Shown here in pieces: positions 1-64,000 of a stretch of DNA of 64,000 nt (position 1 is its first letter; every line of letters starts with the position of its first letter). The notes beneath the pieces were generated by a model. That model was not told the origin of the DNA, made no database searches, and saw only the letters and a program-made list of their open reading frames with translations. This DNA comes from Streptosporangium brasiliense (lineage in GTDB: Bacteria; Actinomycetota; Actinomycetes; Streptosporangiales; Streptosporangiaceae), in contig NZ_JAUSRB010000002.1 of NCBI RefSeq assembly GCF_030811595.1, positions 2,790,001 to 2,854,000 on the forward strand, given 5' to 3'. Both the position numbers and the translations under genes were made by a program.

Positions 1-269
1 ACGCGGGCCTGGCCGCGCGGGTCGGGGCGGGCGGGCTGTCCTACACCGAGGCGGTGCGGGCGGGGATCTACCGTCCGCTCGGCCAGGGCGAGGTGGACGT
101 CGCCGGGATCGTGGCGGGGCTGGGCGCGGCCGGATACTCCGGCTGGTACGTCCTGGAGCAGGACGTCGTGCTCGGCGCCGGTGACGGCGCCGCGCCCCGG
201 GAGAACGTCCGGGCGAGCCTGGCCTACCTGCGGGGGCTGGCCGGTGGGCGGGCGGAGGGGTCGGCGTGA
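1..269 (+). CDS. Sugar-phosphate isomerase/epimerase, IolE-like (3' part only)
   Basis: Only the last 88 or so codons are in the window; the frame is open from base 3. The visible C-terminus carries an AGIYRPLG segment and then GWYVLEQD, the style of end seen in TIM-barrel xylose-isomerase-like enzymes of inositol catabolism (IolE, 2-keto-myo-inositol dehydratase, and close relatives such as IolI). The stop overlaps the GTG start of iolC by four bases (GTGA), so the two are translationally coupled. IolE is favoured by position and ending, but with the N-terminus missing an IolI-type isomerase cannot be excluded. Confidence 0.7.
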   Translation, partial: AGLAARVGAGGLSYTEAVRAGIYRPLGQGEVDVAGIVAGLGAAGYSGWYVLEQDVVLGAGDGAAPRENVRASLAYLRGLAGGRAEGSA

Positions 270-1231
270 TCGAGGTGTTGACCATGGGGCGGGTGGGGGT
301 GGACGTCTATCCGCTGCAGGTGGGGGTGGGGCTGCGGGAGGTGGAGACCTTCGGCAAGTATCTGGGCGGCAGTCCGGTCAACGTGGCGGTGGCGGCGGCC
401 CGGCTGGGCCGCTCCAGTGCGGTGATCACCCGGACCGGGGCCGATCCGTTCGGGTTGTTCGTCCATGACGCGTTGCGGGCCTACGGGGTCGATGACCGGT
501 ATGTCACGGCGGTGCCGGGGCTGCCGACGCCGGTGACGTTCTGTGAGATCCGGCCGCCGGAGGATTTCCCGCTGTATTTCTACCGGCATCCCAAGGCGCC
601 GGATCTGGAGATCTTGGCGGGGGAGTTGGATCTGGAGGCGGTGGCCGGGGCGCGGGTGCTGTGGGCGACGGTGACGGGGTTGTCGCGGGAGCCGTCGCGG
701 GGGGCGCATTTCGCGGCGTGGCGGGCGCGGGGGCGGCGGGTGCACACGGTGCTGGATCTGGATTACCGGCCGGTGTTCTGGCCGGGGGTGGGGGCGGCGC
801 GGGCGCAGGTGCGGCGGGCGTTGGGGCAGGTGACGGTGGCGGTGGGGAATGTGGATGAGGTGGAGGTGGCCACCGGGGTGCGGGAGCCGTTGGCGGCGGG
901 GCGGATGTTGCTGGAGGCGGGGGTGGAGCTGGCGGTGATCAAGCGGGGGTCGGCCGGGGTGGTGGGGATGACGCGGGCGCAGACGGTGGAGGTGGCGCCG
1001 GTGCCGGTGGAGGTGGTCAACGGGTTGGGGGCCGGTGACGCCTTCGGCGGGGCGTTGTGTCATGGGTTGTTGGAGGGGTGGCCGTTGGAGCGGGTGCTGC
1101 GGTTCGCCAACGCGGCGGGGGCGATCGTGGCGGGGCGGTTGGCCTGCGCGCCCGCCATGCCCACCCTCGACGAGGTGGGAGAGGTGCTCGGCCCGGAGTG
1201 GGCGGACCCGGCGCGGGGGAGCGGGCGTTGA
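266..1231 (+). CDS. iolC: 5-dehydro-2-deoxygluconokinase IolC
   Basis: A 321-residue PfkB-family (ribokinase fold) kinase. In the myo-inositol pathway it phosphorylates 2-deoxy-5-keto-gluconate. The N-terminal family signature begins at GGSPVNVA (residues 34-41). The C-terminal signature NGLGAGDAFGG (252-262) holds the presumed catalytic base Asp258. The middle segment TFCEIRPPEDFPLYFYRHP is typical of IolC rather than of generic fructokinases. The GTG start lies inside the upstream stop, and the downstream aldolase starts at a TTG overlapping the iolC stop, so all three are one coupled unit. The cytosolic assignment is by family. Confidence 0.93.
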   Translation: MIEVLTMGRVGVDVYPLQVGVGLREVETFGKYLGGSPVNVAVAAARLGRSSAVITRTGADPFGLFVHDALRAYGVDDRYVTAVPGLPTPVTFCEIRPPEDFPLYFYRHPKAPDLEILAGELDLEAVAGARVLWATVTGLSREPSRGAHFAAWRARGRRVHTVLDLDYRPVFWPGVGAARAQVRRALGQVTVAVGNVDEVEVATGVREPLAAGRMLLEAGVELAVIKRGSAGVVGMTRAQTVEVAPVPVEVVNGLGAGDAFGGALCHGLLEGWPLERVLRFANAAGAIVAGRLACAPAMPTLDEVGEVLGPEWADPARGSGR

Positions 1232-2181
1232 GCGCGACAGGCCCGGAGCCGGCGGGCGCCCGGCCGGATGCGCCGGAGCCGGCGGGCGCCGTGCCGGGCG
1301 TGAGCGCGGAGGGCTACCGGGAGCTGCGCGAGACCCGCGCGCGCTCTCCCTGGCGGGTGGCCGAGGCGGCGGCGGCCCGGCGGCGGCGGAGCCTGCTGGA
1401 GGACCGCGACCGGCTTCTGATCGTCGCGGCCGACCACACGGCGCGGGGCGCGCTCGGTGTCGCCGGCCGGCCGATGGCCATGGCCGGCCGCGTCGAGCTG
1501 CTGGCGCGGCTCATGACCGCCCTGGCCCGGCCGGGGGTGGACGGCCTGCTGGCCACCCCCGACATCGTGGAGGACCTGCTGCTGCTCGGCGCGCTGGAGG
1601 GCAAGCTCGTCATCGGCTCGATGAACCGGGGCGGCCTGCAGGGCGCGGCCTTCGAGTTCGACGACCGCTTCACCGCCTACGACGCCGCCTCGATCGTCCG
1701 GATGGGCCTGGACGGCGGCAAGATGCTCTGCCGGATCGGTCTGGACGACCCCGCGACCGCCGCCACCCTGGAGTCCTGCGCGACGGCGGTCACGGAGCTG
1801 GCCGGGCACGGCCTGATGGCGATGGTCGAGCCGTTCTGGTCGCGCAGGGTCGACGGCGCGGTCAGGCACGACCTGTCGCCGGAGGGGATGATCCACGCCA
1901 TCAGCGTCGGCCAGGGGCTCGGCGCGACCTCCGCGCACACGTGGCTGAAGATCCCGGTGGTCGACGACATGGAGCGGGTGATGCGGGCCACGACGCTGCC
2001 GACCCTGCTGCTCGGCGGTGATCCCGGAGACACTCCTCAGCACGCCTACAGCGCCTGGCGCGAAGCTCTCGGGCTCCCCGGGGTGCGGGGGCTTGTGGTG
2101 GGCCGCGCGTTGCTGTACCCCTCCGATGACGACGTGGCCGCGGCCGTCGACACCGCCGTGGCGATGCTGGAGGTGGCATGA
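1228..2181 (+). CDS. Cgl0159-family (beta/alpha)8 aldolase of inositol catabolism
   Basis: A class I aldolase-like TIM barrel related to the DeoC/LacD/Fba superfamily. In actinobacterial iol operons this family sits where IolJ (2-deoxy-5-keto-gluconate-6-phosphate aldolase) would act. Visible hallmarks are LIVAADHTARGALG near the N-terminus, GSMNRGGLQG, and TWLKIPVVDDM with Lys241 (counted from the TTG start) as candidate Schiff-base lysine. The start is uncertain: a TTG at 1228 overlaps the iolC stop (TTGA), and an in-frame GTG at 1300 would remove a Pro/Ala-rich leader of 24 residues. The aldolase role is inferred from family and position. Confidence 0.82.
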   Translation: MSATGPEPAGARPDAPEPAGAVPGVSAEGYRELRETRARSPWRVAEAAAARRRRSLLEDRDRLLIVAADHTARGALGVAGRPMAMAGRVELLARLMTALARPGVDGLLATPDIVEDLLLLGALEGKLVIGSMNRGGLQGAAFEFDDRFTAYDAASIVRMGLDGGKMLCRIGLDDPATAATLESCATAVTELAGHGLMAMVEPFWSRRVDGAVRHDLSPEGMIHAISVGQGLGATSAHTWLKIPVVDDMERVMRATTLPTLLLGGDPGDTPQHAYSAWREALGLPGVRGLVVGRALLYPSDDDVAAAVDTAVAMLEVA

Positions 2182-2248
2182 GCGAGCGATCGGCCAGGCA
2201 CAGCGCTGGAACGTCACGTCCCGGCGGGCGGCGAGGGGAGGCGAGGGC

Positions 2249-3070
2249 ATGACTCTGATCCCCGCAGGCAGCGCGGCGCTGTCCCCGTGGGCGCTGCTGA
2301 TCACTCCGGAGTCGGCCGGATGGACCTACACCGGGCTCCGCCTGCTCTGCCTGTCCGGCGAGAGCGTGGAGTTCACCACCGGTGAGGAGGAGATGCTGGT
2401 CCTGCCGCTGTCGGGCTCGTGCGAGGTCGAGTGCGACGGCGTGCGGCTCGCGCTGCACGGCCGGACCTCGGTCTTCCAGGCGGTCAGCGATTTCGTCTAC
2501 CTGCCGGTCGGCTCCACCGTCCGGATCACCGGCCGGGGCCGCTTCGCCTTCCCCGCGGCGCGGGCGACCCGGCGTTTCCCGGTCCGGTACGGCCCGGCGC
2601 GCGAGGTGCCGGTCGAGGTGCGCGGCGCGGGCCAGGCCAGCCGCCAGGTCAACAACTTCTGCGCCCCCGACGCCTTCGACTGCGACAAGCTGGTGGCGGT
2701 CGAGGTGCTCACCCCCGGCGGCAACTGGTCCTCCTACCCCCCGCACAAGCACGACACCGCCTCCCCGCACGAGGCCGTGCTGGAGGAGATCTACTACTTC
2801 GAGGGCGGCCCCGGCTACCAGCGGGTCTACGGCACCCACGACACCCTGACCGAGGTCTCGGGCGGCGACGTGGTGCTCGTCCCGCACGGCTACCACGGCC
2901 CGTCGATGGCCGCCCCCGGCTACGACCTGTACTACCTCAACGTCCTGGCCGGACCCGCCCCCACACGGTCCATGGCCTTCTGCGACGACCCCCGGCACGC
3001 CTGGGTCCGCTCCTCCTGGGCGGACCAGCCGGTCGATCCACGGGTCCCCATGACGAAGGCGTCGCGATGA
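2249..3070 (+). CDS. iolB: 5-deoxy-glucuronate isomerase IolB
   Basis: A 273-residue bicupin that converts 5-deoxy-glucuronate to 2-deoxy-5-keto-gluconate, the step before IolC. The N-terminus has the family's TPESAGWTYTGLR block. The C-terminal cupin has the metal-binding cluster PPHKHD (His166, His168) followed by LEEIYYFE and a late HGYHGP motif. The ATG at 2249 follows a strong GA-rich ribosome binding site (GAGGGGAGGCGAGGG). A longer in-frame extension upstream is not supported by homology. The stop overlaps the ATG of the iolD stump (ATGA). Confidence 0.93.
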   Translation: MTLIPAGSAALSPWALLITPESAGWTYTGLRLLCLSGESVEFTTGEEEMLVLPLSGSCEVECDGVRLALHGRTSVFQAVSDFVYLPVGSTVRITGRGRFAFPAARATRRFPVRYGPAREVPVEVRGAGQASRQVNNFCAPDAFDCDKLVAVEVLTPGGNWSSYPPHKHDTASPHEAVLEEIYYFEGGPGYQRVYGTHDTLTEVSGGDVVLVPHGYHGPSMAAPGYDLYYLNVLAGPAPTRSMAFCDDPRHAWVRSSWADQPVDPRVPMTKASR

Positions 3071-3132
3071 GGCTCACCACGGCGCAGGCGCCCGTGCGCT
3101 TCCCGGCCGGTCGGCCGACGGACCGGACGTGA
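3067..3132 (+). pseudogene. iolD: iolD 5' remnant (21 codons)
   Basis: The short reading frame begins at an ATG overlapping the iolB stop and opens with MRLTTAQAPVRF. This matches the canonical start of actinobacterial IolD (trihydroxycyclohexane-dione hydrolase, MRLTxAQALVRFLxxQ from memory), but it ends after 21 residues. The rest of the roughly 600-residue ThDP enzyme is absent: ten bases further on, the oppositely oriented MFS gene ends. I read this as a deletion that removed iolD and left its first codons. The pathway would be blocked at ring opening unless another iolD exists elsewhere. Confidence 0.72.
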
Positions 3133-3141
3133 CCAGCGGCC

Positions 3142-4305
3142 CTACTTCTGCGGCACGAGTTCCGGTTTCGGCTGGAAGCCCCTGGCCAGCGGCACGATCA
3201 GGGCCACCAGGACGGCGGCGGGCACGAACGCCGCCCGCGCGTCCATGGTGTCGTTGACGGTGCCGACCACGGCCGCGCCGACGAGGAAGCCGACGTAGTT
3301 GAACACGTTGACGCGCGCGATCGCCGTCTCGGCCCCGGCGCCGAGGCGGCCGGCCGCCGAGAACGACTGCGGCGCGATGACGGACAGGCCGACGCCGATC
3401 AGGCCGAACGACAGGACGGCCGATGTGACGCCCGGGGCGGCGACGACGCCGAGCGTGCCCACGGCCGCGATCACCGCGCCCACCCGGACGACCGGGGCCG
3501 GGCCGTACCTGCGCACGGCGAAGTCCCCGGGGACCCGCGCGAGGAGCATGGCCGCCTGGTAGACGAGGTAGGCGAAGGGCACCAGCCAGCCGCTCGCCGA
3601 CAGCGCGCTCTCCATGTAGAGGGTGCTGTAGTTGGAGACCGCCGCGTCACCGACGTAGAGGAACGCCATCGCCAGGCAGAGCGGGATGATCGGCCGCCAC
3701 GGCACCCTGGCCGTCTGCGCGGCGCGCGCGGTCGCCCGCTCCCCGTCCCGGTCGTAGAGGCGGGGGAGCATGATCACGGAGATCGCGGCGCCGATCGCCA
3801 CTGGGACGGAGAACGACCAGCCCAGGCCGGTGCCGAAAGCGCTGAAGGCGGAGTTGAACCCGGCGCCCAGCATCGAGCCGACGCTCCACACGGCGTGGAA
3901 ACCGGTGAGCACGCTCATGCCGTAGCGGCGTTCGACCGCGACCGCCTGCATGTTCATCGCCGCGTCCACCGCCCCGACGAACAGGCCGAACACCGCGCTG
4001 AGCAGGTAGAGCCCGATGAGCTGGGTGTTCCATCCCACAAGGGCCACGACCATGCAGACCCCCACCTGGGAGATCCGCAGGACCGGGCCGCTGCCGTACT
4101 TCGCGGCCAGCGGGCCGGCCACGACGCTCCCGACGCCGGCGATCACCGGGACGAGCAGCAGGACGAGGGTGAGGTCGCCGTCGCTCAGCCCGAACCTGTG
4201 CTGCAGGTCGATCACATGGGTGAGCAGGGTGGCGAAGCAGAGGCCCTGGACGAAGAAGGCGGCCCAGGTCGCCACCCGTGCTTGCCTGTCGCGTGGGGTC
4301 GGCAT
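3142..4305 (-). CDS. MFS transporter, YbjJ-like
   Basis: A 387-residue polytopic membrane protein with about 12 hydrophobic helices and a central basic loop (RLYDRDGERATARAA). Overall character matches the YbjJ/fucose-permease-like branch of the major facilitator superfamily. Substrate is not readable from the sequence. The ATG at 4305 is preferred over the adjacent GTG at 4308 because GGAGG sits five bases before the ATG. It converges on the iol operon and its 3' end abuts the iolD stump, so it is not obviously an inositol porter, although inositol uptake cannot be ruled out. Confidence 0.83.
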   Translation of the reverse strand: MPTPRDRQARVATWAAFFVQGLCFATLLTHVIDLQHRFGLSDGDLTLVLLLVPVIAGVGSVVAGPLAAKYGSGPVLRISQVGVCMVVALVGWNTQLIGLYLLSAVFGLFVGAVDAAMNMQAVAVERRYGMSVLTGFHAVWSVGSMLGAGFNSAFSAFGTGLGWSFSVPVAIGAAISVIMLPRLYDRDGERATARAAQTARVPWRPIIPLCLAMAFLYVGDAAVSNYSTLYMESALSASGWLVPFAYLVYQAAMLLARVPGDFAVRRYGPAPVVRVGAVIAAVGTLGVVAAPGVTSAVLSFGLIGVGLSVIAPQSFSAAGRLGAGAETAIARVNVFNYVGFLVGAAVVGTVNDTMDARAAFVPAAVLVALIVPLARGFQPKPELVPQK

Positions 4306-4404
4306 CACGACCTCCAGAGAACATGAGGGGGGTTCAGGTTCTCGTCAGAGTAGGGGCGCCGTCTCCGGCGGTCAATGGCTGATCATCCGGACCGTCGCGC
4401 CCGG

Positions 4405-4562
4405 CGTCCGGGGCGGCGTGGCCAAGAGCGGTGCGCGCGTTCGGGGCGGTGTGGCCAAGAGCGGTGCGCGCGTCCGGGGCGGCGTGGCCAGGTGCGGTCC
4501 GGGCGTCCCGGCAGGAGTGGTCGGGAGCGGTGTGCGCGTCCCGGCAGGAGTGGTCGGGCGTG
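4405..4562. repeat. 33-bp tandem repeat, about 4.8 copies
   Basis: Units start at 4405, 4438, 4471, 4504 and 4537 and share the pattern cgtccggggcggcgtggc. The first three are close to each other; the last two share a variant (cgtcccggcaggagtggtcg). They fill most of the 4306-4682 gap between the MFS gene and the DUF1707 gene. Because 33 is divisible by three, both strands give open frames with 11-residue repeats, which I do not regard as genes. No ribosome binding site or recognisable product goes with them. Confidence 0.8.
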
Positions 4563-4682
4563 TCCCGCGTGACCTCGGCCGCGCCCGGCGCTCCGCCGTG
4601 ATCGCCGGCACCGCCCTCTTCCGGCGCCATGTCGGCGGCCTTGCCGCGCCGCTACGGCCCTGACAGCGATTATCGTCGAAGG

Positions 4683-5285
4683 GTGGACAGTTCCCCGCCC
4701 CCGTCGATCCGTAACTCCGGGCGCCTGCCGCGCCCCGGCGACCTGCGCGCCGGGGACGACGACAGAGCACGGGTGGCCGCCGTGCTGGGCGACGCGCTCG
4801 CCGACGGCCGGCTGGACCACGACGAGCACGAGGAGCGGCTCCAGACGCTCTACCGGGCCCGCACGCTGGGCGAGATCGCCGCGCTCACCGCCGACCTGCT
4901 CCCGCCCGAGGCGCAGCCGCTGCGGACCGACGTCCGCCCGGTGCTGGCCTTCTTCGGCTCGGACGAGCGCTCGGGCCGCTGGGTGGTGCCCACCCGTTTC
5001 TCCGCCACCGCGGTCTGCGCCAACGTCACGCTCGACCTGCGCGAGGCGCTGCTCCAGTCGGGCCACGTGACGCTCCAGGTCACCGTGATGGCTGCGACCC
5101 TCACGCTGATCGTCCCGGAGGGCGTCCGGATCGAGATGCCCGCCTCCGCCTTCATGGCGGGCAAGAAGAACCAGGTCCCGCCCTCGCCCGACGGACCGCT
5201 CATCGAGATCACCGGGATCGTCACCCTGGGCAACATCGTCGCCAAGTCGCCGAAGCGGCCCCGCCGCTCGTGGTTCCGCCGCTGA
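4683..5285 (+). CDS. DUF1707 domain protein
   Basis: About 200 residues. The N-terminal part has the DUF1707 pattern: LRAGDDDRARVAAVLGDAL, then ADGRLDHDEHEERL and ALTADL (roughly residues 18-75). The C-terminal half is a beta-rich domain resembling the cell-wall-stress LiaF/DUF2154 C-terminus, ending in a basic tail. There is no signal peptide or membrane segment, unlike many DUF1707 proteins that carry helices after the domain. The GTG at 4683 gives MDSSPPPS; an in-frame ATG at 4629 would add 18 unconvincing residues. Function unknown; the family is largely restricted to Actinobacteria. Confidence 0.83.
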   Translation: MDSSPPPSIRNSGRLPRPGDLRAGDDDRARVAAVLGDALADGRLDHDEHEERLQTLYRARTLGEIAALTADLLPPEAQPLRTDVRPVLAFFGSDERSGRWVVPTRFSATAVCANVTLDLREALLQSGHVTLQVTVMAATLTLIVPEGVRIEMPASAFMAGKKNQVPPSPDGPLIEITGIVTLGNIVAKSPKRPRRSWFRR

Positions 5286-5315
5286 GCGGACGGGCCACGA
5301 GCGGCGCCGGGCCGG

Positions 5316-6350
5316 TCAGCTCGCGCTGTCGAAGTTGATCGCGCTGTAGGCGCGCAGCTTCCAGAGCTGGTGCTCGCTCTCGATCTTGCGGATCGTGCCG
5401 GAACGGCCGCGCATGACCAGGGAACTGGTGACGGCGCGGCCACCGCGGTAGCGGACGCCCTGCATGAGCTCACCGTCGGTGATCCCGCTGGCCGCGAAGA
5501 ACACGTCGTCGGAGCGGACCAGGTCGTCGGTGGTCAGCGTGGCGTCCAGGTCGAGTCCGGCGTCCAGCGCCCGGCGGCGCTCGGCGTCGTCCTGCGGCCA
5601 CAGCCTGCCCTGGATGACGCCGCCCAGGCACTTGAGCGCGCAGGCCGCGATGATGCCCTCGGGGGTGCCGCCGATGCCGAGCATCAGGTCGACGCCGGTG
5701 CCCGCACGGGCGGCCATGATCGCTCCGGCCACGTCGCCGTCGGTGATGAGCTTGATCCGCGCCCCGGCCTCCCGGACCTCCTGAATGATCTTCTCGTGGC
5801 GCGGCCGGTCGAGGATGACCACGGTCACGTCCGACGGCTCGCCGCCCTTGGCCCGCGCCACCGCGGAGATGTTGTCGGCCACCGGCGCGTTGATGTCGAC
5901 CGCCCCGGCGGCCTCGGGGCCGGTGACCAGCTTGTCCATGTAGAAGACGGCCGAGGGATCGTACATCGAGCCGCGCTCGCTGACCGCGATGACCGAGATC
6001 CCGTTGGGCATGCCGAGCGCGGTCAGGCGGGTGCCGTCGATCGGGTCCACGGCCACGTCGCATTCGGCGCCGCTGCCGTCCCCGACGTGCTCGCCGTTGT
6101 AGAGCATCGGCGCGTTGTCCTTCTCGCCCTCGCCGATCACCACCACGCCGTTCATCGACACCGTGTTGATCAGCTGGCGCATCGCGTTCACCGCGGCGCC
6201 GTCGGCGCCGTTCTTGTCACCGCGCCCGACCCAGCGGGCCGCGGCCATCGCGGCCGCCTCGGTGACCCTGACCAGTTCGAGGGCCAGGTTGCGATCAGGT
6301 GCGTGTGCACCCGTGGCGAGCGCGGCAGGTACGGACGTCTGATCGGACAT
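5316..6350 (-). CDS. glpX: Class II fructose-1,6-bisphosphatase GlpX
   Basis: A 344-residue metal-dependent phosphatase of gluconeogenesis, in the GlpX (class II) family used by actinobacteria in place of class I FBPase. Metal and substrate motifs are visible: IGEGEKD (residues 72-78) and DPIDGT (102-107), followed by GGTPEGI, which contacts the substrate in this family. The ATG at 6350 follows an AGAGGGG ribosome binding site; the longer open frame to 6569 is not homologous to GlpX. The gene is divergent from a TetR regulator with an 82-bp gap that must hold both promoters. Confidence 0.95.
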
Positions 6351-6432
6351 GACGAGGAGCCCCTCTCGTGGATTACTGCATCGATCGTAGTTGCCTCCCT
6401 CTTGCCGGGCGGCGAGGGATAATGTGCCCACC

Positions 6433-7038
6433 ATGAGTAGCGACACGGAACGGCTGGTGACAGGCGTGGCTGCACGGACCTCCGAGCGGGGTGCCGCCAC
6501 GCGCGTCGCGCTCCTCGCGGCCGCCAGGGAGGTCTTCGTCGCGAGCGGTTTCGCGGAGGCCGGTGTCACCGACGTGGTCGCCCGCGCCGGGGCGAGCGTC
6601 GGCAGCCTCTACCACCACTTCTCCGGCAAGGCCGATCTCTACCTGACGCTCTTCGACGACTTCCAGACCCGGCAGACCCAGCGGACCAAGCAGGCCGTCC
6701 AGGAGGCCCGGACCGGGGGCGAGGCCGACCCGATGCGGCTGTTCATCGCCGGCGCCCGCGCCTACCTGGAGGGCTGCTTCGCCGAGCGCGAGCTCGCCGC
6801 GCTGTTCCTGCGCGGTGACGGGCCCCCGGGGTTCGAGGTCATCATGCGCGACCGGCTGCGCCAGTGGGCCAAGCGCAACGCCGCCCTGTTCGAGGGCGAC
6901 GAGGGCGCGCTGGTCGTGGTCCTCACCGGCGCGCTCGCCGCCGCCGTCTCCGAGGTCGCCCTGTCCGAGGACGAAGAGGCGTCCCGCAACCTCGCCGAGG
7001 GCGTGCTCGCCATCGTCGGGCAGATCAGGCGCCCCTGA
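6433..7038 (+). CDS. TetR/AcrR family transcriptional regulator
   Basis: 201 residues. The N-terminal helix-turn-helix is clear: [19 protein letters not shown], then [20 protein letters not shown] (about residues 21-65), the TetR_N domain. The C-terminal two thirds is helical and variable, as expected for ligand binding and dimerisation. It is divergent from glpX and could regulate it, itself, or the downstream DUF4245 gene 38 bp away; the sequence does not decide. Ligand unknown. Confidence 0.9.
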
Positions 7039-7076
7039 GACCGGACCGCGCCCCCGAGCGACTAGTCTCGACAGTC

Positions 7077-7610
7077 GTGGAACGGTTCACTCAGGGTTTC
7101 TACGGCTATGCGGTCGCGATGCTGGTCTGCCTCGCCGGCGTCGGCGTGTTCCTGCTGGTCACACCGCAGAGCAGGACCGAGCACATCCCCAAGGTCGACT
7201 TCTCGTTCGACGTGGCCAACATGCGCCGCGACGCGCCCTACCAGGTGTGGTCGCCGGATCAGGTGCCCGCCGGCTGGATCCCGACGAGCTCCCGGATGAC
7301 CAAGGAGAAGGGCGCGGTCACCTGGAGGCTCGGCTTCGCCACCGCCAAGCGCTCCCACGCGATGCTTGCCCAGAGCGACGAGAGGCCCGCGGCCGAGTTC
7401 GCCAACCGGCTGGCCAACACCGGCGAGGTCACCGGCAGCGTCCAGATCGGCGGGGTGACCTGGGAGCAGCGCGTCCGCAAGGACAAGAACCAGCGCTCCC
7501 TCGTCCGGCTCCTGCCCGACGCCACGGTCGTCGTCACGGGCACCGCCCAGTGGGACGAGCTGTCGGCCCTGGCCGGATCCATCAAGCAGCAGACGCGGGT
7601 GACCTCCTAG
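7077..7610 (+). CDS. DUF4245 membrane-anchored protein
   Basis: 177 residues from a GTG. One N-terminal transmembrane helix (about residues 10-27, YAVAMLVCLAGVGVFLLV) is followed by an extracytoplasmic domain with the DUF4245 signature VDFSFDVANMRRDAPYQVW and PAGWIPTSSRM. Function is unknown. The family commonly lies beside glpX and the xse genes in actinobacterial chromosomes, as here. It ends before a non-coding, repeat-bearing stretch. Confidence 0.85.
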   Translation: MERFTQGFYGYAVAMLVCLAGVGVFLLVTPQSRTEHIPKVDFSFDVANMRRDAPYQVWSPDQVPAGWIPTSSRMTKEKGAVTWRLGFATAKRSHAMLAQSDERPAAEFANRLANTGEVTGSVQIGGVTWEQRVRKDKNQRSLVRLLPDATVVVTGTAQWDELSALAGSIKQQTRVTS

Positions 7611-7720
7611 GGGCCTGTCCGGGGCCCGGACCATGAGGTCGCGGCCTCACCTGGGCGGTGCGGCCCGGCCCTGACCGGGCGCGGTGACGATCGACGGACA
7701 GGACCGGCGCGCCGCGGCCC

Positions 7721-7960
7721 GTGCTGTTCCCGCGGGCCGGCCACCGCGTGCGGAGCAAGGTCGACAACGGCGTCGGCGCGTACGGCACGGCGCTCCAGAG
7801 CTCGATCCGCTCCGCGCCGGACGCGTTCTTCGCCAACGACCGCTCCGGCGACGTCAACGGCGCCACCGTCACCTTCACCGATGGCTCGACCGTCTCCGAC
7901 GGCGCCATCGCCTCACGCGCCCGGGACTCCGGCGACGGCGACACCTCGACCGAGACCGAC
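7721..7960 (+). pseudogene. Possible gene remnant (carbohydrate-binding-like tail)
   Basis: The 7611-8049 gap has no convincing gene. Around 7780-7900 one frame reads NGVGAYGTALQSSIRS and, later, DVNGATVTFTDGSTVSDGAI. This loosely recalls the end of discoidin-like carbohydrate-binding modules (DRP-type loop, then TLTFSDGSTV). There is no plausible start, ribosome binding site or complete domain, and the frame runs into tandem repeats. It is offered only as a possible degraded fragment; chance coding-like composition is a real alternative. Confidence 0.22.
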
Positions 7961-7961
7961 C

Positions 7962-8040
7962 CGTCCAGGACGTACGCCCCCGTCCAGGACGTACGCCGCC
8001 GTCCCAGGACGTACGCTGCCGTCCCAGGACGTACGCCGCC
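7962..8040. repeat. 19-20-bp tandem repeat, 4 copies, CGTACG core
   Basis: Four consecutive units (from 7962, 7981, 8001 and 8021) share gtcc(c)aggacgtacg, each containing the palindrome CGTACG. They sit between the convergent ends of the DUF4245 gene and xseB. No spacers or cas genes exist, so this is not a CRISPR array. Confidence 0.85.
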
Positions 8041-8049
8041 GGACAGACC

Positions 8050-8280
8050 TCAGAAGGGCGCGTCCCCTGCGGGGTCGGGCTGCCGGCGCTGCGCCATGGC
8101 GGCGGCGAGCTTCACCCGGGCGCCCTGGAGCCACTCCTCGCACAGCGACGCCAGCCGCTCGCCGCGCTCCCACAGCTCGATCGACTGCTCCAGCGTCAGC
8201 CCGCCGGCCTCCAGGCGGCGGACCACCTCGGTCAGCTCCTCGCGTGCCTGCTCATACGACGGTGTCTTCTCATCGGCCAC
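8050..8280 (-). CDS. xseB: Exodeoxyribonuclease VII small subunit XseB
   Basis: 76 residues, the usual size. It shows the family pattern PSYEQAREELTEVVRRLE, then GLTLEQSIELWERGE and CEEWLQGARVKL, which forms the helical hairpins that bind XseA. With XseA it makes the ExoVII nuclease that degrades single-stranded DNA from both ends. Unusually, xseA does not adjoin it; a GNAT gene on the other strand lies between, so xseB cannot share an uninterrupted compact operon with xseA. Confidence 0.93.
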   Translation of the reverse strand: MADEKTPSYEQAREELTEVVRRLEAGGLTLEQSIELWERGERLASLCEEWLQGARVKLAAAMAQRRQPDPAGDAPF

Positions 8281-8343
8281 ATCCCCACCCTAGAGTCACC
8301 CGCCGGCACAAGGGGCGGATCACGGTCCTGGGACACTGCATGG

Positions 8344-8820
8344 ATGAGCGTTCGTACCGCGACCCCCGAGGACATCCCCGAGCTGGTCCGCCTGCGTGAG
8401 ATCCTGGCCGACCGGATGGCCCAGGACGGCAGCTACCCGGTCGACGGTCAGTGGCAGGACACCTACGCCGACAGCCTCAAGGAGAGGCTGGGCAGCGACG
8501 ACACGGCCGTCTACGTGGTGGACGCCCCCGAGGGCGGGCTGGCCGCCTGCGGCATGGGCCTCATCTTCGAGCGCTTCCCCGGCCCCACCCTCACCAACGG
8601 CCGCTGCGGCTACATCCAGGACATGACCACCGCCCCGGGCCACCGGCGCCGGGGACACAGCCGGGCCATCATGGCCAAGCTCATGGAGTGGTACCGCGAC
8701 AGCGAGGTCCGCAGGGTGGACCTGCACGCCACCTCCGACGGCGAGTCGCTCTACCGGCAGTTCGGCTTCGTCGACGACGGCCTGCGCTACCCCTCGCTCA
8801 CGTGGCTGAATCCCTCCTGA
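8344..8820 (+). CDS. GNAT family N-acetyltransferase
   Basis: 158 residues. It begins with the GNAT beta1-alpha1 pattern [17 protein letters not shown]. The acetyl-CoA motif is [19 protein letters not shown] (R-x-x-G-x-S/A type), and the C-terminal substrate half has [11 protein letters not shown]. The acceptor substrate is unknown. It is oriented against both xseB and xseA, and its last 23 bases overlap the 3' end of xseA, so the two transcripts are antisense at their ends. Its position inside the normally contiguous xse pair suggests an insertion. Confidence 0.88.
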
Positions 8821-10006
8821 CCGGCACCCTGTCGTCGGGGAAGCGGATCGTCAGCTCGGCGCCGGGGGCGACGTCGGCCGCCCGCCGTACGACCTCACCC
8901 GTGGGGCGCTGCACGATCGCGTAACCGCGCTCCAGGGTGGCGGCGGGGGACAGGGAGACCAGGCGGGCCCGCAGGTGCTCCAGGGAGTCCTGGGCGCGGT
9001 CCAGGGAGGCGGTCAGCGAGCGCCTCGCCCGGTCCCTGAGCTGCTCGGCCTGCTCGGCCCTGCGCTCGATCTCACGGACCGGGTCGGCCAGGGCGGGGCG
9101 GGAGCGGACCGCGGCCAGCCAGGCCGTCTCGCGCTCCAGCCATCCGCCGGCCACCCGCCGGCCCCGGTCGCGGAGCTGGCGGATGAGCGTGAGCTGCTCG
9201 CCGACGTCCGGCACGACCTTCTTGGCCGCGTCCGTGGGGGTGGACGCCCGCACGTCGGCGACCAGGTCGAGCAGCGGGTTGTCCTGCTCGTGGCCGATGG
9301 CGCTGACCACCGGGGTCCGGCACGCCGCCACCGCCCGGACGAGCGCCTCGTCGGAGAAGGGCAGCAGGTCCTCCATCGACCCGCCGCCCCGCGCGATCAC
9401 GATGACGTCGACCTCGCCGTCCGCGTCGAACTTCCGCAGAGCCTCGGTGACCTCGGTGACCGCGTACGGGCCCTGCACGGCCACCGGCTCGACCTTGAAC
9501 CGCACCGCGGGCCAGCGGCGCCGCGAGTTCTCCAGCACGTCGCGCTCGGCGGCCGAGTCACGGCCGCAGATCAGCCCGATCGTGCCCGGCAGGAACGGCA
9601 GGCGCCGCTTGCGGTCGACTCCGAAGAGCCCCTCGGCGGCGAGCACCTGGCGCAGCCGCTCCAGCCGGGCCAGCAGCTCGCCGACGCCGACCGGGCGCAT
9701 CTCCAGGGCGGTGAACGCGAAGGAGCCCTTGTTCACCCAGAAGTCCGGCTTCAGGTGCATGACGACCCGGGCGCCGTCCACCGGCCGGGGGACGGTCGCC
9801 TCGTAGACGCCACGGGGGCAGGTGACCCGGGCCGAGACGTTGGCCACGGGGTCACGCAACGTCAGGAACACCGTGCCGCCGCGGGCGGTCAGCTCGGTGA
9901 TCTGCCCCTCCACCCAGACGGTGCCGAGTTTGCCGATCCAGCCGCCGACCATCTGCAGCACGGTGCGGACCGGGAGCGGCTGTTCCGGGGTGGTCTTCGA
10001 GGTCAT
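8798..10006 (-). CDS. xseA: Exodeoxyribonuclease VII large subunit XseA
   Basis: 402 residues. The N-terminal OB-fold has [21 protein letters not shown] (20-residue core [20 protein letters not shown]). The catalytic region contains [36 protein letters not shown] and [20 protein letters not shown], the hallmarks of the ExoVII_Large nuclease. A basic helical tail follows. It acts with XseB in repair and recombination. The ATG at 10006 is consistent with family length. The 3' end runs 23 bp into the convergent GNAT gene. Confidence 0.95.
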
Positions 10007-10033
10007 GGTCGGGAGCCTACGCGCAAGCTGCGG

Positions 10034-11002
10034 CTATCCGGCCGCCTCCAGCTTGGCCAGCCGGTTCTCGTACATCCGCACGACCTCCGGACGGGCGGTG
10101 GTGGCCCGCTCGTAGTCGATGAGCTCCTGGATCTGCTCGGCCGTCTTGCCGCGCATCCGGGCGCGCAGGGACGCGATCGACAGCTGGCCGTAGCCGGGCA
10201 TCGGCTCGGCGGGGACGGCGACCGCCTCGGGGACCGGCGTGGCCACCGGAGGCTCGGCGACCCTGGTCTCCGTGACCTCGACCAGCGCGGCGTCGGCCGC
10301 CTCGGGCTTGACGACCTCGACCTCCGTGACCTCCACCTTCGCGGCCGCGGGCTGGGAGACGGCGGCCTCTGCGGCCTTGGGCTCCGCGGTCTTGGACTTG
10401 GCCTTGGGCGCGGCGCTCTTGGTCTTGGTGGCCTTGGCGGGCTCGGCCTCTGCGGTGTCGGTCTCGACAGGCTTGGCTTCGGGGGTGGTGGCCTCGGGCT
10501 CGGCGGGCTTGGCTTCGACGGTCTCGGCCTTGACCGGCTCGGTGGCCTTGACCTCTGCGGGCTCGGCGGGCTTGGCTTCGACGGTCTCGGCCTCGGTGGT
10601 GGCGGGCTTGGCCTTGGGCTTGGCGGGGGCGAAGATGACCGGCTCGGGACGGGACTTGGCGCCGTTGGTCTCGGGCGTGATCTCCTTGGTGGAGGCGCTC
10701 TCCGGGCGGGGGGCGAAGATGACCGGCTCGCGGCGGGCCGGCTTGTCCTCGGTCTTGTCGTCCTTGGCGGACTCGGCCGGCTCGTCGGCGGTCTGCGTGG
10801 ACTCCTCTTCGTCCTGCTGGCCGATACGCTTGATCGTGCTCCGCACGCGGTCGCCGATCAGCAGGGCCTGGCCGACCCCGCTCAGCGCGGACTGCAGCAC
10901 GTAGAGCGGCAGGTCCTTCGCCTTCTCCTTGAACCCTTCGCGGCTGGAGAGCGCCTCGCGGACATTTCTGGTGACATTACGGAGGATGTCGGGGACTGCC
11001 AT
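10034..11002 (-). CDS. Lipid droplet-associated protein (Rv1109c-like position and ends)
   Basis: 322 residues with conserved ends and a disordered middle. The N-terminus (PDILRNVTRNVREALSSR and a mildly hydrophobic helix to about residue 60) and the C-terminus (YGQLSIASLRARMRGKTAEQ, then IQELIDYERATTARP) match the actinobacterial family annotated as lipid droplet-associated. Residues about 75-255 are Ala/Lys/Pro/Glu/Thr-rich with recurrent ETVEAKPAEP units. The order xseB, xseA, this gene, divergent ispH mirrors the mycobacterial Rv1107c-Rv1110 region. Function at droplets is a family annotation, not evident from the sequence. Confidence 0.75.
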   Translation of the reverse strand: MAVPDILRNVTRNVREALSSREGFKEKAKDLPLYVLQSALSGVGQALLIGDRVRSTIKRIGQQDEEESTQTADEPAESAKDDKTEDKPARREPVIFAPRPESASTKEITPETNGAKSRPEPVIFAPAKPKAKPATTEAETVEAKPAEPAEVKATEPVKAETVEAKPAEPEATTPEAKPVETDTAEAEPAKATKTKSAAPKAKSKTAEPKAAEAAVSQPAAAKVEVTEVEVVKPEAADAALVEVTETRVAEPPVATPVPEAVAVPAEPMPGYGQLSIASLRARMRGKTAEQIQELIDYERATTARPEVVRMYENRLAKLEAAG

Positions 11003-11111
11003 GTCGTCTCCCTGGGAGGTCTGTTTTAGGCGTCTAGTCTCGCAAGACTGTGCCGTATGAGGTCATAGGACGCGTGGGCGGCCCAGCGGACACTCCACGT
11101 AGCATAAGAAC

Positions 11112-12080
11112 ATGACTTCAGAGACCCCCGCGACCCGACGTGTGCTTGTGGCTAGACCCCGTGGCTACTGCGCAGGGGTCGATCGAGCGGTCGAGGCCGT
11201 GGAGAAGGCCCTTGAGCAGTACGGCGCGCCGATCTACGTCCGCAAGCAGATCGTCCACAACACCCATGTGGTCAAGACGCTGGAGGAGCGGGGAGCGATC
11301 TTCGTAGAGGAGACCGAGCAGGTCCCCGAGGGCGCGATCGTGGTCTTCTCCGCCCACGGGGTCTCTCCGGCGGTCCACCGGGAGGCCGCCCGGCGCAGCC
11401 TGAAGACGATCGACGCCACCTGCCCGCTGGTGACCAAGGTGCACAACGAGGCCAGGCGCTTCGCCTCCCAGGACTACGACATCCTGCTCATCGGCCACGA
11501 GGGCCACGAGGAGGTCGAGGGCACCGCCGGCGAGGCGCCCGACCACATCCAGCTCGTCGACGGCCTCGACTCGGTCGACGCCGTCCAGGTGAAGGACCCC
11601 GACCGGCTGGTGTGGCTGTCGCAGACCACGCTGTCGGTGGACGAGACGGTCGAGACGGTCTCCCGGCTCAAGGAGCGTTTCCCGAACCTCATCGACCCGC
11701 CGAGCGACGACATCTGCTACGCCACCCAGAACCGCCAGATCGCGGTGAAGGAGATCGCCGCCCAGGCCCAGCTCGTCATCGTCGTGGGCTCCGAGAACTC
11801 CTCCAACTCCAAGCGGCTGGTCGAGGTCGCCCTCGACCACGGAGCCGACGCCTCCTACCTGGTCGACGACGCCTCACTCATCAAGGACGAGTGGCTCGAC
11901 GGCGTCACCACGGTCGGTGTGACGAGCGGCGCCTCGGTCCCGGACGAGCTCGTCGCCGGCGTCCTGGCCCGCCTCGCCGCGCACGGCTTCGACGACGTCG
12001 AGGAGGTCGAGTCGGTCAAGGAGAGCGTCCGCTTCGCCCTCCCGCACGAGCTGCGCAAGGACCTGCGCGCCACCGTCTGA
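11112..12080 (+). CDS. ispH: 4-hydroxy-3-methylbut-2-enyl diphosphate reductase IspH
   Basis: 322 residues; the last enzyme of the MEP isoprenoid pathway, making IPP and DMAPP from HMBPP through a [4Fe-4S] cluster. The three cluster cysteines are visible: Cys20 in [10 protein letters not shown], Cys104 in [11 protein letters not shown] and Cys202 in [10 protein letters not shown]. Substrate-binding segments [15 protein letters not shown] and [11 protein letters not shown] are also intact. A hairpin terminator follows directly. It is divergent from the lipid-droplet protein gene with about 110 bp between them. Confidence 0.97.
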
Positions 12081-12097
12081 CCCGCCCTCCCCGCTCT

Positions 12098-12124
12098 GTA
12101 CGGCGGCGCCGCGTGCCGCCGTAC
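12098..12124 (+). terminator. Hairpin terminator after ispH
   Basis: A perfect 10-bp stem (gtacggcggc / gccgccgtac) with a 7-base loop starts 18 bp after the ispH stop. There is no U-tract, as is common in high-GC actinomycetes. It lies between the convergent ispH and DUF6542 genes. Confidence 0.65.
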
Positions 12125-12248
12125 GGGCGTCCTCGGCCTGAGGTCCTCCGCAGGTCCACGGTCCCTCGCCGGCCGGGCCGTGCGCCCGCAGCGGCCGTGC
12201 CGCGCGATCGCCGGCCGGGCTGTGCGCCTACGGCGGCCCGCCCCGCGG

Positions 12249-12773
12249 CTACTGGCCTTCGCGGGGCGTGCCGTACACCTTGGGTTCGAAGTAGCCTTCG
12301 GGCTCGGGGGCGTAGCCGACGCTGTCGCCGCTCCTCGGGCGGGGAATGTCGGGGCCGGCGGCCCGCAGCTCCTCGCGCAGGTCGCGGACGCACTGGGCCA
12401 GGCCGCGCCGCCAGGCCACGACCAGGACCAGGAGCGAGCCGCCGAACAGCCACGGGGCGCCGGCCGACAGCTTGGTCAGCATGCCCAGGCCGAACGCCTG
12501 GACCGGTGAGGCCGCGCCCAGGGCCCGGACCGCCTCGGCGACCAGCGTGGCCGCGAAGAAGATCAACGGTGGTGACACCACCAGCGAGAGCAGGTCGCGC
12601 CGGTTCACCAGCGACACCGCCGCCGCGCAACCGGCCACGAACGCCAGGCCGGTCAGCACCGGCAGGCCGAGCAGCGCCTGCGCGACACTGCCCGCCAGCG
12701 TGAACACCAGCACGGACGCCACCGCGCCCCGGGCGGTCAGCCGGATGCCGGCACTCCGCTTCTGCTCACTCAC
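12249..12773 (-). CDS. DUF6542 domain membrane protein
   Basis: 174 residues with four hydrophobic segments (about residues 13-32, 36-55, 64-85 and 99-121) followed by a short cytosolic tail rich in Pro, Gly and acidic residues (SGDSVGYAPEPEGYFEP). This matches the DUF6542 family found near ychF in actinomycetes. Function unknown. The gene converges with ispH; the gap between them holds the ispH hairpin and an imperfect direct repeat (about 12169-12236). Confidence 0.75.
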   Translation of the reverse strand: MSEQKRSAGIRLTARGAVASVLVFTLAGSVAQALLGLPVLTGLAFVAGCAAAVSLVNRRDLLSLVVSPPLIFFAATLVAEAVRALGAASPVQAFGLGMLTKLSAGAPWLFGGSLLVLVVAWRRGLAQCVRDLREELRAAGPDIPRPRSGDSVGYAPEPEGYFEPKVYGTPREGQ

Positions 12774-12907
12774 GCGCTCACCCCGCCAAGCGGCTGCCCG
12801 TCGCCTCGATCGTCCACCAGTCGTCCCCCTCGACCTCGGCCCCTCATCGCCAACCCCCTCCGCTCCGCCTCCAGTGTCCGGCCGACGGCGTCTTCGGGGA
12901 ACGGCTT

Positions 12908-14212
12908 TCAGGGCAGGTCGTTCGCCAACTTACCGTTCAGCCGGGAGATGGGGGACGAGCTTGCGCCCTCTTCTTCCAGTAGTTCGGGCGAGGTCAGCGC
13001 GCGCGGCAGGTCCTCGACCGTGCCGGGCCTGTCCAGCTCGGTCTCGACCAGCCCCAGGTCGTTCAGCTTGCGCGCGCTCACCAGCACCCGGGTCTCCAGG
13101 GAGCCGACCGTCCGGTTGTAGGACTCGACCGCCCTGCTCAGCGACCGTCCCATCGTCTCCATGTTCCGCCCCATGGTGCCCAGCCGTTCGTAGAGCTCCT
13201 TGCCGAGCTCGAAGACCGCCCGCGCGTTCTCGCTGAGCGCGGCCTGCTGCCAGGCGTACTGCGCGGTGCGGAGCATGGTGATCAGCGTGGTGGGCGTGGC
13301 GATGTGGACCCGCCGCCGCATGGCGTACTCCAGCAGGGCGGGGTCGCGTTCCAGGGCCGGGGCCAGGAACGCCTCGCCGGGGATGAAGAGCACCATGAAC
13401 TCCGGCGCCGGGCTGAACGCCTGCCAGTAGGCCTTGGACGCGAGCCGGTCCACGTGCTCGCGCACGTGCCGGGCGTGGGAGTCGAGCCGGGCCGACTGGT
13501 GGTCGGGGTCGCCGGACTCGGCGGCCTCCAGGTAGGCGGCCAGGGAGACCTTGGAGTCGACCACGATGTTCTTGCCGCCGGCCAGTCGCACGATCATGTC
13601 CGGCCGGAGCACGCCGTCGGCGGTGGTGGCGCTGGCCTGCTCGTCGAAGTCGCAGTATCGCTGCATCCCGGCGATCTCGGCGACCCTGCGGAGCTGGAGC
13701 TCCCCCCACCGGCCCCGGGCCTCCGGGCGCTGCAGGGCACGCACCAGCGCGGTCGTCTGGACGCGGAGCCGGTCGTTGCTCTCCCGGACCACGTCGATGT
13801 GCTTGGCCAGCTCGGCGTGGGCGGCCCGCTGGCCCGACTGGGTGTCGCGCAGCTGCGCCTCGACACGGGCCAGGGTGTCCTTCAACGGCTCGATCAGGTG
13901 CTCGACGGCCTGCTTGCGCTGCTCCAGCTCCCCGGCGGCCTCGGCGCGGCCGGCGGCCAGCCGGGTCTCGGCCAGCTCCAGGAACCGCAGGTTGTTGACG
14001 TCGAGCGCGCGGGCCGACAGGGCCTGGAACCGCTCGGCCAGCTGCCCTTCGACGTAGGCGACCTTCTCCTCGGCGGCCTTGGCGCGGGCCTCGGCCTCGG
14101 CCAGGCGCGTCACGATGTCCGCCGCTCCCGAGGAGGCACGCGCCCGGCCCAGCAGGAACCCGATCGCGAGTCCCGCGGCGAGTCCCACGGCGAGCTGGAA
14201 AGCGAGTGCCAT
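12908..14212 (-). CDS. rmuC: DNA recombination protein RmuC
   Basis: 434 residues from the ATG at 14212 (a GTG nine bases upstream is an alternative). An N-terminal membrane helix (LAVGLAAGLAIGFLLG) leads into a long coiled coil (about residues 30-150). The RmuC nuclease-like domain follows: ARGRWGELQLRRVAEIAGM, PDMIVRLAGGKNIVVDSKVS and FSPAPEFMVLFIPGE. RmuC limits inversions at short inverted repeats in E. coli. The open frame further upstream (to 14287) lacks family support. Confidence 0.9.
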   Translation of the reverse strand: MALAFQLAVGLAAGLAIGFLLGRARASSGAADIVTRLAEAEARAKAAEEKVAYVEGQLAERFQALSARALDVNNLRFLELAETRLAAGRAEAAGELEQRKQAVEHLIEPLKDTLARVEAQLRDTQSGQRAAHAELAKHIDVVRESNDRLRVQTTALVRALQRPEARGRWGELQLRRVAEIAGMQRYCDFDEQASATTADGVLRPDMIVRLAGGKNIVVDSKVSLAAYLEAAESGDPDHQSARLDSHARHVREHVDRLASKAYWQAFSPAPEFMVLFIPGEAFLAPALERDPALLEYAMRRRVHIATPTTLITMLRTAQYAWQQAALSENARAVFELGKELYERLGTMGRNMETMGRSLSRAVESYNRTVGSLETRVLVSARKLNDLGLVETELDRPGTVEDLPRALTSPELLEEEGASSSPISRLNGKLANDLP

Positions 14213-14410
14213 GACATCCACCCCGGAATGATCGCAGGCCCGGTGGCTCCTGGCTGCCCGACACGCCTTCCGGATCGATTCCGGCATTTCGCCCGTGTCA
14301 TTACATCTCGCCCGCCAGGCCCCGCGGACGCCGGCGGCCGCGGCCGTCCACCGGCCCGTGACGTGCCTGCGGCGGGTAGCACTGGGTGATTCCCCGTAAA
14401 CTCGGCTTAC

Positions 14411-15499
<1,089 letters not shown>

Positions 15500-15514
15500 C
15501 GGCTCACGCGTGAG

Positions 15515-15548
15515 GGAACGGGCCTGGTCCTCTGACCAGGCCCGTTCC
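15515..15548 (+). terminator. Strong hairpin terminator after ychF
   Basis: A perfect 15-bp stem (ggaacgggcctggtc / gaccaggcccgttcc) with a 4-base loop (ctct), starting 15 bp past the ychF stop. It isolates ychF from the secretion operon downstream. Confidence 0.85.
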
Positions 15549-15550
15549 TC

Positions 15551-15874
15551 ATATGGTGACACTGTGTGATGCATTCCGAGTTAAATGCGCAGGTCGCGAC
15601 AGTCTCGGCGCCGTTTGGATAGCAATGCGTGGCCTTTGAGTAATCGGGTTACCCGCCGAGCAGGCATAACGTGCTTTCTTGGCGATGTGCACAGGTGGCG
15701 GGTCCGGCCGAGTTCCAGACCGGGTTTGCTCAGTCACGACGATGCCTGCAGCATAGGCGTGGCTTTCCTGGAACAATCGGCGGGGCGGTTAGAGTAAGTG
15801 CTTGACCATGGTTAACGGGGTCGGGAGTAATACGACACCGCGCCAACCGGGGGATGGGCGCGAGCGGAGGCAAG
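15551..15874 (+). promoter_or_regulatory. Lower-GC leader region of the secretion-like operon
   Basis: About 320 bp without a supportable gene and with visibly lower GC than its surroundings. It must carry the promoter of the operon starting at 15875. A TTGACC at 15802-15807 and a TAATAC at 15828-15833 resemble -35 and -10 boxes, but their 20-bp spacing is long for a vegetative promoter, so the assignment is weak. The bases before the first gene include GCGGAGGCAAG, a good ribosome binding site. A 75-residue open frame on the other strand is not convincing. Confidence 0.4.
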
Positions 15875-16909
15875 ATGGCTCGAAGGGCAACGGTCCAGCG
15901 TGATCCTCGGATCGCTGGCGACCCTGAGCTGTCGGCATACCCGGAGGAGCCCTACGGCCCCGAGTCCGACGGCGCTCCGGCCCGAGGGCGGGGCGCACCG
16001 GGCCGGGCCCGCTGGTCCGGCGGAGGCGGTCGCTGGCTGGTGTGGACCGGCCGCGCCGTGCTCTGGGCATTAATAGTGGTCATCGTGGTGAACGGGGTCC
16101 GTGCGCCTTTCGAACGCTTCACCCGGCAGAACACCGCAGGTGGGGCGGCCGCCGTTCCGGCGGACACCGAATTTCCGCTCAGCCGGGCCACCTCTTTCGC
16201 CAGCCAGTTCGCCGCCGTCTATCTGAATTTCGAGGCCGTCCGCTCCCAGGAAAGGGCCTCCCGGCTCGCGCCTTACCTGCCCGACGGCGCCGAGCCGCAG
16301 TTCGGCTGGGACGGAGTCGGCCGGATGGCCGCCGGCGCGGTGCAGCCGTACGGCACGGAAATCGTCGACCGGGAGAATGCGGTCGTGACCCTGGCCTTCC
16401 AGTCGGGAAGCCGCCGCCAGCTCCTGTCCGTGCCGGTGTTCCACGACAGCCGGACCGACAGGTTCGTGGTCTCCGGGCGGCCGGGCATCCTTCCCGCGCC
16501 GACCCCGGCGAACCTGCCCCCGGTGCCCGAGGGCGAGGGCGACGAGGCCGCCGAGGCCGAGCTCCGCACGCCCCTGGCCGACTTCTTCAAGGCCTACGCC
16601 GCCGGCGACAACGCCTCCCTGCAGCGCTACGCCGCCGCCGGGGTCACCCTGGAGGGGTTCGGCGGCGCGTTCACCCTCGTCGAGCTCAAGGACCTCGCCG
16701 TCCCTCTCGTCGGCGGCGCGACCCGGGAGGTCACCGCGACGGTCGTGTGGGGTGTGCCCTCGGGCGTGGCCCCCTCGGCCGAGCCCACCCCGTCCGACCC
16801 CGGTGACATGAGCGGCAAGCTTGAGCAGGCCTACCTGCTCACCGTGGTCAAGCAGGGCGACAAGTGGTTCGTCAAGGACATCCGAGGCGCGAAACGGTCT
16901 GTGGGGTAA
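15875..16909 (+). CDS. TcpC-like conjugation assembly protein
   Basis: 344 residues. A disordered, charged N-terminus (about 55 residues) precedes one membrane helix (AVLWALIVVIVVNGV, about residues 63-78). Two NTF2-like extracytoplasmic halves follow (about 105-210 and 230-344), ending QGDKWFVKDIRG. This is the layout of TcpC, the VirB8-like bitopic protein of Gram-positive conjugation machines. It is the first gene of a seven-gene operon. The ATG at 15875 is chosen for its ribosome binding site. Confidence is high for the family, lower for the exact role here. Confidence 0.75.
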   Translation: MARRATVQRDPRIAGDPELSAYPEEPYGPESDGAPARGRGAPGRARWSGGGGRWLVWTGRAVLWALIVVIVVNGVRAPFERFTRQNTAGGAAAVPADTEFPLSRATSFASQFAAVYLNFEAVRSQERASRLAPYLPDGAEPQFGWDGVGRMAAGAVQPYGTEIVDRENAVVTLAFQSGSRRQLLSVPVFHDSRTDRFVVSGRPGILPAPTPANLPPVPEGEGDEAAEAELRTPLADFFKAYAAGDNASLQRYAAAGVTLEGFGGAFTLVELKDLAVPLVGGATREVTATVVWGVPSGVAPSAEPTPSDPGDMSGKLEQAYLLTVVKQGDKWFVKDIRGAKRSVG

Positions 16910-17045
16910 CACATGATCGAATGGTGCCGGTCCGCAGTGAACAGACCCCCCCTGATCAGTGAATCGGCGGTGGGCGGGTCCGGGCATGCGTGTCGCGGGT
17001 CCGTGGCCGCCCGGCGAGCACGATCATGAGCACGGAGGACGAGAA

Positions 17046-17336
17046 GTGATCCTGAAGACCATCCTGCTGAGCGCGATGGACCTCGCCCAGCCGACCGGTG
17101 CTCCGACGGGTGTCAACACCGAGGGACTGGCCGACTTCCTCCGTAAGTTCTTCGCCCCGCTCTTCCTCGTCGTCGTCTCCGTCGTCGCGCTCTTCTTCCT
17201 CTTCACCCGTGAGATCACCAGGTTCGTGCAGTTCATCATCCTCGCGGTGGCCATCGGAGTGATCTTCTACGTGCCCAACATCATCGAGGTGACGGCCAAG
17301 GCGATCGCGGGCGCGCTGGGCATCACGGGGGGTTGA
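17046..17336 (+). CDS. Small two-helix membrane protein of the secretion operon
   Basis: 96 residues from a GTG. Two strong hydrophobic helices (PLFLVVVSVVALFFLF and FIILAVAIGVIFYVP) follow a short soluble N-terminus; the end is AIAGALGITGG. Size, topology and place resemble the small membrane subunits (VirB2/TrbC or VirB3-like) of type IV secretion systems, but there is no clear signal cleavage site and no family match I can name. Lies 136 bp after the TcpC-like gene and 45 bp before the TcpE fusion. Confidence 0.6.
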   Translation: MILKTILLSAMDLAQPTGAPTGVNTEGLADFLRKFFAPLFLVVVSVVALFFLFTREITRFVQFIILAVAIGVIFYVPNIIEVTAKAIAGALGITGG

Positions 17337-17381
17337 GATCGCGCGTAGCGGTCAAAGAACGAGGGCGGAGAGGAGGAGCGT

Positions 17382-20048
17382 GTGGACCTGCCCACGTATA
17401 CCAATATCTGGCGGATCGAGAAACGGCTCTACAAGCTGTACGACCTACGGCTGCCGATGCCGCTTCCGATCGTCTGGATCGGTGTGTTCGTGGGCGTGGT
17501 GGTGCCCTGGTCACTGGTGCTCTACCTGCTGGGCCTGCCCTTCGACGCGCCCTGGCACGTGGTCTACCTCGTGCCGCCCGGCATCGTCACCTGGCTCTCC
17601 ACCAGGCCGGTGATCGAGAGCAAGAGGCTCACCGAGCTGCTCCAGTCGCAGGTGCGTTACGTGGGTGAGCCGCGCACCTGGTGCCGGATGGCCCCCACCG
17701 CCGAGCCCTCGGAGATCAGCCTCACCGGCCGGGTCTGGCGGGCCGCGCCCGGACAGGCCGCACCGGCCCGGGCCAAGGTCTCCCGCAGGGCCCGGCACGC
17801 CCAGCCCAAGCGCGCGGCGTCCTCCCGCGAGGTCCGTCCCGCGGTGGCCGCCGCCGCCGCGGCGGCAGCGGCCGCCCCGGTCGCCCGCGAACGCGTCGCC
17901 TGGGGCACGCGCACGCCCCGCCGGGGCACCGCTCCGGCCCTCGGGCAGGCGGTCCCCGCCGAGGGGCCCGTGGCCGCCGCTCCCGCCACGCCTGCCGTCT
18001 CCCCTTCGACGACGCGGGCCGCCTCCGCTCCGGCGGAGCCGGTCGAGCGGGTCTCCCTCGCTCCGCCGCCCGTGGCCGCCGCCGCACTGGTCAAGATCCC
18101 GGCCGACCCCGCTCCGGCGGCCCCGGCCGGGCAGGCTCCCGCCGATCCGGTCGCGCCGATCGGCACCGAGGCGTTGCGGCGGCTGCGCAGGCTCGCCGCC
18201 TCGGCCGAGGCGGAGCGCCCCGCTCCGGCCGGGACCGGCCAGGACGGGGTTCAGACGGACACCGCCTCCACCGCTCCCGCCGAGCGGCCCGTGGCCGCCC
18301 CCAGGGCCGCCGGCCGGCTCCCCGAGCGGCCCACGGCCGCCGAGGAGCCCGTGGAGCGGTCCGCGGCCGCCGAGGAGGCCGTCGAGCGGTCCACGACTGC
18401 TGAGGAGCCCCTGGAGCGGTCCGCAGCCGCTGAGGAGCCCGCCGGGTGGTCCGCGGCCGCCGAGGAGCCCGTCGAGCGGTCCGTGGCCCCGGCCGACCCC
18501 GCCGGGCGGCCCACGCCGGTCGAGCGGTCCACGCCCGCCGAGGAGGCCGTGGAGCGGTCCGCCGCCCCGGCCGCTCCCGTCGGGCGGTCCACGACCGCTG
18601 AGGAGATCGTCGGGCGGTCCACGACCGTTGAAGGGTCCGCGCCCGCCGAGGATCCCGCCAGGCGGTCCATGGCCGCCGAGGAGCCCGTCGAGCGGTCTGC
18701 GGCTCCGGCCGACCCCGCCGGGCGGCCCACGCCGGTCGAGCGGCCCGGACGGCCTGTGCTGCCCGAGCGGCCCACGCCGGTCGAGCGGCCCGCGGCCGCG
18801 GCGGGCCCCGCCGAGCAGGCTCCCGCCGAGCCGCGGTTCATCGGGCCCGCTCCGGTCCGGCGGCCCGCCGGACCGGAGGTGCGGGTGGGCGACGCGGCGG
18901 CGGAGGCCGACAACGGCCTGTGGACCAGGCACCGCAAGGGGCAGCCGGCGCCGATGGGGCAGTCCGCCGAGACGCCGAGGACCTGGCAGCAGGACCGGCC
19001 CGCGGGGACGTCGGCGGGCGTGTCGATCCGGGCGGTCCCGTCCGGGGCCGAGGCCAAGGCCGACCCGGTGGCGCCCGCGGTGCCGGTGTCCCGGCCCACC
19101 CATGGCGAGGCCAGGGTGCGCCGGGTGGAGTCGGTCGTCGGCCGCGACTCCTCGGGAGGCTGGCGACGGCTGGCCCAGGTGGTCATCGGGCCCGGCGGCA
19201 CCGGCCGCACGGACGGATCGGAGATCGACGAGGCACGGACCAGGGCGGTGTTCGCCGGCAGCCGCCGGGTGGTGGTGCTGGGCTGCACCGGCGGCGCCGG
19301 GCAGACCACGACCGCCCTCATGCTCGGCCACACCCTCGCCCGATACCGCGAGGACCGGGTGCTCGCGGTCGACGCCAACATCGGCATCCACGCCCTGTCC
19401 AGCCGGATCCAGGGCGAGTCGCCCGAGACCCTGACCTCCCTGCTGGCCGGCCTCGACAACGTCCACGGCTATCTGGGCATGCGCGCCTACACCAGCCGCT
19501 GCGCCTCCGGCCTCGAGGTCATCGCCGGCGACAGCGACTCCGGGGCCGAGCAGCGGCTCTCCGACCGCACGCTCTTCTCCGACCGGCGGCTCAGCCAGAC
19601 GATGGACATGCTGGACCGGCACTACAAGCTGATCGTCATGGACCCGGCGGCGGCGCTGGCCGCGCGGGTGCTGCCCTACGCCGACCAGCTCGTCCTGGTC
19701 GTGCCGGCCAGCGAGGACGGCCCGGACGCGGTGGCCATGACCTACGAGTGGCTCGACGGCCACGGCTGCGCGGACCTCCGCCGACGCGCGATCATGGTCG
19801 TCAACGGGGTGAGCCGCCGCAGCATGGGCGACGTGGAGCAGGCCGAGGCGGTCGCGCGCGGCCGGTGCCGGGCGATCGTGCGGGTGCCCTGGGAGGACGA
19901 GCTGGCCCCCGGCAGGTCCGAGCGGGTGGAGCCGTCGCATCTGCGGGCGCCGGGCCGCCGGGCGTATCTCGCGCTGGCCGGAGTCGTGGTGGCGGGTTTC
20001 GGAGCGGCACAGGCGATCCGACCCAGCGAGGAGGAATTGGCCCAGTGA
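17382..20048 (+). CDS. TcpE-domain / MinD-ParA-like ATPase fusion protein
   Basis: 888 residues in three parts. Residues 1-110 are TcpE-like: TYTNIWRIEKRLYKLYDLRL, two membrane helices, then VPPGIVTWLSTRPVIESKRL. Residues about 115-600 are disordered and Pro/Ala-rich, with roughly ten-residue EEPVERS-type repeats. Residues about 625-860 form a MinD/ParA-like ATPase: VVVLGCTGGAGQTTTALMLG, then VLAVDANIGIHALSS and LIVMDPAAA. The Walker A lysine is replaced by Gln641. The GTG at 17382 has an AGGAGGAG ribosome binding site. TcpE is an essential inner-membrane conjugation component in pCW3-type systems; fusion to an ATPase could energise or position the complex. Confidence 0.78.
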   Translation: MDLPTYTNIWRIEKRLYKLYDLRLPMPLPIVWIGVFVGVVVPWSLVLYLLGLPFDAPWHVVYLVPPGIVTWLSTRPVIESKRLTELLQSQVRYVGEPRTWCRMAPTAEPSEISLTGRVWRAAPGQAAPARAKVSRRARHAQPKRAASSREVRPAVAAAAAAAAAAPVARERVAWGTRTPRRGTAPALGQAVPAEGPVAAAPATPAVSPSTTRAASAPAEPVERVSLAPPPVAAAALVKIPADPAPAAPAGQAPADPVAPIGTEALRRLRRLAASAEAERPAPAGTGQDGVQTDTASTAPAERPVAAPRAAGRLPERPTAAEEPVERSAAAEEAVERSTTAEEPLERSAAAEEPAGWSAAAEEPVERSVAPADPAGRPTPVERSTPAEEAVERSAAPAAPVGRSTTAEEIVGRSTTVEGSAPAEDPARRSMAAEEPVERSAAPADPAGRPTPVERPGRPVLPERPTPVERPAAAAGPAEQAPAEPRFIGPAPVRRPAGPEVRVGDAAAEADNGLWTRHRKGQPAPMGQSAETPRTWQQDRPAGTSAGVSIRAVPSGAEAKADPVAPAVPVSRPTHGEARVRRVESVVGRDSSGGWRRLAQVVIGPGGTGRTDGSEIDEARTRAVFAGSRRVVVLGCTGGAGQTTTALMLGHTLARYREDRVLAVDANIGIHALSSRIQGESPETLTSLLAGLDNVHGYLGMRAYTSRCASGLEVIAGDSDSGAEQRLSDRTLFSDRRLSQTMDMLDRHYKLIVMDPAAALAARVLPYADQLVLVVPASEDGPDAVAMTYEWLDGHGCADLRRRAIMVVNGVSRRSMGDVEQAEAVARGRCRAIVRVPWEDELAPGRSERVEPSHLRAPGRRAYLALAGVVVAGFGAAQAIRPSEEELAQ
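18340..18800 (+). repeat. 30-bp degenerate coding repeats in the TcpE-ATPase linker
   Basis: Roughly fourteen imperfect units of about 30 bp (pattern gccgaggagcccgtcgagcg), encoding variants of AAEEPVERS and APADPAGRPTPVERS. They lie in the disordered middle of the fusion protein and are in frame, so copy-number change would alter linker length without destroying the protein. Confidence 0.8.
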
Positions 20049-20165
20049 TCCCCCGGGCGCGAGGAGACGTGGTGAACGGGCGTAACGAGGTGGGCACGTG
20101 AGCGAGCGTGGCGGGCGAGCCGCCGGTCACAGCGGTCCGGCCACGCGGCCGGTGAAGGAGGTCGT

Positions 20166-22658
20166 GTGAGCCGCGCCTCGCGGGCACGCAGTCGTCTCGC
20201 CGTCCGATATTTCGACGACCGGATCCTGCTGACCGACTCGTCGGTCTGGGCCTACTTCCGGTTGCCGACCGTGAGTTACGAGTTCGTCACCCCCGAGGAG
20301 CGGGAGGCGCTGGTCACCAACATCACGATCGCCCTGGCGGCGATCCGGATGCCGGACGCCGAGGTGCACCTGCGGGTGGCGCACCGCACCTACCCGGCGG
20401 CCGAGTGGGCCATGGCGCTGAACGCCACCTCCGACGAGGGCCCCGGCTGGCGCGACTACCTCGAGGAGATGTACCGGCACGTCTGGGCGAAGGACTTCTG
20501 GAGCAAGGAGGTCTATCTCGGCGTACGGCTCGGCGCGCGCGGCAGGCAGCTCGGCACCGGGGTGCTGTCCCAGCTCTTCGGCCTCTACCAGCGCAGCGAG
20601 AAGGTCCTGGGCATCGACGACGACCACGTCCCCAAGGCGGAGATCGCCAAGTGGTCGGAGCAGGCGGAGCGGCTGGGCCGGGCCCTGTCCGCCAGCGCCC
20701 TGTACGCCCGGCACGCCACCTCCACCGAGATCGCCTGGCTCTTCCAGCACGCCGCGACCGGCTCGCTGGGCGATCCGCCCGCCTCGGCCAGCCCCAAGCG
20801 GCGCTGGGGCCAGGGCGAGATCGAGTCCCTCGTCGAGGGGCAGATCCACAACGGCAGGTCGCTGCTCCGGATCGAGCAGCCCGACGGCGACTCCTACGTC
20901 GCGCATCTGTCCTTCGCCCGGTTCCCCGACCTGATGCCCTTCCCCGACGGCGAGCCGTGGATGCACTTCGCCGACCAGCTCCCCTTCCCGGTGGAGATCA
21001 GTTCGAGGATGCGGCTGATCTCGCCGGTCAAGGCCAGCAAGGACGTGGCGCGCAAGCTCGCCCACGCCCGTGACATGGACATTCACATCCGGGAGGCGGG
21101 CGCCGAGGCGCCGCTGGCGCTGGCCGAGCAGATCGACGCGGCCCGCATGCTGGAGCACGGCATCACCAAGGAGCGCCTGCCCTTCGTGTACGGCTGGCAC
21201 CGGTTGATCGTGTCCGCTCCGACGGAGGAGATCTGCATACAGCGGGTCGAGGCGGTCGTGGAGCACTACCGCGACCTGGGCATCGACATCGTCAACTCCA
21301 CCGGCGACCAGTTCTCGCTGTTCTGCGAGGCGCTGCCGGGCGAGCGGGTCCGGGTCAACGCCTACGCGCAGCGGCAGCCGCTGCGCACCATCGCCGGCGG
21401 GATGGCGACCGCCACCGTGGACCTGGGCGACCGGGCGGACGAGGCCAACGCCGGCTGGATGGGACCCTACGTCGGGGAGACCCTGGGCCGGGCCCGGAGC
21501 ATCGTGCACTTCGACCCGCTGGTGGCGGCCACGCGCAACCGGCCGACGGCCATCGCGATCACCGGCGAGCCCGGCGGCGGCAAGACCACGCTCGCGCTGC
21601 TGATGATCTACCAGATGGCGTTGCGCGGCGTGACGGTCGCGGTCATCGACCCCAAGGGCGACGCCGACTCCCTGGTCCAGCTGCTGCAGCGGCGGGGCCG
21701 GAAGGCGCGGGTCATCCCGCTCGGCTCGGCCGCGCCGGGCCTGCTCGACCCGTTCTCCTTCGGCGAGGACATCGCGGCCAAGAAGACGATGGCCAGCGAG
21801 ACCCTGCGGCTGCTGCTCCCGCGCATGTCGGAGGAGCGCGAGTCGGCGATGATCCAGGCGGTCGCGGCGGTCTCCAACGGTGTGGACCCCTCGCTGGGCA
21901 AGGTCGTCGACTTCCTGGAGCAGGCCGAGGACGCCGCCTCCAAGAACCTGGGCGCCGTGCTCCGCTCGATGTCGGAGATGCACCTGGCCCGGCTCTGCTT
22001 CGACCCCTCGGGCGGCGACCAGATCGACACCGAGGGCTGGACCACGGTCTTCACCCTCGGCGGCCTGACCCTCCCGGACGCCTCCACCGGCCGTGACGAC
22101 TACTCCTACGAGCAGCGGCTGTCGGTGGCGCTGCTCTACCTGGTCGCCCAGTTCGCCCGGGGCCTGATGAACGGCCTCGACCGGCGGACCCCCAAGGCGA
22201 TCTTCCTGGACGAGGCCTGGGCCATCACCTCCACGCCGGAGGGCGCCAAACTGGTGCCCGAGGTCAGCCGGATGGGCCGCTCCCGCAACACCGCCCTGGT
22301 GCTGGTCTCGCAGAACGCCGGCGACCTGCTGAACGAGCAGGTGACGAACTGCCTGTCGTCGGTGTTCGCCTTCCGCTCGACCGAGCGGGTCGAGGTGGAG
22401 CACGTGATGGCGCTGCTCGGGGTGGAGCCCTCGGAGGAGCACAAGGCGATCCTGCGCTCGCTGGGCAACGGCGAGTGTGTCTTCCGAGATCTGGACGGTC
22501 GTGCGGGCCGTATAGGGGTGGACCTCATCTCCGACGAGCTGGTGCGGTGGCTCGATACGAATCCGACCCACGACAAACCGGGCGAGAACGTGCATGATCT
22601 TTCCGGGGGCGACAGAGTCAGTAGGCCGGGGGCTGCGGCGCTGGAGGTGCGGTCATGA
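20166..22658 (+). CDS. VirB4/TcpF-like conjugation ATPase
   Basis: 830 residues. The N-terminal half resembles the VirB4/TraC N-domain (SSVWAYFRLPTVSYEF; long mixed region). The C-terminal RecA-like motor has Walker A GEPGGGKTT (residues 467-475), AVIDPKGDADSLVQLL, Walker B IFLDEAW (Asp682) and the VLVSQNAGDLL motif, all typical of VirB4. It would power assembly or substrate handling at the membrane. A GTG start at 20166 follows a GAAGGAGG-type site, and the stop overlaps the next ATG (ATGA). It is not a TraD/TcpA coupling protein: there is no N-terminal membrane anchor. Confidence 0.85.
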   Translation: MSRASRARSRLAVRYFDDRILLTDSSVWAYFRLPTVSYEFVTPEEREALVTNITIALAAIRMPDAEVHLRVAHRTYPAAEWAMALNATSDEGPGWRDYLEEMYRHVWAKDFWSKEVYLGVRLGARGRQLGTGVLSQLFGLYQRSEKVLGIDDDHVPKAEIAKWSEQAERLGRALSASALYARHATSTEIAWLFQHAATGSLGDPPASASPKRRWGQGEIESLVEGQIHNGRSLLRIEQPDGDSYVAHLSFARFPDLMPFPDGEPWMHFADQLPFPVEISSRMRLISPVKASKDVARKLAHARDMDIHIREAGAEAPLALAEQIDAARMLEHGITKERLPFVYGWHRLIVSAPTEEICIQRVEAVVEHYRDLGIDIVNSTGDQFSLFCEALPGERVRVNAYAQRQPLRTIAGGMATATVDLGDRADEANAGWMGPYVGETLGRARSIVHFDPLVAATRNRPTAIAITGEPGGGKTTLALLMIYQMALRGVTVAVIDPKGDADSLVQLLQRRGRKARVIPLGSAAPGLLDPFSFGEDIAAKKTMASETLRLLLPRMSEERESAMIQAVAAVSNGVDPSLGKVVDFLEQAEDAASKNLGAVLRSMSEMHLARLCFDPSGGDQIDTEGWTTVFTLGGLTLPDASTGRDDYSYEQRLSVALLYLVAQFARGLMNGLDRRTPKAIFLDEAWAITSTPEGAKLVPEVSRMGRSRNTALVLVSQNAGDLLNEQVTNCLSSVFAFRSTERVEVEHVMALLGVEPSEEHKAILRSLGNGECVFRDLDGRAGRIGVDLISDELVRWLDTNPTHDKPGENVHDLSGGDRVSRPGAAALEVRS

Positions 22659-25084
22659 AGGGCTCCCGCAAGGGGCTGAAGAACTCCCGCAAGGGACGAC
22701 TACGCAGGCGGATCGTCATCGCGCTGGTGGCGCTGGCCGCGTTTCTCGCGCTCCCGCTGCTGTCGCCGGCGGGCACGTCCACCGCCGTCGCCGCCGCTCC
22801 CTGCGACCTCTCGCCGGACCTGGCTCCCGAGGTCGTCGGCTCGGGCGTGGACGGCCTGCTCAAGCCGCCGTCCCCGGAGACGGCGGGAGCGGCGGCGGCC
22901 AGACCGGAGGCGTCGGCCGCGCCGGCGCCGACCTCCGCCCCGGCCCCGCAGGGCAACTACGCCACCTACGGCATGAGCGGCCAGTTCTGGCACACCCACC
23001 AGCTCGGCTGCGACGACGTCGCGGCGGTGATGGGCAACACGATGGCCAACACGATCTTCTCGTGGGCCAAGGCGCTCGACCGGCTGACCATCACGACCTA
23101 TCAGGCCGCGGCCACCGAGGGCCCGCTGGAGTCGATCAAGGCTGTCGTCGACGACATCGTGATCAGCCTGTCCAACGCGATGTACTGGCCGTACCTGCGG
23201 CCGATCGTGATCCTCGGCGCCATCTGGCTGGCCTGGTACGGCCTGATCCGCAAACGCGCGACCACGACCGCCGAGGGCGTCATCTGGATGGTCCTCGCGG
23301 TCACCGTCGCGGTCTGGTTCTTCAGCCGCCCCGGCGACTTCACCGGCATGGGCAAGCTGGTCACCGACAAGACCAGCGAGGTCGTCAACTCGGCCTTCTC
23401 CGGACTGCCCGGCGCGGGCGGGACATCCTGCGTTCCTGCCAAGGGTGACACCAATCCCCAGATGAAGTCCGGTGGTTACGGCCAGACCGGCGTCCCGGGG
23501 GTCGAACAGAACGCCGAGGCGCTCTGGTCCACCCTGATCTGCAAGCCGTGGCTGATGGGCGAGTTCGGCACCGCCGACCCGGCGGCGCCCCAGGTGGCGG
23601 CATACGCCGCCAAGTTGCTGGACGTCCAGGCCATCGACGAGACCGAGCTGCGGGCGACGCAAATCCCGAACGTCAGCGCCCACCAGGCACGATACGAGGC
23701 GGAGATCGCCGACAAGCTGGAGAACACGCCGATCTTCTTCCTCTTCCAGGGAAAGGATTGGACAAACAGGCTGGGCATCGCGATCGGCGCGCTGCTGGCC
23801 GCGATGGTCGCCGGACTGCTGATCTTCCTGGTGGCCGTCTCGCTGCTGGTGCTCAAGGTCGGGTTCCTGCTGCTGCTGATCCTCGCGCCGGTCTTCCTGC
23901 TGATCGGCGTGCATCCGGGGTCCGGCCGGATCATCGCGATGCGCTGGGTGGAGATGGTGGTCGGCACCCTGCTCAGGCAGGCGGTGCTGACGCTGGTCCT
24001 GGGCGTCCTGGTGTACGGCTACGCCCTGATCATCTCCACGGCGATGCCGTGGGGCATGCAGGTCATGTTCATGGCCCTGCTGACGATCGCGGTCTTCTTC
24101 TACCGCCGGCCGTTCCAGCACCTGTTCGCCTCCATGGACGGGCACACGCTCACCACCCGGATGCTGGGCGACGCGGCCTCCGCGCCGACCCTGCAGCGCG
24201 CGGCGGGCGTGCTGCCGCCGGTCGCGGCGGCCCGGGTGGGCCGCTGGGGCATGCGCAAGGCGGAGCCCGTGCTGCAGGCGGCCGCGCTCGCCGGCGGCGC
24301 CTCGGTCGCGACGGCGGCCGCGGCGGTCGCCCAGGGCAAGGTCCGCGGGGAGGAGGGCGGCTCGGCGGCGAACACGCCCTCCGGCGCCCGGATCCCGGCC
24401 GGCGCGCAGCCCGCGCCGCTGGACACCGACGCCCAGACGGGCACGCGGCGCAAGGCCACCGGCCGGCCGGTCACCGCGGCGCGCGCCGGCGCGGCGCCGC
24501 CGCTCAACCTCTCCGGCGGCGCCGCGACGGGCGGCACCACCGCGGCCGGCGCCGCCCCGGCCCGTTCCGGCTCCGGGGGCTCCACCCGCGGTGGCGGGGG
24601 CGGCTGGTTCAGCGGCCGCTCCGGCGGCTGGGCCCCGCAGGGCGGGCCGGCGGGCGGGTCCTCCCCGGCTTCCTCCGGCGGCCGGTCCTCCGGCGGGTCG
24701 CCGTCGTCCTCGTCGGGCGGCGGACGGTCGGGCGGGAGCGTCTTCGGCCCCGGCGGCGGTTCCCGGCGCTGGGACTCCGGCTCGCGCGCTCCGGAGCCGC
24801 GCGGCTCGGGATCGCGCAACGGTTCCGGCTCGGGCTCCGCGCCACGCGGCGGCTCCCGGAGCTCCTCGGGATCCGGCGGCGGCATCTTCGGCGGCTCCCG
24901 CGACTCCTCGGGGTCGGGGGGCGGCATCTTCGGCGGCTCCGGCAGGTCGGGGAACGGCGGGCGCGCGGACAGGTCGTCCGAGGCGCCCCCGCTCTGGCTG
25001 CCCAGCCGGTCCGAGCGGGGCGGGGGGACCGATGAGACGGCCGCGCCCTTCTGGCTCCGCGCGTCCAACCCCGACAAGGACTGA
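22655..25084 (+). CDS. VirB6/TrbL-like polytopic channel protein (TcpH-like)
   Basis: 809 residues. A basic N-terminus and signal-like helix (about residues 18-48) precede an extracytoplasmic segment with few cysteines. About six hydrophobic helices follow between residues 180 and 490; the cluster LLIFLVAVSLLVLKVGFLLL is typical of VirB6/TrbL. The last 270 residues are Gly/Ser/Arg-rich with repeated GGSRSSSGSGGGIFGGS-like units and look disordered. The start overlaps the VirB4-like stop. By family it would form the inner-membrane pore of the apparatus; the glycine-serine tail is an unusual extension. Confidence 0.75.
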   Translation: MKGSRKGLKNSRKGRLRRRIVIALVALAAFLALPLLSPAGTSTAVAAAPCDLSPDLAPEVVGSGVDGLLKPPSPETAGAAAARPEASAAPAPTSAPAPQGNYATYGMSGQFWHTHQLGCDDVAAVMGNTMANTIFSWAKALDRLTITTYQAAATEGPLESIKAVVDDIVISLSNAMYWPYLRPIVILGAIWLAWYGLIRKRATTTAEGVIWMVLAVTVAVWFFSRPGDFTGMGKLVTDKTSEVVNSAFSGLPGAGGTSCVPAKGDTNPQMKSGGYGQTGVPGVEQNAEALWSTLICKPWLMGEFGTADPAAPQVAAYAAKLLDVQAIDETELRATQIPNVSAHQARYEAEIADKLENTPIFFLFQGKDWTNRLGIAIGALLAAMVAGLLIFLVAVSLLVLKVGFLLLLILAPVFLLIGVHPGSGRIIAMRWVEMVVGTLLRQAVLTLVLGVLVYGYALIISTAMPWGMQVMFMALLTIAVFFYRRPFQHLFASMDGHTLTTRMLGDAASAPTLQRAAGVLPPVAAARVGRWGMRKAEPVLQAAALAGGASVATAAAAVAQGKVRGEEGGSAANTPSGARIPAGAQPAPLDTDAQTGTRRKATGRPVTAARAGAAPPLNLSGGAATGGTTAAGAAPARSGSGGSTRGGGGGWFSGRSGGWAPQGGPAGGSSPASSGGRSSGGSPSSSSGGGRSGGSVFGPGGGSRRWDSGSRAPEPRGSGSRNGSGSGSAPRGGSRSSSGSGGGIFGGSRDSSGSGGGIFGGSGRSGNGGRADRSSEAPPLWLPSRSERGGGTDETAAPFWLRASNPDKD

Positions 25085-25086
25085 CG

Positions 25087-25758
25087 ATGGTCGAAGGGGG
25101 CAGCCGTCGAGGGCTGGTCTTCGCGGTGCTGGTCATGATGCTGGCCGCGGTCGGGATCTATCTGACCATGTGGCCGGACTCCGGTGACGAGGGGCGGCCG
25201 CAGCCCGATCCGGCGGGCGTGAGCCGTACGGTGCCCGGATCGCGGGCGGCGGTGAGCGCCGAGCCGCCCCGGCCGTCGGCGACGGCCAGCAACGCGCCCT
25301 TCGACGTCTACTCCTACCTGCCGATGACCAAGCAGGAGCTGGCCGCCGCCGCCGACTACGCCCAGCGTTTCACCGCCGAGTACGGCACGTTCCGCTACGA
25401 CGAGGACCCGGCGGTCTACGGGGACCGGCTCAGGGGATACACCACGACCGAGTTCGCCGGTGTGCTGCTGCGCACGGTCACCTCCCCGGGCAGCGTCGAG
25501 GCCAACCGCGCCGACGAGGTCGTCTCCGTCGGCACGGCGCGGGTGAAGGAGATCCGGCAGATCCAGAACACCTCGGTGGTGTTCGTGGTCACCGGCACCC
25601 AGGACGTCACCGCCAAGAGCGGGCCGAAGGAGCGGACCGAGGACTACGCCGTCACGCTCATCGAGGTCGGGGCCGACTGGCGGGTCCACGATCTGCAGCC
25701 GGCCGACGAAGGCCAGGACGGCGACGACGGGTCCGCGCGGAGTGGGGAGAGCGGATGA
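25087..25758 (+). CDS. Second bitopic NTF2-like assembly protein
   Basis: 223 residues. One N-terminal membrane helix (GLVFAVLVMMLAAVGIYLTM), a proline-rich linker, then a domain of about 130 residues (FDVYSYLPMTKQELAAAADY onward, ending IEVGADWRVHDLQP) with the look of an NTF2/VirB8 fold. Two bp separate it from the channel gene, and its stop overlaps the next ATG. It may act with the TcpC-like protein as a VirB8-type scaffold. No exact family name can be assigned from the sequence alone. Confidence 0.6.
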   Translation: MVEGGSRRGLVFAVLVMMLAAVGIYLTMWPDSGDEGRPQPDPAGVSRTVPGSRAAVSAEPPRPSATASNAPFDVYSYLPMTKQELAAAADYAQRFTAEYGTFRYDEDPAVYGDRLRGYTTTEFAGVLLRTVTSPGSVEANRADEVVSVGTARVKEIRQIQNTSVVFVVTGTQDVTAKSGPKERTEDYAVTLIEVGADWRVHDLQPADEGQDGDDGSARSGESG

Positions 25759-26840
25759 CGGGCAAGCGGGTCCGCCTCGTCCTCATCATCGCCGTCGCCG
25801 GGCTCTGCCTGCTCACCCTGGTCCTGGCGCCGATGATGATGATGAGCACCTTCCCCTCCTTCACCGGCGGCGGGCTGCCCGACTGCGAGGAGGTCTCCAG
25901 GGCCGCGGGCGAGCAGTCCGAGGCCGCGGGCTCGGACATCCCGGCGGACTACCTGAAGCTGTACCGCAAGCACGCCGAGAAGATCGGCGTGCAGTGGAAC
26001 GTGCTCGCCGGGGTGGGCAAGCGGGAGACCGACCACGGGCGGTCCACGCTCCCCGGGGTGCGCAGCGGCACCAACTACGCCGGGGCGGCCGGGCCGATGC
26101 AGTTCCTGATCGGCACCTGGGGCGGCAAGGCGAAGATCAAGATTCCGTCGCAGTTCAACGGCTACGCCTCCGACGGCGACGGCGACGGCTGGGCCGACGT
26201 CTACAACCCGGCCGACGCCATCCTGGGCGCGGCGAAGATGCTCAAGCGCAACGGCGCGCCGGAGGACGTGCGGCGTTCGCTGTTCGTCTACAACCGGGCC
26301 TGGTGGTACGTCGACCAGGTCATGGAGATCGCCGAGAAATATGCCAAGGACGGCGCGGTCAGCGTCCCGCCGGAGGCGGAGGCGGCCTGCGACGAGCCCC
26401 TGGTGGCGGCGGCGCCCACCGAGACGGTCGCCGGGATCCTGGACTACGCGCTGGCCCAGCGCGGCAAGCCGTACCTGTGGGGCGGCACCGGACCGGATGC
26501 CTTCGACTGCTCGGGGATCATCTACATGGCCTACCGGAGCGTCGGCCTGACCATCCCGCGCACGACCTTCGGTCAGTGGCCCTTCGGCGAGAAGATCGCG
26601 CCGGGCGACGAGCAGGCCGGGGATCTGGTCTTCTTCAACGCGGGGCCGGGCACCGGGGTCGACCGGCCCGGTCACGTGGGAATGGTGGTCTCACCGGGCA
26701 AGATGGTCGAGGCGAGGTGCCGGCTGTGCGGGCCGATCAAGGTCACCACCTATCGGGACCGCATCGGCATCGTGGGGTTCACCCGGCCGCTGCAGAACCC
26801 CGATGTTCTCGCACAGCTCAGGTTGAAGGAGCAGGGCTGA
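25755..26840 (+). CDS. Lytic transglycosylase-NlpC/P60 cell-wall hydrolase (VirB1/TcpG-like)
   Basis: 361 residues. After an N-terminal membrane helix, a goose-lysozyme/SLT-like domain spans about residues 65-200. Its candidate catalytic Glu91 is in GVGKRETDHG, and AAGPMQFLIGTWG and VYNPADAILGAAKML are also present. An NlpC/P60 peptidase covers about 225-355 with catalytic Cys252 in FDCSG, then GHVGMVVSPG. This two-domain hydrolase is the standard wall-opening enzyme of Gram-positive type IV systems. Overlaps the preceding gene by four bases. Confidence 0.9.
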   Translation: MTGKRVRLVLIIAVAGLCLLTLVLAPMMMMSTFPSFTGGGLPDCEEVSRAAGEQSEAAGSDIPADYLKLYRKHAEKIGVQWNVLAGVGKRETDHGRSTLPGVRSGTNYAGAAGPMQFLIGTWGGKAKIKIPSQFNGYASDGDGDGWADVYNPADAILGAAKMLKRNGAPEDVRRSLFVYNRAWWYVDQVMEIAEKYAKDGAVSVPPEAEAACDEPLVAAAPTETVAGILDYALAQRGKPYLWGGTGPDAFDCSGIIYMAYRSVGLTIPRTTFGQWPFGEKIAPGDEQAGDLVFFNAGPGTGVDRPGHVGMVVSPGKMVEARCRLCGPIKVTTYRDRIGIVGFTRPLQNPDVLAQLRLKEQG

Positions 26841-26854
26841 CAGAATCGAGGGCC

Positions 26855-27247
26855 ATGGACAAGGTCGTTGTGGGAGCCGCGATCGTCGACGGCAGCGGCA
26901 GGTTGCTCGCCGCCCAGCGCGCCGAGCCTCCCGAACTCGCCGGTGGCTGGGAGCTGCCCGGTGGAAAGGTCGACCCGGGGGAAGACGATCGGACGGCGCT
27001 GATCCGGGAGTGCCAGGAGGAGCTCGGCGTCCTGGTCGAGGCCGGGGCGCAGATCGGCGGCGACTGGCCGCTGTCGAGCGGTTACGTGCTCCGGGTGTGG
27101 CTGGCCGAGATCGTGGAGGGCGAGCCGGAGGCCAAGGAGCACCTGGACCTGCGCTGGCTGCCCATGGACGAGCTGTATGACGTGCCGTGGCTGCCCGCGG
27201 ACCTGCCGATCGTGCGCGCCGTACAAGGTCAGCTCCGCGAGGGTTGA
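26855..27247 (+). CDS. NUDIX hydrolase (MutT/CTP-pyrophosphohydrolase type)
   Basis: 130 residues with an intact Nudix box running from GGKVDPGEDD to RECQEELGV (about residues 35-58). The N-terminus VVVGAAIVDGSGRLLAAQRA and end PWLPADLPIVRAV resemble the MutT-like (deoxy)CTP diphosphatase group of actinobacteria. The likely role is nucleotide-pool sanitation in the cytosol. It begins 15 bp after the wall hydrolase and may be co-transcribed, but there is no functional link to secretion. The substrate is uncertain. Confidence 0.88.
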   Translation: MDKVVVGAAIVDGSGRLLAAQRAEPPELAGGWELPGGKVDPGEDDRTALIRECQEELGVLVEAGAQIGGDWPLSSGYVLRVWLAEIVEGEPEAKEHLDLRWLPMDELYDVPWLPADLPIVRAVQGQLREG

Positions 27248-27324
27248 GCGGCTACGCATTGTGACATAACAATAGCGGGATGTGTCGTTGGCGTACGTCC
27301 GTATCGGGGGATCGGAGAAGTGCG

Positions 27325-28788
27325 GTGACCGGATGGTGGCAGCGTGCCCGGGTCGTGTCGGCCCTGGGGACGGGGGCGCTCGTGCTGGGCGGAGGACCGG
27401 CCGTGTACGCGGTCGGGGCGGACGACCCCGCCACGTTCCCCGCCGAGGCGGCCGAGGCCGACGAGCTCAACTCCTGGTCCCAGTGGGTCCGCGCCGACGA
27501 CGTGATCCGGTTCCGGGTGTGGCTGGAGGGGTCCGGCACCGACGCGCGGCTGGCGGTGGAGACCACGCCCGCCGAGGCGCTCAGAAGCATCGAGTGCCCG
27601 CAGGAGGCCGGCGCCCAGGTGCCGCCCGGCGGCGGCGCCCAGATGTGCTCCCTCGGGGTGGTCGACACGCGCAGGTCGGTTGACGTGCTGCTCACGATGC
27701 CCGACCAGGACGAGGACATCGAGCTGACCGCGGTGGCCCGGATGCGCAACCGCGACGGCGTGTGGATCACGCACACGGCCCGGACCACGATCGAGAACCC
27801 GGCCTCCAGGATCGCCGAGATCATGAAGGCGGCGCAGACCGTCGGGGCCGACCCCGTCCTGCCCCGGCCCGCCCCGAACGTGCCCCCGCTGCCTCCGGGC
27901 AGCCCCGCGGGGGCGTCGGGGAGCGCGGAGGCGGCGGGACAGGCCGGGCCGGCCGGTGCCGCGACGGCCGCGGACCGGCCGTCCACGCCGCCCGCCTCGC
28001 CGGTGACGTCGCACGGCCCCGCGGACCCGGGGCAGGCCCCCCAGATCCCGCAGAGCCTGCCGGAGCCGGTCGCACCGCTGAACCCGCCGGCGCTCGCGGC
28101 GCCGCAGGTTCTGGGGGAGCCCGGGGCGCGGGCGGTGCCGCCGGACCCGCGGCTGAAGGGCGGGGAGGGCATGCGGATGACCCTGGAGGAGGCCCCGGCG
28201 CCTCGGGGGAGCGTCGCTGTGTCCGGAGGATCCCGGACCGAGCAGGCCGGGCCGGAGGTCTCCGGCACCCCGAGCGCCGCGCCGGACCGGGGCGGGGCGT
28301 CCGCCGGCCCGCTCCGGCCGGAGAGGGTGGCGGCGCGGCGGGCCGGGCGGCGGGAGGAGGCCGCGGCCACCAGGGCGGAGACGGTGTCGCGGCGCTCGGC
28401 GGAGCTGGCCGAGGCCGGGCAGATGCCCCCGCTGACGGGAGAGGTGCCGCAGCTGCCGGGGCCGATGCCGCAGGCGCCGGGACCGATGCCGCAGGCACCG
28501 GGGCAGCCGCTCCAGGTGTGGGACGACCCGAATCTCCGGATGCCGCTGGCCGCGCCGGCCGCGTCGCCGCCGTCGGCGGCCACGACGGACCCGCAGCCCC
28601 TGGGCGCGCCGCTGCCCCGGGACGTCGACGGGCCGGGCCGGGAGATCGGGCCGGTCGCCGAGTCGGGTCCGCTGCTGACCGGGATGCGAGGACTGCCCGC
28701 GGTGGGGACCGCGATCGGGGGCCTGCTGGGGCTGCTCTGGCTGCAGATGAAGGTCCAGCGCCGGCGTGAGTCGCGACCTGTGTTGTAA
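27325..28788 (+). CDS. Secreted, proline-rich, C-terminally anchored protein of unknown function
   Basis: 487 residues from a GTG with GGAGAAG before it. A signal peptide (about residues 1-28, VVSALGTGALVLGGG) is followed by a folded domain of about 140 residues with two cysteines (IECPQE and MCSLGV). A long Pro/Ala/Gly-rich stalk comes next, with PMPQAPGPMPQAPG repeats near residues 395-410. A weak C-terminal membrane helix (GTAIGGLLGLLWLQM) and a basic tail end the protein. I do not recognise the folded domain. The architecture is that of a cell-surface protein. Confidence 0.65.
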   Translation: MTGWWQRARVVSALGTGALVLGGGPAVYAVGADDPATFPAEAAEADELNSWSQWVRADDVIRFRVWLEGSGTDARLAVETTPAEALRSIECPQEAGAQVPPGGGAQMCSLGVVDTRRSVDVLLTMPDQDEDIELTAVARMRNRDGVWITHTARTTIENPASRIAEIMKAAQTVGADPVLPRPAPNVPPLPPGSPAGASGSAEAAGQAGPAGAATAADRPSTPPASPVTSHGPADPGQAPQIPQSLPEPVAPLNPPALAAPQVLGEPGARAVPPDPRLKGGEGMRMTLEEAPAPRGSVAVSGGSRTEQAGPEVSGTPSAAPDRGGASAGPLRPERVAARRAGRREEAAATRAETVSRRSAELAEAGQMPPLTGEVPQLPGPMPQAPGPMPQAPGQPLQVWDDPNLRMPLAAPAASPPSAATTDPQPLGAPLPRDVDGPGREIGPVAESGPLLTGMRGLPAVGTAIGGLLGLLWLQMKVQRRRESRPVL

Positions 28789-28866
28789 AAAGCGCTTTGC
28801 TGTTACTTTTGCCCAACTAGTATTTTCCTTGACTCAGCCTGTTTGGGAAATCCGCGGAGGGCACCG

Positions 28867-30612
28867 GTGACGCGATCACGGCGTACGGCGGCCGTCTCCG
28901 CCGTTGTCATGTCCTTGGGGCTGAGCGGCGCGCTGCTGCTGGCCGCGGCGCCCCTCACCACCTCCACCCCGGCCGGCGCGGCCACCCGCCTGGTCGCCGT
29001 CGACCCCTCCGAGATCCCGGGCTGTGACGCCGATCCGGCGGGGCCGTGCGAGGAGCCCACGCCGATCGTCACCGTCACGGTCACCGAGGACCCCGGGCAG
29101 GAGCCGCCGCCGACCACCCCGGTGCCGCAGAAGACGGTGACCACCACGGTCACCGTCCCCCCGAAGACGACGACCCCGAAGCCTCCCAAGACCACGGCCC
29201 CGCCGGCGACGACCGCCCCGCCGGTCGTCCCGCCGCCGTCGAACTCGGCCCCCATCGAGCCGCCTCCCGTCGTCGACACGCAGCCGCCGACGCCCGAGGA
29301 GTCGGAGTCGGAGGTCGTCTTCCCCACCACGGAGCAGAGTCCGACCGAGCTCCCCACGGCCACGCCCGCGCCGACCAACGCCCCGACGTTCGAGGACACC
29401 ACCCCGGCCCCGGTGCCCTACGAGATCCGCAACGCCAACTCCGAGTTCGACAGCGCCACGCTGAGCAGCCAGCTCGCCATCCCGGCGCTGATCCTCGTGC
29501 TGCTGGTGCTGTTCGCCGTGCTGATCTTCGAGGGCAGGCTGCGCCGCCTGGCCCACGCCGCGGCCATCCGCCGCGCCGGCCCCCGCGCCCTGGGCCACCA
29601 GCGAGGCGACGCCATGGGCCCGATGGGCTACCCGATCGGCCCCGGCTACGGACCGGCGCCCGGCTTCCCGCACGGCACCTACCAGAGCGGTACGGCCTAC
29701 GCCCCGATAATCAGCTTCGTCCCCATGCAGATGTACGCCCCGGCCTATCCGGAGGAGTACGCGCCGGAGCAGTATCCCCAGGCGTACGAGCAGTCCACGG
29801 CCTACCCGCCTCAGCCGGGCTACGACCAGCCGGGCCATGAGCAGTTCCAGCCCGGCTACGACCAGCCGCAGGGCTACGGCCGGCAGCCCGTCGGCTACAT
29901 GGAGCACCCGCAGGGGCAGGCGCCCCACGGGCCGATGGGGCCGGAGGCCCCCTTCCACGGCGCCGCGCCGTACGGCCCTCCGGGGGACTTCCCCCAGGGC
30001 GGCCCGTCGTTCCCGGGCGGTCCCGGTCCTCAGGGCGGCCTCGGTCTCCAGGGCGGTCCCGGTCTCCAGGGCGGCCCGCCGTCCCCGGACGACCCCGGTC
30101 CCCAGGGCGGCCAGGCCGTCCCGCAGGGGCCCGGTGAGTTCCCCGGCGCGCCGTTCCCGCAGGAACCGCCGTACGTCCGTAGCCACGCCCAGGAGCCGTT
30201 CCCTCCCGGCCCGGACCAGTTCCGCGACCACCCGCGGCCGGGCCGGCCCGACGACCTCCTCCCCGGCGCGCCCGGCGGCCTCCCCCAGGGCGGTCCGCCC
30301 CCGCACGGCGCCGAGCCCTTCCACCCGGACGGTCCGCCGTTCCCGGGCGGCCCCGGTCTCCAGGGCGGTCCGTCCCCGCAGGGGCCCGGTCTCCAGGGCG
30401 GTCCGGCCGTCCCGCAGGGGCCCGGTGAGTTCCCCGGCGCGCCGTTCCCGCTGGAGCCGCCGCACGCCGGTGACCCGGGCCGGGGGCCGTTCCCCGGCCA
30501 GGAGCCCCTCGTCGGCCCGCCGCCCGCCGAGCCCACCGCCACGGCGGTCTACCCTCTGCCCGGGCAGGAGAGCGGAAAGAAGAGACGCGGGCTGTTCCGC
30601 CGCTCCAAGTGA
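28867..30612 (+). CDS. Surface protein: Thr/Pro stalk, membrane helix, Gly/Pro/Gln-rich cytosolic tail
   Basis: 581 residues. A signal peptide (about residues 1-40), a Thr/Pro/Val-rich extracellular stalk (about 60-185) and one membrane helix (LAIPALILVLLVLFAVLIFE, about 203-222) are followed by some 350 cytosolic residues. These are rich in Gly, Pro, Tyr and Gln, with collagen-like GPGLQGGP units and duplicated AVPQGPGEFPGAPFP blocks, and end KKRRGLFRRSK. The family is unknown. The GTG at 28867 follows a CGGAGGG site. The 78-bp gap before it is AT-rich, so it probably has its own promoter. Confidence 0.65.
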   Translation: MTRSRRTAAVSAVVMSLGLSGALLLAAAPLTTSTPAGAATRLVAVDPSEIPGCDADPAGPCEEPTPIVTVTVTEDPGQEPPPTTPVPQKTVTTTVTVPPKTTTPKPPKTTAPPATTAPPVVPPPSNSAPIEPPPVVDTQPPTPEESESEVVFPTTEQSPTELPTATPAPTNAPTFEDTTPAPVPYEIRNANSEFDSATLSSQLAIPALILVLLVLFAVLIFEGRLRRLAHAAAIRRAGPRALGHQRGDAMGPMGYPIGPGYGPAPGFPHGTYQSGTAYAPIISFVPMQMYAPAYPEEYAPEQYPQAYEQSTAYPPQPGYDQPGHEQFQPGYDQPQGYGRQPVGYMEHPQGQAPHGPMGPEAPFHGAAPYGPPGDFPQGGPSFPGGPGPQGGLGLQGGPGLQGGPPSPDDPGPQGGQAVPQGPGEFPGAPFPQEPPYVRSHAQEPFPPGPDQFRDHPRPGRPDDLLPGAPGGLPQGGPPPHGAEPFHPDGPPFPGGPGLQGGPSPQGPGLQGGPAVPQGPGEFPGAPFPLEPPHAGDPGRGPFPGQEPLVGPPPAEPTATAVYPLPGQESGKKRRGLFRRSK

Positions 30613-30649
30613 CGGCGCCGGCGCGCCCCGCCCGACCACGTTGGGGACG

Positions 30650-30836
30650 CGCCGGATCGGCCCTGGAGAGTTCGTGGCGCGAGGTGACCCCAAGCTTCGG
30701 GGTAGGCCCGGCAGAGGTGATATTCCACCGTGTGGGGGCTCAGGAACAGCTGTGATGCGATCTCACGGCTGCTGACCCCTGCGGCGGCCGGCCGTACGAT
30801 CCGCCGCTCCTGCGAGGTGAGCCGGCCGCCGGATCC
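30650..30836 (-). pseudogene. LuxR-type helix-turn-helix remnant with a frameshift
   Basis: On the minus strand one frame reads LTSQERRIVRPAAAGVSSRE, then IASQLFLSPHTVEYHLCRAY, a textbook GerE/LuxR C-terminal domain. It then runs into nonsense; the expected continuation PKLGVTSRHELSRA is in the next frame. Skipping one G near 30697-30702 joins them. No N-terminal receiver or sensor part is present, and the sdhB terminator stands where it would be. A decayed fragment of a LuxR regulator is the simplest reading. The rest of 30613-30970 holds only the terminator. Confidence 0.75.
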
Positions 30837-30883
30837 GACGGCGTGGAACCGCACGGCGCCAACGGCTACCTCATCCACCGGTC

Positions 30884-30934
30884 CCTGTCCGACAGCGCCG
30901 GCCGCGTGGACGCGGGCCGGCGCTGTCGGACAGG
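30884..30934 (-). terminator. 20-bp-stem terminator of the first sdh operon
   Basis: A perfect 20-bp inverted repeat (left arm 30884-30903 cctgtccgacagcgccggcc; right arm 30915-30934) with an 11-base loop, 36 bp past the sdhB stop on the minus strand. Confidence 0.85.
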
Positions 30935-30970
30935 TGCGGCGCTGGTAGGGGACGGGCTCGCAGGGGAGGG

Positions 30971-31732
30971 TCAGCTCTTCGAGCCGGACCTCTTGAAGAT
31001 CTTGTTGCCCAGCCAGACCAGCGGGTCGTAGCGGCGGTCGACCACGCGTTCCTTCATCGGGATCAGCGCGTTGTCGGTGATCTTGATGTGCTCGGGGCAG
31101 ACCTCGGTGCAGCACTTGGTGATGTTGCAGTAGCCCAGGCCGTGCTCCTCCTGGGCGGCGTCCTTGCGGTCGGTCACGTCATAGGGGTGCATGTCCAGCT
31201 CGGCGATCCGCATCAGGAAGCGCGGACCGGCGAAGTTGGTCTTGTTCTCCTCGTGGTCACGGATCACGTGGCAGACGTTGTTGCACATGAAGCACTCGAT
31301 GCACTTGCGGAACTCCTGGGACCGCTCGACGTCGATCTGCTGCATGCGGTATTCGCCGGGCTTCACGTCCGACGGCGGGGTGAAGGAGGGGATCTCCCGG
31401 GCCTTCTGGTAGTTGAACGACACGTCCGTGACCAGGTCCTTGATCACCGGGAACGTCCGCATGGGCGTCACCGTGATCGTCTCGTCCTCCGTGAAGGTGG
31501 ACATCCGGGTCATGCAGCCGAGCCGGGGCTTGCCGTTGATCTCCATGGAACAGGAGCCGCACTTGCCGGCCTTGCAGTTCCAGCGGACCGCCAGGTCGGG
31601 GGCCTGGGTGGCCTGGAGCCGGTGGATGATGTCGAGGACGACCTCGCCCTCGTTCACCTCGACGGTGAAGTCCTCCAGCTTGCCCTCGCCGCCCTCGCCC
31701 CGCCACACGCGGAACTTCGCCTTGTAACTCAT
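30971..31732 (-). CDS. sdhB: Succinate dehydrogenase iron-sulfur subunit (Sdh1-type)
   Basis: 253 residues; passes electrons from the flavoprotein to quinone. The [2Fe-2S] cysteines are in CKAGKCGSC and the following GCMTRM. The [4Fe-4S] and [3Fe-4S] ligands lie in CIECFMCNNVCH and CCTEVCPEH. Last gene of an sdhC-sdhA-sdhB minus-strand operon; the ATG at 31732 is 2 bp after the sdhA stop. The open frame further upstream is not homologous. Close in style to mycobacterial Sdh1 (Rv0247c), and clearly different from the second SdhB in this window. Confidence 0.94.
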   Translation of the reverse strand: MSYKAKFRVWRGEGGEGKLEDFTVEVNEGEVVLDIIHRLQATQAPDLAVRWNCKAGKCGSCSMEINGKPRLGCMTRMSTFTEDETITVTPMRTFPVIKDLVTDVSFNYQKAREIPSFTPPSDVKPGEYRMQQIDVERSQEFRKCIECFMCNNVCHVIRDHEENKTNFAGPRFLMRIAELDMHPYDVTDRKDAAQEEHGLGYCNITKCCTEVCPEHIKITDNALIPMKERVVDRRYDPLVWLGNKIFKRSGSKS

Positions 31733-31734
31733 GG

Positions 31735-33627
31735 CTACTCCTTGACCAACGCGTCGAAGTCGGCCAGCTCTTCCTGGGTGATGTACTTCTTCAGCTCGTC
31801 CCGATCGAACAGCGTGATCAGGTCCTCGCGCATCGAGGGCTGGACCTTCTCCTCGACGGTCACACCGGAGCCGTCGGGGGACAGGCCGCACACCAGGAGC
31901 TTGCGGCGCCACTCGGCCGACATGCCGGGGAAGTCGTCGCGGGTGTGGCCGCCGCGGCTCTCCTGGCGGATCAGGGCCGCCTTGGCCACGCACTCGGAGA
32001 CCAGGAGCATGTTGCGCAGGTCGAGGGAGAGGTGCCAGCCCGGGTTGTAGATCCGGCTGCCGGGCGCCCCGACCCCCTGGGCCCGCTCCTTGAGCTTGCC
32101 CACCGCCTCCAGCGCCTCGGTGACCTCCTCGGCCTTGCGGATGATGCCGACCAGCTCGTTCATCGTCCGCTGCAGCTCCTGGTGGACCTCGTAGGGGTTC
32201 TCGCCCCCGCGCTCCAGCGGGGCGAGCGCCTCCGCCTTCGCGGCGTCCACCGAGTCCTGGGAGATCTTCGGCCGGGCGGCGAGCCCGTCCACGTACGAGG
32301 CCGCTCCGGCGCCCGCGCGGCGGCCGAACACCAGCAGGTCCGACAGCGAGTTGCCGCCGAGCCGGTTGGAGCCGTGCATGCCGCCGGAGACCTCGCCCGC
32401 CGCGAACAGGCCGGGGACGTCCGCCGCGCCGGTGTCGGCGTCGACCTCGACGCCGCCCATGATGTAGTGGCAGGTCGGCCCGACCTGCATGGCTTCCTTG
32501 GTGATGTCGACGTCGGCCAGCTCCTTGAACTGGTGGTGCATCGACGGCAGCCGCCGGATGATCTCGGCGGCCGGGAGCCGGGTGGAGACGTCGAGGTAGA
32601 CGCCGCCCTGTGGGGATCCGCGGCCGGCCTTCACCTCGGAGTTGATGGCCCGCGCCACCTCGTCACGGGGGAGCAGCTCCGGCGGACGGCGGTTGTTGGC
32701 CTGGTCGGTGTACCAGCGGTCGCCCTCCTCCTCGGTGGTGGCGTATTTGTCCTTGAACACCTCGGGGATGTAGTCGAACATGAAGCGCTTGCCCTCGGAG
32801 TTCTTCAGCACCCCGCCGTCGCCGCGGACGGACTCGGTGACGAGGATGCCGCGGACCGACGGCGGCCAGACCATCCCGGTGGGATGGAACTGGATGAACT
32901 CCATGTTGATCAGCTTCGCCCCGGCCAGCAGCGCCAGCGCGTGGCCGTCCCCGGTGTACTCCCAGGAGTTGGAGGTCACCACGTAGGACTTGCCGATGCC
33001 GCCGGTGGCCAGCACGACCGCGGGGGCGTCGAACAGGATGAGCCTGCCGTTCTCCCGCCAGTAGCCGAAGGCGCCGGAGATCGCGTCCCCGTCCTTGAGC
33101 AGGCGGGTCACCGTGCACTCCTGGAAGACCTTGATGTAGGCCTCGGCGTCGCCGTGCAGCTTCTCGTCCTCCTGCTGGAGCGCGACCACCCGCTGCTGCA
33201 GGGTGCGGATCAGCTCCAGGCCGGTACGGTCGCCGACGTGGGCCAGCCGGGGGTATTCGTGCCCGCCGAAGTTACGCTGGCTGATCTTGCCGTCCTTGGT
33301 GCGGTCGAACAGCGCGCCCCACGCCTCCAGCTCCCAGACCCGGTCAGGGGCCTCCTTGGCGTGCAGCTCGGCCATCCGCCAGTTGTTGAGGAACTTGCCG
33401 CCGCGCATGGTGTCGCGGAAGTGCACCATCCAGTTGTCGGCGCTGTTGACGTTGCCCATGGCGGCGGCCGCGCCGCCCTCGGCCATGACGGTGTGCGCCT
33501 TGCCGAACAGCGACTTGCAGACGATCGCCGTCCGCTTGCCCTGCTGGCGGGCCTCGATGGCCGCCCGCAGTCCTGCCCCGCCGGCGCCGATGACGACGAC
33601 GTCGTATTCGTGACGCTCGATTTCCAC
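31735..33627 (-). CDS. sdhA: Succinate dehydrogenase flavoprotein subunit (Sdh1-type)
   Basis: 630 residues. The FAD dinucleotide fold is VVIGAGGAGLRAAIEARQQG at residues 11-30. The segment GKAHTVMAEGG holds the histidine that binds FAD covalently in this family. HPTGMV, GGNSLSDLLVFGRRAG and the late catalytic-domain motif SRGGHTRDD are present. Oxidises succinate to fumarate. GTG start; 9 bp downstream of the membrane-anchor gene. Matches mycobacterial Sdh1 (Rv0248c) style. Confidence 0.95.
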   Translation of the reverse strand: MEIERHEYDVVVIGAGGAGLRAAIEARQQGKRTAIVCKSLFGKAHTVMAEGGAAAAMGNVNSADNWMVHFRDTMRGGKFLNNWRMAELHAKEAPDRVWELEAWGALFDRTKDGKISQRNFGGHEYPRLAHVGDRTGLELIRTLQQRVVALQQEDEKLHGDAEAYIKVFQECTVTRLLKDGDAISGAFGYWRENGRLILFDAPAVVLATGGIGKSYVVTSNSWEYTGDGHALALLAGAKLINMEFIQFHPTGMVWPPSVRGILVTESVRGDGGVLKNSEGKRFMFDYIPEVFKDKYATTEEEGDRWYTDQANNRRPPELLPRDEVARAINSEVKAGRGSPQGGVYLDVSTRLPAAEIIRRLPSMHHQFKELADVDITKEAMQVGPTCHYIMGGVEVDADTGAADVPGLFAAGEVSGGMHGSNRLGGNSLSDLLVFGRRAGAGAASYVDGLAARPKISQDSVDAAKAEALAPLERGGENPYEVHQELQRTMNELVGIIRKAEEVTEALEAVGKLKERAQGVGAPGSRIYNPGWHLSLDLRNMLLVSECVAKAALIRQESRGGHTRDDFPGMSAEWRRKLLVCGLSPDGSGVTVEEKVQPSMREDLITLFDRDELKKYITQEELADFDALVKE

Positions 33628-33636
33628 AGCTGATCC

Positions 33637-34425
33637 TTATGCGAACGGGAAGTTGATGATGCCCTTGGCGACCAGCCGGACGTAGAGGTCGGCGCCCATG
33701 ACCGAGAACATCGAGATCAGCGCCAGTTCCTGGTGCTTGGCGTTGAGCTTGGAGACGAAGCCCCACGCCTTGTAGCGGACGGGGTGCTTGGAGAAGTGGT
33801 TCAGGCGCCCGGCCGTGATGTGGCGGCAGGAGTGGCACGACAGCGTGTACAGGTTGATCAGTACGGCGTTGACGATGAGGATCCACGTCCCGAGCCCCGC
33901 CGGCCTGCCGATGAGGGCCTTCACCGCGTCGATGGCGAGGATCAGGCCGACCACGATCGCCGCGTAGAAGAAGTAGCGGTGGATGTTCTGCAGGATCAGC
34001 GGGAAGCGGGACTCGCCGGTGTATTTGCCGTGCGGCTCGTTGACCGCGCAGGCCGGGGGCGACAGCCAGAAGCCCCGGTAGTAGGCCTTGCGGTAGTAGT
34101 AGCAGGTGAAGCGGAAGCCGGCGGGCAGCCCCAGGATCAGCAGGCCCGGCGGCAGGGTGTACCAGTCACCGAAGGGCGCGAAGCCGAACAGCCGCGACTC
34201 CGGCGGGCAGCTCGCCTCCGCCAGACACGGGGAGGCGAACGGGGCATGGTACGGGGACACGAAGAAGTCCGCGTCGAAGATCGCCCACGTCGCGTAGACG
34301 AGGAACGCCGTGAAGATGATGAAAGTGATCAGTGGATAGCGCCACCACGGATCGGTACGCAGAGTGCGCTCCTTGATCTGCGCACGCTGCCTTCTGGCCG
34401 GGCTGTCGGCCGTTGTCTGGGTCAT
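33637..34425 (-). CDS. sdhC: Succinate dehydrogenase membrane-anchor / cytochrome b subunit (Sdh1-type)
   Basis: 262 residues with about five membrane helices. The first is PLITFIIFTAFLVYATWAIF. Characteristic features are FRFTCYYYRKAYYRGFW, YTLSCHSCRHITAGR and several candidate haem histidines. This is the Rv0249c-like anchor found only with the Sdh1-type SdhAB pair. First gene of the operon; the ATG at 34425 follows GGAGAGG. Its upstream region carries two CRP-like palindromes. Confidence 0.86.
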   Translation of the reverse strand: MTQTTADSPARRQRAQIKERTLRTDPWWRYPLITFIIFTAFLVYATWAIFDADFFVSPYHAPFASPCLAEASCPPESRLFGFAPFGDWYTLPPGLLILGLPAGFRFTCYYYRKAYYRGFWLSPPACAVNEPHGKYTGESRFPLILQNIHRYFFYAAIVVGLILAIDAVKALIGRPAGLGTWILIVNAVLINLYTLSCHSCRHITAGRLNHFSKHPVRYKAWGFVSKLNAKHQELALISMFSVMGADLYVRLVAKGIINFPFA

Positions 34426-34571
34426 CGGAGACCTCTCCACCTCCCGCGGACCCTACTCACCGGGGGGTCCGGGTCGTTTCAGTTGTGCCGCGCGCTGGGC
34501 CATGGTCGCGCCGGCTCACACGTGCGCGCGCGTTATTGGTGGGGATACGTTACGACGGAGCCCGGGGATTA

Positions 34572-34587
34572 TGTGAGAAGGGTCACT
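34572..34587. promoter_or_regulatory. CRP-like site 1 upstream of sdh1
   Basis: TGTGAGAAGGGTCACT contains a perfect GTGA-N6-TCAC palindrome, the core of CRP/FNR-family operators. It lies about 147 bp before the sdhC start codon. One terminal base departs from TGTGA-N6-TCACA. Confidence 0.55.
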
Positions 34588-34606
34588 CACATTTTCACTG
34601 ACCGGA

Positions 34607-34622
34607 TGTGATTCCTGTCACG
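34607..34622. promoter_or_regulatory. CRP-like site 2 upstream of sdh1
   Basis: TGTGATTCCTGTCACG is a second perfect GTGA-N6-TCAC palindrome, centred 35 bp from the first. The nearby pair strengthens the case for a real operator. The rest of 34426-34721 shows nothing else I can name. Confidence 0.55.
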
Positions 34623-34721
34623 TTGGTCAGGGAGAGGTCATCGACCTGTCAGGAACGCGGGCTGAACGGGACTCCAGGGAGATCCCCGGTCAGCCCGGCC
34701 TACGGCGGGGTGGGACGCCGG

Positions 34722-35171
34722 TCAGTAGTGCTGGTCGGAGCTGGGCAGCTTGACGACGGTGACGAAGAAGTCGTCGATCCGCCGGACCACGTTGATGAAC
34801 TGGTCGAAGTCGACCGGCTTGGAGACGTAGGCGTTGGCGTGCAGGTTGTAGCTGCGCAGGATGTCCTCCTCGGACTCCGAGGTGGTCAGCACCACCACGG
34901 GGATCCTGCGGAGCTTCTCGTCGGCCTTGATGTCCTGGAGCACCTCCCGGCCGTCCTTGCGGGGCAGGTTGAGGTCCAGCAGGATCAGGTCCGGCCGGGG
35001 CATGTCGGCGTACTCGCCCTCCTTGCGCAGGAAGGCCATGGCCTGCTCGCCGTCGTTGACGACGTGCAGCTTGTTGCGGACCTTGTTGAGCTCGAACGCC
35101 TCCCGGGTCAGCAGGACGTCGCCCGGATCGTCCTCGACCAGGAGCACGTCGATCCAGCGCAGGTCATTCAT
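34722..35171 (-). CDS. CheY-like response regulator (Rcp1 type, no output domain)
   Basis: 149 residues, a lone receiver domain: [18 protein letters not shown] (acidic pair), [19 protein letters not shown] (phospho-acceptor Asp in LLDLN), VVLTTS and [12 protein letters not shown] (conserved Lys). This is the long-loop Rcp1/phytochrome-partner style. The start at 35171 overlaps the kinase stop by eight bases, so the kinase is its likely partner. Output is presumably by phosphotransfer or protein contact. Confidence 0.9.
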
Positions 35172-36744
35172 CCACATCTCCAGAGGGAAGCGTCCAGCGG
35201 AAGGTCGTCCCGGGCCTGTCGGTCTCCTCGCCGTCCACCCAGATCCGGCCACCGTGGTATTCGACGATCTTCTTGCACAGCGCCAGCCCGATGCCGGTGC
35301 CCGCGTAGGCGTCGCGGCCGTGCAGGCGCTGGAAGATCAGGAAGATCCTGTCAGTGTATTTGCTCTCGATGCCTATCCCGTTGTCCGCGCAGGAGAACTC
35401 CCACATGTCCCCGTCGCGCCGTACGCCGATGTGGATGCGCGGGGACTCCTGGGAGCGGAACTTCAGCGCGTTGCCGACGAGGTTCTGGAAGAGCTGGGCG
35501 AGCTGGACCCGGTTGCCGTGCACCTCGGGCAGGTCGTCGGAGGTGACCGTGGCCTCGGTCTCCTCGATCGTGGCCGAGAGGTTGTTCAGGGCGGCCCGCA
35601 GGGCCGCGCCGGAGTCGGTCGTGGTCCGCTCGCCGCCGAGCCGGCCGACCCGGGAGAAGTCGAGCAGGTCGTTGATCAGCAGCTGCATGCGCTTGGCGCC
35701 GTCCACCGCGAAGGCGATGTACTGCCTGGCCCGCTCGTCGAGCTGGTCGCCGTAGCGCTGGTCGAGCATCTGGGTGAAGCTGGCGACCTTGCGCAGCGGT
35801 TCCTGCAGGTCGTGGCTGGCCACGTAGGCGAACTGCTCCAGCTCGCCGTTGGAGCGCCGCAGCTCCGCCGCCTGCTCCTCCAGCTTGCCCTGCGCCTCGG
35901 AGGCCCGCCGCCACTCGGCGAGGATGCGGCGGCGCATGGCGTCTACGTGGCTGGAGAGCTCGGCCAGCTCGGAGGGGCGCTCGACCCTGAGCTTGTGGTC
36001 GAAGTCTCCCTGGGCGACGGCGCGGACCTGGCCGGTCAGCTCCGCCGTCGGGCGCAGCACGGCGTGCCGGACGATGAGCGTGAAGCCGATCGCGGCCAGG
36101 ACCAGCACGCCGGCCACCCCGATGAGCGCGACGTAGAGAGCCTGCCAGCCCTCCTCCAGCCGGGCGCTGCCCTCGGCGTGCAGCCGGTTCAGGTGGTCCT
36201 GGAGCGCGGTGAGCGAGCGGCGGATCTCGGTGAACCGCGCGGCGTTGACGGGCGCGTTCTGCCGGTTGCTGGCCTCGGTCCCCAGCGTCGGCACCGAGGC
36301 GATGAGCCTGTCGGCGTAGTCGCGCCGCCAGGCGTCTCCGGCCGCCTTCAGGCGGGCGACCTCGGTGCCGACCGCCTGCCGCTCCGGCATCCGGGGCAGC
36401 AGGGGGTCGAGCGCGGCCAGCGCGTCGGCCTCCGCGGTGACCGACCGGCGGTAGTCCTGGAGGGACGACTCCTCGTTGGTCCTGCCGTAGGCCCGCACCG
36501 AGCTCTCCTGCGAGGTCAGCGCGTTGGAGATCTCCAGGATGCGCAGCGCCGCGGGGTCGACGACGTCCACCACGGCCACCCTGGCCTGGCGGGTCTTCTC
36601 GATCGAGGAGATGGTGAAGGCGCCGGCGATGGTGAAGATCAGTGTGACGGACACCCCCGCGAGCAGGAACCACTGCCCCACGCGCAGCTTCCCGAAGCCC
36701 GTCGCCGGCGCGGCGGCCGGCAGGGGACGGGGGCGGTCGCTCAT
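35164..36744 (-). CDS. CHASE3-HAMP sensor histidine kinase
   Basis: 526 residues: membrane helix (about 27-47), CHASE3-like periplasmic domain (about 50-200), second helix ([20 protein letters not shown]), HAMP (about 230-285) and a short coiled coil. The phosphoacceptor box is [13 protein letters not shown], of the bacteriophytochrome-like HisKA class. The ATPase has [21 protein letters not shown] and [17 protein letters not shown] overlap with the upstream phosphatase gene and an eight-base overlap with the downstream regulator show one operon. The stimulus is unknown. Confidence 0.92.
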
Positions 36745-37895
36745 CCCCGCCCGTTCCGCGAGATGAGCACGGTCGCCAGGTCGTCGCTGAGCGCGTCCTG
36801 GTTGAGCTCGGTCACCCGGTCGATGAGCCGGTCGAGGTGGATCCCGCCCTGCTCGTGGACCAGGCGGAGCAGACCCTCGGTGCCGAGCAGGTCGGGCCCG
36901 CCGCCGACGGTGGCCTCGATCAGGCCGTCGGTGTAGAGCAGCAGGGACCAGTCACGGCCCAGCGGAACCTCGATCTCCGTCCAGTCCACGCCCTGGAAGA
37001 TCCCGAGTGGCGGTCCCGAGGGGGTGCCCGGCACCACGCCGACCGTGCCCTCGCGGATCAGCAGGGGCGGCGGATGGCCGACCACGTGCATGCGCGCGGT
37101 GCTGAGCGCGGGGTCGATCGTGACGATGCACAGCGTCGTGAAGATCTCCGCGGACTTGCGTTCGAGACGGAGCACCGAGTCGAGGGTGCGCAGCAGATCG
37201 TTGCCGGTGTGCCCGGCCAGGACCAGGGTCCGCCAGGCGATCCGGAGCGCGACCCCCAGCGCGGCCTCGTCCGGGCCGTGCCCGCACACGTCGCCGACCA
37301 CCACGTGCACGGCGCCGTCGGGGCTCTGCACGGTGTCCCAGAAGTCGCCGGCGAGCAGGGCCCGTCTGCGGCCCGGCAGGTAGCGGGCCTGGTGCTCCAG
37401 ATGTTCGGTCTCCAGCAGCGGCACCGGCAGCAGCCCGCGTTCGAGGCGGGAGTTCTCCTTGGTGAGCAGCTCGACCTCGACCAGCCTGCGCTGGGCCAGG
37501 TCGGCGCGCTTGCGCTCCATCGCGTAGCGGATCGCCCGCGCCAGCAGCCGGGCCTCCACGTCCTGCTTGACCAGGAAGTCCTGGGCGCCGGCCGCCACGG
37601 CCTCGGTGCCCACGTGGGTGTCGTTCAGCCCGGTCAGCACGAGGACGGCGGCGTGCGGCGCCATGGACAGCACCTGCTCCAGCGCTTCGAGGCCGGTCGC
37701 GTCCGGGAGCGAGAGGTCCACGAGCACGCACTGGACGTCCTCGGTCAGCCGTACGCGGCTCTCCGCCAGACTGCGCACCCAGATGATCTTCGGCGGGTTG
37801 TCCGCCTCGCCGAGCAGCTCCTCCACGAGGAAGGCATCGCCCGCGTCGTCCTCGATGAGGAGGATCGTGAGCGTGTCGGGGGGAGGGGCGGTCAC
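36741..37895 (-). CDS. Receiver-PP2C (SpoIIE-type) phosphatase
   Basis: 384 residues. The N-terminal receiver (about 10-125) has ILLIEDDAGDAF, VLVDLSLPD (phospho-acceptor Asp) and FLVKQD. A short coiled coil leads to an RsbU/SpoIIE-like PP2C domain (about 165-380) with LLAGDFWDTV, VVVGDVCGHGPDEAALGVAL, LLYTDGLIEA and LSDDLATVLI metal-binding segments. Such proteins usually dephosphorylate anti-sigma-factor antagonists. GTG start; first gene of the three-gene operon. Confidence 0.9.
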   Translation of the reverse strand: MTAPPPDTLTILLIEDDAGDAFLVEELLGEADNPPKIIWVRSLAESRVRLTEDVQCVLVDLSLPDATGLEALEQVLSMAPHAAVLVLTGLNDTHVGTEAVAAGAQDFLVKQDVEARLLARAIRYAMERKRADLAQRRLVEVELLTKENSRLERGLLPVPLLETEHLEHQARYLPGRRRALLAGDFWDTVQSPDGAVHVVVGDVCGHGPDEAALGVALRIAWRTLVLAGHTGNDLLRTLDSVLRLERKSAEIFTTLCIVTIDPALSTARMHVVGHPPPLLIREGTVGVVPGTPSGPPLGIFQGVDWTEIEVPLGRDWSLLLYTDGLIEATVGGGPDLLGTEGLLRLVHEQGGIHLDRLIDRVTELNQDALSDDLATVLISRNGRG

Positions 37896-38123
37896 TGACG
37901 CCTCTTTGCGGGATCGGGGAGCACCTATTAACGCTATGCAGAATAGTGTGACACCAGGACTTATGGGACAGCGATCAGTCTCGTCCCGGGCTCCCGGCTG
38001 CGGCGGTGGTCGGGCCCGGAGCGGACAGCTCGCCGCTCCCCGCCGTGGCGCAGTCGCCCGCGGACCTTGACCATCTTGTACGGCCCGCGCCTTCTCCGGT
38101 GTGCCATCCGGGAAATGGGTCGC

Positions 38124-39056
38124 TCAAGCCGTGGTGATCAATTCCACACCTTCGGGGAGGCTGCCGTCGTGGGCGGCCTCGGCGAGATAGAACAGCAGGG
38201 TCGCGCGGAAGGCCTGGGCGGCGCGGGTGGGCTCGACGTCCTTGCGGTGGGCGATGGCGATGGTGCGGCGGAGCCCGGGAGGCGCCAGCGGCGTCCCGCT
38301 CAGACCGGGGCGGCCGTCCAGGACCATCGAGGGGACCAGGGCGATGCCCAGTCCGGCCTCCACGAAACGGAGCACGGCGTCCATCTCGCCGCCCTCGACC
38401 GCCAGCCTCGGCTCGAACCCGGCATGACGGCAGGCGCCGAGGGTGGCCTCCCGCAGGTCGTAGCCGCGCCGGAACATCACCATCGGCTGCCCGCGCAGCT
38501 CCTCTATCCGCATGTACGGCCTGTGCGCGGGCGCGGCGGAGGGGGAGACGACGACCAGGTTCTCCCGCAGGATCTCCTCGGTGACCAGGGCGGGGTCGTC
38601 GCTCTGCAGGGGCAGGATGATCAGCGCCAGGTCGAGCTGGCCGCGGGCGAGGGTGCGGACCAGGTCGCGTGAGCCGCCCTCCTCGACGAGCAGCTCGATG
38701 CCGGGGTAGGCGCGGTGGAACCTGGCCAGCGCGTCGGCCATCAGCCCGGCGCAGAGGGAGGGCGTGGCGCCCAGCCGCACCCGGCCGCGGCGCAGCCCGG
38801 CCAGCTCGCCGACCTCACGCCGCGCGGTCTCGGCGTCGGCCAGCATCCGGCGCGCCAGCGGCAGCAGGGCCTCCCCGGCCGGGGTGAGGGTGACGTTCCC
38901 CCTGGCGCGGCTGAACAGCGGCGCGCCGAGCTCGGCCTCCAGGGCCTTGACCTGCTTGCTGAGCGACGGCTGGGCGACGCGCATCCGTTCGGCGGCCTGA
39001 GTGAAGTGCCGGGCCTCGGCGACCGCCACGAAATAGGCCAGTTGCTGAAGCTGCAC
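38124..39056 (-). CDS. LysR-family regulator divergent from sdhCAB
   Basis: 310 residues. The N-terminal winged helix-turn-helix is LAYFVAVAEARHFTQAAERM followed by VAQPSLSKQVKALEAELG. The LysR substrate-binding domain (about 92-300) includes RLGATPSLCAGL and GLGIALVPSM. GTG start. It faces the sdhCAB operon across 198 bp that contain a perfect LysR-type T-N11-A palindrome, so autoregulation and control of sdhCAB are likely. The effector is not readable. Confidence 0.92.
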   Translation of the reverse strand: MQLQQLAYFVAVAEARHFTQAAERMRVAQPSLSKQVKALEAELGAPLFSRARGNVTLTPAGEALLPLARRMLADAETARREVGELAGLRRGRVRLGATPSLCAGLMADALARFHRAYPGIELLVEEGGSRDLVRTLARGQLDLALIILPLQSDDPALVTEEILRENLVVVSPSAAPAHRPYMRIEELRGQPMVMFRRGYDLREATLGACRHAGFEPRLAVEGGEMDAVLRFVEAGLGIALVPSMVLDGRPGLSGTPLAPPGLRRTIAIAHRKDVEPTRAAQAFRATLLFYLAEAAHDGSLPEGVELITTA

Positions 39057-39180
39057 GCTTCCCTAGCGTACGGAGGGGGCGGTGCCGGATCCGGGGCGCC
39101 CCCCGGCACCGGGGAAGATGTGAGATTGCTCGCATCGGCCCGCGGGACCCGCCCGGGTAAACTCCCCGGACGCAGAGGTA

Positions 39181-39195
39181 ATAGCCACAGGCTAT
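39181..39195. promoter_or_regulatory. LysR-type operator (T-N11-A palindrome)
   Basis: ATAGCCACAGGCTAT is a perfect inverted repeat and contains T39182-N11-A39194, the classic LysR-type box. It lies 125 bp before the lysR start and 60 bp before sdhC, the usual activator spacing. Confidence 0.65.
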
Positions 39196-39254
39196 GGAAA
39201 CCACATCCACGATGACTTGGACGGGGGTAAAGCGCGTTTCCTAGCGTCACGTGC

Positions 39255-40019
39255 GTGACTGCCACGATTGAGCGCGGATCCGCCACCGCGCGGGTCAACC
39301 CCCCCGCGGAAGCCGCCGCGAAGAACGCGAAGCCCGACAGGCCCGGCGGGCTGCTGGGCACCTCCAACGGGAAAAAGGCGGTGATGGCCGTCACGGGCGC
39401 CATCCTGGTGCTCTTCCTCATCGGCCACATGGCCGGGAACCTCAAGAGTTTCTTCGGCGCCGAGTCCTTCAACGCCTACGCCGAGTTCCTGCGGACCATG
39501 GGCGAGCCGATCGTCCCCAGGCGCGTCCTGCTGACCGTCGTCGAGGTCGTGCTGGCCGTGGCGGTCGGCCTGCACATGTGGTCGGCGATCTCCCTGGCCC
39601 GCCGGGCGAGCAAGGCCCGCCCGGTCAAGTACGCGGCCAAGCGCAAGTCCCAGGCGGGCGGCTACGCCGTGCACACCATGCGCTACGGCGGCGTCGTCAT
39701 CGTCCTGTTCGTCATCTGGCACCTGCTGGACCTGACCTTCGGCACGGTCAACCCGGCCGGCTGGGACGGCACGCCGTACGAGAAGCTGGTGCAGGGCTTC
39801 GACCCCTCGCGCTGGTGGGTCACGATCTTCTACGTGCTCGCGGTCGTCATGGTCGGCCTGCACCTGAGGCACGGCCTGTGGAGCGCGTTCCAGACGCTCG
39901 GGCTGGCGAGCGGCCGCAGCTACCGTCCGCTCAAGGGCGTGGCCGCCGCGATCTCCGCGGTGCTGGTCCTCGGTTTCCTCGCGGTCCCCATCGCGGTCAT
40001 GGCCGGAGTGGTCAAGTGA
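39255..40019 (+). CDS. sdhC: Succinate dehydrogenase cytochrome b subunit (five-helix type B)
   Basis: 254 residues with five membrane helices and an Ala/Pro/Lys-rich N-terminal extension of about 40 residues. Candidate haem ligands are in FLIGHMAGNLKSF, GLHMWSAIS, HTMRYGG, VIWHLLDLTFG and GLHLRHGLWSAF. This matches the di-haem SdhC of Bacillus and Corynebacterium-type enzymes. GTG start at 39255; a GTCAC-gtgc-GTGAC palindrome overlaps the start codon. The next gene, sdhA, begins about 80 bp downstream. Confidence 0.9.
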   Translation: MTATIERGSATARVNPPAEAAAKNAKPDRPGGLLGTSNGKKAVMAVTGAILVLFLIGHMAGNLKSFFGAESFNAYAEFLRTMGEPIVPRRVLLTVVEVVLAVAVGLHMWSAISLARRASKARPVKYAAKRKSQAGGYAVHTMRYGGVVIVLFVIWHLLDLTFGTVNPAGWDGTPYEKLVQGFDPSRWWVTIFYVLAVVMVGLHLRHGLWSAFQTLGLASGRSYRPLKGVAAAISAVLVLGFLAVPIAVMAGVVK

Positions 40020-40100
40020 GTGGACCCGACGCAGTGAGCGCGGCGACGGACGCCGTGGAGCAGGCCATCCGCGTAGCGAATGAGGAACGGTGATCGGACG

Positions 40101-42028
<1,928 letters not shown>

Positions 42029-42032
<4 letters not shown>

Positions 42033-42766
42033 ACCTCACTCTCAAGGTCTGGCGCCAGAAGGGCCCCGAGGACAAGGGCCGCATGGTCACCTACCGCGTC
42101 GAGGACGTGTCTCCCGACATGTCCTTCCTGGAGATGCTCGACGTGCTCAACGAGCGTCTCATCCTGGAGGGCGACGACCCGGTGGCCTTCGACCACGACT
42201 GCCGCGAGGGCATCTGCGGCATGTGCGGCATGGTCATCAACGGCGTCGCGCACGGCGAGCAGGTGGCCACCACCACCTGCCAGCTCCACATGCGGCACTT
42301 CGAGGACAACGCGGTCATCACCATCGAGCCGTGGCGCGCCGCGCCCTTCCCGGTGGTGAAGGACCTGGTCGTGGACCGCTCGGCGTTCGACCGGATCATC
42401 CAGGCGGGCGGCTTCGTCTCCGTTCCCGCCGGGTCCGCCCCCGACGCGCACAGCGTCCCGGTCAAGAAGGTCGACGCCGACGCGGCGTTCGACGCGGCCA
42501 CCTGCATCGGCTGCGGCGCGTGCGTCGCCGCCTGCCCGAACGGCTCGGCCTCCCTCTTCACCGCGGCCAAGATCACTCACCTCAGCCTCCTCCCGCAGGG
42601 CCAGCCCGAGCGCGACTCCCGCGCCAAGGCCATGGTCGAGCAGATGGACGCCGAGGGCTTCGGCGGCTGCACCAACACCGGCGAGTGCACCGCGGTCTGC
42701 CCCAAGGGCATCCCGCTGGACACCATCGCCCAGATGAACCGGGACTACCTCAGGGCCTCCAAGTAG
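42029..42766 (+). CDS. sdhB: Succinate dehydrogenase iron-sulfur subunit (second operon)
   Basis: 245 residues. Cluster ligands are in [13 protein letters not shown] plus TTCQLHM ([2Fe-2S]), and in [14 protein letters not shown] and [14 protein letters not shown] ([4Fe-4S] and [3Fe-4S]). The GTG start lies inside the sdhA stop. A 16-bp hairpin follows 16 bp after the stop and closes the operon. Confidence 0.95.
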
Positions 42767-42782
42767 GTCGGGTGAACCGCGC

Positions 42783-42820
42783 CGCGGGCCGTACCGGATC
42801 CTCCTCCGGTACGGCCCGCG
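42783..42820 (+). terminator. Hairpin terminator after sdhCAB
   Basis: A perfect 16-bp stem (cgcgggccgtaccgga / tccggtacggcccgcg) with a six-base loop, followed by ttt. Confidence 0.85.
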
Positions 42821-42856
42821 TTTCCGTGTCCGGGCACGGGCGTCATGGTGTGGCCC

Positions 42857-42908
42857 TACCGGCCGGTCCTACCGGCCGGTCCTACCGGCCGGTCCTACCG
42901 GCCGGTCC
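42857..42908. repeat. 13-bp palindromic tandem repeat, 4 copies
   Basis: Four exact copies of taccggccggtcc start at 42857, 42870, 42883 and 42896, followed by a degenerate partial copy. Each contains the palindrome accggccggt. They lie in the gene-free stretch 42767-43097, which otherwise shows only the sdh terminator. Confidence 0.9.
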
Positions 42909-43097
42909 TACTGGTCAGGCCGGACCCGGGAGCGGGACTGGTCCGGCGAGTGGTCCCGAATGGCGCCGCCGACGGCGGGCTGCGCCGGGTCGGCCGCTTC
43001 CGGCCCACCCGGCGCAGCCCCTGGCCCGCCTGGTGCGGCGTGTCGTCCGTGGTGGGTGCGAGATCGGTATGAGGCGTCGTATGGGTAGATTCGGAGC

Positions 43098-43247
43098 GTG
43101 ATCCGGATCGAGCTGGATGAGCTCACTCTGGCCAGGACGAGAATCACGACGAGCCCGCTCTGGGAGACGCTGTGCAGCCTCTTCCTGCTCCGCCGGGCCC
43201 AGGTGCCCTGGCCGTACGACGGGTGGGCGGCGCCGAGCGGGTTCTAA
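43098..43247 (+). pseudogene. Truncated ArsR-like (DUF5937-type) regulator stump
   Basis: A 49-residue frame from a GTG begins MIRIELDELTLARTRITTSP and continues LWETLCSLFLL, then stops with VPWPYDGW...GF. This strongly recalls the N-terminus of the actinobacterial ArsR/DUF5937 winged-helix regulators (RxxIxxSPLWE pattern, from memory), which are normally about 300 residues long. Everything after residue 49 is missing. Its last four bases overlap the 3' end of the convergent Clp-N gene, which suggests that a deletion or rearrangement joined them. Confidence 0.6.
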
Positions 43248-43822
43248 CCGGCGGCTCGGTGGGGGCCGATGTTCTCGACGATCTCCCGGCGCAGCGTCCC
43301 GGTGTCGACGAGTGCCTCGTCGAGGACGCGGCGGGCCAGGCCGTCGCCTCCCCGGAGCAGGCCCAGGAGGATGTGGCCGTCGCCGATGTGCCTGTGCTTG
43401 AGGGTGAGAGCCTCCCGGAGGGAGAGCTCCAGGGTTTTCTTCGCACCGGGGGAGAACGGGATGTGACGGCCGCTGCGGAGGCGGCCACGGTGGTCTCGCT
43501 CCGGTTCCCGGTCGAGGGCGCCGGGGCCGAAGGCCGCTTCGACCTTCTCCCGGATCGCGTCGAGGTCGATGCCGATCGTCTCCAGGGCGTCTCTGTCCAG
43601 CTCCTCGGCCGGTGCGGGGCCGATGAGGCGGACCACCGCGGCGGACGCCTCCGCGTGGTCGAGCCCGTGCCGGGCCAGAAGGCGTGCCGACAAGGTGGCC
43701 GGCTGCTCGCACAGGCCGAGCAGGAGATGCTCGGTGCCGATCCGGCTGTGGTGAAGCCGCCGGGCGTTCACCTGTGCGAGCGTCACGACCTGCCGGGCTT
43801 CGTGTGTGAACCGTTCGAACAT
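43244..43822 (-). CDS. Clp N-domain protein without ATPase
   Basis: 192 residues made of two Clp-N repeats: FERFTHEARQVVTLAQVNAR and IGTEHLLLGLCEQP in the first; FSPGAKKTLELSLREALTL and IGDGHILLGLLRGG in the second. There is no AAA+ domain, so it is not a ClpC chaperone; it may act as an adaptor, decoy or stress sensor. It follows the small HTH gene by 2 bp, a pairing common in actinobacteria. Confidence 0.9.
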   Translation of the reverse strand: MFERFTHEARQVVTLAQVNARRLHHSRIGTEHLLLGLCEQPATLSARLLARHGLDHAEASAAVVRLIGPAPAEELDRDALETIGIDLDAIREKVEAAFGPGALDREPERDHRGRLRSGRHIPFSPGAKKTLELSLREALTLKHRHIGDGHILLGLLRGGDGLARRVLDEALVDTGTLRREIVENIGPHRAAG

Positions 43823-43824
43823 GC

Positions 43825-44058
43825 CTATTTCTCCCGCCTCAACAGGCCGCGGCCCCCTGCGTACTTCTTGTGCACCGCCTGCCGGGTGACCTCCAGGCAG
43901 TTGGCGATCTCCTGCCAGGACCAGCCCTGCTGCCTGGCGTTCTCCACCTGAAGGGCCTCCAGCCGGTCGACCAGCATCCGCAGCGCCCGCACGGCCCGCA
44001 GGCCGACGGCCGGATCGCGGCTGCCGGCGTCGGATGCCAGCTGCGCCGTATCGCTCAT
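43825..44058 (-). CDS. Small helix-turn-helix protein paired with the Clp-N protein
   Basis: 77 residues. The C-terminal half is a helix-turn-helix: WSWQEIANCLEVTRQAVHKK, followed by a basic tail. A helical N-terminal half (GLRAVRALRMLVDRLEALQV) could dimerise. ATG at 44058. It is divergent from the ABC exporter genes with a 109-bp gap and probably controls its own operon. No ligand-binding domain. Confidence 0.82.
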   Translation of the reverse strand: MSDTAQLASDAGSRDPAVGLRAVRALRMLVDRLEALQVENARQQGWSWQEIANCLEVTRQAVHKKYAGGRGLLRREK

Positions 44059-44167
44059 GCCTGTCAATTTAGGTTGACATCGAATGGCTGTCAACTCTGC
44101 TTGACGCCGCCGGAGGTCAGAAAATGGTTTGCCTGGCGAGGAGGGAGTTTGTCAGCCTGGACTCGCT

Positions 44168-45859
44168 ATGCGCTCCCTACCTGTCGCCGACCCCGGCATC
44201 CCTGACGCCCGCAGCCCGGTCCGATACCTGTACTGGATCGCCCGCATGCAGGCGGGTTCCCTGTTCCTCGGCATCGGCTACGCCACCCTGTGGTGGCTGG
44301 CGATGGCGCTGGTGCCGGCCGCGATGGGCGAGGGCATCGACGCCATCAGGGCCAAGGACACGCCGGCCCTCGTCACCTGGGGCGCCGTGCTGCTCGGCCT
44401 GGGGATCGTGCAGGCGGCCGCCGGCATCCTCCGGCACCGGATGGCCGTCTACAACTGGCTGTGCGCCGCCTACCGGACCGTCCAGGTCACCGTCAGGCAG
44501 TCGACCCGGCTGGGCGCGACCCTGCCCAAGCGCATGTCCACCGGCGAGGTGGTCAGCGTCGGCAACTCCGACATCGCCCACATCGGCGGCGCGATGGACA
44601 TCCTGCTCAGGGGCACCGGCGCGATCGTCGCCATCGTCGCGGTGACCGTCATCCTGATCAGGGCCTCGCTGCCGCTCGGCCTGACCGTGCTCATCGGAGT
44701 GCCGGTCATGGCCGTCGCCGTCGTCCCCCTGCTCCGGCCGCTGCACCGGCGCCAGCACGCCCACCGCGACCTCCAGGGCGACCTGTCCACCCGCGCCGCC
44801 GACATCGTCGCCGGCCTGCGGGTGCTGCGCGGCATCGGCGGCGAGCAGGTCTTCGCCGACCGCTACGCCGAGGAGTCGCAGCGGGTGCGGCACGCGGGCG
44901 TGCGGGTGGCCGCGGTCGAGTCCACCCTGGAGGGCGCGCAGATCCTGCTGCCCGGCCTGCTCATCGCCGGGGTCACCTGGCTGGGCGCGACCTTCGCGAT
45001 CGAGGACAAGATCACCGCCGGCCAGCTCGTCGCCTTCTACGGCTACGCGGTCTTCCTGATCGCCCCCATGCGGGCGCTCACCGAGGCGGCCGACAAGCTG
45101 ACCAAGGGACACGTCGCGGCCCGCCGGGTGGTGCGGATCCTCAACCTGGAGCCGGAGGTGGACGGCGGCACCGGCCACTCGGGCGGGGGCCTGCTGCGCG
45201 ACGTGGCCTCCGGGGTCGCGGTCCGCCCCGGCGTGTTCACCGCCGTCGCGGCGGCCACGCCCGAGGACGCCGTCGCGATCGCCGACCGGCTCGGCCGCTA
45301 CAGCGACGGCGACGTCGACTTCGGCGACGTGCCGCTGGACACTCTGCCGATCGCGGAGGTCCGCCGCCGGATCCTGGTCGCCGACAACGGCGCGAAGCTC
45401 TTCGCCGGCGTGCTCAGGGACGAGCTCGACGTCTCCGGCGGGGCCTCCGCCGCCGACATCGCCGGCGCGCTGCACACCGCGTGCGCCGAGGACATCGTCG
45501 AGGCGCTGCCCGACGGCCTCGACGGGCACGTCGCCGAGTCGGGCCGGGAGTTCTCCGGCGGCCAGCAGCAGCGGCTCCGCCTGGCCAGGGCGCTGACGGC
45601 CGACCCGGAGGTGCTCATCCTCATCGAGCCCACCAGCGCGGTCGACGCCCACAGCGAGGCGCGCATCGCCGACCGGCTGGCCAAGGCACGGGCGGGCAAG
45701 ACCACACTGGTCTGCACGACCAGCCCGCTGGTGCTCGACCGCACCGACCATGTGATCTACGTCGAGGGCGGCGTCGTGCACGCCCAGGGGACGCACCGGG
45801 AGCTGCTGGCGACCGTGCCGGCCTACACCGCCGTGGTCACCAGAGGGGAAGACTCGTGA
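44168..45859 (+). CDS. ABC exporter half-transporter with degenerate NBD
   Basis: 563 residues from the ATG at 44168; no good ribosome binding site decides the start. A six-helix exporter domain (about 1-320) is followed by an unusual nucleotide-binding domain. Its Walker A is missing (VFTAVAAATPEDAVAIAD stands there). Walker B lacks the Asp (LILIEPTS) and the H-loop His is lost (VCTTSPL), yet the signature FSGGQQQRLRLARAL is intact. It should pair with the next protein, donating the signature to one working ATP site. Substrate unknown. Confidence 0.88.
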   Translation: MRSLPVADPGIPDARSPVRYLYWIARMQAGSLFLGIGYATLWWLAMALVPAAMGEGIDAIRAKDTPALVTWGAVLLGLGIVQAAAGILRHRMAVYNWLCAAYRTVQVTVRQSTRLGATLPKRMSTGEVVSVGNSDIAHIGGAMDILLRGTGAIVAIVAVTVILIRASLPLGLTVLIGVPVMAVAVVPLLRPLHRRQHAHRDLQGDLSTRAADIVAGLRVLRGIGGEQVFADRYAEESQRVRHAGVRVAAVESTLEGAQILLPGLLIAGVTWLGATFAIEDKITAGQLVAFYGYAVFLIAPMRALTEAADKLTKGHVAARRVVRILNLEPEVDGGTGHSGGGLLRDVASGVAVRPGVFTAVAAATPEDAVAIADRLGRYSDGDVDFGDVPLDTLPIAEVRRRILVADNGAKLFAGVLRDELDVSGGASAADIAGALHTACAEDIVEALPDGLDGHVAESGREFSGGQQQRLRLARALTADPEVLILIEPTSAVDAHSEARIADRLAKARAGKTTLVCTTSPLVLDRTDHVIYVEGGVVHAQGTHRELLATVPAYTAVVTRGEDS

Positions 45860-45926
45860 GCGGGCGAGCGGAAGAGCGCCGTGATCGTGTGAGCACAGGT
45901 TCCGGGTGGCGGGCGGAGGAGAAGGC

Positions 45927-47672
45927 ATGAGCAGGCAGATCCTGCCCGTCGCCGACCAGGCGCAGGTCCGGGCGTACGCCCGCAGGCTCACGTTGAAATA
46001 CCCCCGCGACCTGACGGTGGCGCTCGGCCTGCACGGCCTGGCCGCCGTCGCGGGCCTGGCGGTGCCGTGGCTGCTGGGCCGGCTGGTCCAGGGGGTGCAC
46101 GACGGCACCGGGATCGACGTCACCATGGTGGCGCTGGCCATCGGCGGCTTCCTGGTCGCGCAGGCGGTGCTGGTCAGGGCCGCGGTCTACGCCTCCTCCA
46201 GGCTCGGTGAGAAGGTCCTCGCCGAGCTGCGCGAGGAGTTCGTCGGCCGGGTGCTCGGCCTGCCGCTGTCCACGGTCGAGCGCGCCGGGTCCGGCGACCT
46301 CATCACCCGGACCTCGCGGGACGTGGACGCGCTGTCGCGCACGGTACGGCACGCCGTACCCGAGACGCTGATCGCGCTGGTCACCTGCGTGATCACCGTC
46401 GGCGCGCTGCTGGTGGTGGGGCCGCTGCTCGCGCTGCCCTCGCTGCTGGCCGCGCCGATCCTGTGGATCTCCACCCGGTGGTACCTCAAGCGGGCCCGGG
46501 ACGGCTACCTGCGCGAGAGCGCCGCCTACGCGGACATGACCGACGGCCTGGCCGAGACGGTCGGCGGCGCCCGCGCGGTGGAGGCCCTGGGCCTGCAGGC
46601 CCGGCGGCACCGCCGCACCGACACCGACATCTCCCGGTCGTGGGCGGCCGAACGCTACACCCTGGGGCTGCGCACGGTCTGGTTCCCGGCGGTCGAGCTC
46701 GGCTACGTGATCCCGATCGTGGCGACGCTCGTCATCGGCGGCATGTTCTACATCCGGGGCTGGGTCTCGCTGGAGCAGGTCACCGCGGCCACGCTCTACG
46801 TGCAGCAGCTCATCGACCCGCTCGACCGGCTGCTCATGTGGATCGACGAGCTCCAGGTCGGCGGGGCCTCCATGGCCCGCCTGCTGGGGGTCGCCGAGGT
46901 GCCGGACGACCGCGAGGCCGGCCCCGGCACTCCCGACGGAGAGGAGCTGCGGGCCAGCGGCGTCCGCTACGCCTACCGCGAGGGCCACGACGTGCTGCAC
47001 GGCATCGACCTGGTGGTCCAGCCCGGGGAGCGGCTGGCGATGGTCGGCCCGTCCGGCGCGGGCAAGTCCACGCTGGGCCGCCTGCTCGCGGGCATCCACG
47101 GCCCGCGCAGCGGCGCGGTCACGGTCGGCGGCACCCCCCTGGTCGAGCTCCCGCTGGACGACCTGCGCGGTCACGTCGCCCTGGTCACCCAGGAGCACCA
47201 CGTGTTCCGGGGCACCCTGCGCGACAACGTGCTGATCGCCCGCCCCGACGCGGACGACTCCCAGGTCCGCGCGGCGCTGTCGGCCGTGGACGCCCTGGAG
47301 TGGGTCGAGGCGCTGCCCGGCGGCCTGGACACGGCCGTCGGCTCCGGCGGCGAGCCGGTCTCGGCCGCCCAGGCGCAGCAGCTCGCCCTCGCCCGCCTGG
47401 TCCTGGCCGACCCGCACACCCTGGTGCTGGACGAGGCCACCTCGCTGATCGACCCCAGGGCGGCGCGCAACCTGGAACGGTCGCTGGCCGCCGTGCTCGA
47501 CGGCCGCACCGTGATCGCCATCGCCCACCGCCTCCACACGGCGCACGACGCCGACCGGGTCGCGGTGGTCGAGGACGGCCGGATCAGCGAGCTCGGCTCC
47601 CACGAAGAGCTCGTCGCGGCCGAGGGCTCCTACGCGGCGCTGTGGAGCAGCTGGCACGGCACGTCCAAGTAG
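45927..47672 (+). CDS. ABC exporter half-transporter, catalytic partner
   Basis: 581 residues from an ATG with a GGAGGAGAAGG site. The exporter domain (about 1-320) precedes an NBD with Walker A GPSGAGKST, Q-loop VTQEHH, Walker B TLVLDEATS and H-loop IAHRL all intact. The signature is degraded to PVSAAQAQQLALARL. This is the complement of the preceding gene: together they can form one canonical ATP site. An 18-bp duplication spans its stop codon. Confidence 0.9.
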   Translation: MSRQILPVADQAQVRAYARRLTLKYPRDLTVALGLHGLAAVAGLAVPWLLGRLVQGVHDGTGIDVTMVALAIGGFLVAQAVLVRAAVYASSRLGEKVLAELREEFVGRVLGLPLSTVERAGSGDLITRTSRDVDALSRTVRHAVPETLIALVTCVITVGALLVVGPLLALPSLLAAPILWISTRWYLKRARDGYLRESAAYADMTDGLAETVGGARAVEALGLQARRHRRTDTDISRSWAAERYTLGLRTVWFPAVELGYVIPIVATLVIGGMFYIRGWVSLEQVTAATLYVQQLIDPLDRLLMWIDELQVGGASMARLLGVAEVPDDREAGPGTPDGEELRASGVRYAYREGHDVLHGIDLVVQPGERLAMVGPSGAGKSTLGRLLAGIHGPRSGAVTVGGTPLVELPLDDLRGHVALVTQEHHVFRGTLRDNVLIARPDADDSQVRAALSAVDALEWVEALPGGLDTAVGSGGEPVSAAQAQQLALARLVLADPHTLVLDEATSLIDPRAARNLERSLAAVLDGRTVIAIAHRLHTAHDADRVAVVEDGRISELGSHEELVAAEGSYAALWSSWHGTSK

Positions 47673-47693
47673 GACGGCACGTCCAAGTAGGAC
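47658..47693. repeat. 18-bp tandem duplication across a stop codon
   Basis: Two exact adjacent copies of ggcacgtccaagtaggac (47658-47675 and 47676-47693). The first copy holds the last codons and TAG stop of the ABC gene. Confidence 0.9.
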
Positions 47694-47756
47694 TGCGCCC
47701 CCGCCCGCGCCGCCCCGGCACGGGTGCCGGGGGCGGCCGGCCCCTCCCGGGAGCCG

Positions 47757-49742
47757 TCAACCGTTCATGGACGGGGCGCCGTGGTCGTGCTGCCACAGGC
47801 CGACCATGACGGCGTACAGGGGGGATCGGGCCGCCAGGTCATGATGGGAGCCGGTGAGCACGGTGGCGCCGTCCATCAGGAGGACGCGTTGCGCCCTGCG
47901 CGCGGAGCTGATCCGGTGCGCGATCACGATCAGGGTGCCGTGCCTGGCCGCGAACGCCGTCTCGGCCGCCGCCTCGGCGGCCGGGTCGAGGTGGCAGGTG
48001 GCCTCGTCCAGGACGACCAGGCGGGCCGGGGAGGCGTAGGCGCGGGCCAGGGCGATGAGCTGTCTCTCGCCGGCCGACAGCGTGGACGGTCCGTCGATCA
48101 CGGCGTCGAGGCCGCCGAGCCGTTCGACGAGCGCGCCGGCGCCCACCGCCTCCGCCGCCCCGCGCAGCCTGGCGTCCGCGGTCCCGGCGGGGCAGAGGTA
48201 GGCGAGGTTCTCCCGGACCGTCCCGGTGAAGACGTACGCCTCCTGCGGCACGAGCGCCACCATGGCCCGCAGCTCGTGTCCGGCTATCGTCCGGAGCGGG
48301 ACTCCGCCGAGCCGTATCTCCCCTCCGGTGGGCCGGCTCAGCCCGGTGAACAGCATGGACAGTGTGGACTTGCCGATGCCGCTGGGGCCGACCACGGCCA
48401 GGTGTTCGCCTTCGGCGACCGTGAGGTCGAGGTCGCGCACGACGGGGGTGGCCTGCGGCGCGTAGGCGAAGCTCAGCCGCTCCGCCCGCAGCCCGTACCC
48501 GTCCGGGGAGGCGGTGCCGTCGGACAGGGCGGTGTCACCGGACAGGGCGGTGCCACTGGGCGGGACGGTGCCGTCGGGCGGGGCGGCGCTGTCCGGGGAG
48601 GCGCTGTCCGGGGAGGCGGTGCCGTCGGACAGGGCGGTGTCACCGGGTGGGACGGTGCCGGGCGGGGAGGCGGTGCCGTCGGGCGGGGCGGGGACGGCGT
48701 GCACGGTGACGGTCTCGGCGATCCGGCGCAGCGTGACGGCGAGCGCCACGCCCCAGCCGCCGACGGTGCCGGTGAGCGAGCGCAGGGCCGGATCGAGGCC
48801 GGTGGCCAGGTAGGTCATCGCTCCGACGACCTCTCCGGCGCTGAGCCCGCCGTTCTCTGTCAGCGGCCGGGCGGCGACCAGCAGGCCGAGCAGCGGGACG
48901 TGCGCGCCGAGCGTGACGACGAGTCGCCGGCCCAGACCGGCCCAGGCCAGCGCCCGGGTGGCCGTGGCGTGGGCGGTGACGGCGGTCTCCACGGTGGCGT
49001 ACGCCTGGGACTGCGCCCCGCAGGCGGCGATGTCGCGCAGTCCGGCCAGGATCGGGGTGGCCTGGGCGGTGAGCGCCTCGCCGGCGAGGACGAGCTCGCG
49101 CTGGCGGACCACGAGCACGCGCAGCGTCCTGGCGAACACGGCCAGCGCCACGAGCACGGGTACGGCGACGACGGCCGCGGCCACGGGGGACAGCAGCAGC
49201 AGCCCTCCGAGCACGGCGAGCAGGGAGACGCCCAGCGAGCGGCTGCTCCGCAGCAGCGCTGACACGAGGTTCCGCACCGTCTCCACCTGCTCGGTGAGGC
49301 GGCTGACGGCGGCGGTGTCGGGCGGTCCGCCGCCGTGGGCGGCGCGGGTGACGGTGGCGGTGACGACGGCGGTGACGAGGTCGTCGCGTAGCGGCTCCAC
49401 CACCGCGGCCAGATGGGGGAACATCAGCCGCGTGGCCACGGCTCGCAGCAGCATCGCGGCCCCGAGGAGGGCGAGCCAGGCCAGGCCGGCGCCCGGGTCT
49501 CCGGCCAGGAAACCACGGTCGACGGCGGCGGCGACGAACAGCCCGGACAGCCACGCCGGACCGGCCTCGACGAAGGACCAGGCCATGGCGGCGGCGAGGG
49601 GCCGCCTGCGGCGGCGCAGCAGCGCCGACAGCAGCCTGAGCCCGGCGGCGACGGACCGGTCCGCTGCCGGGGCCCCCGTCGCGGTGCGGGCGGCCACGCC
49701 GCCGGGATCAGGCCGCGGGCGGGTCACAGACGGGCCGGGCAC
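47757..49742 (-). CDS. ABC exporter of the lanthipeptide cluster (second transporter gene)
   Basis: 661 residues; fused exporter membrane domain (about 30-340) and NBD (about 430-650) with GPSGIGKST, LSAGERQLIALARA, LVVLDEATCHLD and VIAHRISSA. Between them lies a long linker of about 80 residues rich in DGTASP, GTVPP and GDTALS repeats. GTG start after GGAGGAAAC, overlapping the previous transporter gene by 19 bp, so the two probably form a heterodimer exporting the modified peptide. The cysteine-protease (C39) domain found in class II LanT is absent. Confidence 0.87.
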   Translation of the reverse strand: MPGPSVTRPRPDPGGVAARTATGAPAADRSVAAGLRLLSALLRRRRRPLAAAMAWSFVEAGPAWLSGLFVAAAVDRGFLAGDPGAGLAWLALLGAAMLLRAVATRLMFPHLAAVVEPLRDDLVTAVVTATVTRAAHGGGPPDTAAVSRLTEQVETVRNLVSALLRSSRSLGVSLLAVLGGLLLLSPVAAAVVAVPVLVALAVFARTLRVLVVRQRELVLAGEALTAQATPILAGLRDIAACGAQSQAYATVETAVTAHATATRALAWAGLGRRLVVTLGAHVPLLGLLVAARPLTENGGLSAGEVVGAMTYLATGLDPALRSLTGTVGGWGVALAVTLRRIAETVTVHAVPAPPDGTASPPGTVPPGDTALSDGTASPDSASPDSAAPPDGTVPPSGTALSGDTALSDGTASPDGYGLRAERLSFAYAPQATPVVRDLDLTVAEGEHLAVVGPSGIGKSTLSMLFTGLSRPTGGEIRLGGVPLRTIAGHELRAMVALVPQEAYVFTGTVRENLAYLCPAGTADARLRGAAEAVGAGALVERLGGLDAVIDGPSTLSAGERQLIALARAYASPARLVVLDEATCHLDPAAEAAAETAFAARHGTLIVIAHRISSARRAQRVLLMDGATVLTGSHHDLAARSPLYAVMVGLWQHDHGAPSMNG

Positions 49743-51616
49743 GTTTCCTCCGTCCCCGGCGAGCCGCCGCCGGCCGGTCCGGCGCAGTCCGGTCCGCCGC
49801 CGGTCGACTCGGTGCCGGTGGGGTGGGTGTCAGCCGGTCCGCCGTCGGCCGGTCCGGCGTCGGTGGGGTGGGCGTCGGCCGGTCCGGCGTCGGCCGGTCC
49901 GGTGCCGGAGGCGAACAGGGCGCGGTAGGACGGGTCCCGCCACAGCGTCCGGTGGGTGCCCTGGGCGCGGATCCGGCCGTCGTCCAGCCAGACGACGAGG
50001 TCGGCGCGGGCGGCGGTGGTGGTGCGGTGGGCGATGACCAGCCGGGTGGACCCGCGCATGCCCTCCAGCAGGGTGCGGGTCACCTGGGCCTCGGTCACCG
50101 TGTCGAGGCTGGAGGTGGCGTCGTCGAGAATGGTCAGGCGGGCCCGCCGTACCAGGGCGCGCGCCAGGCCCAGGCGCTGGAGCTCGCCGCCGGACAGCGG
50201 GGCGGTGTCGGCGGGGGTCCGGTAACCGTCCGGGAGACGGCAGACGACCTCGTCCACGTGCGCGGCGCGCGCGGCCCGCCGGACGGCGTCGCGGTCGAGC
50301 TCGGGCCTGCCGTAGGCGATGGCCGAGGCGAGGTCGCCGCCGAGGAGCACGGGGCGTTCGAAGGCGTAGGCGACCGCACCGCGCAGGGCGTCCGGCCGGA
50401 TGTCGGTGAGGCGCTGCCCGTCGAGCAGCACCTGCCCCCGGTCGGGGTCCATCAGCCGCCCGGCCAGCAGGGCCAGCGTGGTTTTGCCCGCCCCGGAACG
50501 TCCGACGAGGGCGGTCAGCGCTCCGGCGGGGATCTCCAGGTCGACGCCGTCCAGGAGCGGGGTGCCCTCGCGGGTCACGGTGACGCCGCGCAACGACAGG
50601 GCGCCGGGGCCCGCGGACAGCGGGCGGGTGCCGGGGACGGGGGAGGGCAGGGCCAGCACCTCCCCCACCCGCCGGGCCGCGGAGCGGGCGTGGGCCAGCC
50701 CCATCAGCCCGTCGACCTGCTCGATGAAGGTCAGACCGAGGGCGGTGTAGCCGGCCACGGCCAGGAGCTGTCCCGGCTCCAGACGGCCGTCCGTGACGCC
50801 GAATCCGGCCACGGCGAGGACCAGCAGCTCCACCAGCGGCAGCAGGGCGATCTGCCACACGCCGCGCGCCTGCGCGCGCCACAGGGCCCGCCCGGCGCTG
50901 GACAGGTCCGCGAGGGGGGCGAGCACCCGGGCGATCTCACGGCCGGCGGTGCCCGAGGCGCGTACCGTCCGGATGCCGGCCAGGGCGTCGGTGAGGCGGG
51001 TGGCCAGCCGGCCCTGCGCCTCCTGATAGCGGCCGTAGAGCCCGGAGACCCGGGTGACGAAGGTCCGTACGATGATCAGCGCGATGGGCGCGGCGGCCAG
51101 GAAGGCGATGCCCGCCCGCCAGTCGGTCATCAGCAGCGCGACCACGCCGCCGGCCGAGGTGACGAGCCCGGTCGCCGTGCCCAGCAGCGTCAGGGGGAGG
51201 TAACCGGTGCTGGCGGTGTTGCTCACCAGGCGGTTCGCCAGCTCCCCGGCCGGATGGCGGCGGGTCCCGGCGGCTCCGAGCGTGAGGAGGTGGGCGGTGA
51301 GGCGCAGCCGCAGGGCCGACGTGGCGGACGCGGTGGAGGCCGCGCCGGCCGGCACGCCCACGACCTCGGCGCACACCGCGGCCGCCAGGACGAGCGCGAG
51401 CTGCCAGGCGGTCTGTCCGCCCTGACCGGACAGGACCCCGTCCACGGCGGCGGCGAGTACGGCGGGCAGGGCCAGCGCGGCCGCGGTGGCCACGATGTCG
51501 GCCACCGCGGCCACCGCCAGCGGCGCCCACGCCCGGCGTGCGGCGGACGCCAGGAGGCGGTCGGCGTCTGCGCGCGTCACCTGCTGTGGCGGGCCGCCCG
51601 GTGCCTGATCTGACAT
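49724..51616 (-). CDS. ABC exporter of the lanthipeptide cluster (first transporter gene)
   Basis: 630 residues; exporter domain (about 25-320), then NBD with GRSGAGKTT, LSGGELQRLGLARAL, LTILDDATSSLD (Asp in place of the catalytic Glu after Walker B) and VIAHRTTTA. The last 60 residues are repeats of GPADAGPADAHPTDAG type. The ATG at 51616 follows GGAGGGAGACG. It lies 200 bp after lanA, behind a hairpin that may limit readthrough. The non-catalytic Walker B suggests an asymmetric heterodimer with the next protein. Confidence 0.87.
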   Translation of the reverse strand: MSDQAPGGPPQQVTRADADRLLASAARRAWAPLAVAAVADIVATAAALALPAVLAAAVDGVLSGQGGQTAWQLALVLAAAVCAEVVGVPAGAASTASATSALRLRLTAHLLTLGAAGTRRHPAGELANRLVSNTASTGYLPLTLLGTATGLVTSAGGVVALLMTDWRAGIAFLAAAPIALIIVRTFVTRVSGLYGRYQEAQGRLATRLTDALAGIRTVRASGTAGREIARVLAPLADLSSAGRALWRAQARGVWQIALLPLVELLVLAVAGFGVTDGRLEPGQLLAVAGYTALGLTFIEQVDGLMGLAHARSAARRVGEVLALPSPVPGTRPLSAGPGALSLRGVTVTREGTPLLDGVDLEIPAGALTALVGRSGAGKTTLALLAGRLMDPDRGQVLLDGQRLTDIRPDALRGAVAYAFERPVLLGGDLASAIAYGRPELDRDAVRRAARAAHVDEVVCRLPDGYRTPADTAPLSGGELQRLGLARALVRRARLTILDDATSSLDTVTEAQVTRTLLEGMRGSTRLVIAHRTTTAARADLVVWLDDGRIRAQGTHRTLWRDPSYRALFASGTGPADAGPADAHPTDAGPADGGPADTHPTGTESTGGGPDCAGPAGGGSPGTEETCPARL

Positions 51617-51739
51617 CGTCTCCCTCCGGGACGTATCCGTTGCCGCCGCGGTCGTCGGCCGCCGGGCGGCTCCCGGCGGTGGCCGGGCGACCGGGGGCGG
51701 GTGTCCGCGGCGGGGCGGCGGTGAGTCCGCCGCCCCGTG

Positions 51740-51771
51740 GTGAGGCCCGGGGCGCGTGCCCCGGGCCTCAC
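51740..51771 (-). terminator. Hairpin between lanA and the transporters
   Basis: A perfect 14-bp stem (gtgaggcccggggc / gccccgggcctcac) with loop gcgt, 45 bp downstream of the lanA stop. Could attenuate transcription so that precursor exceeds transporter. Confidence 0.75.
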
Positions 51772-51815
51772 TCAGTGATCTATTTGGTGCTCACCGCATC
51801 CGCGGTGCGAGCGTT

Positions 51816-51959
51816 TTACCAGGTGGGGGCGCCGCCGGTGACGCCGCAGGTGGGGCTCCACGGGTCGGAGCAGGTCTCCCCGCAGGTCATCCGGCACTGC
51901 TGGAGGCCGGCCTCCTCGGTGGCGGGAAGCATGTCCAGAGCGGCGATGTTGAGCTCCAT
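51816..51959 (-). CDS. lanA: Class IV lanthipeptide precursor (LanA)
   Basis: 47 codons, ATG at 51959 with GAAAGGAAAC before it. The leader is acidic and short: MELNIAALDMLPATEEAGLQ, where LPATE recalls the LPET-type leader motif of class IV venezuelin. The following 27 residues are rich in Cys/Thr/Ser: Cys22, Cys26, Cys30 and Cys38; Thr25, Thr29, Thr37, Thr41, Thr46; Ser31, Ser35; three Thr-Cys pairs. The core could carry up to four thioether rings. Position between the lanL/protease pair and the exporters supports the call. It was not among the supplied predicted ORFs because of its length. Confidence 0.85.
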   Translation of the reverse strand: MELNIAALDMLPATEEAGLQQCRMTCGETCSDPWSPTCGVTGGAPTW

Positions 51960-52033
51960 GGCGTTTCCTTTCTCGATGGTGATGACCGGGCCGCCGTCCT
52001 TTACGGCAGCCCTTTTTCACGGCCGGCGCCGGA

Positions 52034-52124
52034 CGTCCCCGCCGCGCTGACGCGGGGCGGGACGCCGGGTGTGCACCGGCCGGGCTCGTGGCGCGTCCAC
52101 GGCCTGCCAGGCCGTGCGGGACGC
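52034..52124 (-). terminator. Two hairpins after the lanL-protease unit
   Basis: Just past the protease stop a stem cacggcc-tgcca-ggccgtg (52098-52116) with outer gcgtc/gacgc arms, and further on an imperfect stem at 52034-52064 with loop ctga. They separate lanL and the protease from lanA, which must then have its own promoter in the remaining 52000 region. Confidence 0.55.
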
Positions 52125-52134
52125 GGATGTCCGG

Positions 52135-53928
52135 TCAGCGGCCGCGGGGCGGCCCGGTGCCGAGGAAGTCGACGATGCGGCCGAGAACGGCGCCGTCCCG
52201 GGTGTCGTGCTGCGGGTCGTGACCGCCGCCGGGGACCTCCAGGTAGGTCACCTGGCCGTGGGCTCCGCGTAACCGGGCGTACAGCCGGCGGGAATGGCCG
52301 ACCGGGATGACCGGGTCGTCGTCGCCGTGCACGATGAGCAGTGGCAGCCGCATGCGGCCGACCAGCCGTAGCAGGTCGCGGGGGCCGAGGTCGTCGTCGA
52401 TCTCAGCCTGTCCGCCGAGCCGCTCCAGCAGGGCACGGACCGGCGCCGGCCCGTCCTCCGCCAGCTCCCGCCCCGACAGGAAGGGCGCGACGACCGCGGC
52501 ACGGGACCACAGGTCGGCCTGGGCGGCGGCGGCCAGCAGCGCCAGGTAGGCGCCGTAGCTGGCGCCGTAGAGCATCGCCCGCGGCCTGTCCGGCCCGCGG
52601 GCGGCGGCCAGGGCGCGGCCCAGTTGGAGGATGTCGGCGAGGTCGGGTCCGCCCCACGCGCCGTGGACGGCCTCACGGTGGGCGGCGCCGTACCCCGTGC
52701 TGCCGCGCTGGTTCGGCGCGACCACGGCGACACCCGCGGCGGCCAGGCGCTGGAAGAGCGGGTCGAAGGCGAAGTGCCAGGCGTCCTCGGGGCCGCCGTG
52801 CAGCGCGAGCACGGCCAGGCGGCTGGTGGCCGGGTCGCCGTACACGATCGCCTCGACGGGGCCCGCCGCGCCGGCGTAGGACCGGACACGGGCCGGTTCC
52901 AGCCGGGCCGCGTGGTCCTCCCCGACGGGAAGGAACCGCGGCCGGCCGCACCCGTCCACCCTGACGAAGCCCGGCGGGCGGTCAGGCGCGCTGTGGATCA
53001 CGTGCAGGCCGGTGGGGCCCCAGTGGGCCGCCGGGTACAGCGTCCCGGCCGGGAGGCCGACCTCGACGGTGGTGTCCTCCACCAGGTCGTGCAGGAGGAG
53101 GTGGGAGCGGGTGCGGCGGGTCACCGCGAGGGCCAGCCGCCGTCCCGCCGGCTCCAGGGCCAGCGGCGTCACCACGCCCTCCACGGCGTTGAGCCGCTCG
53201 GGGAAGCGGGTGGGCCCCTCGCCGTCGCGGTGGCGGACGCCGAGGCGGTAGGCGCCGTCGCGGTGCGCGGCGGTGAGCAGCACGCCCGGTCCGGGCGCCG
53301 CCAGCAGGAGACGCTCGTCGCCCGCGGGCCCGGCCGGGGAGGTGAAGGTGCCGCGTGAGGTGTCCAGGACCACGGTCGCCGGCCCCGGCCCCACTGTGGT
53401 CAGGGCCAGGCGGTGGCCGGCCCCGTCGAGCCAGATCCCGCCGCTGAGGAGGTAGGGCAGTTCGGCGATCGGTTCGGGCCGCTCCGCCCGTCCGGACAGG
53501 CGCCACGCGGTGGTGCGCCCGTCGGCGCCGGCGCCGAACGCCAGGGCGGCGGTCCCCCGGGCCGTGCCCGCGACGATCCTGACCCCGTTGCCGCGCAGGA
53601 CGCCCACCTCGTGCTCTGCGGCGCTCTCCGCCCCGTACGGCGCCGCGGTGACCAGCGTCAGGCGATGCTCGCCAGGCCCGAGGCGGCACAGCAGCAGGTC
53701 GCCCCCCTCGGTGGGCACCGGCAGGCTCAGCGAGGTCTCGCCGGCGCGGGTGCGGAGCGGCCGCGGCCGCGGCCGGGCGTCGGCGAGGTCCCACATCTCC
53801 GCGGTGAGGCGGCCGTGGCCGAGCTGGGTGAGGCAGGCGGCGTACCGGCCGCGCCCGGAGAAGCGGAAGTTGATCCGCGGGACATCCGGCGGGCGGTTCT
53901 CACCCGCCCTGGTGACGGTCTGGCTCAT
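52135..53928 (-). CDS. S9 prolyl-oligopeptidase-type protease, candidate leader peptidase (LanP)
   Basis: 597 residues: N-terminal beta-propeller-like part (about 15-340), then an alpha/beta-hydrolase domain. Catalytic triad: Ser457 in GASYGAY, Asp538 in HGDDDPVIP, His570 in GGGHDPQ. No signal peptide, so it acts in the cytosol. The ATG overlaps the lanL stop (ATGA), so it is made together with the synthetase. Prolyl oligopeptidases FlaP and AplP remove leaders in class III lanthipeptide systems. A matching role on the Pro12-containing LanA leader is inferred. Confidence 0.85.
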   Translation of the reverse strand: MSQTVTRAGENRPPDVPRINFRFSGRGRYAACLTQLGHGRLTAEMWDLADARPRPRPLRTRAGETSLSLPVPTEGGDLLLCRLGPGEHRLTLVTAAPYGAESAAEHEVGVLRGNGVRIVAGTARGTAALAFGAGADGRTTAWRLSGRAERPEPIAELPYLLSGGIWLDGAGHRLALTTVGPGPATVVLDTSRGTFTSPAGPAGDERLLLAAPGPGVLLTAAHRDGAYRLGVRHRDGEGPTRFPERLNAVEGVVTPLALEPAGRRLALAVTRRTRSHLLLHDLVEDTTVEVGLPAGTLYPAAHWGPTGLHVIHSAPDRPPGFVRVDGCGRPRFLPVGEDHAARLEPARVRSYAGAAGPVEAIVYGDPATSRLAVLALHGGPEDAWHFAFDPLFQRLAAAGVAVVAPNQRGSTGYGAAHREAVHGAWGGPDLADILQLGRALAAARGPDRPRAMLYGASYGAYLALLAAAAQADLWSRAAVVAPFLSGRELAEDGPAPVRALLERLGGQAEIDDDLGPRDLLRLVGRMRLPLLIVHGDDDPVIPVGHSRRLYARLRGAHGQVTYLEVPGGGHDPQHDTRDGAVLGRIVDFLGTGPPRGR

Positions 53929-56843
53929 CGGACCGGACCGCTGCGGAGGTCGCCGCCGGGGGCGTCGGCCATCCAGGGACGCGGCCCGCCGTGCCGGAGC
54001 CGGTGCAGGAAGTCCAGGATGCCCGCCAGCCCGGTGTTCCAGCCGATGGTCACCGCGGTCCCTTCCTCGTCCGGCACCACCAGCAGCCCGTCGCGGACGA
54101 CGGCCCGGCTCCACAGGACCCCGGCCAGTTCCTCGGCCCGCTCGCGGTAGACCGGCTCGTCCAGCAGGTCGGCCAGGTCCAGGAGGAACTGGCCGTCACC
54201 GGCCAGGCCGTGGCAGGCCGCGGTGCCGGAGACCAGGCGCCGTGCGTGCACCGCGCGGGCGGCGCTCTCGGCGGCCTCCCGCAGGCGTGGGTCACCGGTG
54301 GCCGCGTGCAGGCGGAGCAGGAACGTGCCCACCCCCGACGACCCGCTGCACCAGTGGGGGATCCGGTCGCCGCCGTCCGGGGACTGCGGCCACCAGGCCG
54401 CCCCGTCCCGGTACTCGGCCGCGGCCAGCAGCGTCTCCCCGGCCGTCACGGCCGTTTCCAGGCAGTCCTCGCGCCCCAGCGCGGTCCCGGCGGCCAGCAG
54501 GAACGTCGCGACCCCCGCGACGCCGTGCGCGAAGCCGTAGTGCACCGCCCCCGCCAGCGCGGAGTCGAAGTCGTCGGGGACGGGCCACAGCACGGTGCCG
54601 GGAGTGTGCCGCGCCGCTTTCAGCAGGGTGTCGGCGCACTCCCCGGCCCGGTCGGCGAAGCGGGTGTCACCGGTGGCCCGGAACAGGTGCAGCAGCGCCA
54701 GTCCCGTCCCGGCCAGGCCGTGGCACACGTCCGGGTTCGGCCAGCTGACCGGCAGGGCCAGGGCCGTCTCGACGCCCGCCCCGCGCAGCGCCTCGTCGCC
54801 GAGCGCGCGGCCCGCCTCGTACAGGCTCCACGCGATCCCGGCCCGGCCGAAGTACAGCCCCGGCGAGGGCCGGTGCTCATTCGCCAGACGGCGCGCCGTC
54901 CAGTCCGCCGCCTGACGCAGGCCCCTGCGGACCTCGTCCCGCGACGCCGGGGGGACCGCCCGGCCGGACCCCGACTCCGAGGTATCCGGCACTGAGGTCT
55001 CCAGCGCTGAGGTCTCCAGCGCTGAGGTCTCCGGCGCTGAGGTCTCCAACGCTGAGGTCTCCAGCACCGAGGCGAACAGGCTGAGCACTCCCGCCGAGCC
55101 GTACTGCACGGCACACGGATCGGCGTTCGAGCCGAACCCGGAAGTGGGCCACAGGCTGCCCCTCGCCCCGGGGTCGGCGAGGGCCTCCGGCGACATCGTC
55201 CGCAGCGTGTGGGCGATGCCGTCGTTCAGCAGCCGGTCCTGCTCGGGGACGCCCAGGCGGTAGGCGTCCGGCGTCCCGGCCGGGGCGGCGGCCGCCGCCG
55301 CGAGGAACTCCTCCACCCGCCGCAGCTCCCAGCGCCGCTCGGGAGCCTCCGCCATCAGGCCGAGCAGCAGCGGCGCCAGTGCCGTCGCCACGGGATCACC
55401 GGCGCCGACGACGCTCACCAGCGTCTCCAGCCGCCGATCGCGCGAGCGTGCTCCGAGCGGTCTGTCCTCCAGCAGCGTCGGCTGGGATCCGGTGGACAGG
55501 AAGTACAGCGTCGCGCCCAGCGCGAACAGGTCGACGGCCGCTCCGGGCGCGGGGGAGTGCCTGGGGGCGGAGACCTGCTCGGGGGCCGCGTAGCCGAGGG
55601 TGAAGTTCCGCTGGACGGGGGTGCCGGGGACGGCGGCCAGCTCCAGGTCGATCAGCCGGCACTCCAGCTCGGGGGTGACCATGATGTTGTTCGGCGTCAG
55701 GTCACGCAGCACATACCCCTGGCCGTGCACGGTGGAGACCAGCGCCACCAGACTCCGGGCCAGGCGCAGGACGGTGTCGTACCGGTCCCGGTCGGAGGTG
55801 ACGTGGCGCTGCTCGCCGACCCAGGCGCTCAGCACGGTCCCGGCCAGGAGTTCCTGCGCCAGGAAGAGGTTGCCGTCCTGTTCGAAGAAGGCCACCTTCC
55901 GTGCCGTGACGCCCAGCGGTGCGAACAGTTCGAGCATGTGCGCTTCGTGGCGCAGCAGGTCACGCACGTCGCGCCCATCGGTCGAGGCGCAGAGGTGCGG
56001 GCGGGCCTGCTTGACCACCACCTCGCCGCCCCCGGTCCGGTCCTCGGCCAGGAACACACCGCCCTTGGCGCCGTGCCGGATCGCCCGGCGCACCACGAAC
56101 CGGTCGCCGAGCAGCACCGGGCCGGCCGGCGCCGCCGACGCCTGCCCCGACTCGAACGGGCAGGTCGCCCACGCCGGGGGTGAGTACCACGCGTTGCGCT
56201 GGTCCAGCTCCCGGGTGCCGTCGGGCGCCGTCAGCCGCGAGGCGTAGGTGCCGTCGTTGCCCAGCTCGCTCGGGGCGGAGAACACCCCGTAGCGGTAGTG
56301 CACCAGGCTCCCCGGCCGGTAGGGGCGGTCGGACAGGACCGGTGGTCCGGGCAGGGCGTAGGTGGCGGCGTGCAGCTCCTCGGCGATCACCACGGCGGTC
56401 GGGTCGTCGGGCGGGTAGACCGTGACGAACTTGCCGACCGACCCGCGGCCCGTCTCCCGGGAGATGAGCCTGACCAGCTCCTCAAGGTCGGAGGCGAACT
56501 TGAACGCGCACCGGTGGCGGCCCAGCACCTCGACCACCCGGGTCAGCACCAGGGGGGCCGACAGGGGTGTCGCCGAGACGTGCAGCTTCCAGCCCTGCGC
56601 CCGGGAGGCCGAGCCCGCGGGGGTGACATAGGTCCATGGCGTGCCGGGACGGATCTCCCAGCCGGCGACGGCCTCCGCTCCCGGAGACACCCGGGACGCC
56701 GTGCTCCCGGCCCCGTCCGCCACCGCGGCGTGCGGCGCCCCGGCGGCCTGGGCGGCCGTCCGCGCCAGAGCCGCCCTGGCGACGTCTCCGAGCAGGAAAC
56801 GGTCCCCGCCGGGGAGTTCACCCTCGTTCATGGACTTGCTCAC
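53925..56843 (-). CDS. lanL: Class IV lanthipeptide synthetase LanL
   Basis: 972 residues in three domains. The lyase (about 1-215) has GKFVTVYPPDD and LVHYRYGVF. The Ser/Thr kinase (about 240-500) has GGVFLAED, VVVKQARP, VLRDLTPNNIMV and RLIDLELA. The LanC-like cyclase (about 570-972) keeps all three zinc ligands: Cys832 in HWCSGSSG, Cys877 and His878 in ACHGLAGDG. Intact zinc ligands separate LanL (class IV) from LanKC (class III). A short pentapeptide repeat (LETSA type) joins kinase and cyclase. GTG start with GAGG upstream. Confidence 0.92.
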   Translation of the reverse strand: MSKSMNEGELPGGDRFLLGDVARAALARTAAQAAGAPHAAVADGAGSTASRVSPGAEAVAGWEIRPGTPWTYVTPAGSASRAQGWKLHVSATPLSAPLVLTRVVEVLGRHRCAFKFASDLEELVRLISRETGRGSVGKFVTVYPPDDPTAVVIAEELHAATYALPGPPVLSDRPYRPGSLVHYRYGVFSAPSELGNDGTYASRLTAPDGTRELDQRNAWYSPPAWATCPFESGQASAAPAGPVLLGDRFVVRRAIRHGAKGGVFLAEDRTGGGEVVVKQARPHLCASTDGRDVRDLLRHEAHMLELFAPLGVTARKVAFFEQDGNLFLAQELLAGTVLSAWVGEQRHVTSDRDRYDTVLRLARSLVALVSTVHGQGYVLRDLTPNNIMVTPELECRLIDLELAAVPGTPVQRNFTLGYAAPEQVSAPRHSPAPGAAVDLFALGATLYFLSTGSQPTLLEDRPLGARSRDRRLETLVSVVGAGDPVATALAPLLLGLMAEAPERRWELRRVEEFLAAAAAAPAGTPDAYRLGVPEQDRLLNDGIAHTLRTMSPEALADPGARGSLWPTSGFGSNADPCAVQYGSAGVLSLFASVLETSALETSAPETSALETSALETSVPDTSESGSGRAVPPASRDEVRRGLRQAADWTARRLANEHRPSPGLYFGRAGIAWSLYEAGRALGDEALRGAGVETALALPVSWPNPDVCHGLAGTGLALLHLFRATGDTRFADRAGECADTLLKAARHTPGTVLWPVPDDFDSALAGAVHYGFAHGVAGVATFLLAAGTALGREDCLETAVTAGETLLAAAEYRDGAAWWPQSPDGGDRIPHWCSGSSGVGTFLLRLHAATGDPRLREAAESAARAVHARRLVSGTAACHGLAGDGQFLLDLADLLDEPVYRERAEELAGVLWSRAVVRDGLLVVPDEEGTAVTIGWNTGLAGILDFLHRLRHGGPRPWMADAPGGDLRSGPVR
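54979..55068 (-). repeat. 15-bp coding repeat in lanL, 6 copies
   Basis: Six tandem units of gaggtctccagcgct type (first at 54979-54993) encode Leu-Glu-Thr-Ser-Ala variants in the kinase-cyclase linker. In frame, so copy-number change would only alter linker length. Confidence 0.9.
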
Positions 56844-57179
56844 GTCCTCACTGCCTGCGCCGTCCTTGCTCTCCGCGGGGCCCGGACCGGCCGGGACGGC
56901 CGCCTGCCGGCGGTCGCCGGATCCGTTCTTCCGGATCCGTGGAGAGGGCCGGTCCCGGCGCGACGGCGCGACGCCGACGGCTCCGGGGACCCGGCCTCAG
57001 CAAAGTTACGGAGACGACTTGTGGCCGACCTGTGGTCGCGCCGGCCTCCCGGCACTGATCACCGACAGGTCCTCCCAAGCGGCTCCAAGCGCCGGTGGCG
57101 GCCATGAACGGGACCGGGCCGACCATCGTGGAGGAAGCGCTTTCCGCGCCCGCCGTCCCGGGACGCGTCCCTTCACGGA
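56844..57179. other. Gene-free stretch upstream of lanL
   Basis: About 336 bp between the lanL start and the terminator of the following S9 peptidase gene. It must contain the lanL promoter. I see no clear -35/-10 pair, no small precursor-like frame and no repeat. Open frames on either strand are compositional shadows. Confidence 0.6.
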
Positions 57180-57220
57180 CTGAGGGGACGGCCCGTGTCC
57201 TCCACGGTCCGTCCCCTCAG
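57180..57220 (-). terminator. Hairpin after the S9 peptidase gene
   Basis: Arms ctgaggggacgg (57180-57191) and ccgtcccctcag (57209-57220) are perfect complements, with further partial pairing (cgtg/cacg) inside. Lies 31 bp past the stop of the minus-strand peptidase. Confidence 0.75.
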
Positions 57221-57251
57221 ATCACGCTGATCGCGCCCGATGGCGCCGGGT

Positions 57252-59312
57252 TCAGGCGAGGGCCTTCCTGAGGAAGTCGACCTGGAGCAGGAGCAGGTTC
57301 TCGGCCACGACCTCCTGAGGGGTCATGTGGGTGACACCGGACAGCGGCAGGACGTTGTGCGGGCGGCCGGCCGCCAGGAGCGCGGAGGACAGGCGGAGGG
57401 TGTGGGCGGCGACCACGTTGTCGTCGGCCAGGCCGTGGATCAGCAGGAGGGGGCGGTCCAGCTTCTCGGCGTCGGCGAACAGCGACGACGATTCGTAGTG
57501 CCCCTCCTCGGGCAGGCCGAGGTAGCGCTCGGTGTAGCAGGTGTCGTAGAGGCGCCAGTCGGTCACCGGCGCCCCGGCGACGGCCGCGTGGAAGACGTCC
57601 GGGCGGCGGAGCACGGCCAGGGCGGCGAGGAAGCCGCCGAAGGACCAGCCACGGATGCCGACCCGGGACAGGTCCAGGTCGTCGGGGAAGCGCTCGGCGG
57701 CCCCCTGGAGCGCGTCCACCTGGTCCTCCAGGGGCGGGGTGGCCAGGTCGTGCAGGACGGCCCGCTCGAACTCGGGGCCGCGGCCCGGGGTGCCGCGGCC
57801 GTCGGCCACGATCACCGCGAAGCCCTGGTCGGCGAACCACTGGCTGGTCAGGTAGGCGCCGGAGGCGGCCAGGACCCGCTGGGCGTGCGGCCCGCCGTAG
57901 GGGTCCATGAGGACCGGCAGCCTCGCCGAGCCGGGCACGTGCCCCGCCGGGAAGAGCACGGCGGTGGACAGGTCGCGCCCGCCCGCGCGGATGAGGGAGA
58001 CCCGCAGGTCCAGGCCGTGCCGCTCGGCGTAGGAGGCGATGTGGCCCCGGGGCTTGCCGTGGTGGAAGACGCGGGTCGCCGAGCCCTCGTCGCCGAGGGT
58101 CTGGCCGGTGACCACCAGGGTGCCGCCGGCCGTGTGGCCGCTGTAGACACCGCTCTCGGCCGGGCTGACCAGCGTGATCCGGCCGTCCTTGTAGGCCCAC
58201 AGGGCGACCTCGGTGGGCTCGCCGCTGGCCCGGAAGAGCACGGCGTCGCCGTCGATGTCGACGACCTCGCGGAGCTGGAGCGTGGCGGGCGTGACGGGCT
58301 CGTCGCCGATGATCAGACGGTGGCCCCCGTCGCTGCTCGCGGCCCAGACCAGCGTGCCGTCGGACAGGTGGCCGGGCACGCCGGGGACGACGTCCAGCCA
58401 GGCGGGGTCGGTGTCCTCGCGGACGGTCGTGGAGCGGCCCGTGGCCGGGTCGACCTTGAGCAGGCGCATGGTCCGCTGGTCGCGCGACAGGGTGACGATC
58501 GTCAGGCCGTGGGCGTCCCAGGAGGCGGTGACCAGGTATTCGTCCTCGAAGGGGACGGGAGTGCGGGAGCCGTCCAGGGACAGGATGTACAGCTCGACCC
58601 GGGTGTTGGCCGTGCCGGCGGCGGGATAGCGCTGCTCGGTGGCGGGGCGGGCGGGGTTGGCCGGGTCGGCGATGTGCCACCTCGCGACCGGCGACTCGTC
58701 GGCCCGCTCGGTCAGCACCGCGTCGCCGGACGGGGACCACCAGTAGCCCCGCATGCGGTTCAGCTCCTCGGCGGCGATGAACTCGGCCAGGCCGTAGGTC
58801 ACCTCGGGGGACTCGGGGCGGGCCAGCACGTGGTCGATCTCGTCCTCGAGGTCCTGGACGTGGAAGGCGCCGCCGGTCACGTAGCCGACGTGCTCGCCGG
58901 TGGGGGAGACCCGCGGGTCGATCACCGGGCCGGACGTCTTCAGCCGCCGCATGTGCTTGGTCTTCAGGTCGACGACGTAGAGTCCGCCGGAGAGGGCGAA
59001 GGCCGCCGTGGTCACCGCGGTGTCGGTGCTGTAGCCGACGATGCCGCCCGCCTGCTCCCGGCTGCGCTCGCGCCGTGCCCGCTCCTCCGGCGGCAGGTCC
59101 TCCTCGTCCACGGCCAGGGCGCGCGGGTCGGCGATCAGCCGCTCCTTGCCGCCGGCGACGTCGAACTCCCACAGGCAGGTGACCGGGTCGGAACCGCTCT
59201 TCGTCCGGAGGAAGACGACGCGGTCGCCACCCGGAGCGATGGTGAAGCCACGGGGCACGCCGAGGGTGAACCGGCGGGTCCTGGCCTGCAGACGAGGGAA
59301 ACTCTCACTCAT
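57252..59312 (-). CDS. S9 family peptidase (DPP IV/acylaminoacyl-peptidase-like)
   Basis: 686 residues from the ATG at 59312; another ATG at 59321 is possible. An N-terminal propeller-like region precedes the catalytic domain with MDPYGGPHAQRV, VIVADGRGTPGRGPEFERAV, the serine in IRGWSFGGFLAAL, Asp in LIHGLADDNV and His in SGVTHMTP. The DGRGTPGRG style resembles DPP IV-like enzymes that release N-terminal dipeptides. It is separated from the lanthipeptide genes by a terminator and is probably housekeeping, though it could trim peptides. Confidence 0.88.
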   Translation of the reverse strand: MSESFPRLQARTRRFTLGVPRGFTIAPGGDRVVFLRTKSGSDPVTCLWEFDVAGGKERLIADPRALAVDEEDLPPEERARRERSREQAGGIVGYSTDTAVTTAAFALSGGLYVVDLKTKHMRRLKTSGPVIDPRVSPTGEHVGYVTGGAFHVQDLEDEIDHVLARPESPEVTYGLAEFIAAEELNRMRGYWWSPSGDAVLTERADESPVARWHIADPANPARPATEQRYPAAGTANTRVELYILSLDGSRTPVPFEDEYLVTASWDAHGLTIVTLSRDQRTMRLLKVDPATGRSTTVREDTDPAWLDVVPGVPGHLSDGTLVWAASSDGGHRLIIGDEPVTPATLQLREVVDIDGDAVLFRASGEPTEVALWAYKDGRITLVSPAESGVYSGHTAGGTLVVTGQTLGDEGSATRVFHHGKPRGHIASYAERHGLDLRVSLIRAGGRDLSTAVLFPAGHVPGSARLPVLMDPYGGPHAQRVLAASGAYLTSQWFADQGFAVIVADGRGTPGRGPEFERAVLHDLATPPLEDQVDALQGAAERFPDDLDLSRVGIRGWSFGGFLAALAVLRRPDVFHAAVAGAPVTDWRLYDTCYTERYLGLPEEGHYESSSLFADAEKLDRPLLLIHGLADDNVVAAHTLRLSSALLAAGRPHNVLPLSGVTHMTPQEVVAENLLLLQVDFLRKALA

Positions 59313-59398
59313 ACCAGTCATCTTGCCAGTTCCATGTCTCGTCCCGAGGTTCTCGGCGGCGGCTTGAGCAACAGATGTCTTAGGAGAAACTTGGGCAG

Positions 59399-60910
59399 GT
59401 GACACTCACCGCGCGAATCGCCCGCTCTCCGGGGACACCTGCCGTGCTGGCGTTCGTGTCCGTGCTCTGGGGGATCGGCACCCCGTCGTTCTGGCGGGAC
59501 GAGTCGGTGAGCGTGCTGGCCGCGACCATGCCGTTCGACGAGCTGTGGCGGCTGCTCGACGACATCGACGCCGTGCACGCGCTGTACTACCTGATGCTCA
59601 GGCCGTTCGCCGCCTTCGGCGGGGAGACCGCGGCCCGGCTGCCCTCCGCGCTCGGGGTCGCCGGGGCGGCGTTCGGGATCGCGGCCATCGGGCGGAAGCT
59701 GGCCACCCCGCGGGTGGGCCTGCTGGCCGGGCTGGTCTACGCGCTGCTGCCCATGGTCAGCCGCTACGGCCAGGAGGCGCGGAGCTACGCCCTGGTCAGC
59801 GCGGTGGCGGTCGCGGCCACCTGGGTCCTGCTCGGTGAGCGCCGGTCCCGGTACGCCGGCTACGGCCTGCTGATCGCGCTGCTCGGCTGGTTCCACCTCT
59901 ACGCCCTGCTCCTGCTGCCCGCGCACGCCTGCGTCGTGGTCCGCAGGCGCGCGGAGATCGTCCCGTGGCTGGCGTCGCTGGCCGGGGCCGGGGCGCTGCT
60001 CGCGCCGCTCGCGCTGATCGCGGCCGGGCAGCGGGAGGAGCAGCTGTTCTGGCTGAAGGTGCCGGGCCTCGACGGCCTGGGGCAGCTCGGGGTGGACATC
60101 GCCGGCGGCGACGCGGCGTGGGCCGCGCCGTTGCTGCCCGCCCTGTTCCTGGCCGCGCTGATCGCCCTCGTCCTGTTCGGGATCTGGCGCGGGGTACGGC
60201 CCGCCGGCCGGGCCGGGACGGGCGGGGCGGCCGCGGGCGGCGAGGGGCCGGTGGCCGGGGCGGTCCGCGGGCCGGGGTCCGGAGGCGCGCGCCCGCCCGG
60301 GACGGCCCCCGGGCAGGTGTCCGCGGGCACGCCGCCGCCCGGGACGGCTCCCGGACGGCCGTCGCTGGTGTGGGTGGCGCTGCCCTGGGCGGTCCTGCCG
60401 GTGGTGCTGTCACTGCTGATCTCGCAGGTCCACCCGGTCTACAGCCCGCGCTACGTCCTCTTCGCGGTCCCGGGTCTGGCCCTGCTGGCCGGAGCCGGTC
60501 TGGCCGCGCTCGGCCGCGCCCCGGCGAGCTGGGCGGCCCTCACCGCCCTGGCGGTGCTCTCCACGAGCGCTCACCTCGCCGTCCGCGCCCCCGCCAACCG
60601 CCCTGACGACCTGCGCACCCTGGCGGCCGTGCTGAGCGCCGAGCAGCGGCCCGGCGACGCGCTGCTCTACGTTCCCGAGCGCTTCCGGCTGTTCGTCGCC
60701 GTGTACGGCGAGCCGTACCGGAGGCTGGGGCCGCCCGGTCCGGACTCCCGCCGGGTGTGGGTGGTCTCGCGGCGGCTCAACGGCCCCAGATGGACCGGCT
60801 ACCCGACGCTGAAGGCGCTGGAGCGGGAGTTCACCAAGGGACGGACCCGGGTGTTCGGGGCGGTCCACATCACCTTGTACACAAGGGCCCGGATACCCTC
60901 GAAGGCATGA
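59399..60910 (+). CDS. Polytopic GT39/mannosyltransferase-like glycosyltransferase
   Basis: 503 residues with about ten membrane helices. The early loop [10 protein letters not shown] has the acidic pair typical of GT-C enzymes (ArnT/PMT-like), followed by [23 protein letters not shown] low-complexity Gly/Pro/Ala loop (about 270-320) interrupts the helices; the soluble C-terminus is about 90 residues. It would use a polyprenyl-phosphate sugar at the membrane; substrate unknown. GTG start; the stop overlaps mshB (ATGA). Confidence 0.75.
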
Positions 60911-61815
60911 ATGACCGGCGCCTGCTGCTCGTGCACGCCCACCCAGACGATGAGACGATCGGCAGCGGTGCGACCATGGCCAGATACGCCGCCGAGGGTG
61001 CCCAGGTCACGCTGGTGACCTGCACGCTCGGCGAGGAGGGCGAAGTCATCCCGCCGGAGCTGGCCCACCTGGCCGCCGACCGGGACGACACCCTGGGCAA
61101 GCACCGCATCGGCGAGCTGGCCGCGGCCTGCGAGGCGCTCGGCGTCACCGACCACCGCTTCCTGGGCGGTCCGGGCCGCTGGCGCGACTCCGGCATGATG
61201 GGCGTCGCCTCCAACCACCGCGACAACGCCTTCTGGCAGGCCGACCTGGACGAGGCGGCCGGGGAGCTGGTCAAGGTCATCCGCGAGGTGCGGCCCCAGG
61301 TCCTCGTCACCTATGACCAGAACGGCTTCTACGGCCACCCCGACCACATCCAGGCCCACCGCGTCTCCTGGCGGGCCTTCGAGCTGGCCGCCGACCCGGC
61401 GTTCGGGGAGGGCCGGCCGTGGCGGATCGCCAAGTTCTACTTCACCGCGACGGCCAGGTCCACGATGCGCCGGGCGGCCGAGGCGATCCGCGAGGCCGGG
61501 GTGGGGTTCCTGGCCGAGGACACCGTCGACGACCTGCCGTTCGGCTGCGCGGACGAGGACATCACCACCGAGATCGACGGCCGGCCCTACGTCGGCCGCA
61601 AGCTCGACGCGATGCGGGCGCACGCCACCCAGATCAGCGTGGCGGCGCCCTGGTTCGCCCTGTCCAACAACATCGGCCAGGAGGCGCTCGCGGTGGAGCA
61701 CTTCATCCTGCGCTCCGGGGTGCCCGGGCCCGCCGGCCCGGGGGCGCCGCTCGAAGTCGGGGGGCTCGGCGAGCCGTACGACCGCGAAGCCGACCTCTTC
61801 GCCGGGATCCACTAG
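60907..61815 (+). CDS. mshB: Mycothiol biosynthesis deacetylase MshB
   Basis: 302 residues. LmbE/PIG-L zinc deacetylase that removes the acetyl group from GlcNAc-inositol in mycothiol synthesis. Zinc motif [17 protein letters not shown] near the N-terminus and third ligand in [26 protein letters not shown] and [15 protein letters not shown] are MshB-specific rather than Mca-like. ATG within the upstream stop. Mycothiol is confined to actinobacteria, which supports the taxonomic reading. Confidence 0.94.
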
Positions 61816-61829
61816 CCTCGATGGTTGTG

Positions 61830-62315
61830 ATGGAGCAGGACCGACAGGCACGGCGGCCCCCGGCGGCGGCGGTCACCGCGGCGGCGTACGCCGTGCTGGT
61901 CCTGGCCGGCCTCGTGGCGGGAGTCGTCGGGGGTTTCCAGCACTCGTGGTACGCCCGGCCCGTCCCGGTCTCGGCGATCGGCTGGGCCGTGCTGCTGGCC
62001 GCGGCCTGTTACGGCGCCGGGCGGGCGATGAGAGGCAAGCTGGCCGCCCTGGCCCCGGGGGCGGGCTGGATGGCGATCACGCTGATCTGGCTGGGCGGCA
62101 GCCCGGAGGGCGACGTGGTCATCGCCAACGACCCGTCCGGCTACGTCTACCTCTACGGCGGCCTGATCGCGGTCCTGGCGGGCGTCCTGCTCTCCCCCTC
62201 GGGCGGCGGGGCGTGGCTGCTCGCGCAGCGCCCGTACGGTCCCCAGCCGTCCCCGGCCGGGTCCGGACCGGCTCCGGCGCGGAGCGACGACCCCTACCAC
62301 GGCCCGGCCCGATAG
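61830..62315 (+). CDS. DUF6113 family membrane protein
   Basis: About 161 residues with four hydrophobic segments (first AYAVLVLAGLVAGVVGGF; last LYGGLIAVLAGVLL) and a disordered, proline-rich C-terminus. This is the small membrane protein that commonly follows mshB in actinomycetes. In-frame starts at 61821, 61827 and 61830 cannot be separated. Function unknown. Confidence 0.72.
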   Translation: MEQDRQARRPPAAAVTAAAYAVLVLAGLVAGVVGGFQHSWYARPVPVSAIGWAVLLAAACYGAGRAMRGKLAALAPGAGWMAITLIWLGGSPEGDVVIANDPSGYVYLYGGLIAVLAGVLLSPSGGGAWLLAQRPYGPQPSPAGSGPAPARSDDPYHGPAR

Positions 62316-62329
62316 CGCACAATCCCGGT

Positions 62330-62755
62330 ATGCGGCGGATGCACCGGATACGGCGGACGCTCAACTACGTGAACCTGTCCACACCGCTGGGGCTGCTGGT
62401 GGCGCGCCTCGGCCGGGCCCGGGTGACGGCGGGACCCGGCGGGCTGCTCCTCGCCCACGGCTACCGCATCCCCTTCCCGGTCGCCGGGGCGTTCACCCTC
62501 GGCAACGTGGTGCTGACCCGGCACGAGGAGGGTTACCTGGCCGGTGACCTGCTCAGGCACGAGGACCGGCACGCCTCCCAATACATGGCCTGCGTCGGTC
62601 TGCCGATGCTCCCGCTGTACGTCGTCGCGGTGGTCGTCTCCATCCTGATCTGCGGGCACCAGGCCTCGTGGAACGTCTTCGAGCGGCTGGCGGACCTGGA
62701 GGACGGGAACTATCCCCGCAGATCGCCCTGGTGGGTGCGGAAGGCAGCCTCCTGA
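62330..62755 (+). CDS. Small conserved protein with an HEDRH motif
   Basis: 141 residues. A soluble N-terminus (LNYVNLSTPLGLLVARLGRA, then GYRIPFPVAGAFTLGNVVLT) leads to LLRHEDRHASQYMACVGLP, where HEDRH fits the zincin pattern HExxH, and one hydrophobic helix (LPLYVVAVVVSILI). I recall similar uncharacterised proteins near mshB. Whether it binds metal or cuts peptides is unknown. It starts 14 bp after the DUF6113 gene, so it is likely in the same operon. Confidence 0.72.
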   Translation: MRRMHRIRRTLNYVNLSTPLGLLVARLGRARVTAGPGGLLLAHGYRIPFPVAGAFTLGNVVLTRHEEGYLAGDLLRHEDRHASQYMACVGLPMLPLYVVAVVVSILICGHQASWNVFERLADLEDGNYPRRSPWWVRKAAS

Positions 62756-62758
62756 GGC

Positions 62759-62866
62759 CCGCCGGCCGGGCCCGCGCGGACCTGCGGGCCCAGCGGTCCC
62801 CATGCCCTGCGGCCCCCATGCCCTGCGGGCCCCGCGCGGACCCGCGGGGCCCGACGGCCGGCGGGC
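62759..62866. terminator. Long imperfect inverted repeat between convergent genes
   Basis: Arms near 62759-62783 (gcccgccggccgggcccgcg) and 62840-62866 are roughly complementary, enclosing two copies of ccccatgccctgcgg. Lies between the HEDRH-protein gene and the convergent acylase and could serve both as terminator. Confidence 0.5.
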
Positions 62867-62907
62867 CCACGTGATCCGCGGGGTCGGGCCGCCGAAGCCC
62901 CTCGCCG

Positions 62908-64000
62908 TCAGGGGACGAGGGTCAGGACATTCCTGGCCGCGTTCTTGACCGCTCCCTCGCTCGAGAGCATGGGGACGGTCCTCCCGTCGGCCCACAGCGG
63001 GGCCTGGTCCCAGTAGTTGTCGTGGAAGGCGTGGCCCGACGCGCCGGTCAGGTTGACCCACTGGGACCTGTCCAGGTCCGCCAGGTCGACGACCATCCGC
63101 ATGGACGGCAGCCAGCCCACCGTGTAGTCCTTCTGGACGTCCCAGCCGGCGGCGTTGACCGCGTCGTCGTTGCCGCCCACCGGGAACGGGCCCCGGTTGA
63201 ACAGCCACTCGATCGGGGCGATCCCGGAGGTGCCGAAGGTCTGGTTGACCAGCTCCAGCGAGTGCAGGTCGCCCCAGTGCCAGGACTTGGGGTCCGGGCC
63301 GAGGGTGGCGCTCAGCTCGTCGTAGGCCATCGCCATGGCCCGCCGCAGCATGTCGTCGCGGGTCTCGGCCGCCTCGGTCCGGGCGTCGTCCCAGAACGGG
63401 TCGCCGGGATCGTCGAGCATGACGCGGACCACCTCGAACCAGCGGTCGCCGCCGCCCGGCCAGGCGCTCTCCGGCAGGTCGTCGTTGAAGGTCTCGATGA
63501 GCAGGTGCCGCCAGACGGCGTTGAAGTACATCGCCGGGCTCGATCCCGCGCTCTGGGAGTAGTCCCACGAGCGCAGCAGCTCACGGGCGTCCCCGGAGGC
63601 GCCGGCCACCTTGAGGTCCATCAGCTTGGGCACCAGGAACTGGGCGAAGCCGTTGTGGGTGTCCTGCTGCACCTTGCCCATCGTCGCCACGTCCACCTTG
63701 CCCTTCCTGAGCTCGCTCTGAAGGCGGTCCAGGATGCGCTGGGAGCGGTAGCCGTACGCCCAGTCCTTGGTGAGCAGGTGCGGGTAGCGCTCGGGGTCGA
63801 CGACCGCGTTGTTGGCGGTCACGATGTAGCCCTCGGGCGGGTTGTAGACGCTGGGCAGCTCGTCGAAGGGGATGGTCGACTGCCAGGAGTATTCGCCGGT
63901 CCAGCCCGGCACCGGCCAGGTGCCGTCGCCCCGGGCCCGCACCGGGATCCGGCCCGGCGCCTGGTAGCCGATGTTGCCCCGGGTGTCGGCGTAGATCAGG
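62908..64000 (-). CDS. Penicillin acylase family protein (C-terminal part, runs off the window)
   Basis: About 364 C-terminal residues of an Ntn-hydrolase; the N-terminus lies beyond base 64000. The visible part starts in the beta chain with YADTRGNIGYQAPGRIPVR, then PVPGWTGEYSWQSTIPFDEL, IVTANNAV, WHWGDLHSLEL and WVNLTGASGHAFHDNY, all typical of penicillin G acylase and AHL-acylase relatives. The catalytic N-terminal serine and signal peptide are outside the window. Probably secreted and cleaved autocatalytically; the amide substrate is unknown. Confidence 0.88.
   Translation of the reverse strand, partial: LIYADTRGNIGYQAPGRIPVRARGDGTWPVPGWTGEYSWQSTIPFDELPSVYNPPEGYIVTANNAVVDPERYPHLLTKDWAYGYRSQRILDRLQSELRKGKVDVATMGKVQQDTHNGFAQFLVPKLMDLKVAGASGDARELLRSWDYSQSAGSSPAMYFNAVWRHLLIETFNDDLPESAWPGGGDRWFEVVRVMLDDPGDPFWDDARTEAAETRDDMLRRAMAMAYDELSATLGPDPKSWHWGDLHSLELVNQTFGTSGIAPIEWLFNRGPFPVGGNDDAVNAAGWDVQKDYTVGWLPSMRMVVDLADLDRSQWVNLTGASGHAFHDNYWDQAPLWADGRTVPMLSSEGAVKNAARNVLTLVP

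Follow-up and report, generated by a model that had tools for sequence, protein, structure and literature searches.

A class IV lanthipeptide cluster of Streptosporangium brasiliense and a predicted string of small reverse rings in its precursor family

What peptide does a compact lanthipeptide locus of Streptosporangium brasiliense make, how would its rings be laid, and which enzyme would release it from its leader? The locus lies within a 64,000-nucleotide stretch of contig NZ_JAUSRB010000002.1 (assembly GCF_030811595.1, positions 2,790,001 to 2,854,000, forward strand), termed the window, whose own numbering is used below unless a locus of another place is named. An original prediction described it as a complete class IV cluster with a cysteine-rich precursor and a product that is probably new. 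Very few products of class IV are characterised so far: a paper of 2022 counts two before the two of its own (PMC9576775). The most probable reading, rated at roughly 0.6, is an intact class IV operon whose peptide would be closed into small abutting reverse rings, cut after Pro12 by an S9 protease, and exported by two ABC halves.

All five genes of the predicted cluster are present and intact. They run along the minus strand from 56843 to 47757 in the order lanL, S9 protease, lanA, ABC half 1, and ABC half 2 (Table 1). The two exporters of the original prediction are ABC halves by Pfam, and its protease is a protein of the S9, or prolyl-oligopeptidase, family. Near lanL lies a precursor gene that encodes a leader and a core of Cys, Ser, and Thr.

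Table 1. Features of the cluster, in window coordinates
Feature	Coordinates	Strand	Basis
lanL, class IV lanthionine synthetase (lyase, kinase, zinc cyclase), 972 aa, GTG start	53925..56843	-	NF038150, Pfam RamC_N + Pkinase + LANC_like
Cys832 zinc ligand codon	54348..54350	-	counted from start 56843
Cys877 and His878 zinc ligand codons	54210..54215	-	counted from start 56843
lanP candidate, S9 prolyl-oligopeptidase-like protease, 597 aa	52135..53928	-	Peptidase_S9, 86.5 bits
Region 5' of the lanA ATG holding a purine-rich, putative ribosome-binding-site-like stretch (GAGAAAGGAAACGCC)	51960..51985	-	sequence
lanA, 47-aa precursor peptide plus stop	51816..51959	-	NF038157, 23.3 bits, cutoff 19
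LanA leader part, residues 1-21, LP motif at 11-12 (boundary putative)	51897..51959	-	leader/core identity contrast
LanA core part, residues 22-47, CRMTCGETCSDPWSPTCGVTGGAPTW; four Cys, five Thr, two Ser	51819..51896	-	family C-x(2-6)-[ST] rule
Perfect 14-bp hairpin 3' of lanA, before the exporter genes	51740..51771	-	fold of 51700-51820
ABC exporter half 1 (membrane + ATPase)	49724..51616	-	Pfam; syntenic in relatives
ABC exporter half 2	47757..49742	-	Pfam; syntenic in relatives

The arrangement is shared with relatives. At least 82 loci with LanL relatives come from named genomes, and 80 of these were kept. Eleven close loci (L050-L059 and L107) from nine organisms encode LanL proteins 62-70% identical to that of the host, and ten of the eleven show the order LanL, protease, LanA, ABC, ABC. 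In those ten, the order and strand of LanL, protease, ABC1, and ABC2 are kept, with at least one lanA between the protease and ABC1; the exception, L058, has LanL and protease only. The class IV reading is upheld by the precursor of its own, the conserved catalytic residues, and this synteny.

Genes of similar kinds flank the cluster. Just upstream of lanL is another S9 protein, this one bearing an N-terminal DPPIV domain (57252-59405, minus strand), and from the other side a separate pair of ABC transporter halves (44129-45859 and 45906-47672, plus strand) faces the cluster, seemingly outside the conserved order. Both the second S9 gene and the ABC gene at 45906-47672 were rejected as parts of the cluster: the former is the best match nowhere in 109 loci, and the latter has only scattered matches there, of 106-163 bits at most.

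The synthetase itself is assigned by its score and its metal site. LanL reaches 1077.3 bits against the class IV model NF038150 (cutoff 650) and 439.3 bits against the class III LanKC model NF038151, below the cutoff of 575. Its Pfam domains are RamC_N, which covers the lyase region, Pkinase, and LANC_like. Cys-Cys-His zinc ligands of the cyclase are a class IV trait and are absent in class III. The ligands named in the original prediction are all present in LanL, as Cys832 (HWCSG) and as Cys877 and His878 (ACHG), and a class III assignment is rejected on both counts, the NF038151 score under its cutoff and the presence of the zinc ligands.

Catalytic residues are nearly invariant among 95 aligned LanL proteins, comprising the host LanL and 94 from the loci of relatives, two of which are host-genome paralogues (the set leaves out four short fragments, any exact duplicate, and L163, a class III protein). 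The zinc ligands are kept in 94 (C832), 93 (C877), and 91 (H878) proteins, and the cyclase residues H708 and H773 in 95 and 94. In the kinase, K278, D381, N386, and D399 are found in 95, 94, 93, and 95 proteins; in the lyase, K86, H88, K115, and Y143 in 94, 94, 92, and 94. The lyase residues were matched by motif to Lys51, His53, Arg83, and Tyr108 of VenL (PMC2843593), so that the third position is Lys here and Arg in VenL. These counts bear on whether the cluster makes anything at all. Detecting products of class IV in their native hosts is difficult (PMC2843593, PMC10676316), as a silent or decayed cluster without product would have it, but such a cluster is very improbable here: the catalytic residues are intact, the frames are open, the lanL stop overlaps the likely protease start (ATG at 53928) by 4 nucleotides (ATGA), and relatives share the gene order.

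In the LanL tree, the host protein is sister to that of Nonomuraea spiralis (L051). Both lie inside a clade of 26 entries (SH-aLRT 100) whose named members are Streptosporangiaceae. The protease is present in 25 of the 26, and the locus of the last, L130, ends where its LanL ends. Over the whole tree, presence of the protease changes 11 times against 25.6 in shuffles, with loci that end early counted as being without it. Elsewhere among the relatives, the LanL proteins of L073, L093, and L122 (Thermocatellispora, Acrocarpospora, and Herbidospora) carry CCG instead of CHG, by sequence probably a three-Cys zinc site. Three-Cys zinc sites occur in promiscuous ProcM-type class II enzymes.

The precursor gene proposed earlier is confirmed. 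LanA has 47 residues, MELNIAALDMLPATEEAGLQQCRMTCGETCSDPWSPTCGVTGGAPTW, among them four Cys, three of which form Thr-Cys pairs (25-26, 29-30, and 37-38). Two details of the original prediction need amending. A loss of up to four to six waters had been expected, and the seven Ser/Thr from Cys22 on make up to seven losses possible; the end had been described as WSPTCGVT-style, and the peptide finishes ...TCGVTGGAPTW rather than at CGVT. The calculated monoisotopic mass of the untagged, full-length LanA is 4941.156, which falls to 4869.113, 4851.103, 4833.092, and 4815.082 with four, five, six, and seven waters lost. The leader passes the curated cutoff of NCBIfam NF038157, "ALQxL family class IV lanthipeptide" (23.3 bits against 19). 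A precursor elsewhere that fits better had been named as a possible refutation; the search returned lanA as the single NF038157 match in the 10.5-Mb genome and nothing better, which also rules out a further host precursor of this leader family. The leader score over the cutoff, the sole match, and the position relative to protease and exporter genes, as in relatives, together make lanA more than a chance match. NF038157 matches occur in 30 of 341 genomes of the host's bacterial family, in 4 of 16 of its genus, and in none of 14 control genomes.

The likeness to the named family lies in the leader and in the class IV synthetase next door, which the family name itself announces; the differences are that the host leader has the form ALDMLP and that its core sequence was found nowhere else. 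Leaders of the ALDMLP group belong to 40 of 75 non-redundant cores. The nearest leader, that of L051, is 76% identical to the host's, whereas its core is 31% identical, and across 55 precursors with ALDMLP-type leaders, mean pairwise identity is 0.60 for leaders but 0.38 for cores. The family thus has a conserved leader and a hypervariable core. Searched against the 341 family genomes, the host core scores 102.2 bits at its own place and 36.6 at the next best, and it is absent from the 119 other extracted precursors. The expectation of a probably new product therefore holds for the core sequence, which is new to the material searched, and not for the precursor family, which NCBIfam has already named; the name ALQxL gave no match in a text search of the literature. 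In each of three relatives' loci (L079 14420-15285, L137 9576-10217, and L139 9609-10241), one synthetase is followed by an array of four to six precursors, whose leaders are near-constant and whose cores differ, like a small natural library.

Cores so variable can be compared for what they keep. Of 135 precursor candidates, hand curation removed all that scored below 11 bits, along with three sites taken to be chance matches or misplaced, and left 120 distinct precursors: 111 have a LanL match in their locus no more than about 6.5 kb away, and 9 do not. These give 76 cores at less than 60% mutual identity, or 75 after removal of one misparsed core. In the 76 cores, Ser/Thr stands immediately before Cys at 173 of 197 positions (shuffle mean 56.1, z 19) and three residues after Cys at 167 of 268 (shuffle mean 71.8, z 14), and is depleted at -2, -3, and -4 of Cys. 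Three-residue segments between Cys in the 75 cores end in Ser/Thr in 97 of 98 cases. By contrast, only 2 of 78 precursors have Ser/Thr immediately N-terminal to the first Cys.

This regularity went unseen in the original prediction, and on the sequence evidence it yields a specific ring prediction. Small non-overlapping rings (partners 3-7 apart) can be drawn for every Cys in 68 of 75 cores if the Cys is N-terminal to its partner, the reverse direction, as against 7 of 75 in the forward direction. Shuffled cores allow the reverse arrangement in a mean of 5.3 and at most 10 cases over 500 shuffles. By leader group, the reverse arrangement is found in 37 of 40 ALDMLP cores, 17 of 21 ALQxLP cores, and all 14 of the rest; the forward one in 2, 2, and 3. 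The forward test is somewhat handicapped, with the core defined from its first Cys and leader partners admitted only 3-7 residues upstream. A possible forward partner does stand at -5 of the first Cys, as a leader Ser/Thr, in 36 of 78 precursors; host LanA has Ala at that position.

Applied to host LanA, the family rule gives a prediction ring by ring. LanL would bind the conserved leader, its kinase domain would phosphorylate Thr and Ser of the core, and its lyase domain would eliminate the phosphate to leave dehydrobutyrine and dehydroalanine. The zinc cyclase would then add the Cys thiols in small, abutting, reversed rings, each Cys closing onto a Thr C-terminal to it. The predicted pairs are Cys22-Thr25, Cys26-Thr29, Cys30-Thr37 (or Ser35), and Cys38-Thr41; Ser31, Ser35, Thr46, and the leader residue Thr14 are left without an assigned partner.

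A different topology is suggested by the class IV prototype. Venezuelin has three reverse rings among its four (Cys34-Dhb39, Cys45-Dha49, and Cys32-Dhb43) and one large forward ring; the VenA positions are Thr31, Cys32, Cys34, Thr39, Thr43, Cys45, Ser49, and Cys50 (PMC2843593). A globular, interlaced, venezuelin-like product, combining reverse rings with at least one large forward ring, could arise here by forward closure of Thr25 and Thr29 onto Cys30 and Cys38. Once overlap and spans of up to 25 residues are permitted, a one-to-one matching of all Cys exists for 70 of 75 cores in the reverse direction and for 32 of 75 in the forward one, so the contrast in ring direction shrinks. Nevertheless, small forward rings serve all Cys in just 7 cores, as counted above, and the large forward ring of venezuelin starts at a Thr before the first Cys (PMC2843593), where Ser/Thr is so rare in this family. 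The interlaced product is for these reasons unlikely, albeit a serious contender; by analogy with that large forward ring, a mixed topology is possible.

A second alternative concerns the dehydration step. Ser/Thr-Cys adjacency is the most constant feature of the cores, longer segments included: segments of any length between Cys end in Ser/Thr in 172 of 193 cases in the 75 cores. In longer segments the Ser/Thr adjoins the next Cys (43 of 47 at length 4, and 21 of 27 at length 5) and rarely stands three residues after the previous Cys (9 of 47 and 3 of 27). The Ser/Thr thus stays by the following Cys, and the tight anchor is the Thr-Cys pair. Such an anchor fits abutting rings, and it also fits a kinase or lyase preference for Thr before Cys, under which a dehydrated peptide would still be made, with its Dhb partly uncyclised or paired by no fixed rule. 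A class IV product of Streptomyces sp. DvalAA-43 with three dehydrations and two rings (PMC9576775) gives such a preference some precedent. What it leaves unexplained is the tail: 49 of 69 cores have Ser/Thr at +3 of the last Cys, where no Cys follows (19.6 expected, and 0 of 5000 shuffled tails as high). A bare dehydration preference is accordingly rated quite improbable, and small abutting reverse rings are kept as the preferred product of LanL.

Release of this product would most likely fall to the protease of the cluster. The protein matches Pfam Peptidase_S9 at 86.5 bits and is an alpha/beta hydrolase with an S9 triad, assigned from motifs as Ser457, Asp538, and His570, which is kept in 67 of 67 aligned homologues, the host protein counted. 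Its best sequence matches among solved structures carry the names amino acyl peptidase and acylamino-acid-releasing enzyme and belong to S9. In a class III system, the prolyl oligopeptidase FlaP cuts modified FlaA after Pro(-12) (PMC10885120). The LP motif of LanA places Pro12 ten residues before Cys22, and by analogy cleavage of the modified peptide after Pro12 is most likely. Such a cut would leave residues 13-47, for which the calculated mass is 3629.499 unmodified and 3557.457 with four waters lost. Among distinct precursors, the Pro of the LP motif occurs in 82 of 89 with a protease gene and in 14 of 22 without (p 0.0019, with kinship ignored and loci that end early counted as lacking the gene); it is thus common in precursors without the gene too.

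The leader remnant could be trimmed further by an aminopeptidase encoded elsewhere. Three M1-type peptidases are present in the rest of the genome, and they could act as AplP-like enzymes do (PMC10885120). Removal of the leader by an exporter-fused C39 peptidase was considered and rejected, as Pfam finds no peptidase domain in either ABC half. These two halves would export the product.

How far do known systems resemble this one? Venezuelin of Streptomyces venezuelae (VenL/VenA) shares the enzyme class, the domain order, and the downstream exporter genes, and the reverse rings found in it are predicted here; the ven cluster has no protease gene, whereas that gene is conserved here (PMC2843593). 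The VenA core and its ring plan are interlaced, with one large forward ring, against the small abutting rings predicted for LanA. The original prediction had called the core unlike venezuelin, and by eye this is right: Gln, not Thr, precedes the first Cys, and the VenA spacing (PMC2843593) does not fit. SflA from Streptomyces sp. NRRL S-1022 is also class IV and has two non-interlaced rings (PMC8358304), but its leader protease is AplP-like and lies outside the cluster (PMC10885120), whereas the S9 protease lies inside here. FlaP of flavipeptin and the S9 enzyme NorP of noursin likewise place an S9-family protease beside a kinase-lyase-cyclase synthetase (PMC10885120, PMC10206099). Those systems are class III; here the synthetase belongs to class IV and has zinc ligands, and the substrate of its protease is putative.

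Judged from sequence, the locus appears to be a known kind of system with a new core sequence and a ring prediction at the level of the family. The core rule replaces a vague "probably new" by a prediction for each ring of this peptide, and it applies also to the majority of the remaining 74 non-redundant cores. Generalised further, the ALQxL/ALDMLP family may be a library of hypervariable cores that LanL enzymes fold into linker-free, abutting reverse (methyl)lanthionine rings, each Cys closing onto a C-terminal Thr or Ser; in one large group of clusters, the host's included, an in-cluster prolyl oligopeptidase would release the product at the leader Pro. This generalisation is put forward tentatively, at somewhat short of even odds. 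A string of abutting reverse rings in class IV was not described in the literature searched, which takes in neither the primary papers on SflA and SgbL nor the review of classes III and IV, and no priority is claimed. The rule raises the question by what means a LanC-type cyclase would determine the direction of rings in cores so unlike one another. The cluster is intact and compact and has a candidate leader protease of its own, and its reconstitution in E. coli is therefore reasonable.

Between lanA and the exporter genes lies a strong RNA structure. The 121-nucleotide region 51700-51820 folds at -79.5 kcal/mol (z -7.9), and the hairpin within it (Table 1) has a single site in the genome, even when 2 mismatches are allowed. 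The same 14-bp stem is found 3' of lanA in N. spiralis (L051, 14652-14804), though the cores have diverged. Behind some other lanA genes stand long perfect stems that differ from it in sequence. Of 132 precursor genes, duplicates included, 45 have a perfect stem of 10 bp or more behind them; stem length has a median of 7.0 bp, where shuffles give 5.8. A long stem after lanA is thus common in the family, not general. Neither a sigma-70-type promoter nor a T-tailed terminator on the minus strand was found in 51600-52200. The hairpin may protect an mRNA end, or cause partial termination that keeps lanA expression above that of the exporters.

Lanthipeptide synthesis in the host strain extends beyond this cluster. 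Two more class IV synthetases are encoded in its genome (L161 6157-9216, minus strand; L162 8394-11351, plus strand), scoring 923 and 918 bits against NF038150. Directly 3' of them are paralogous two-Cys precursor candidates of 36 residues (L161 6030-6140, minus, MSFDVQDLQGLEEREPAATEAARLTNCRIHLFCTDN; L162 11371-11481, plus, MSFDVEDLQALQEIEPAATEALRLTHCIKHFGCTDN). A class III LanKC (L163 7864-10503, minus strand; 1092 bits) brings the kinase-type lanthipeptide synthetases found in the strain to four.
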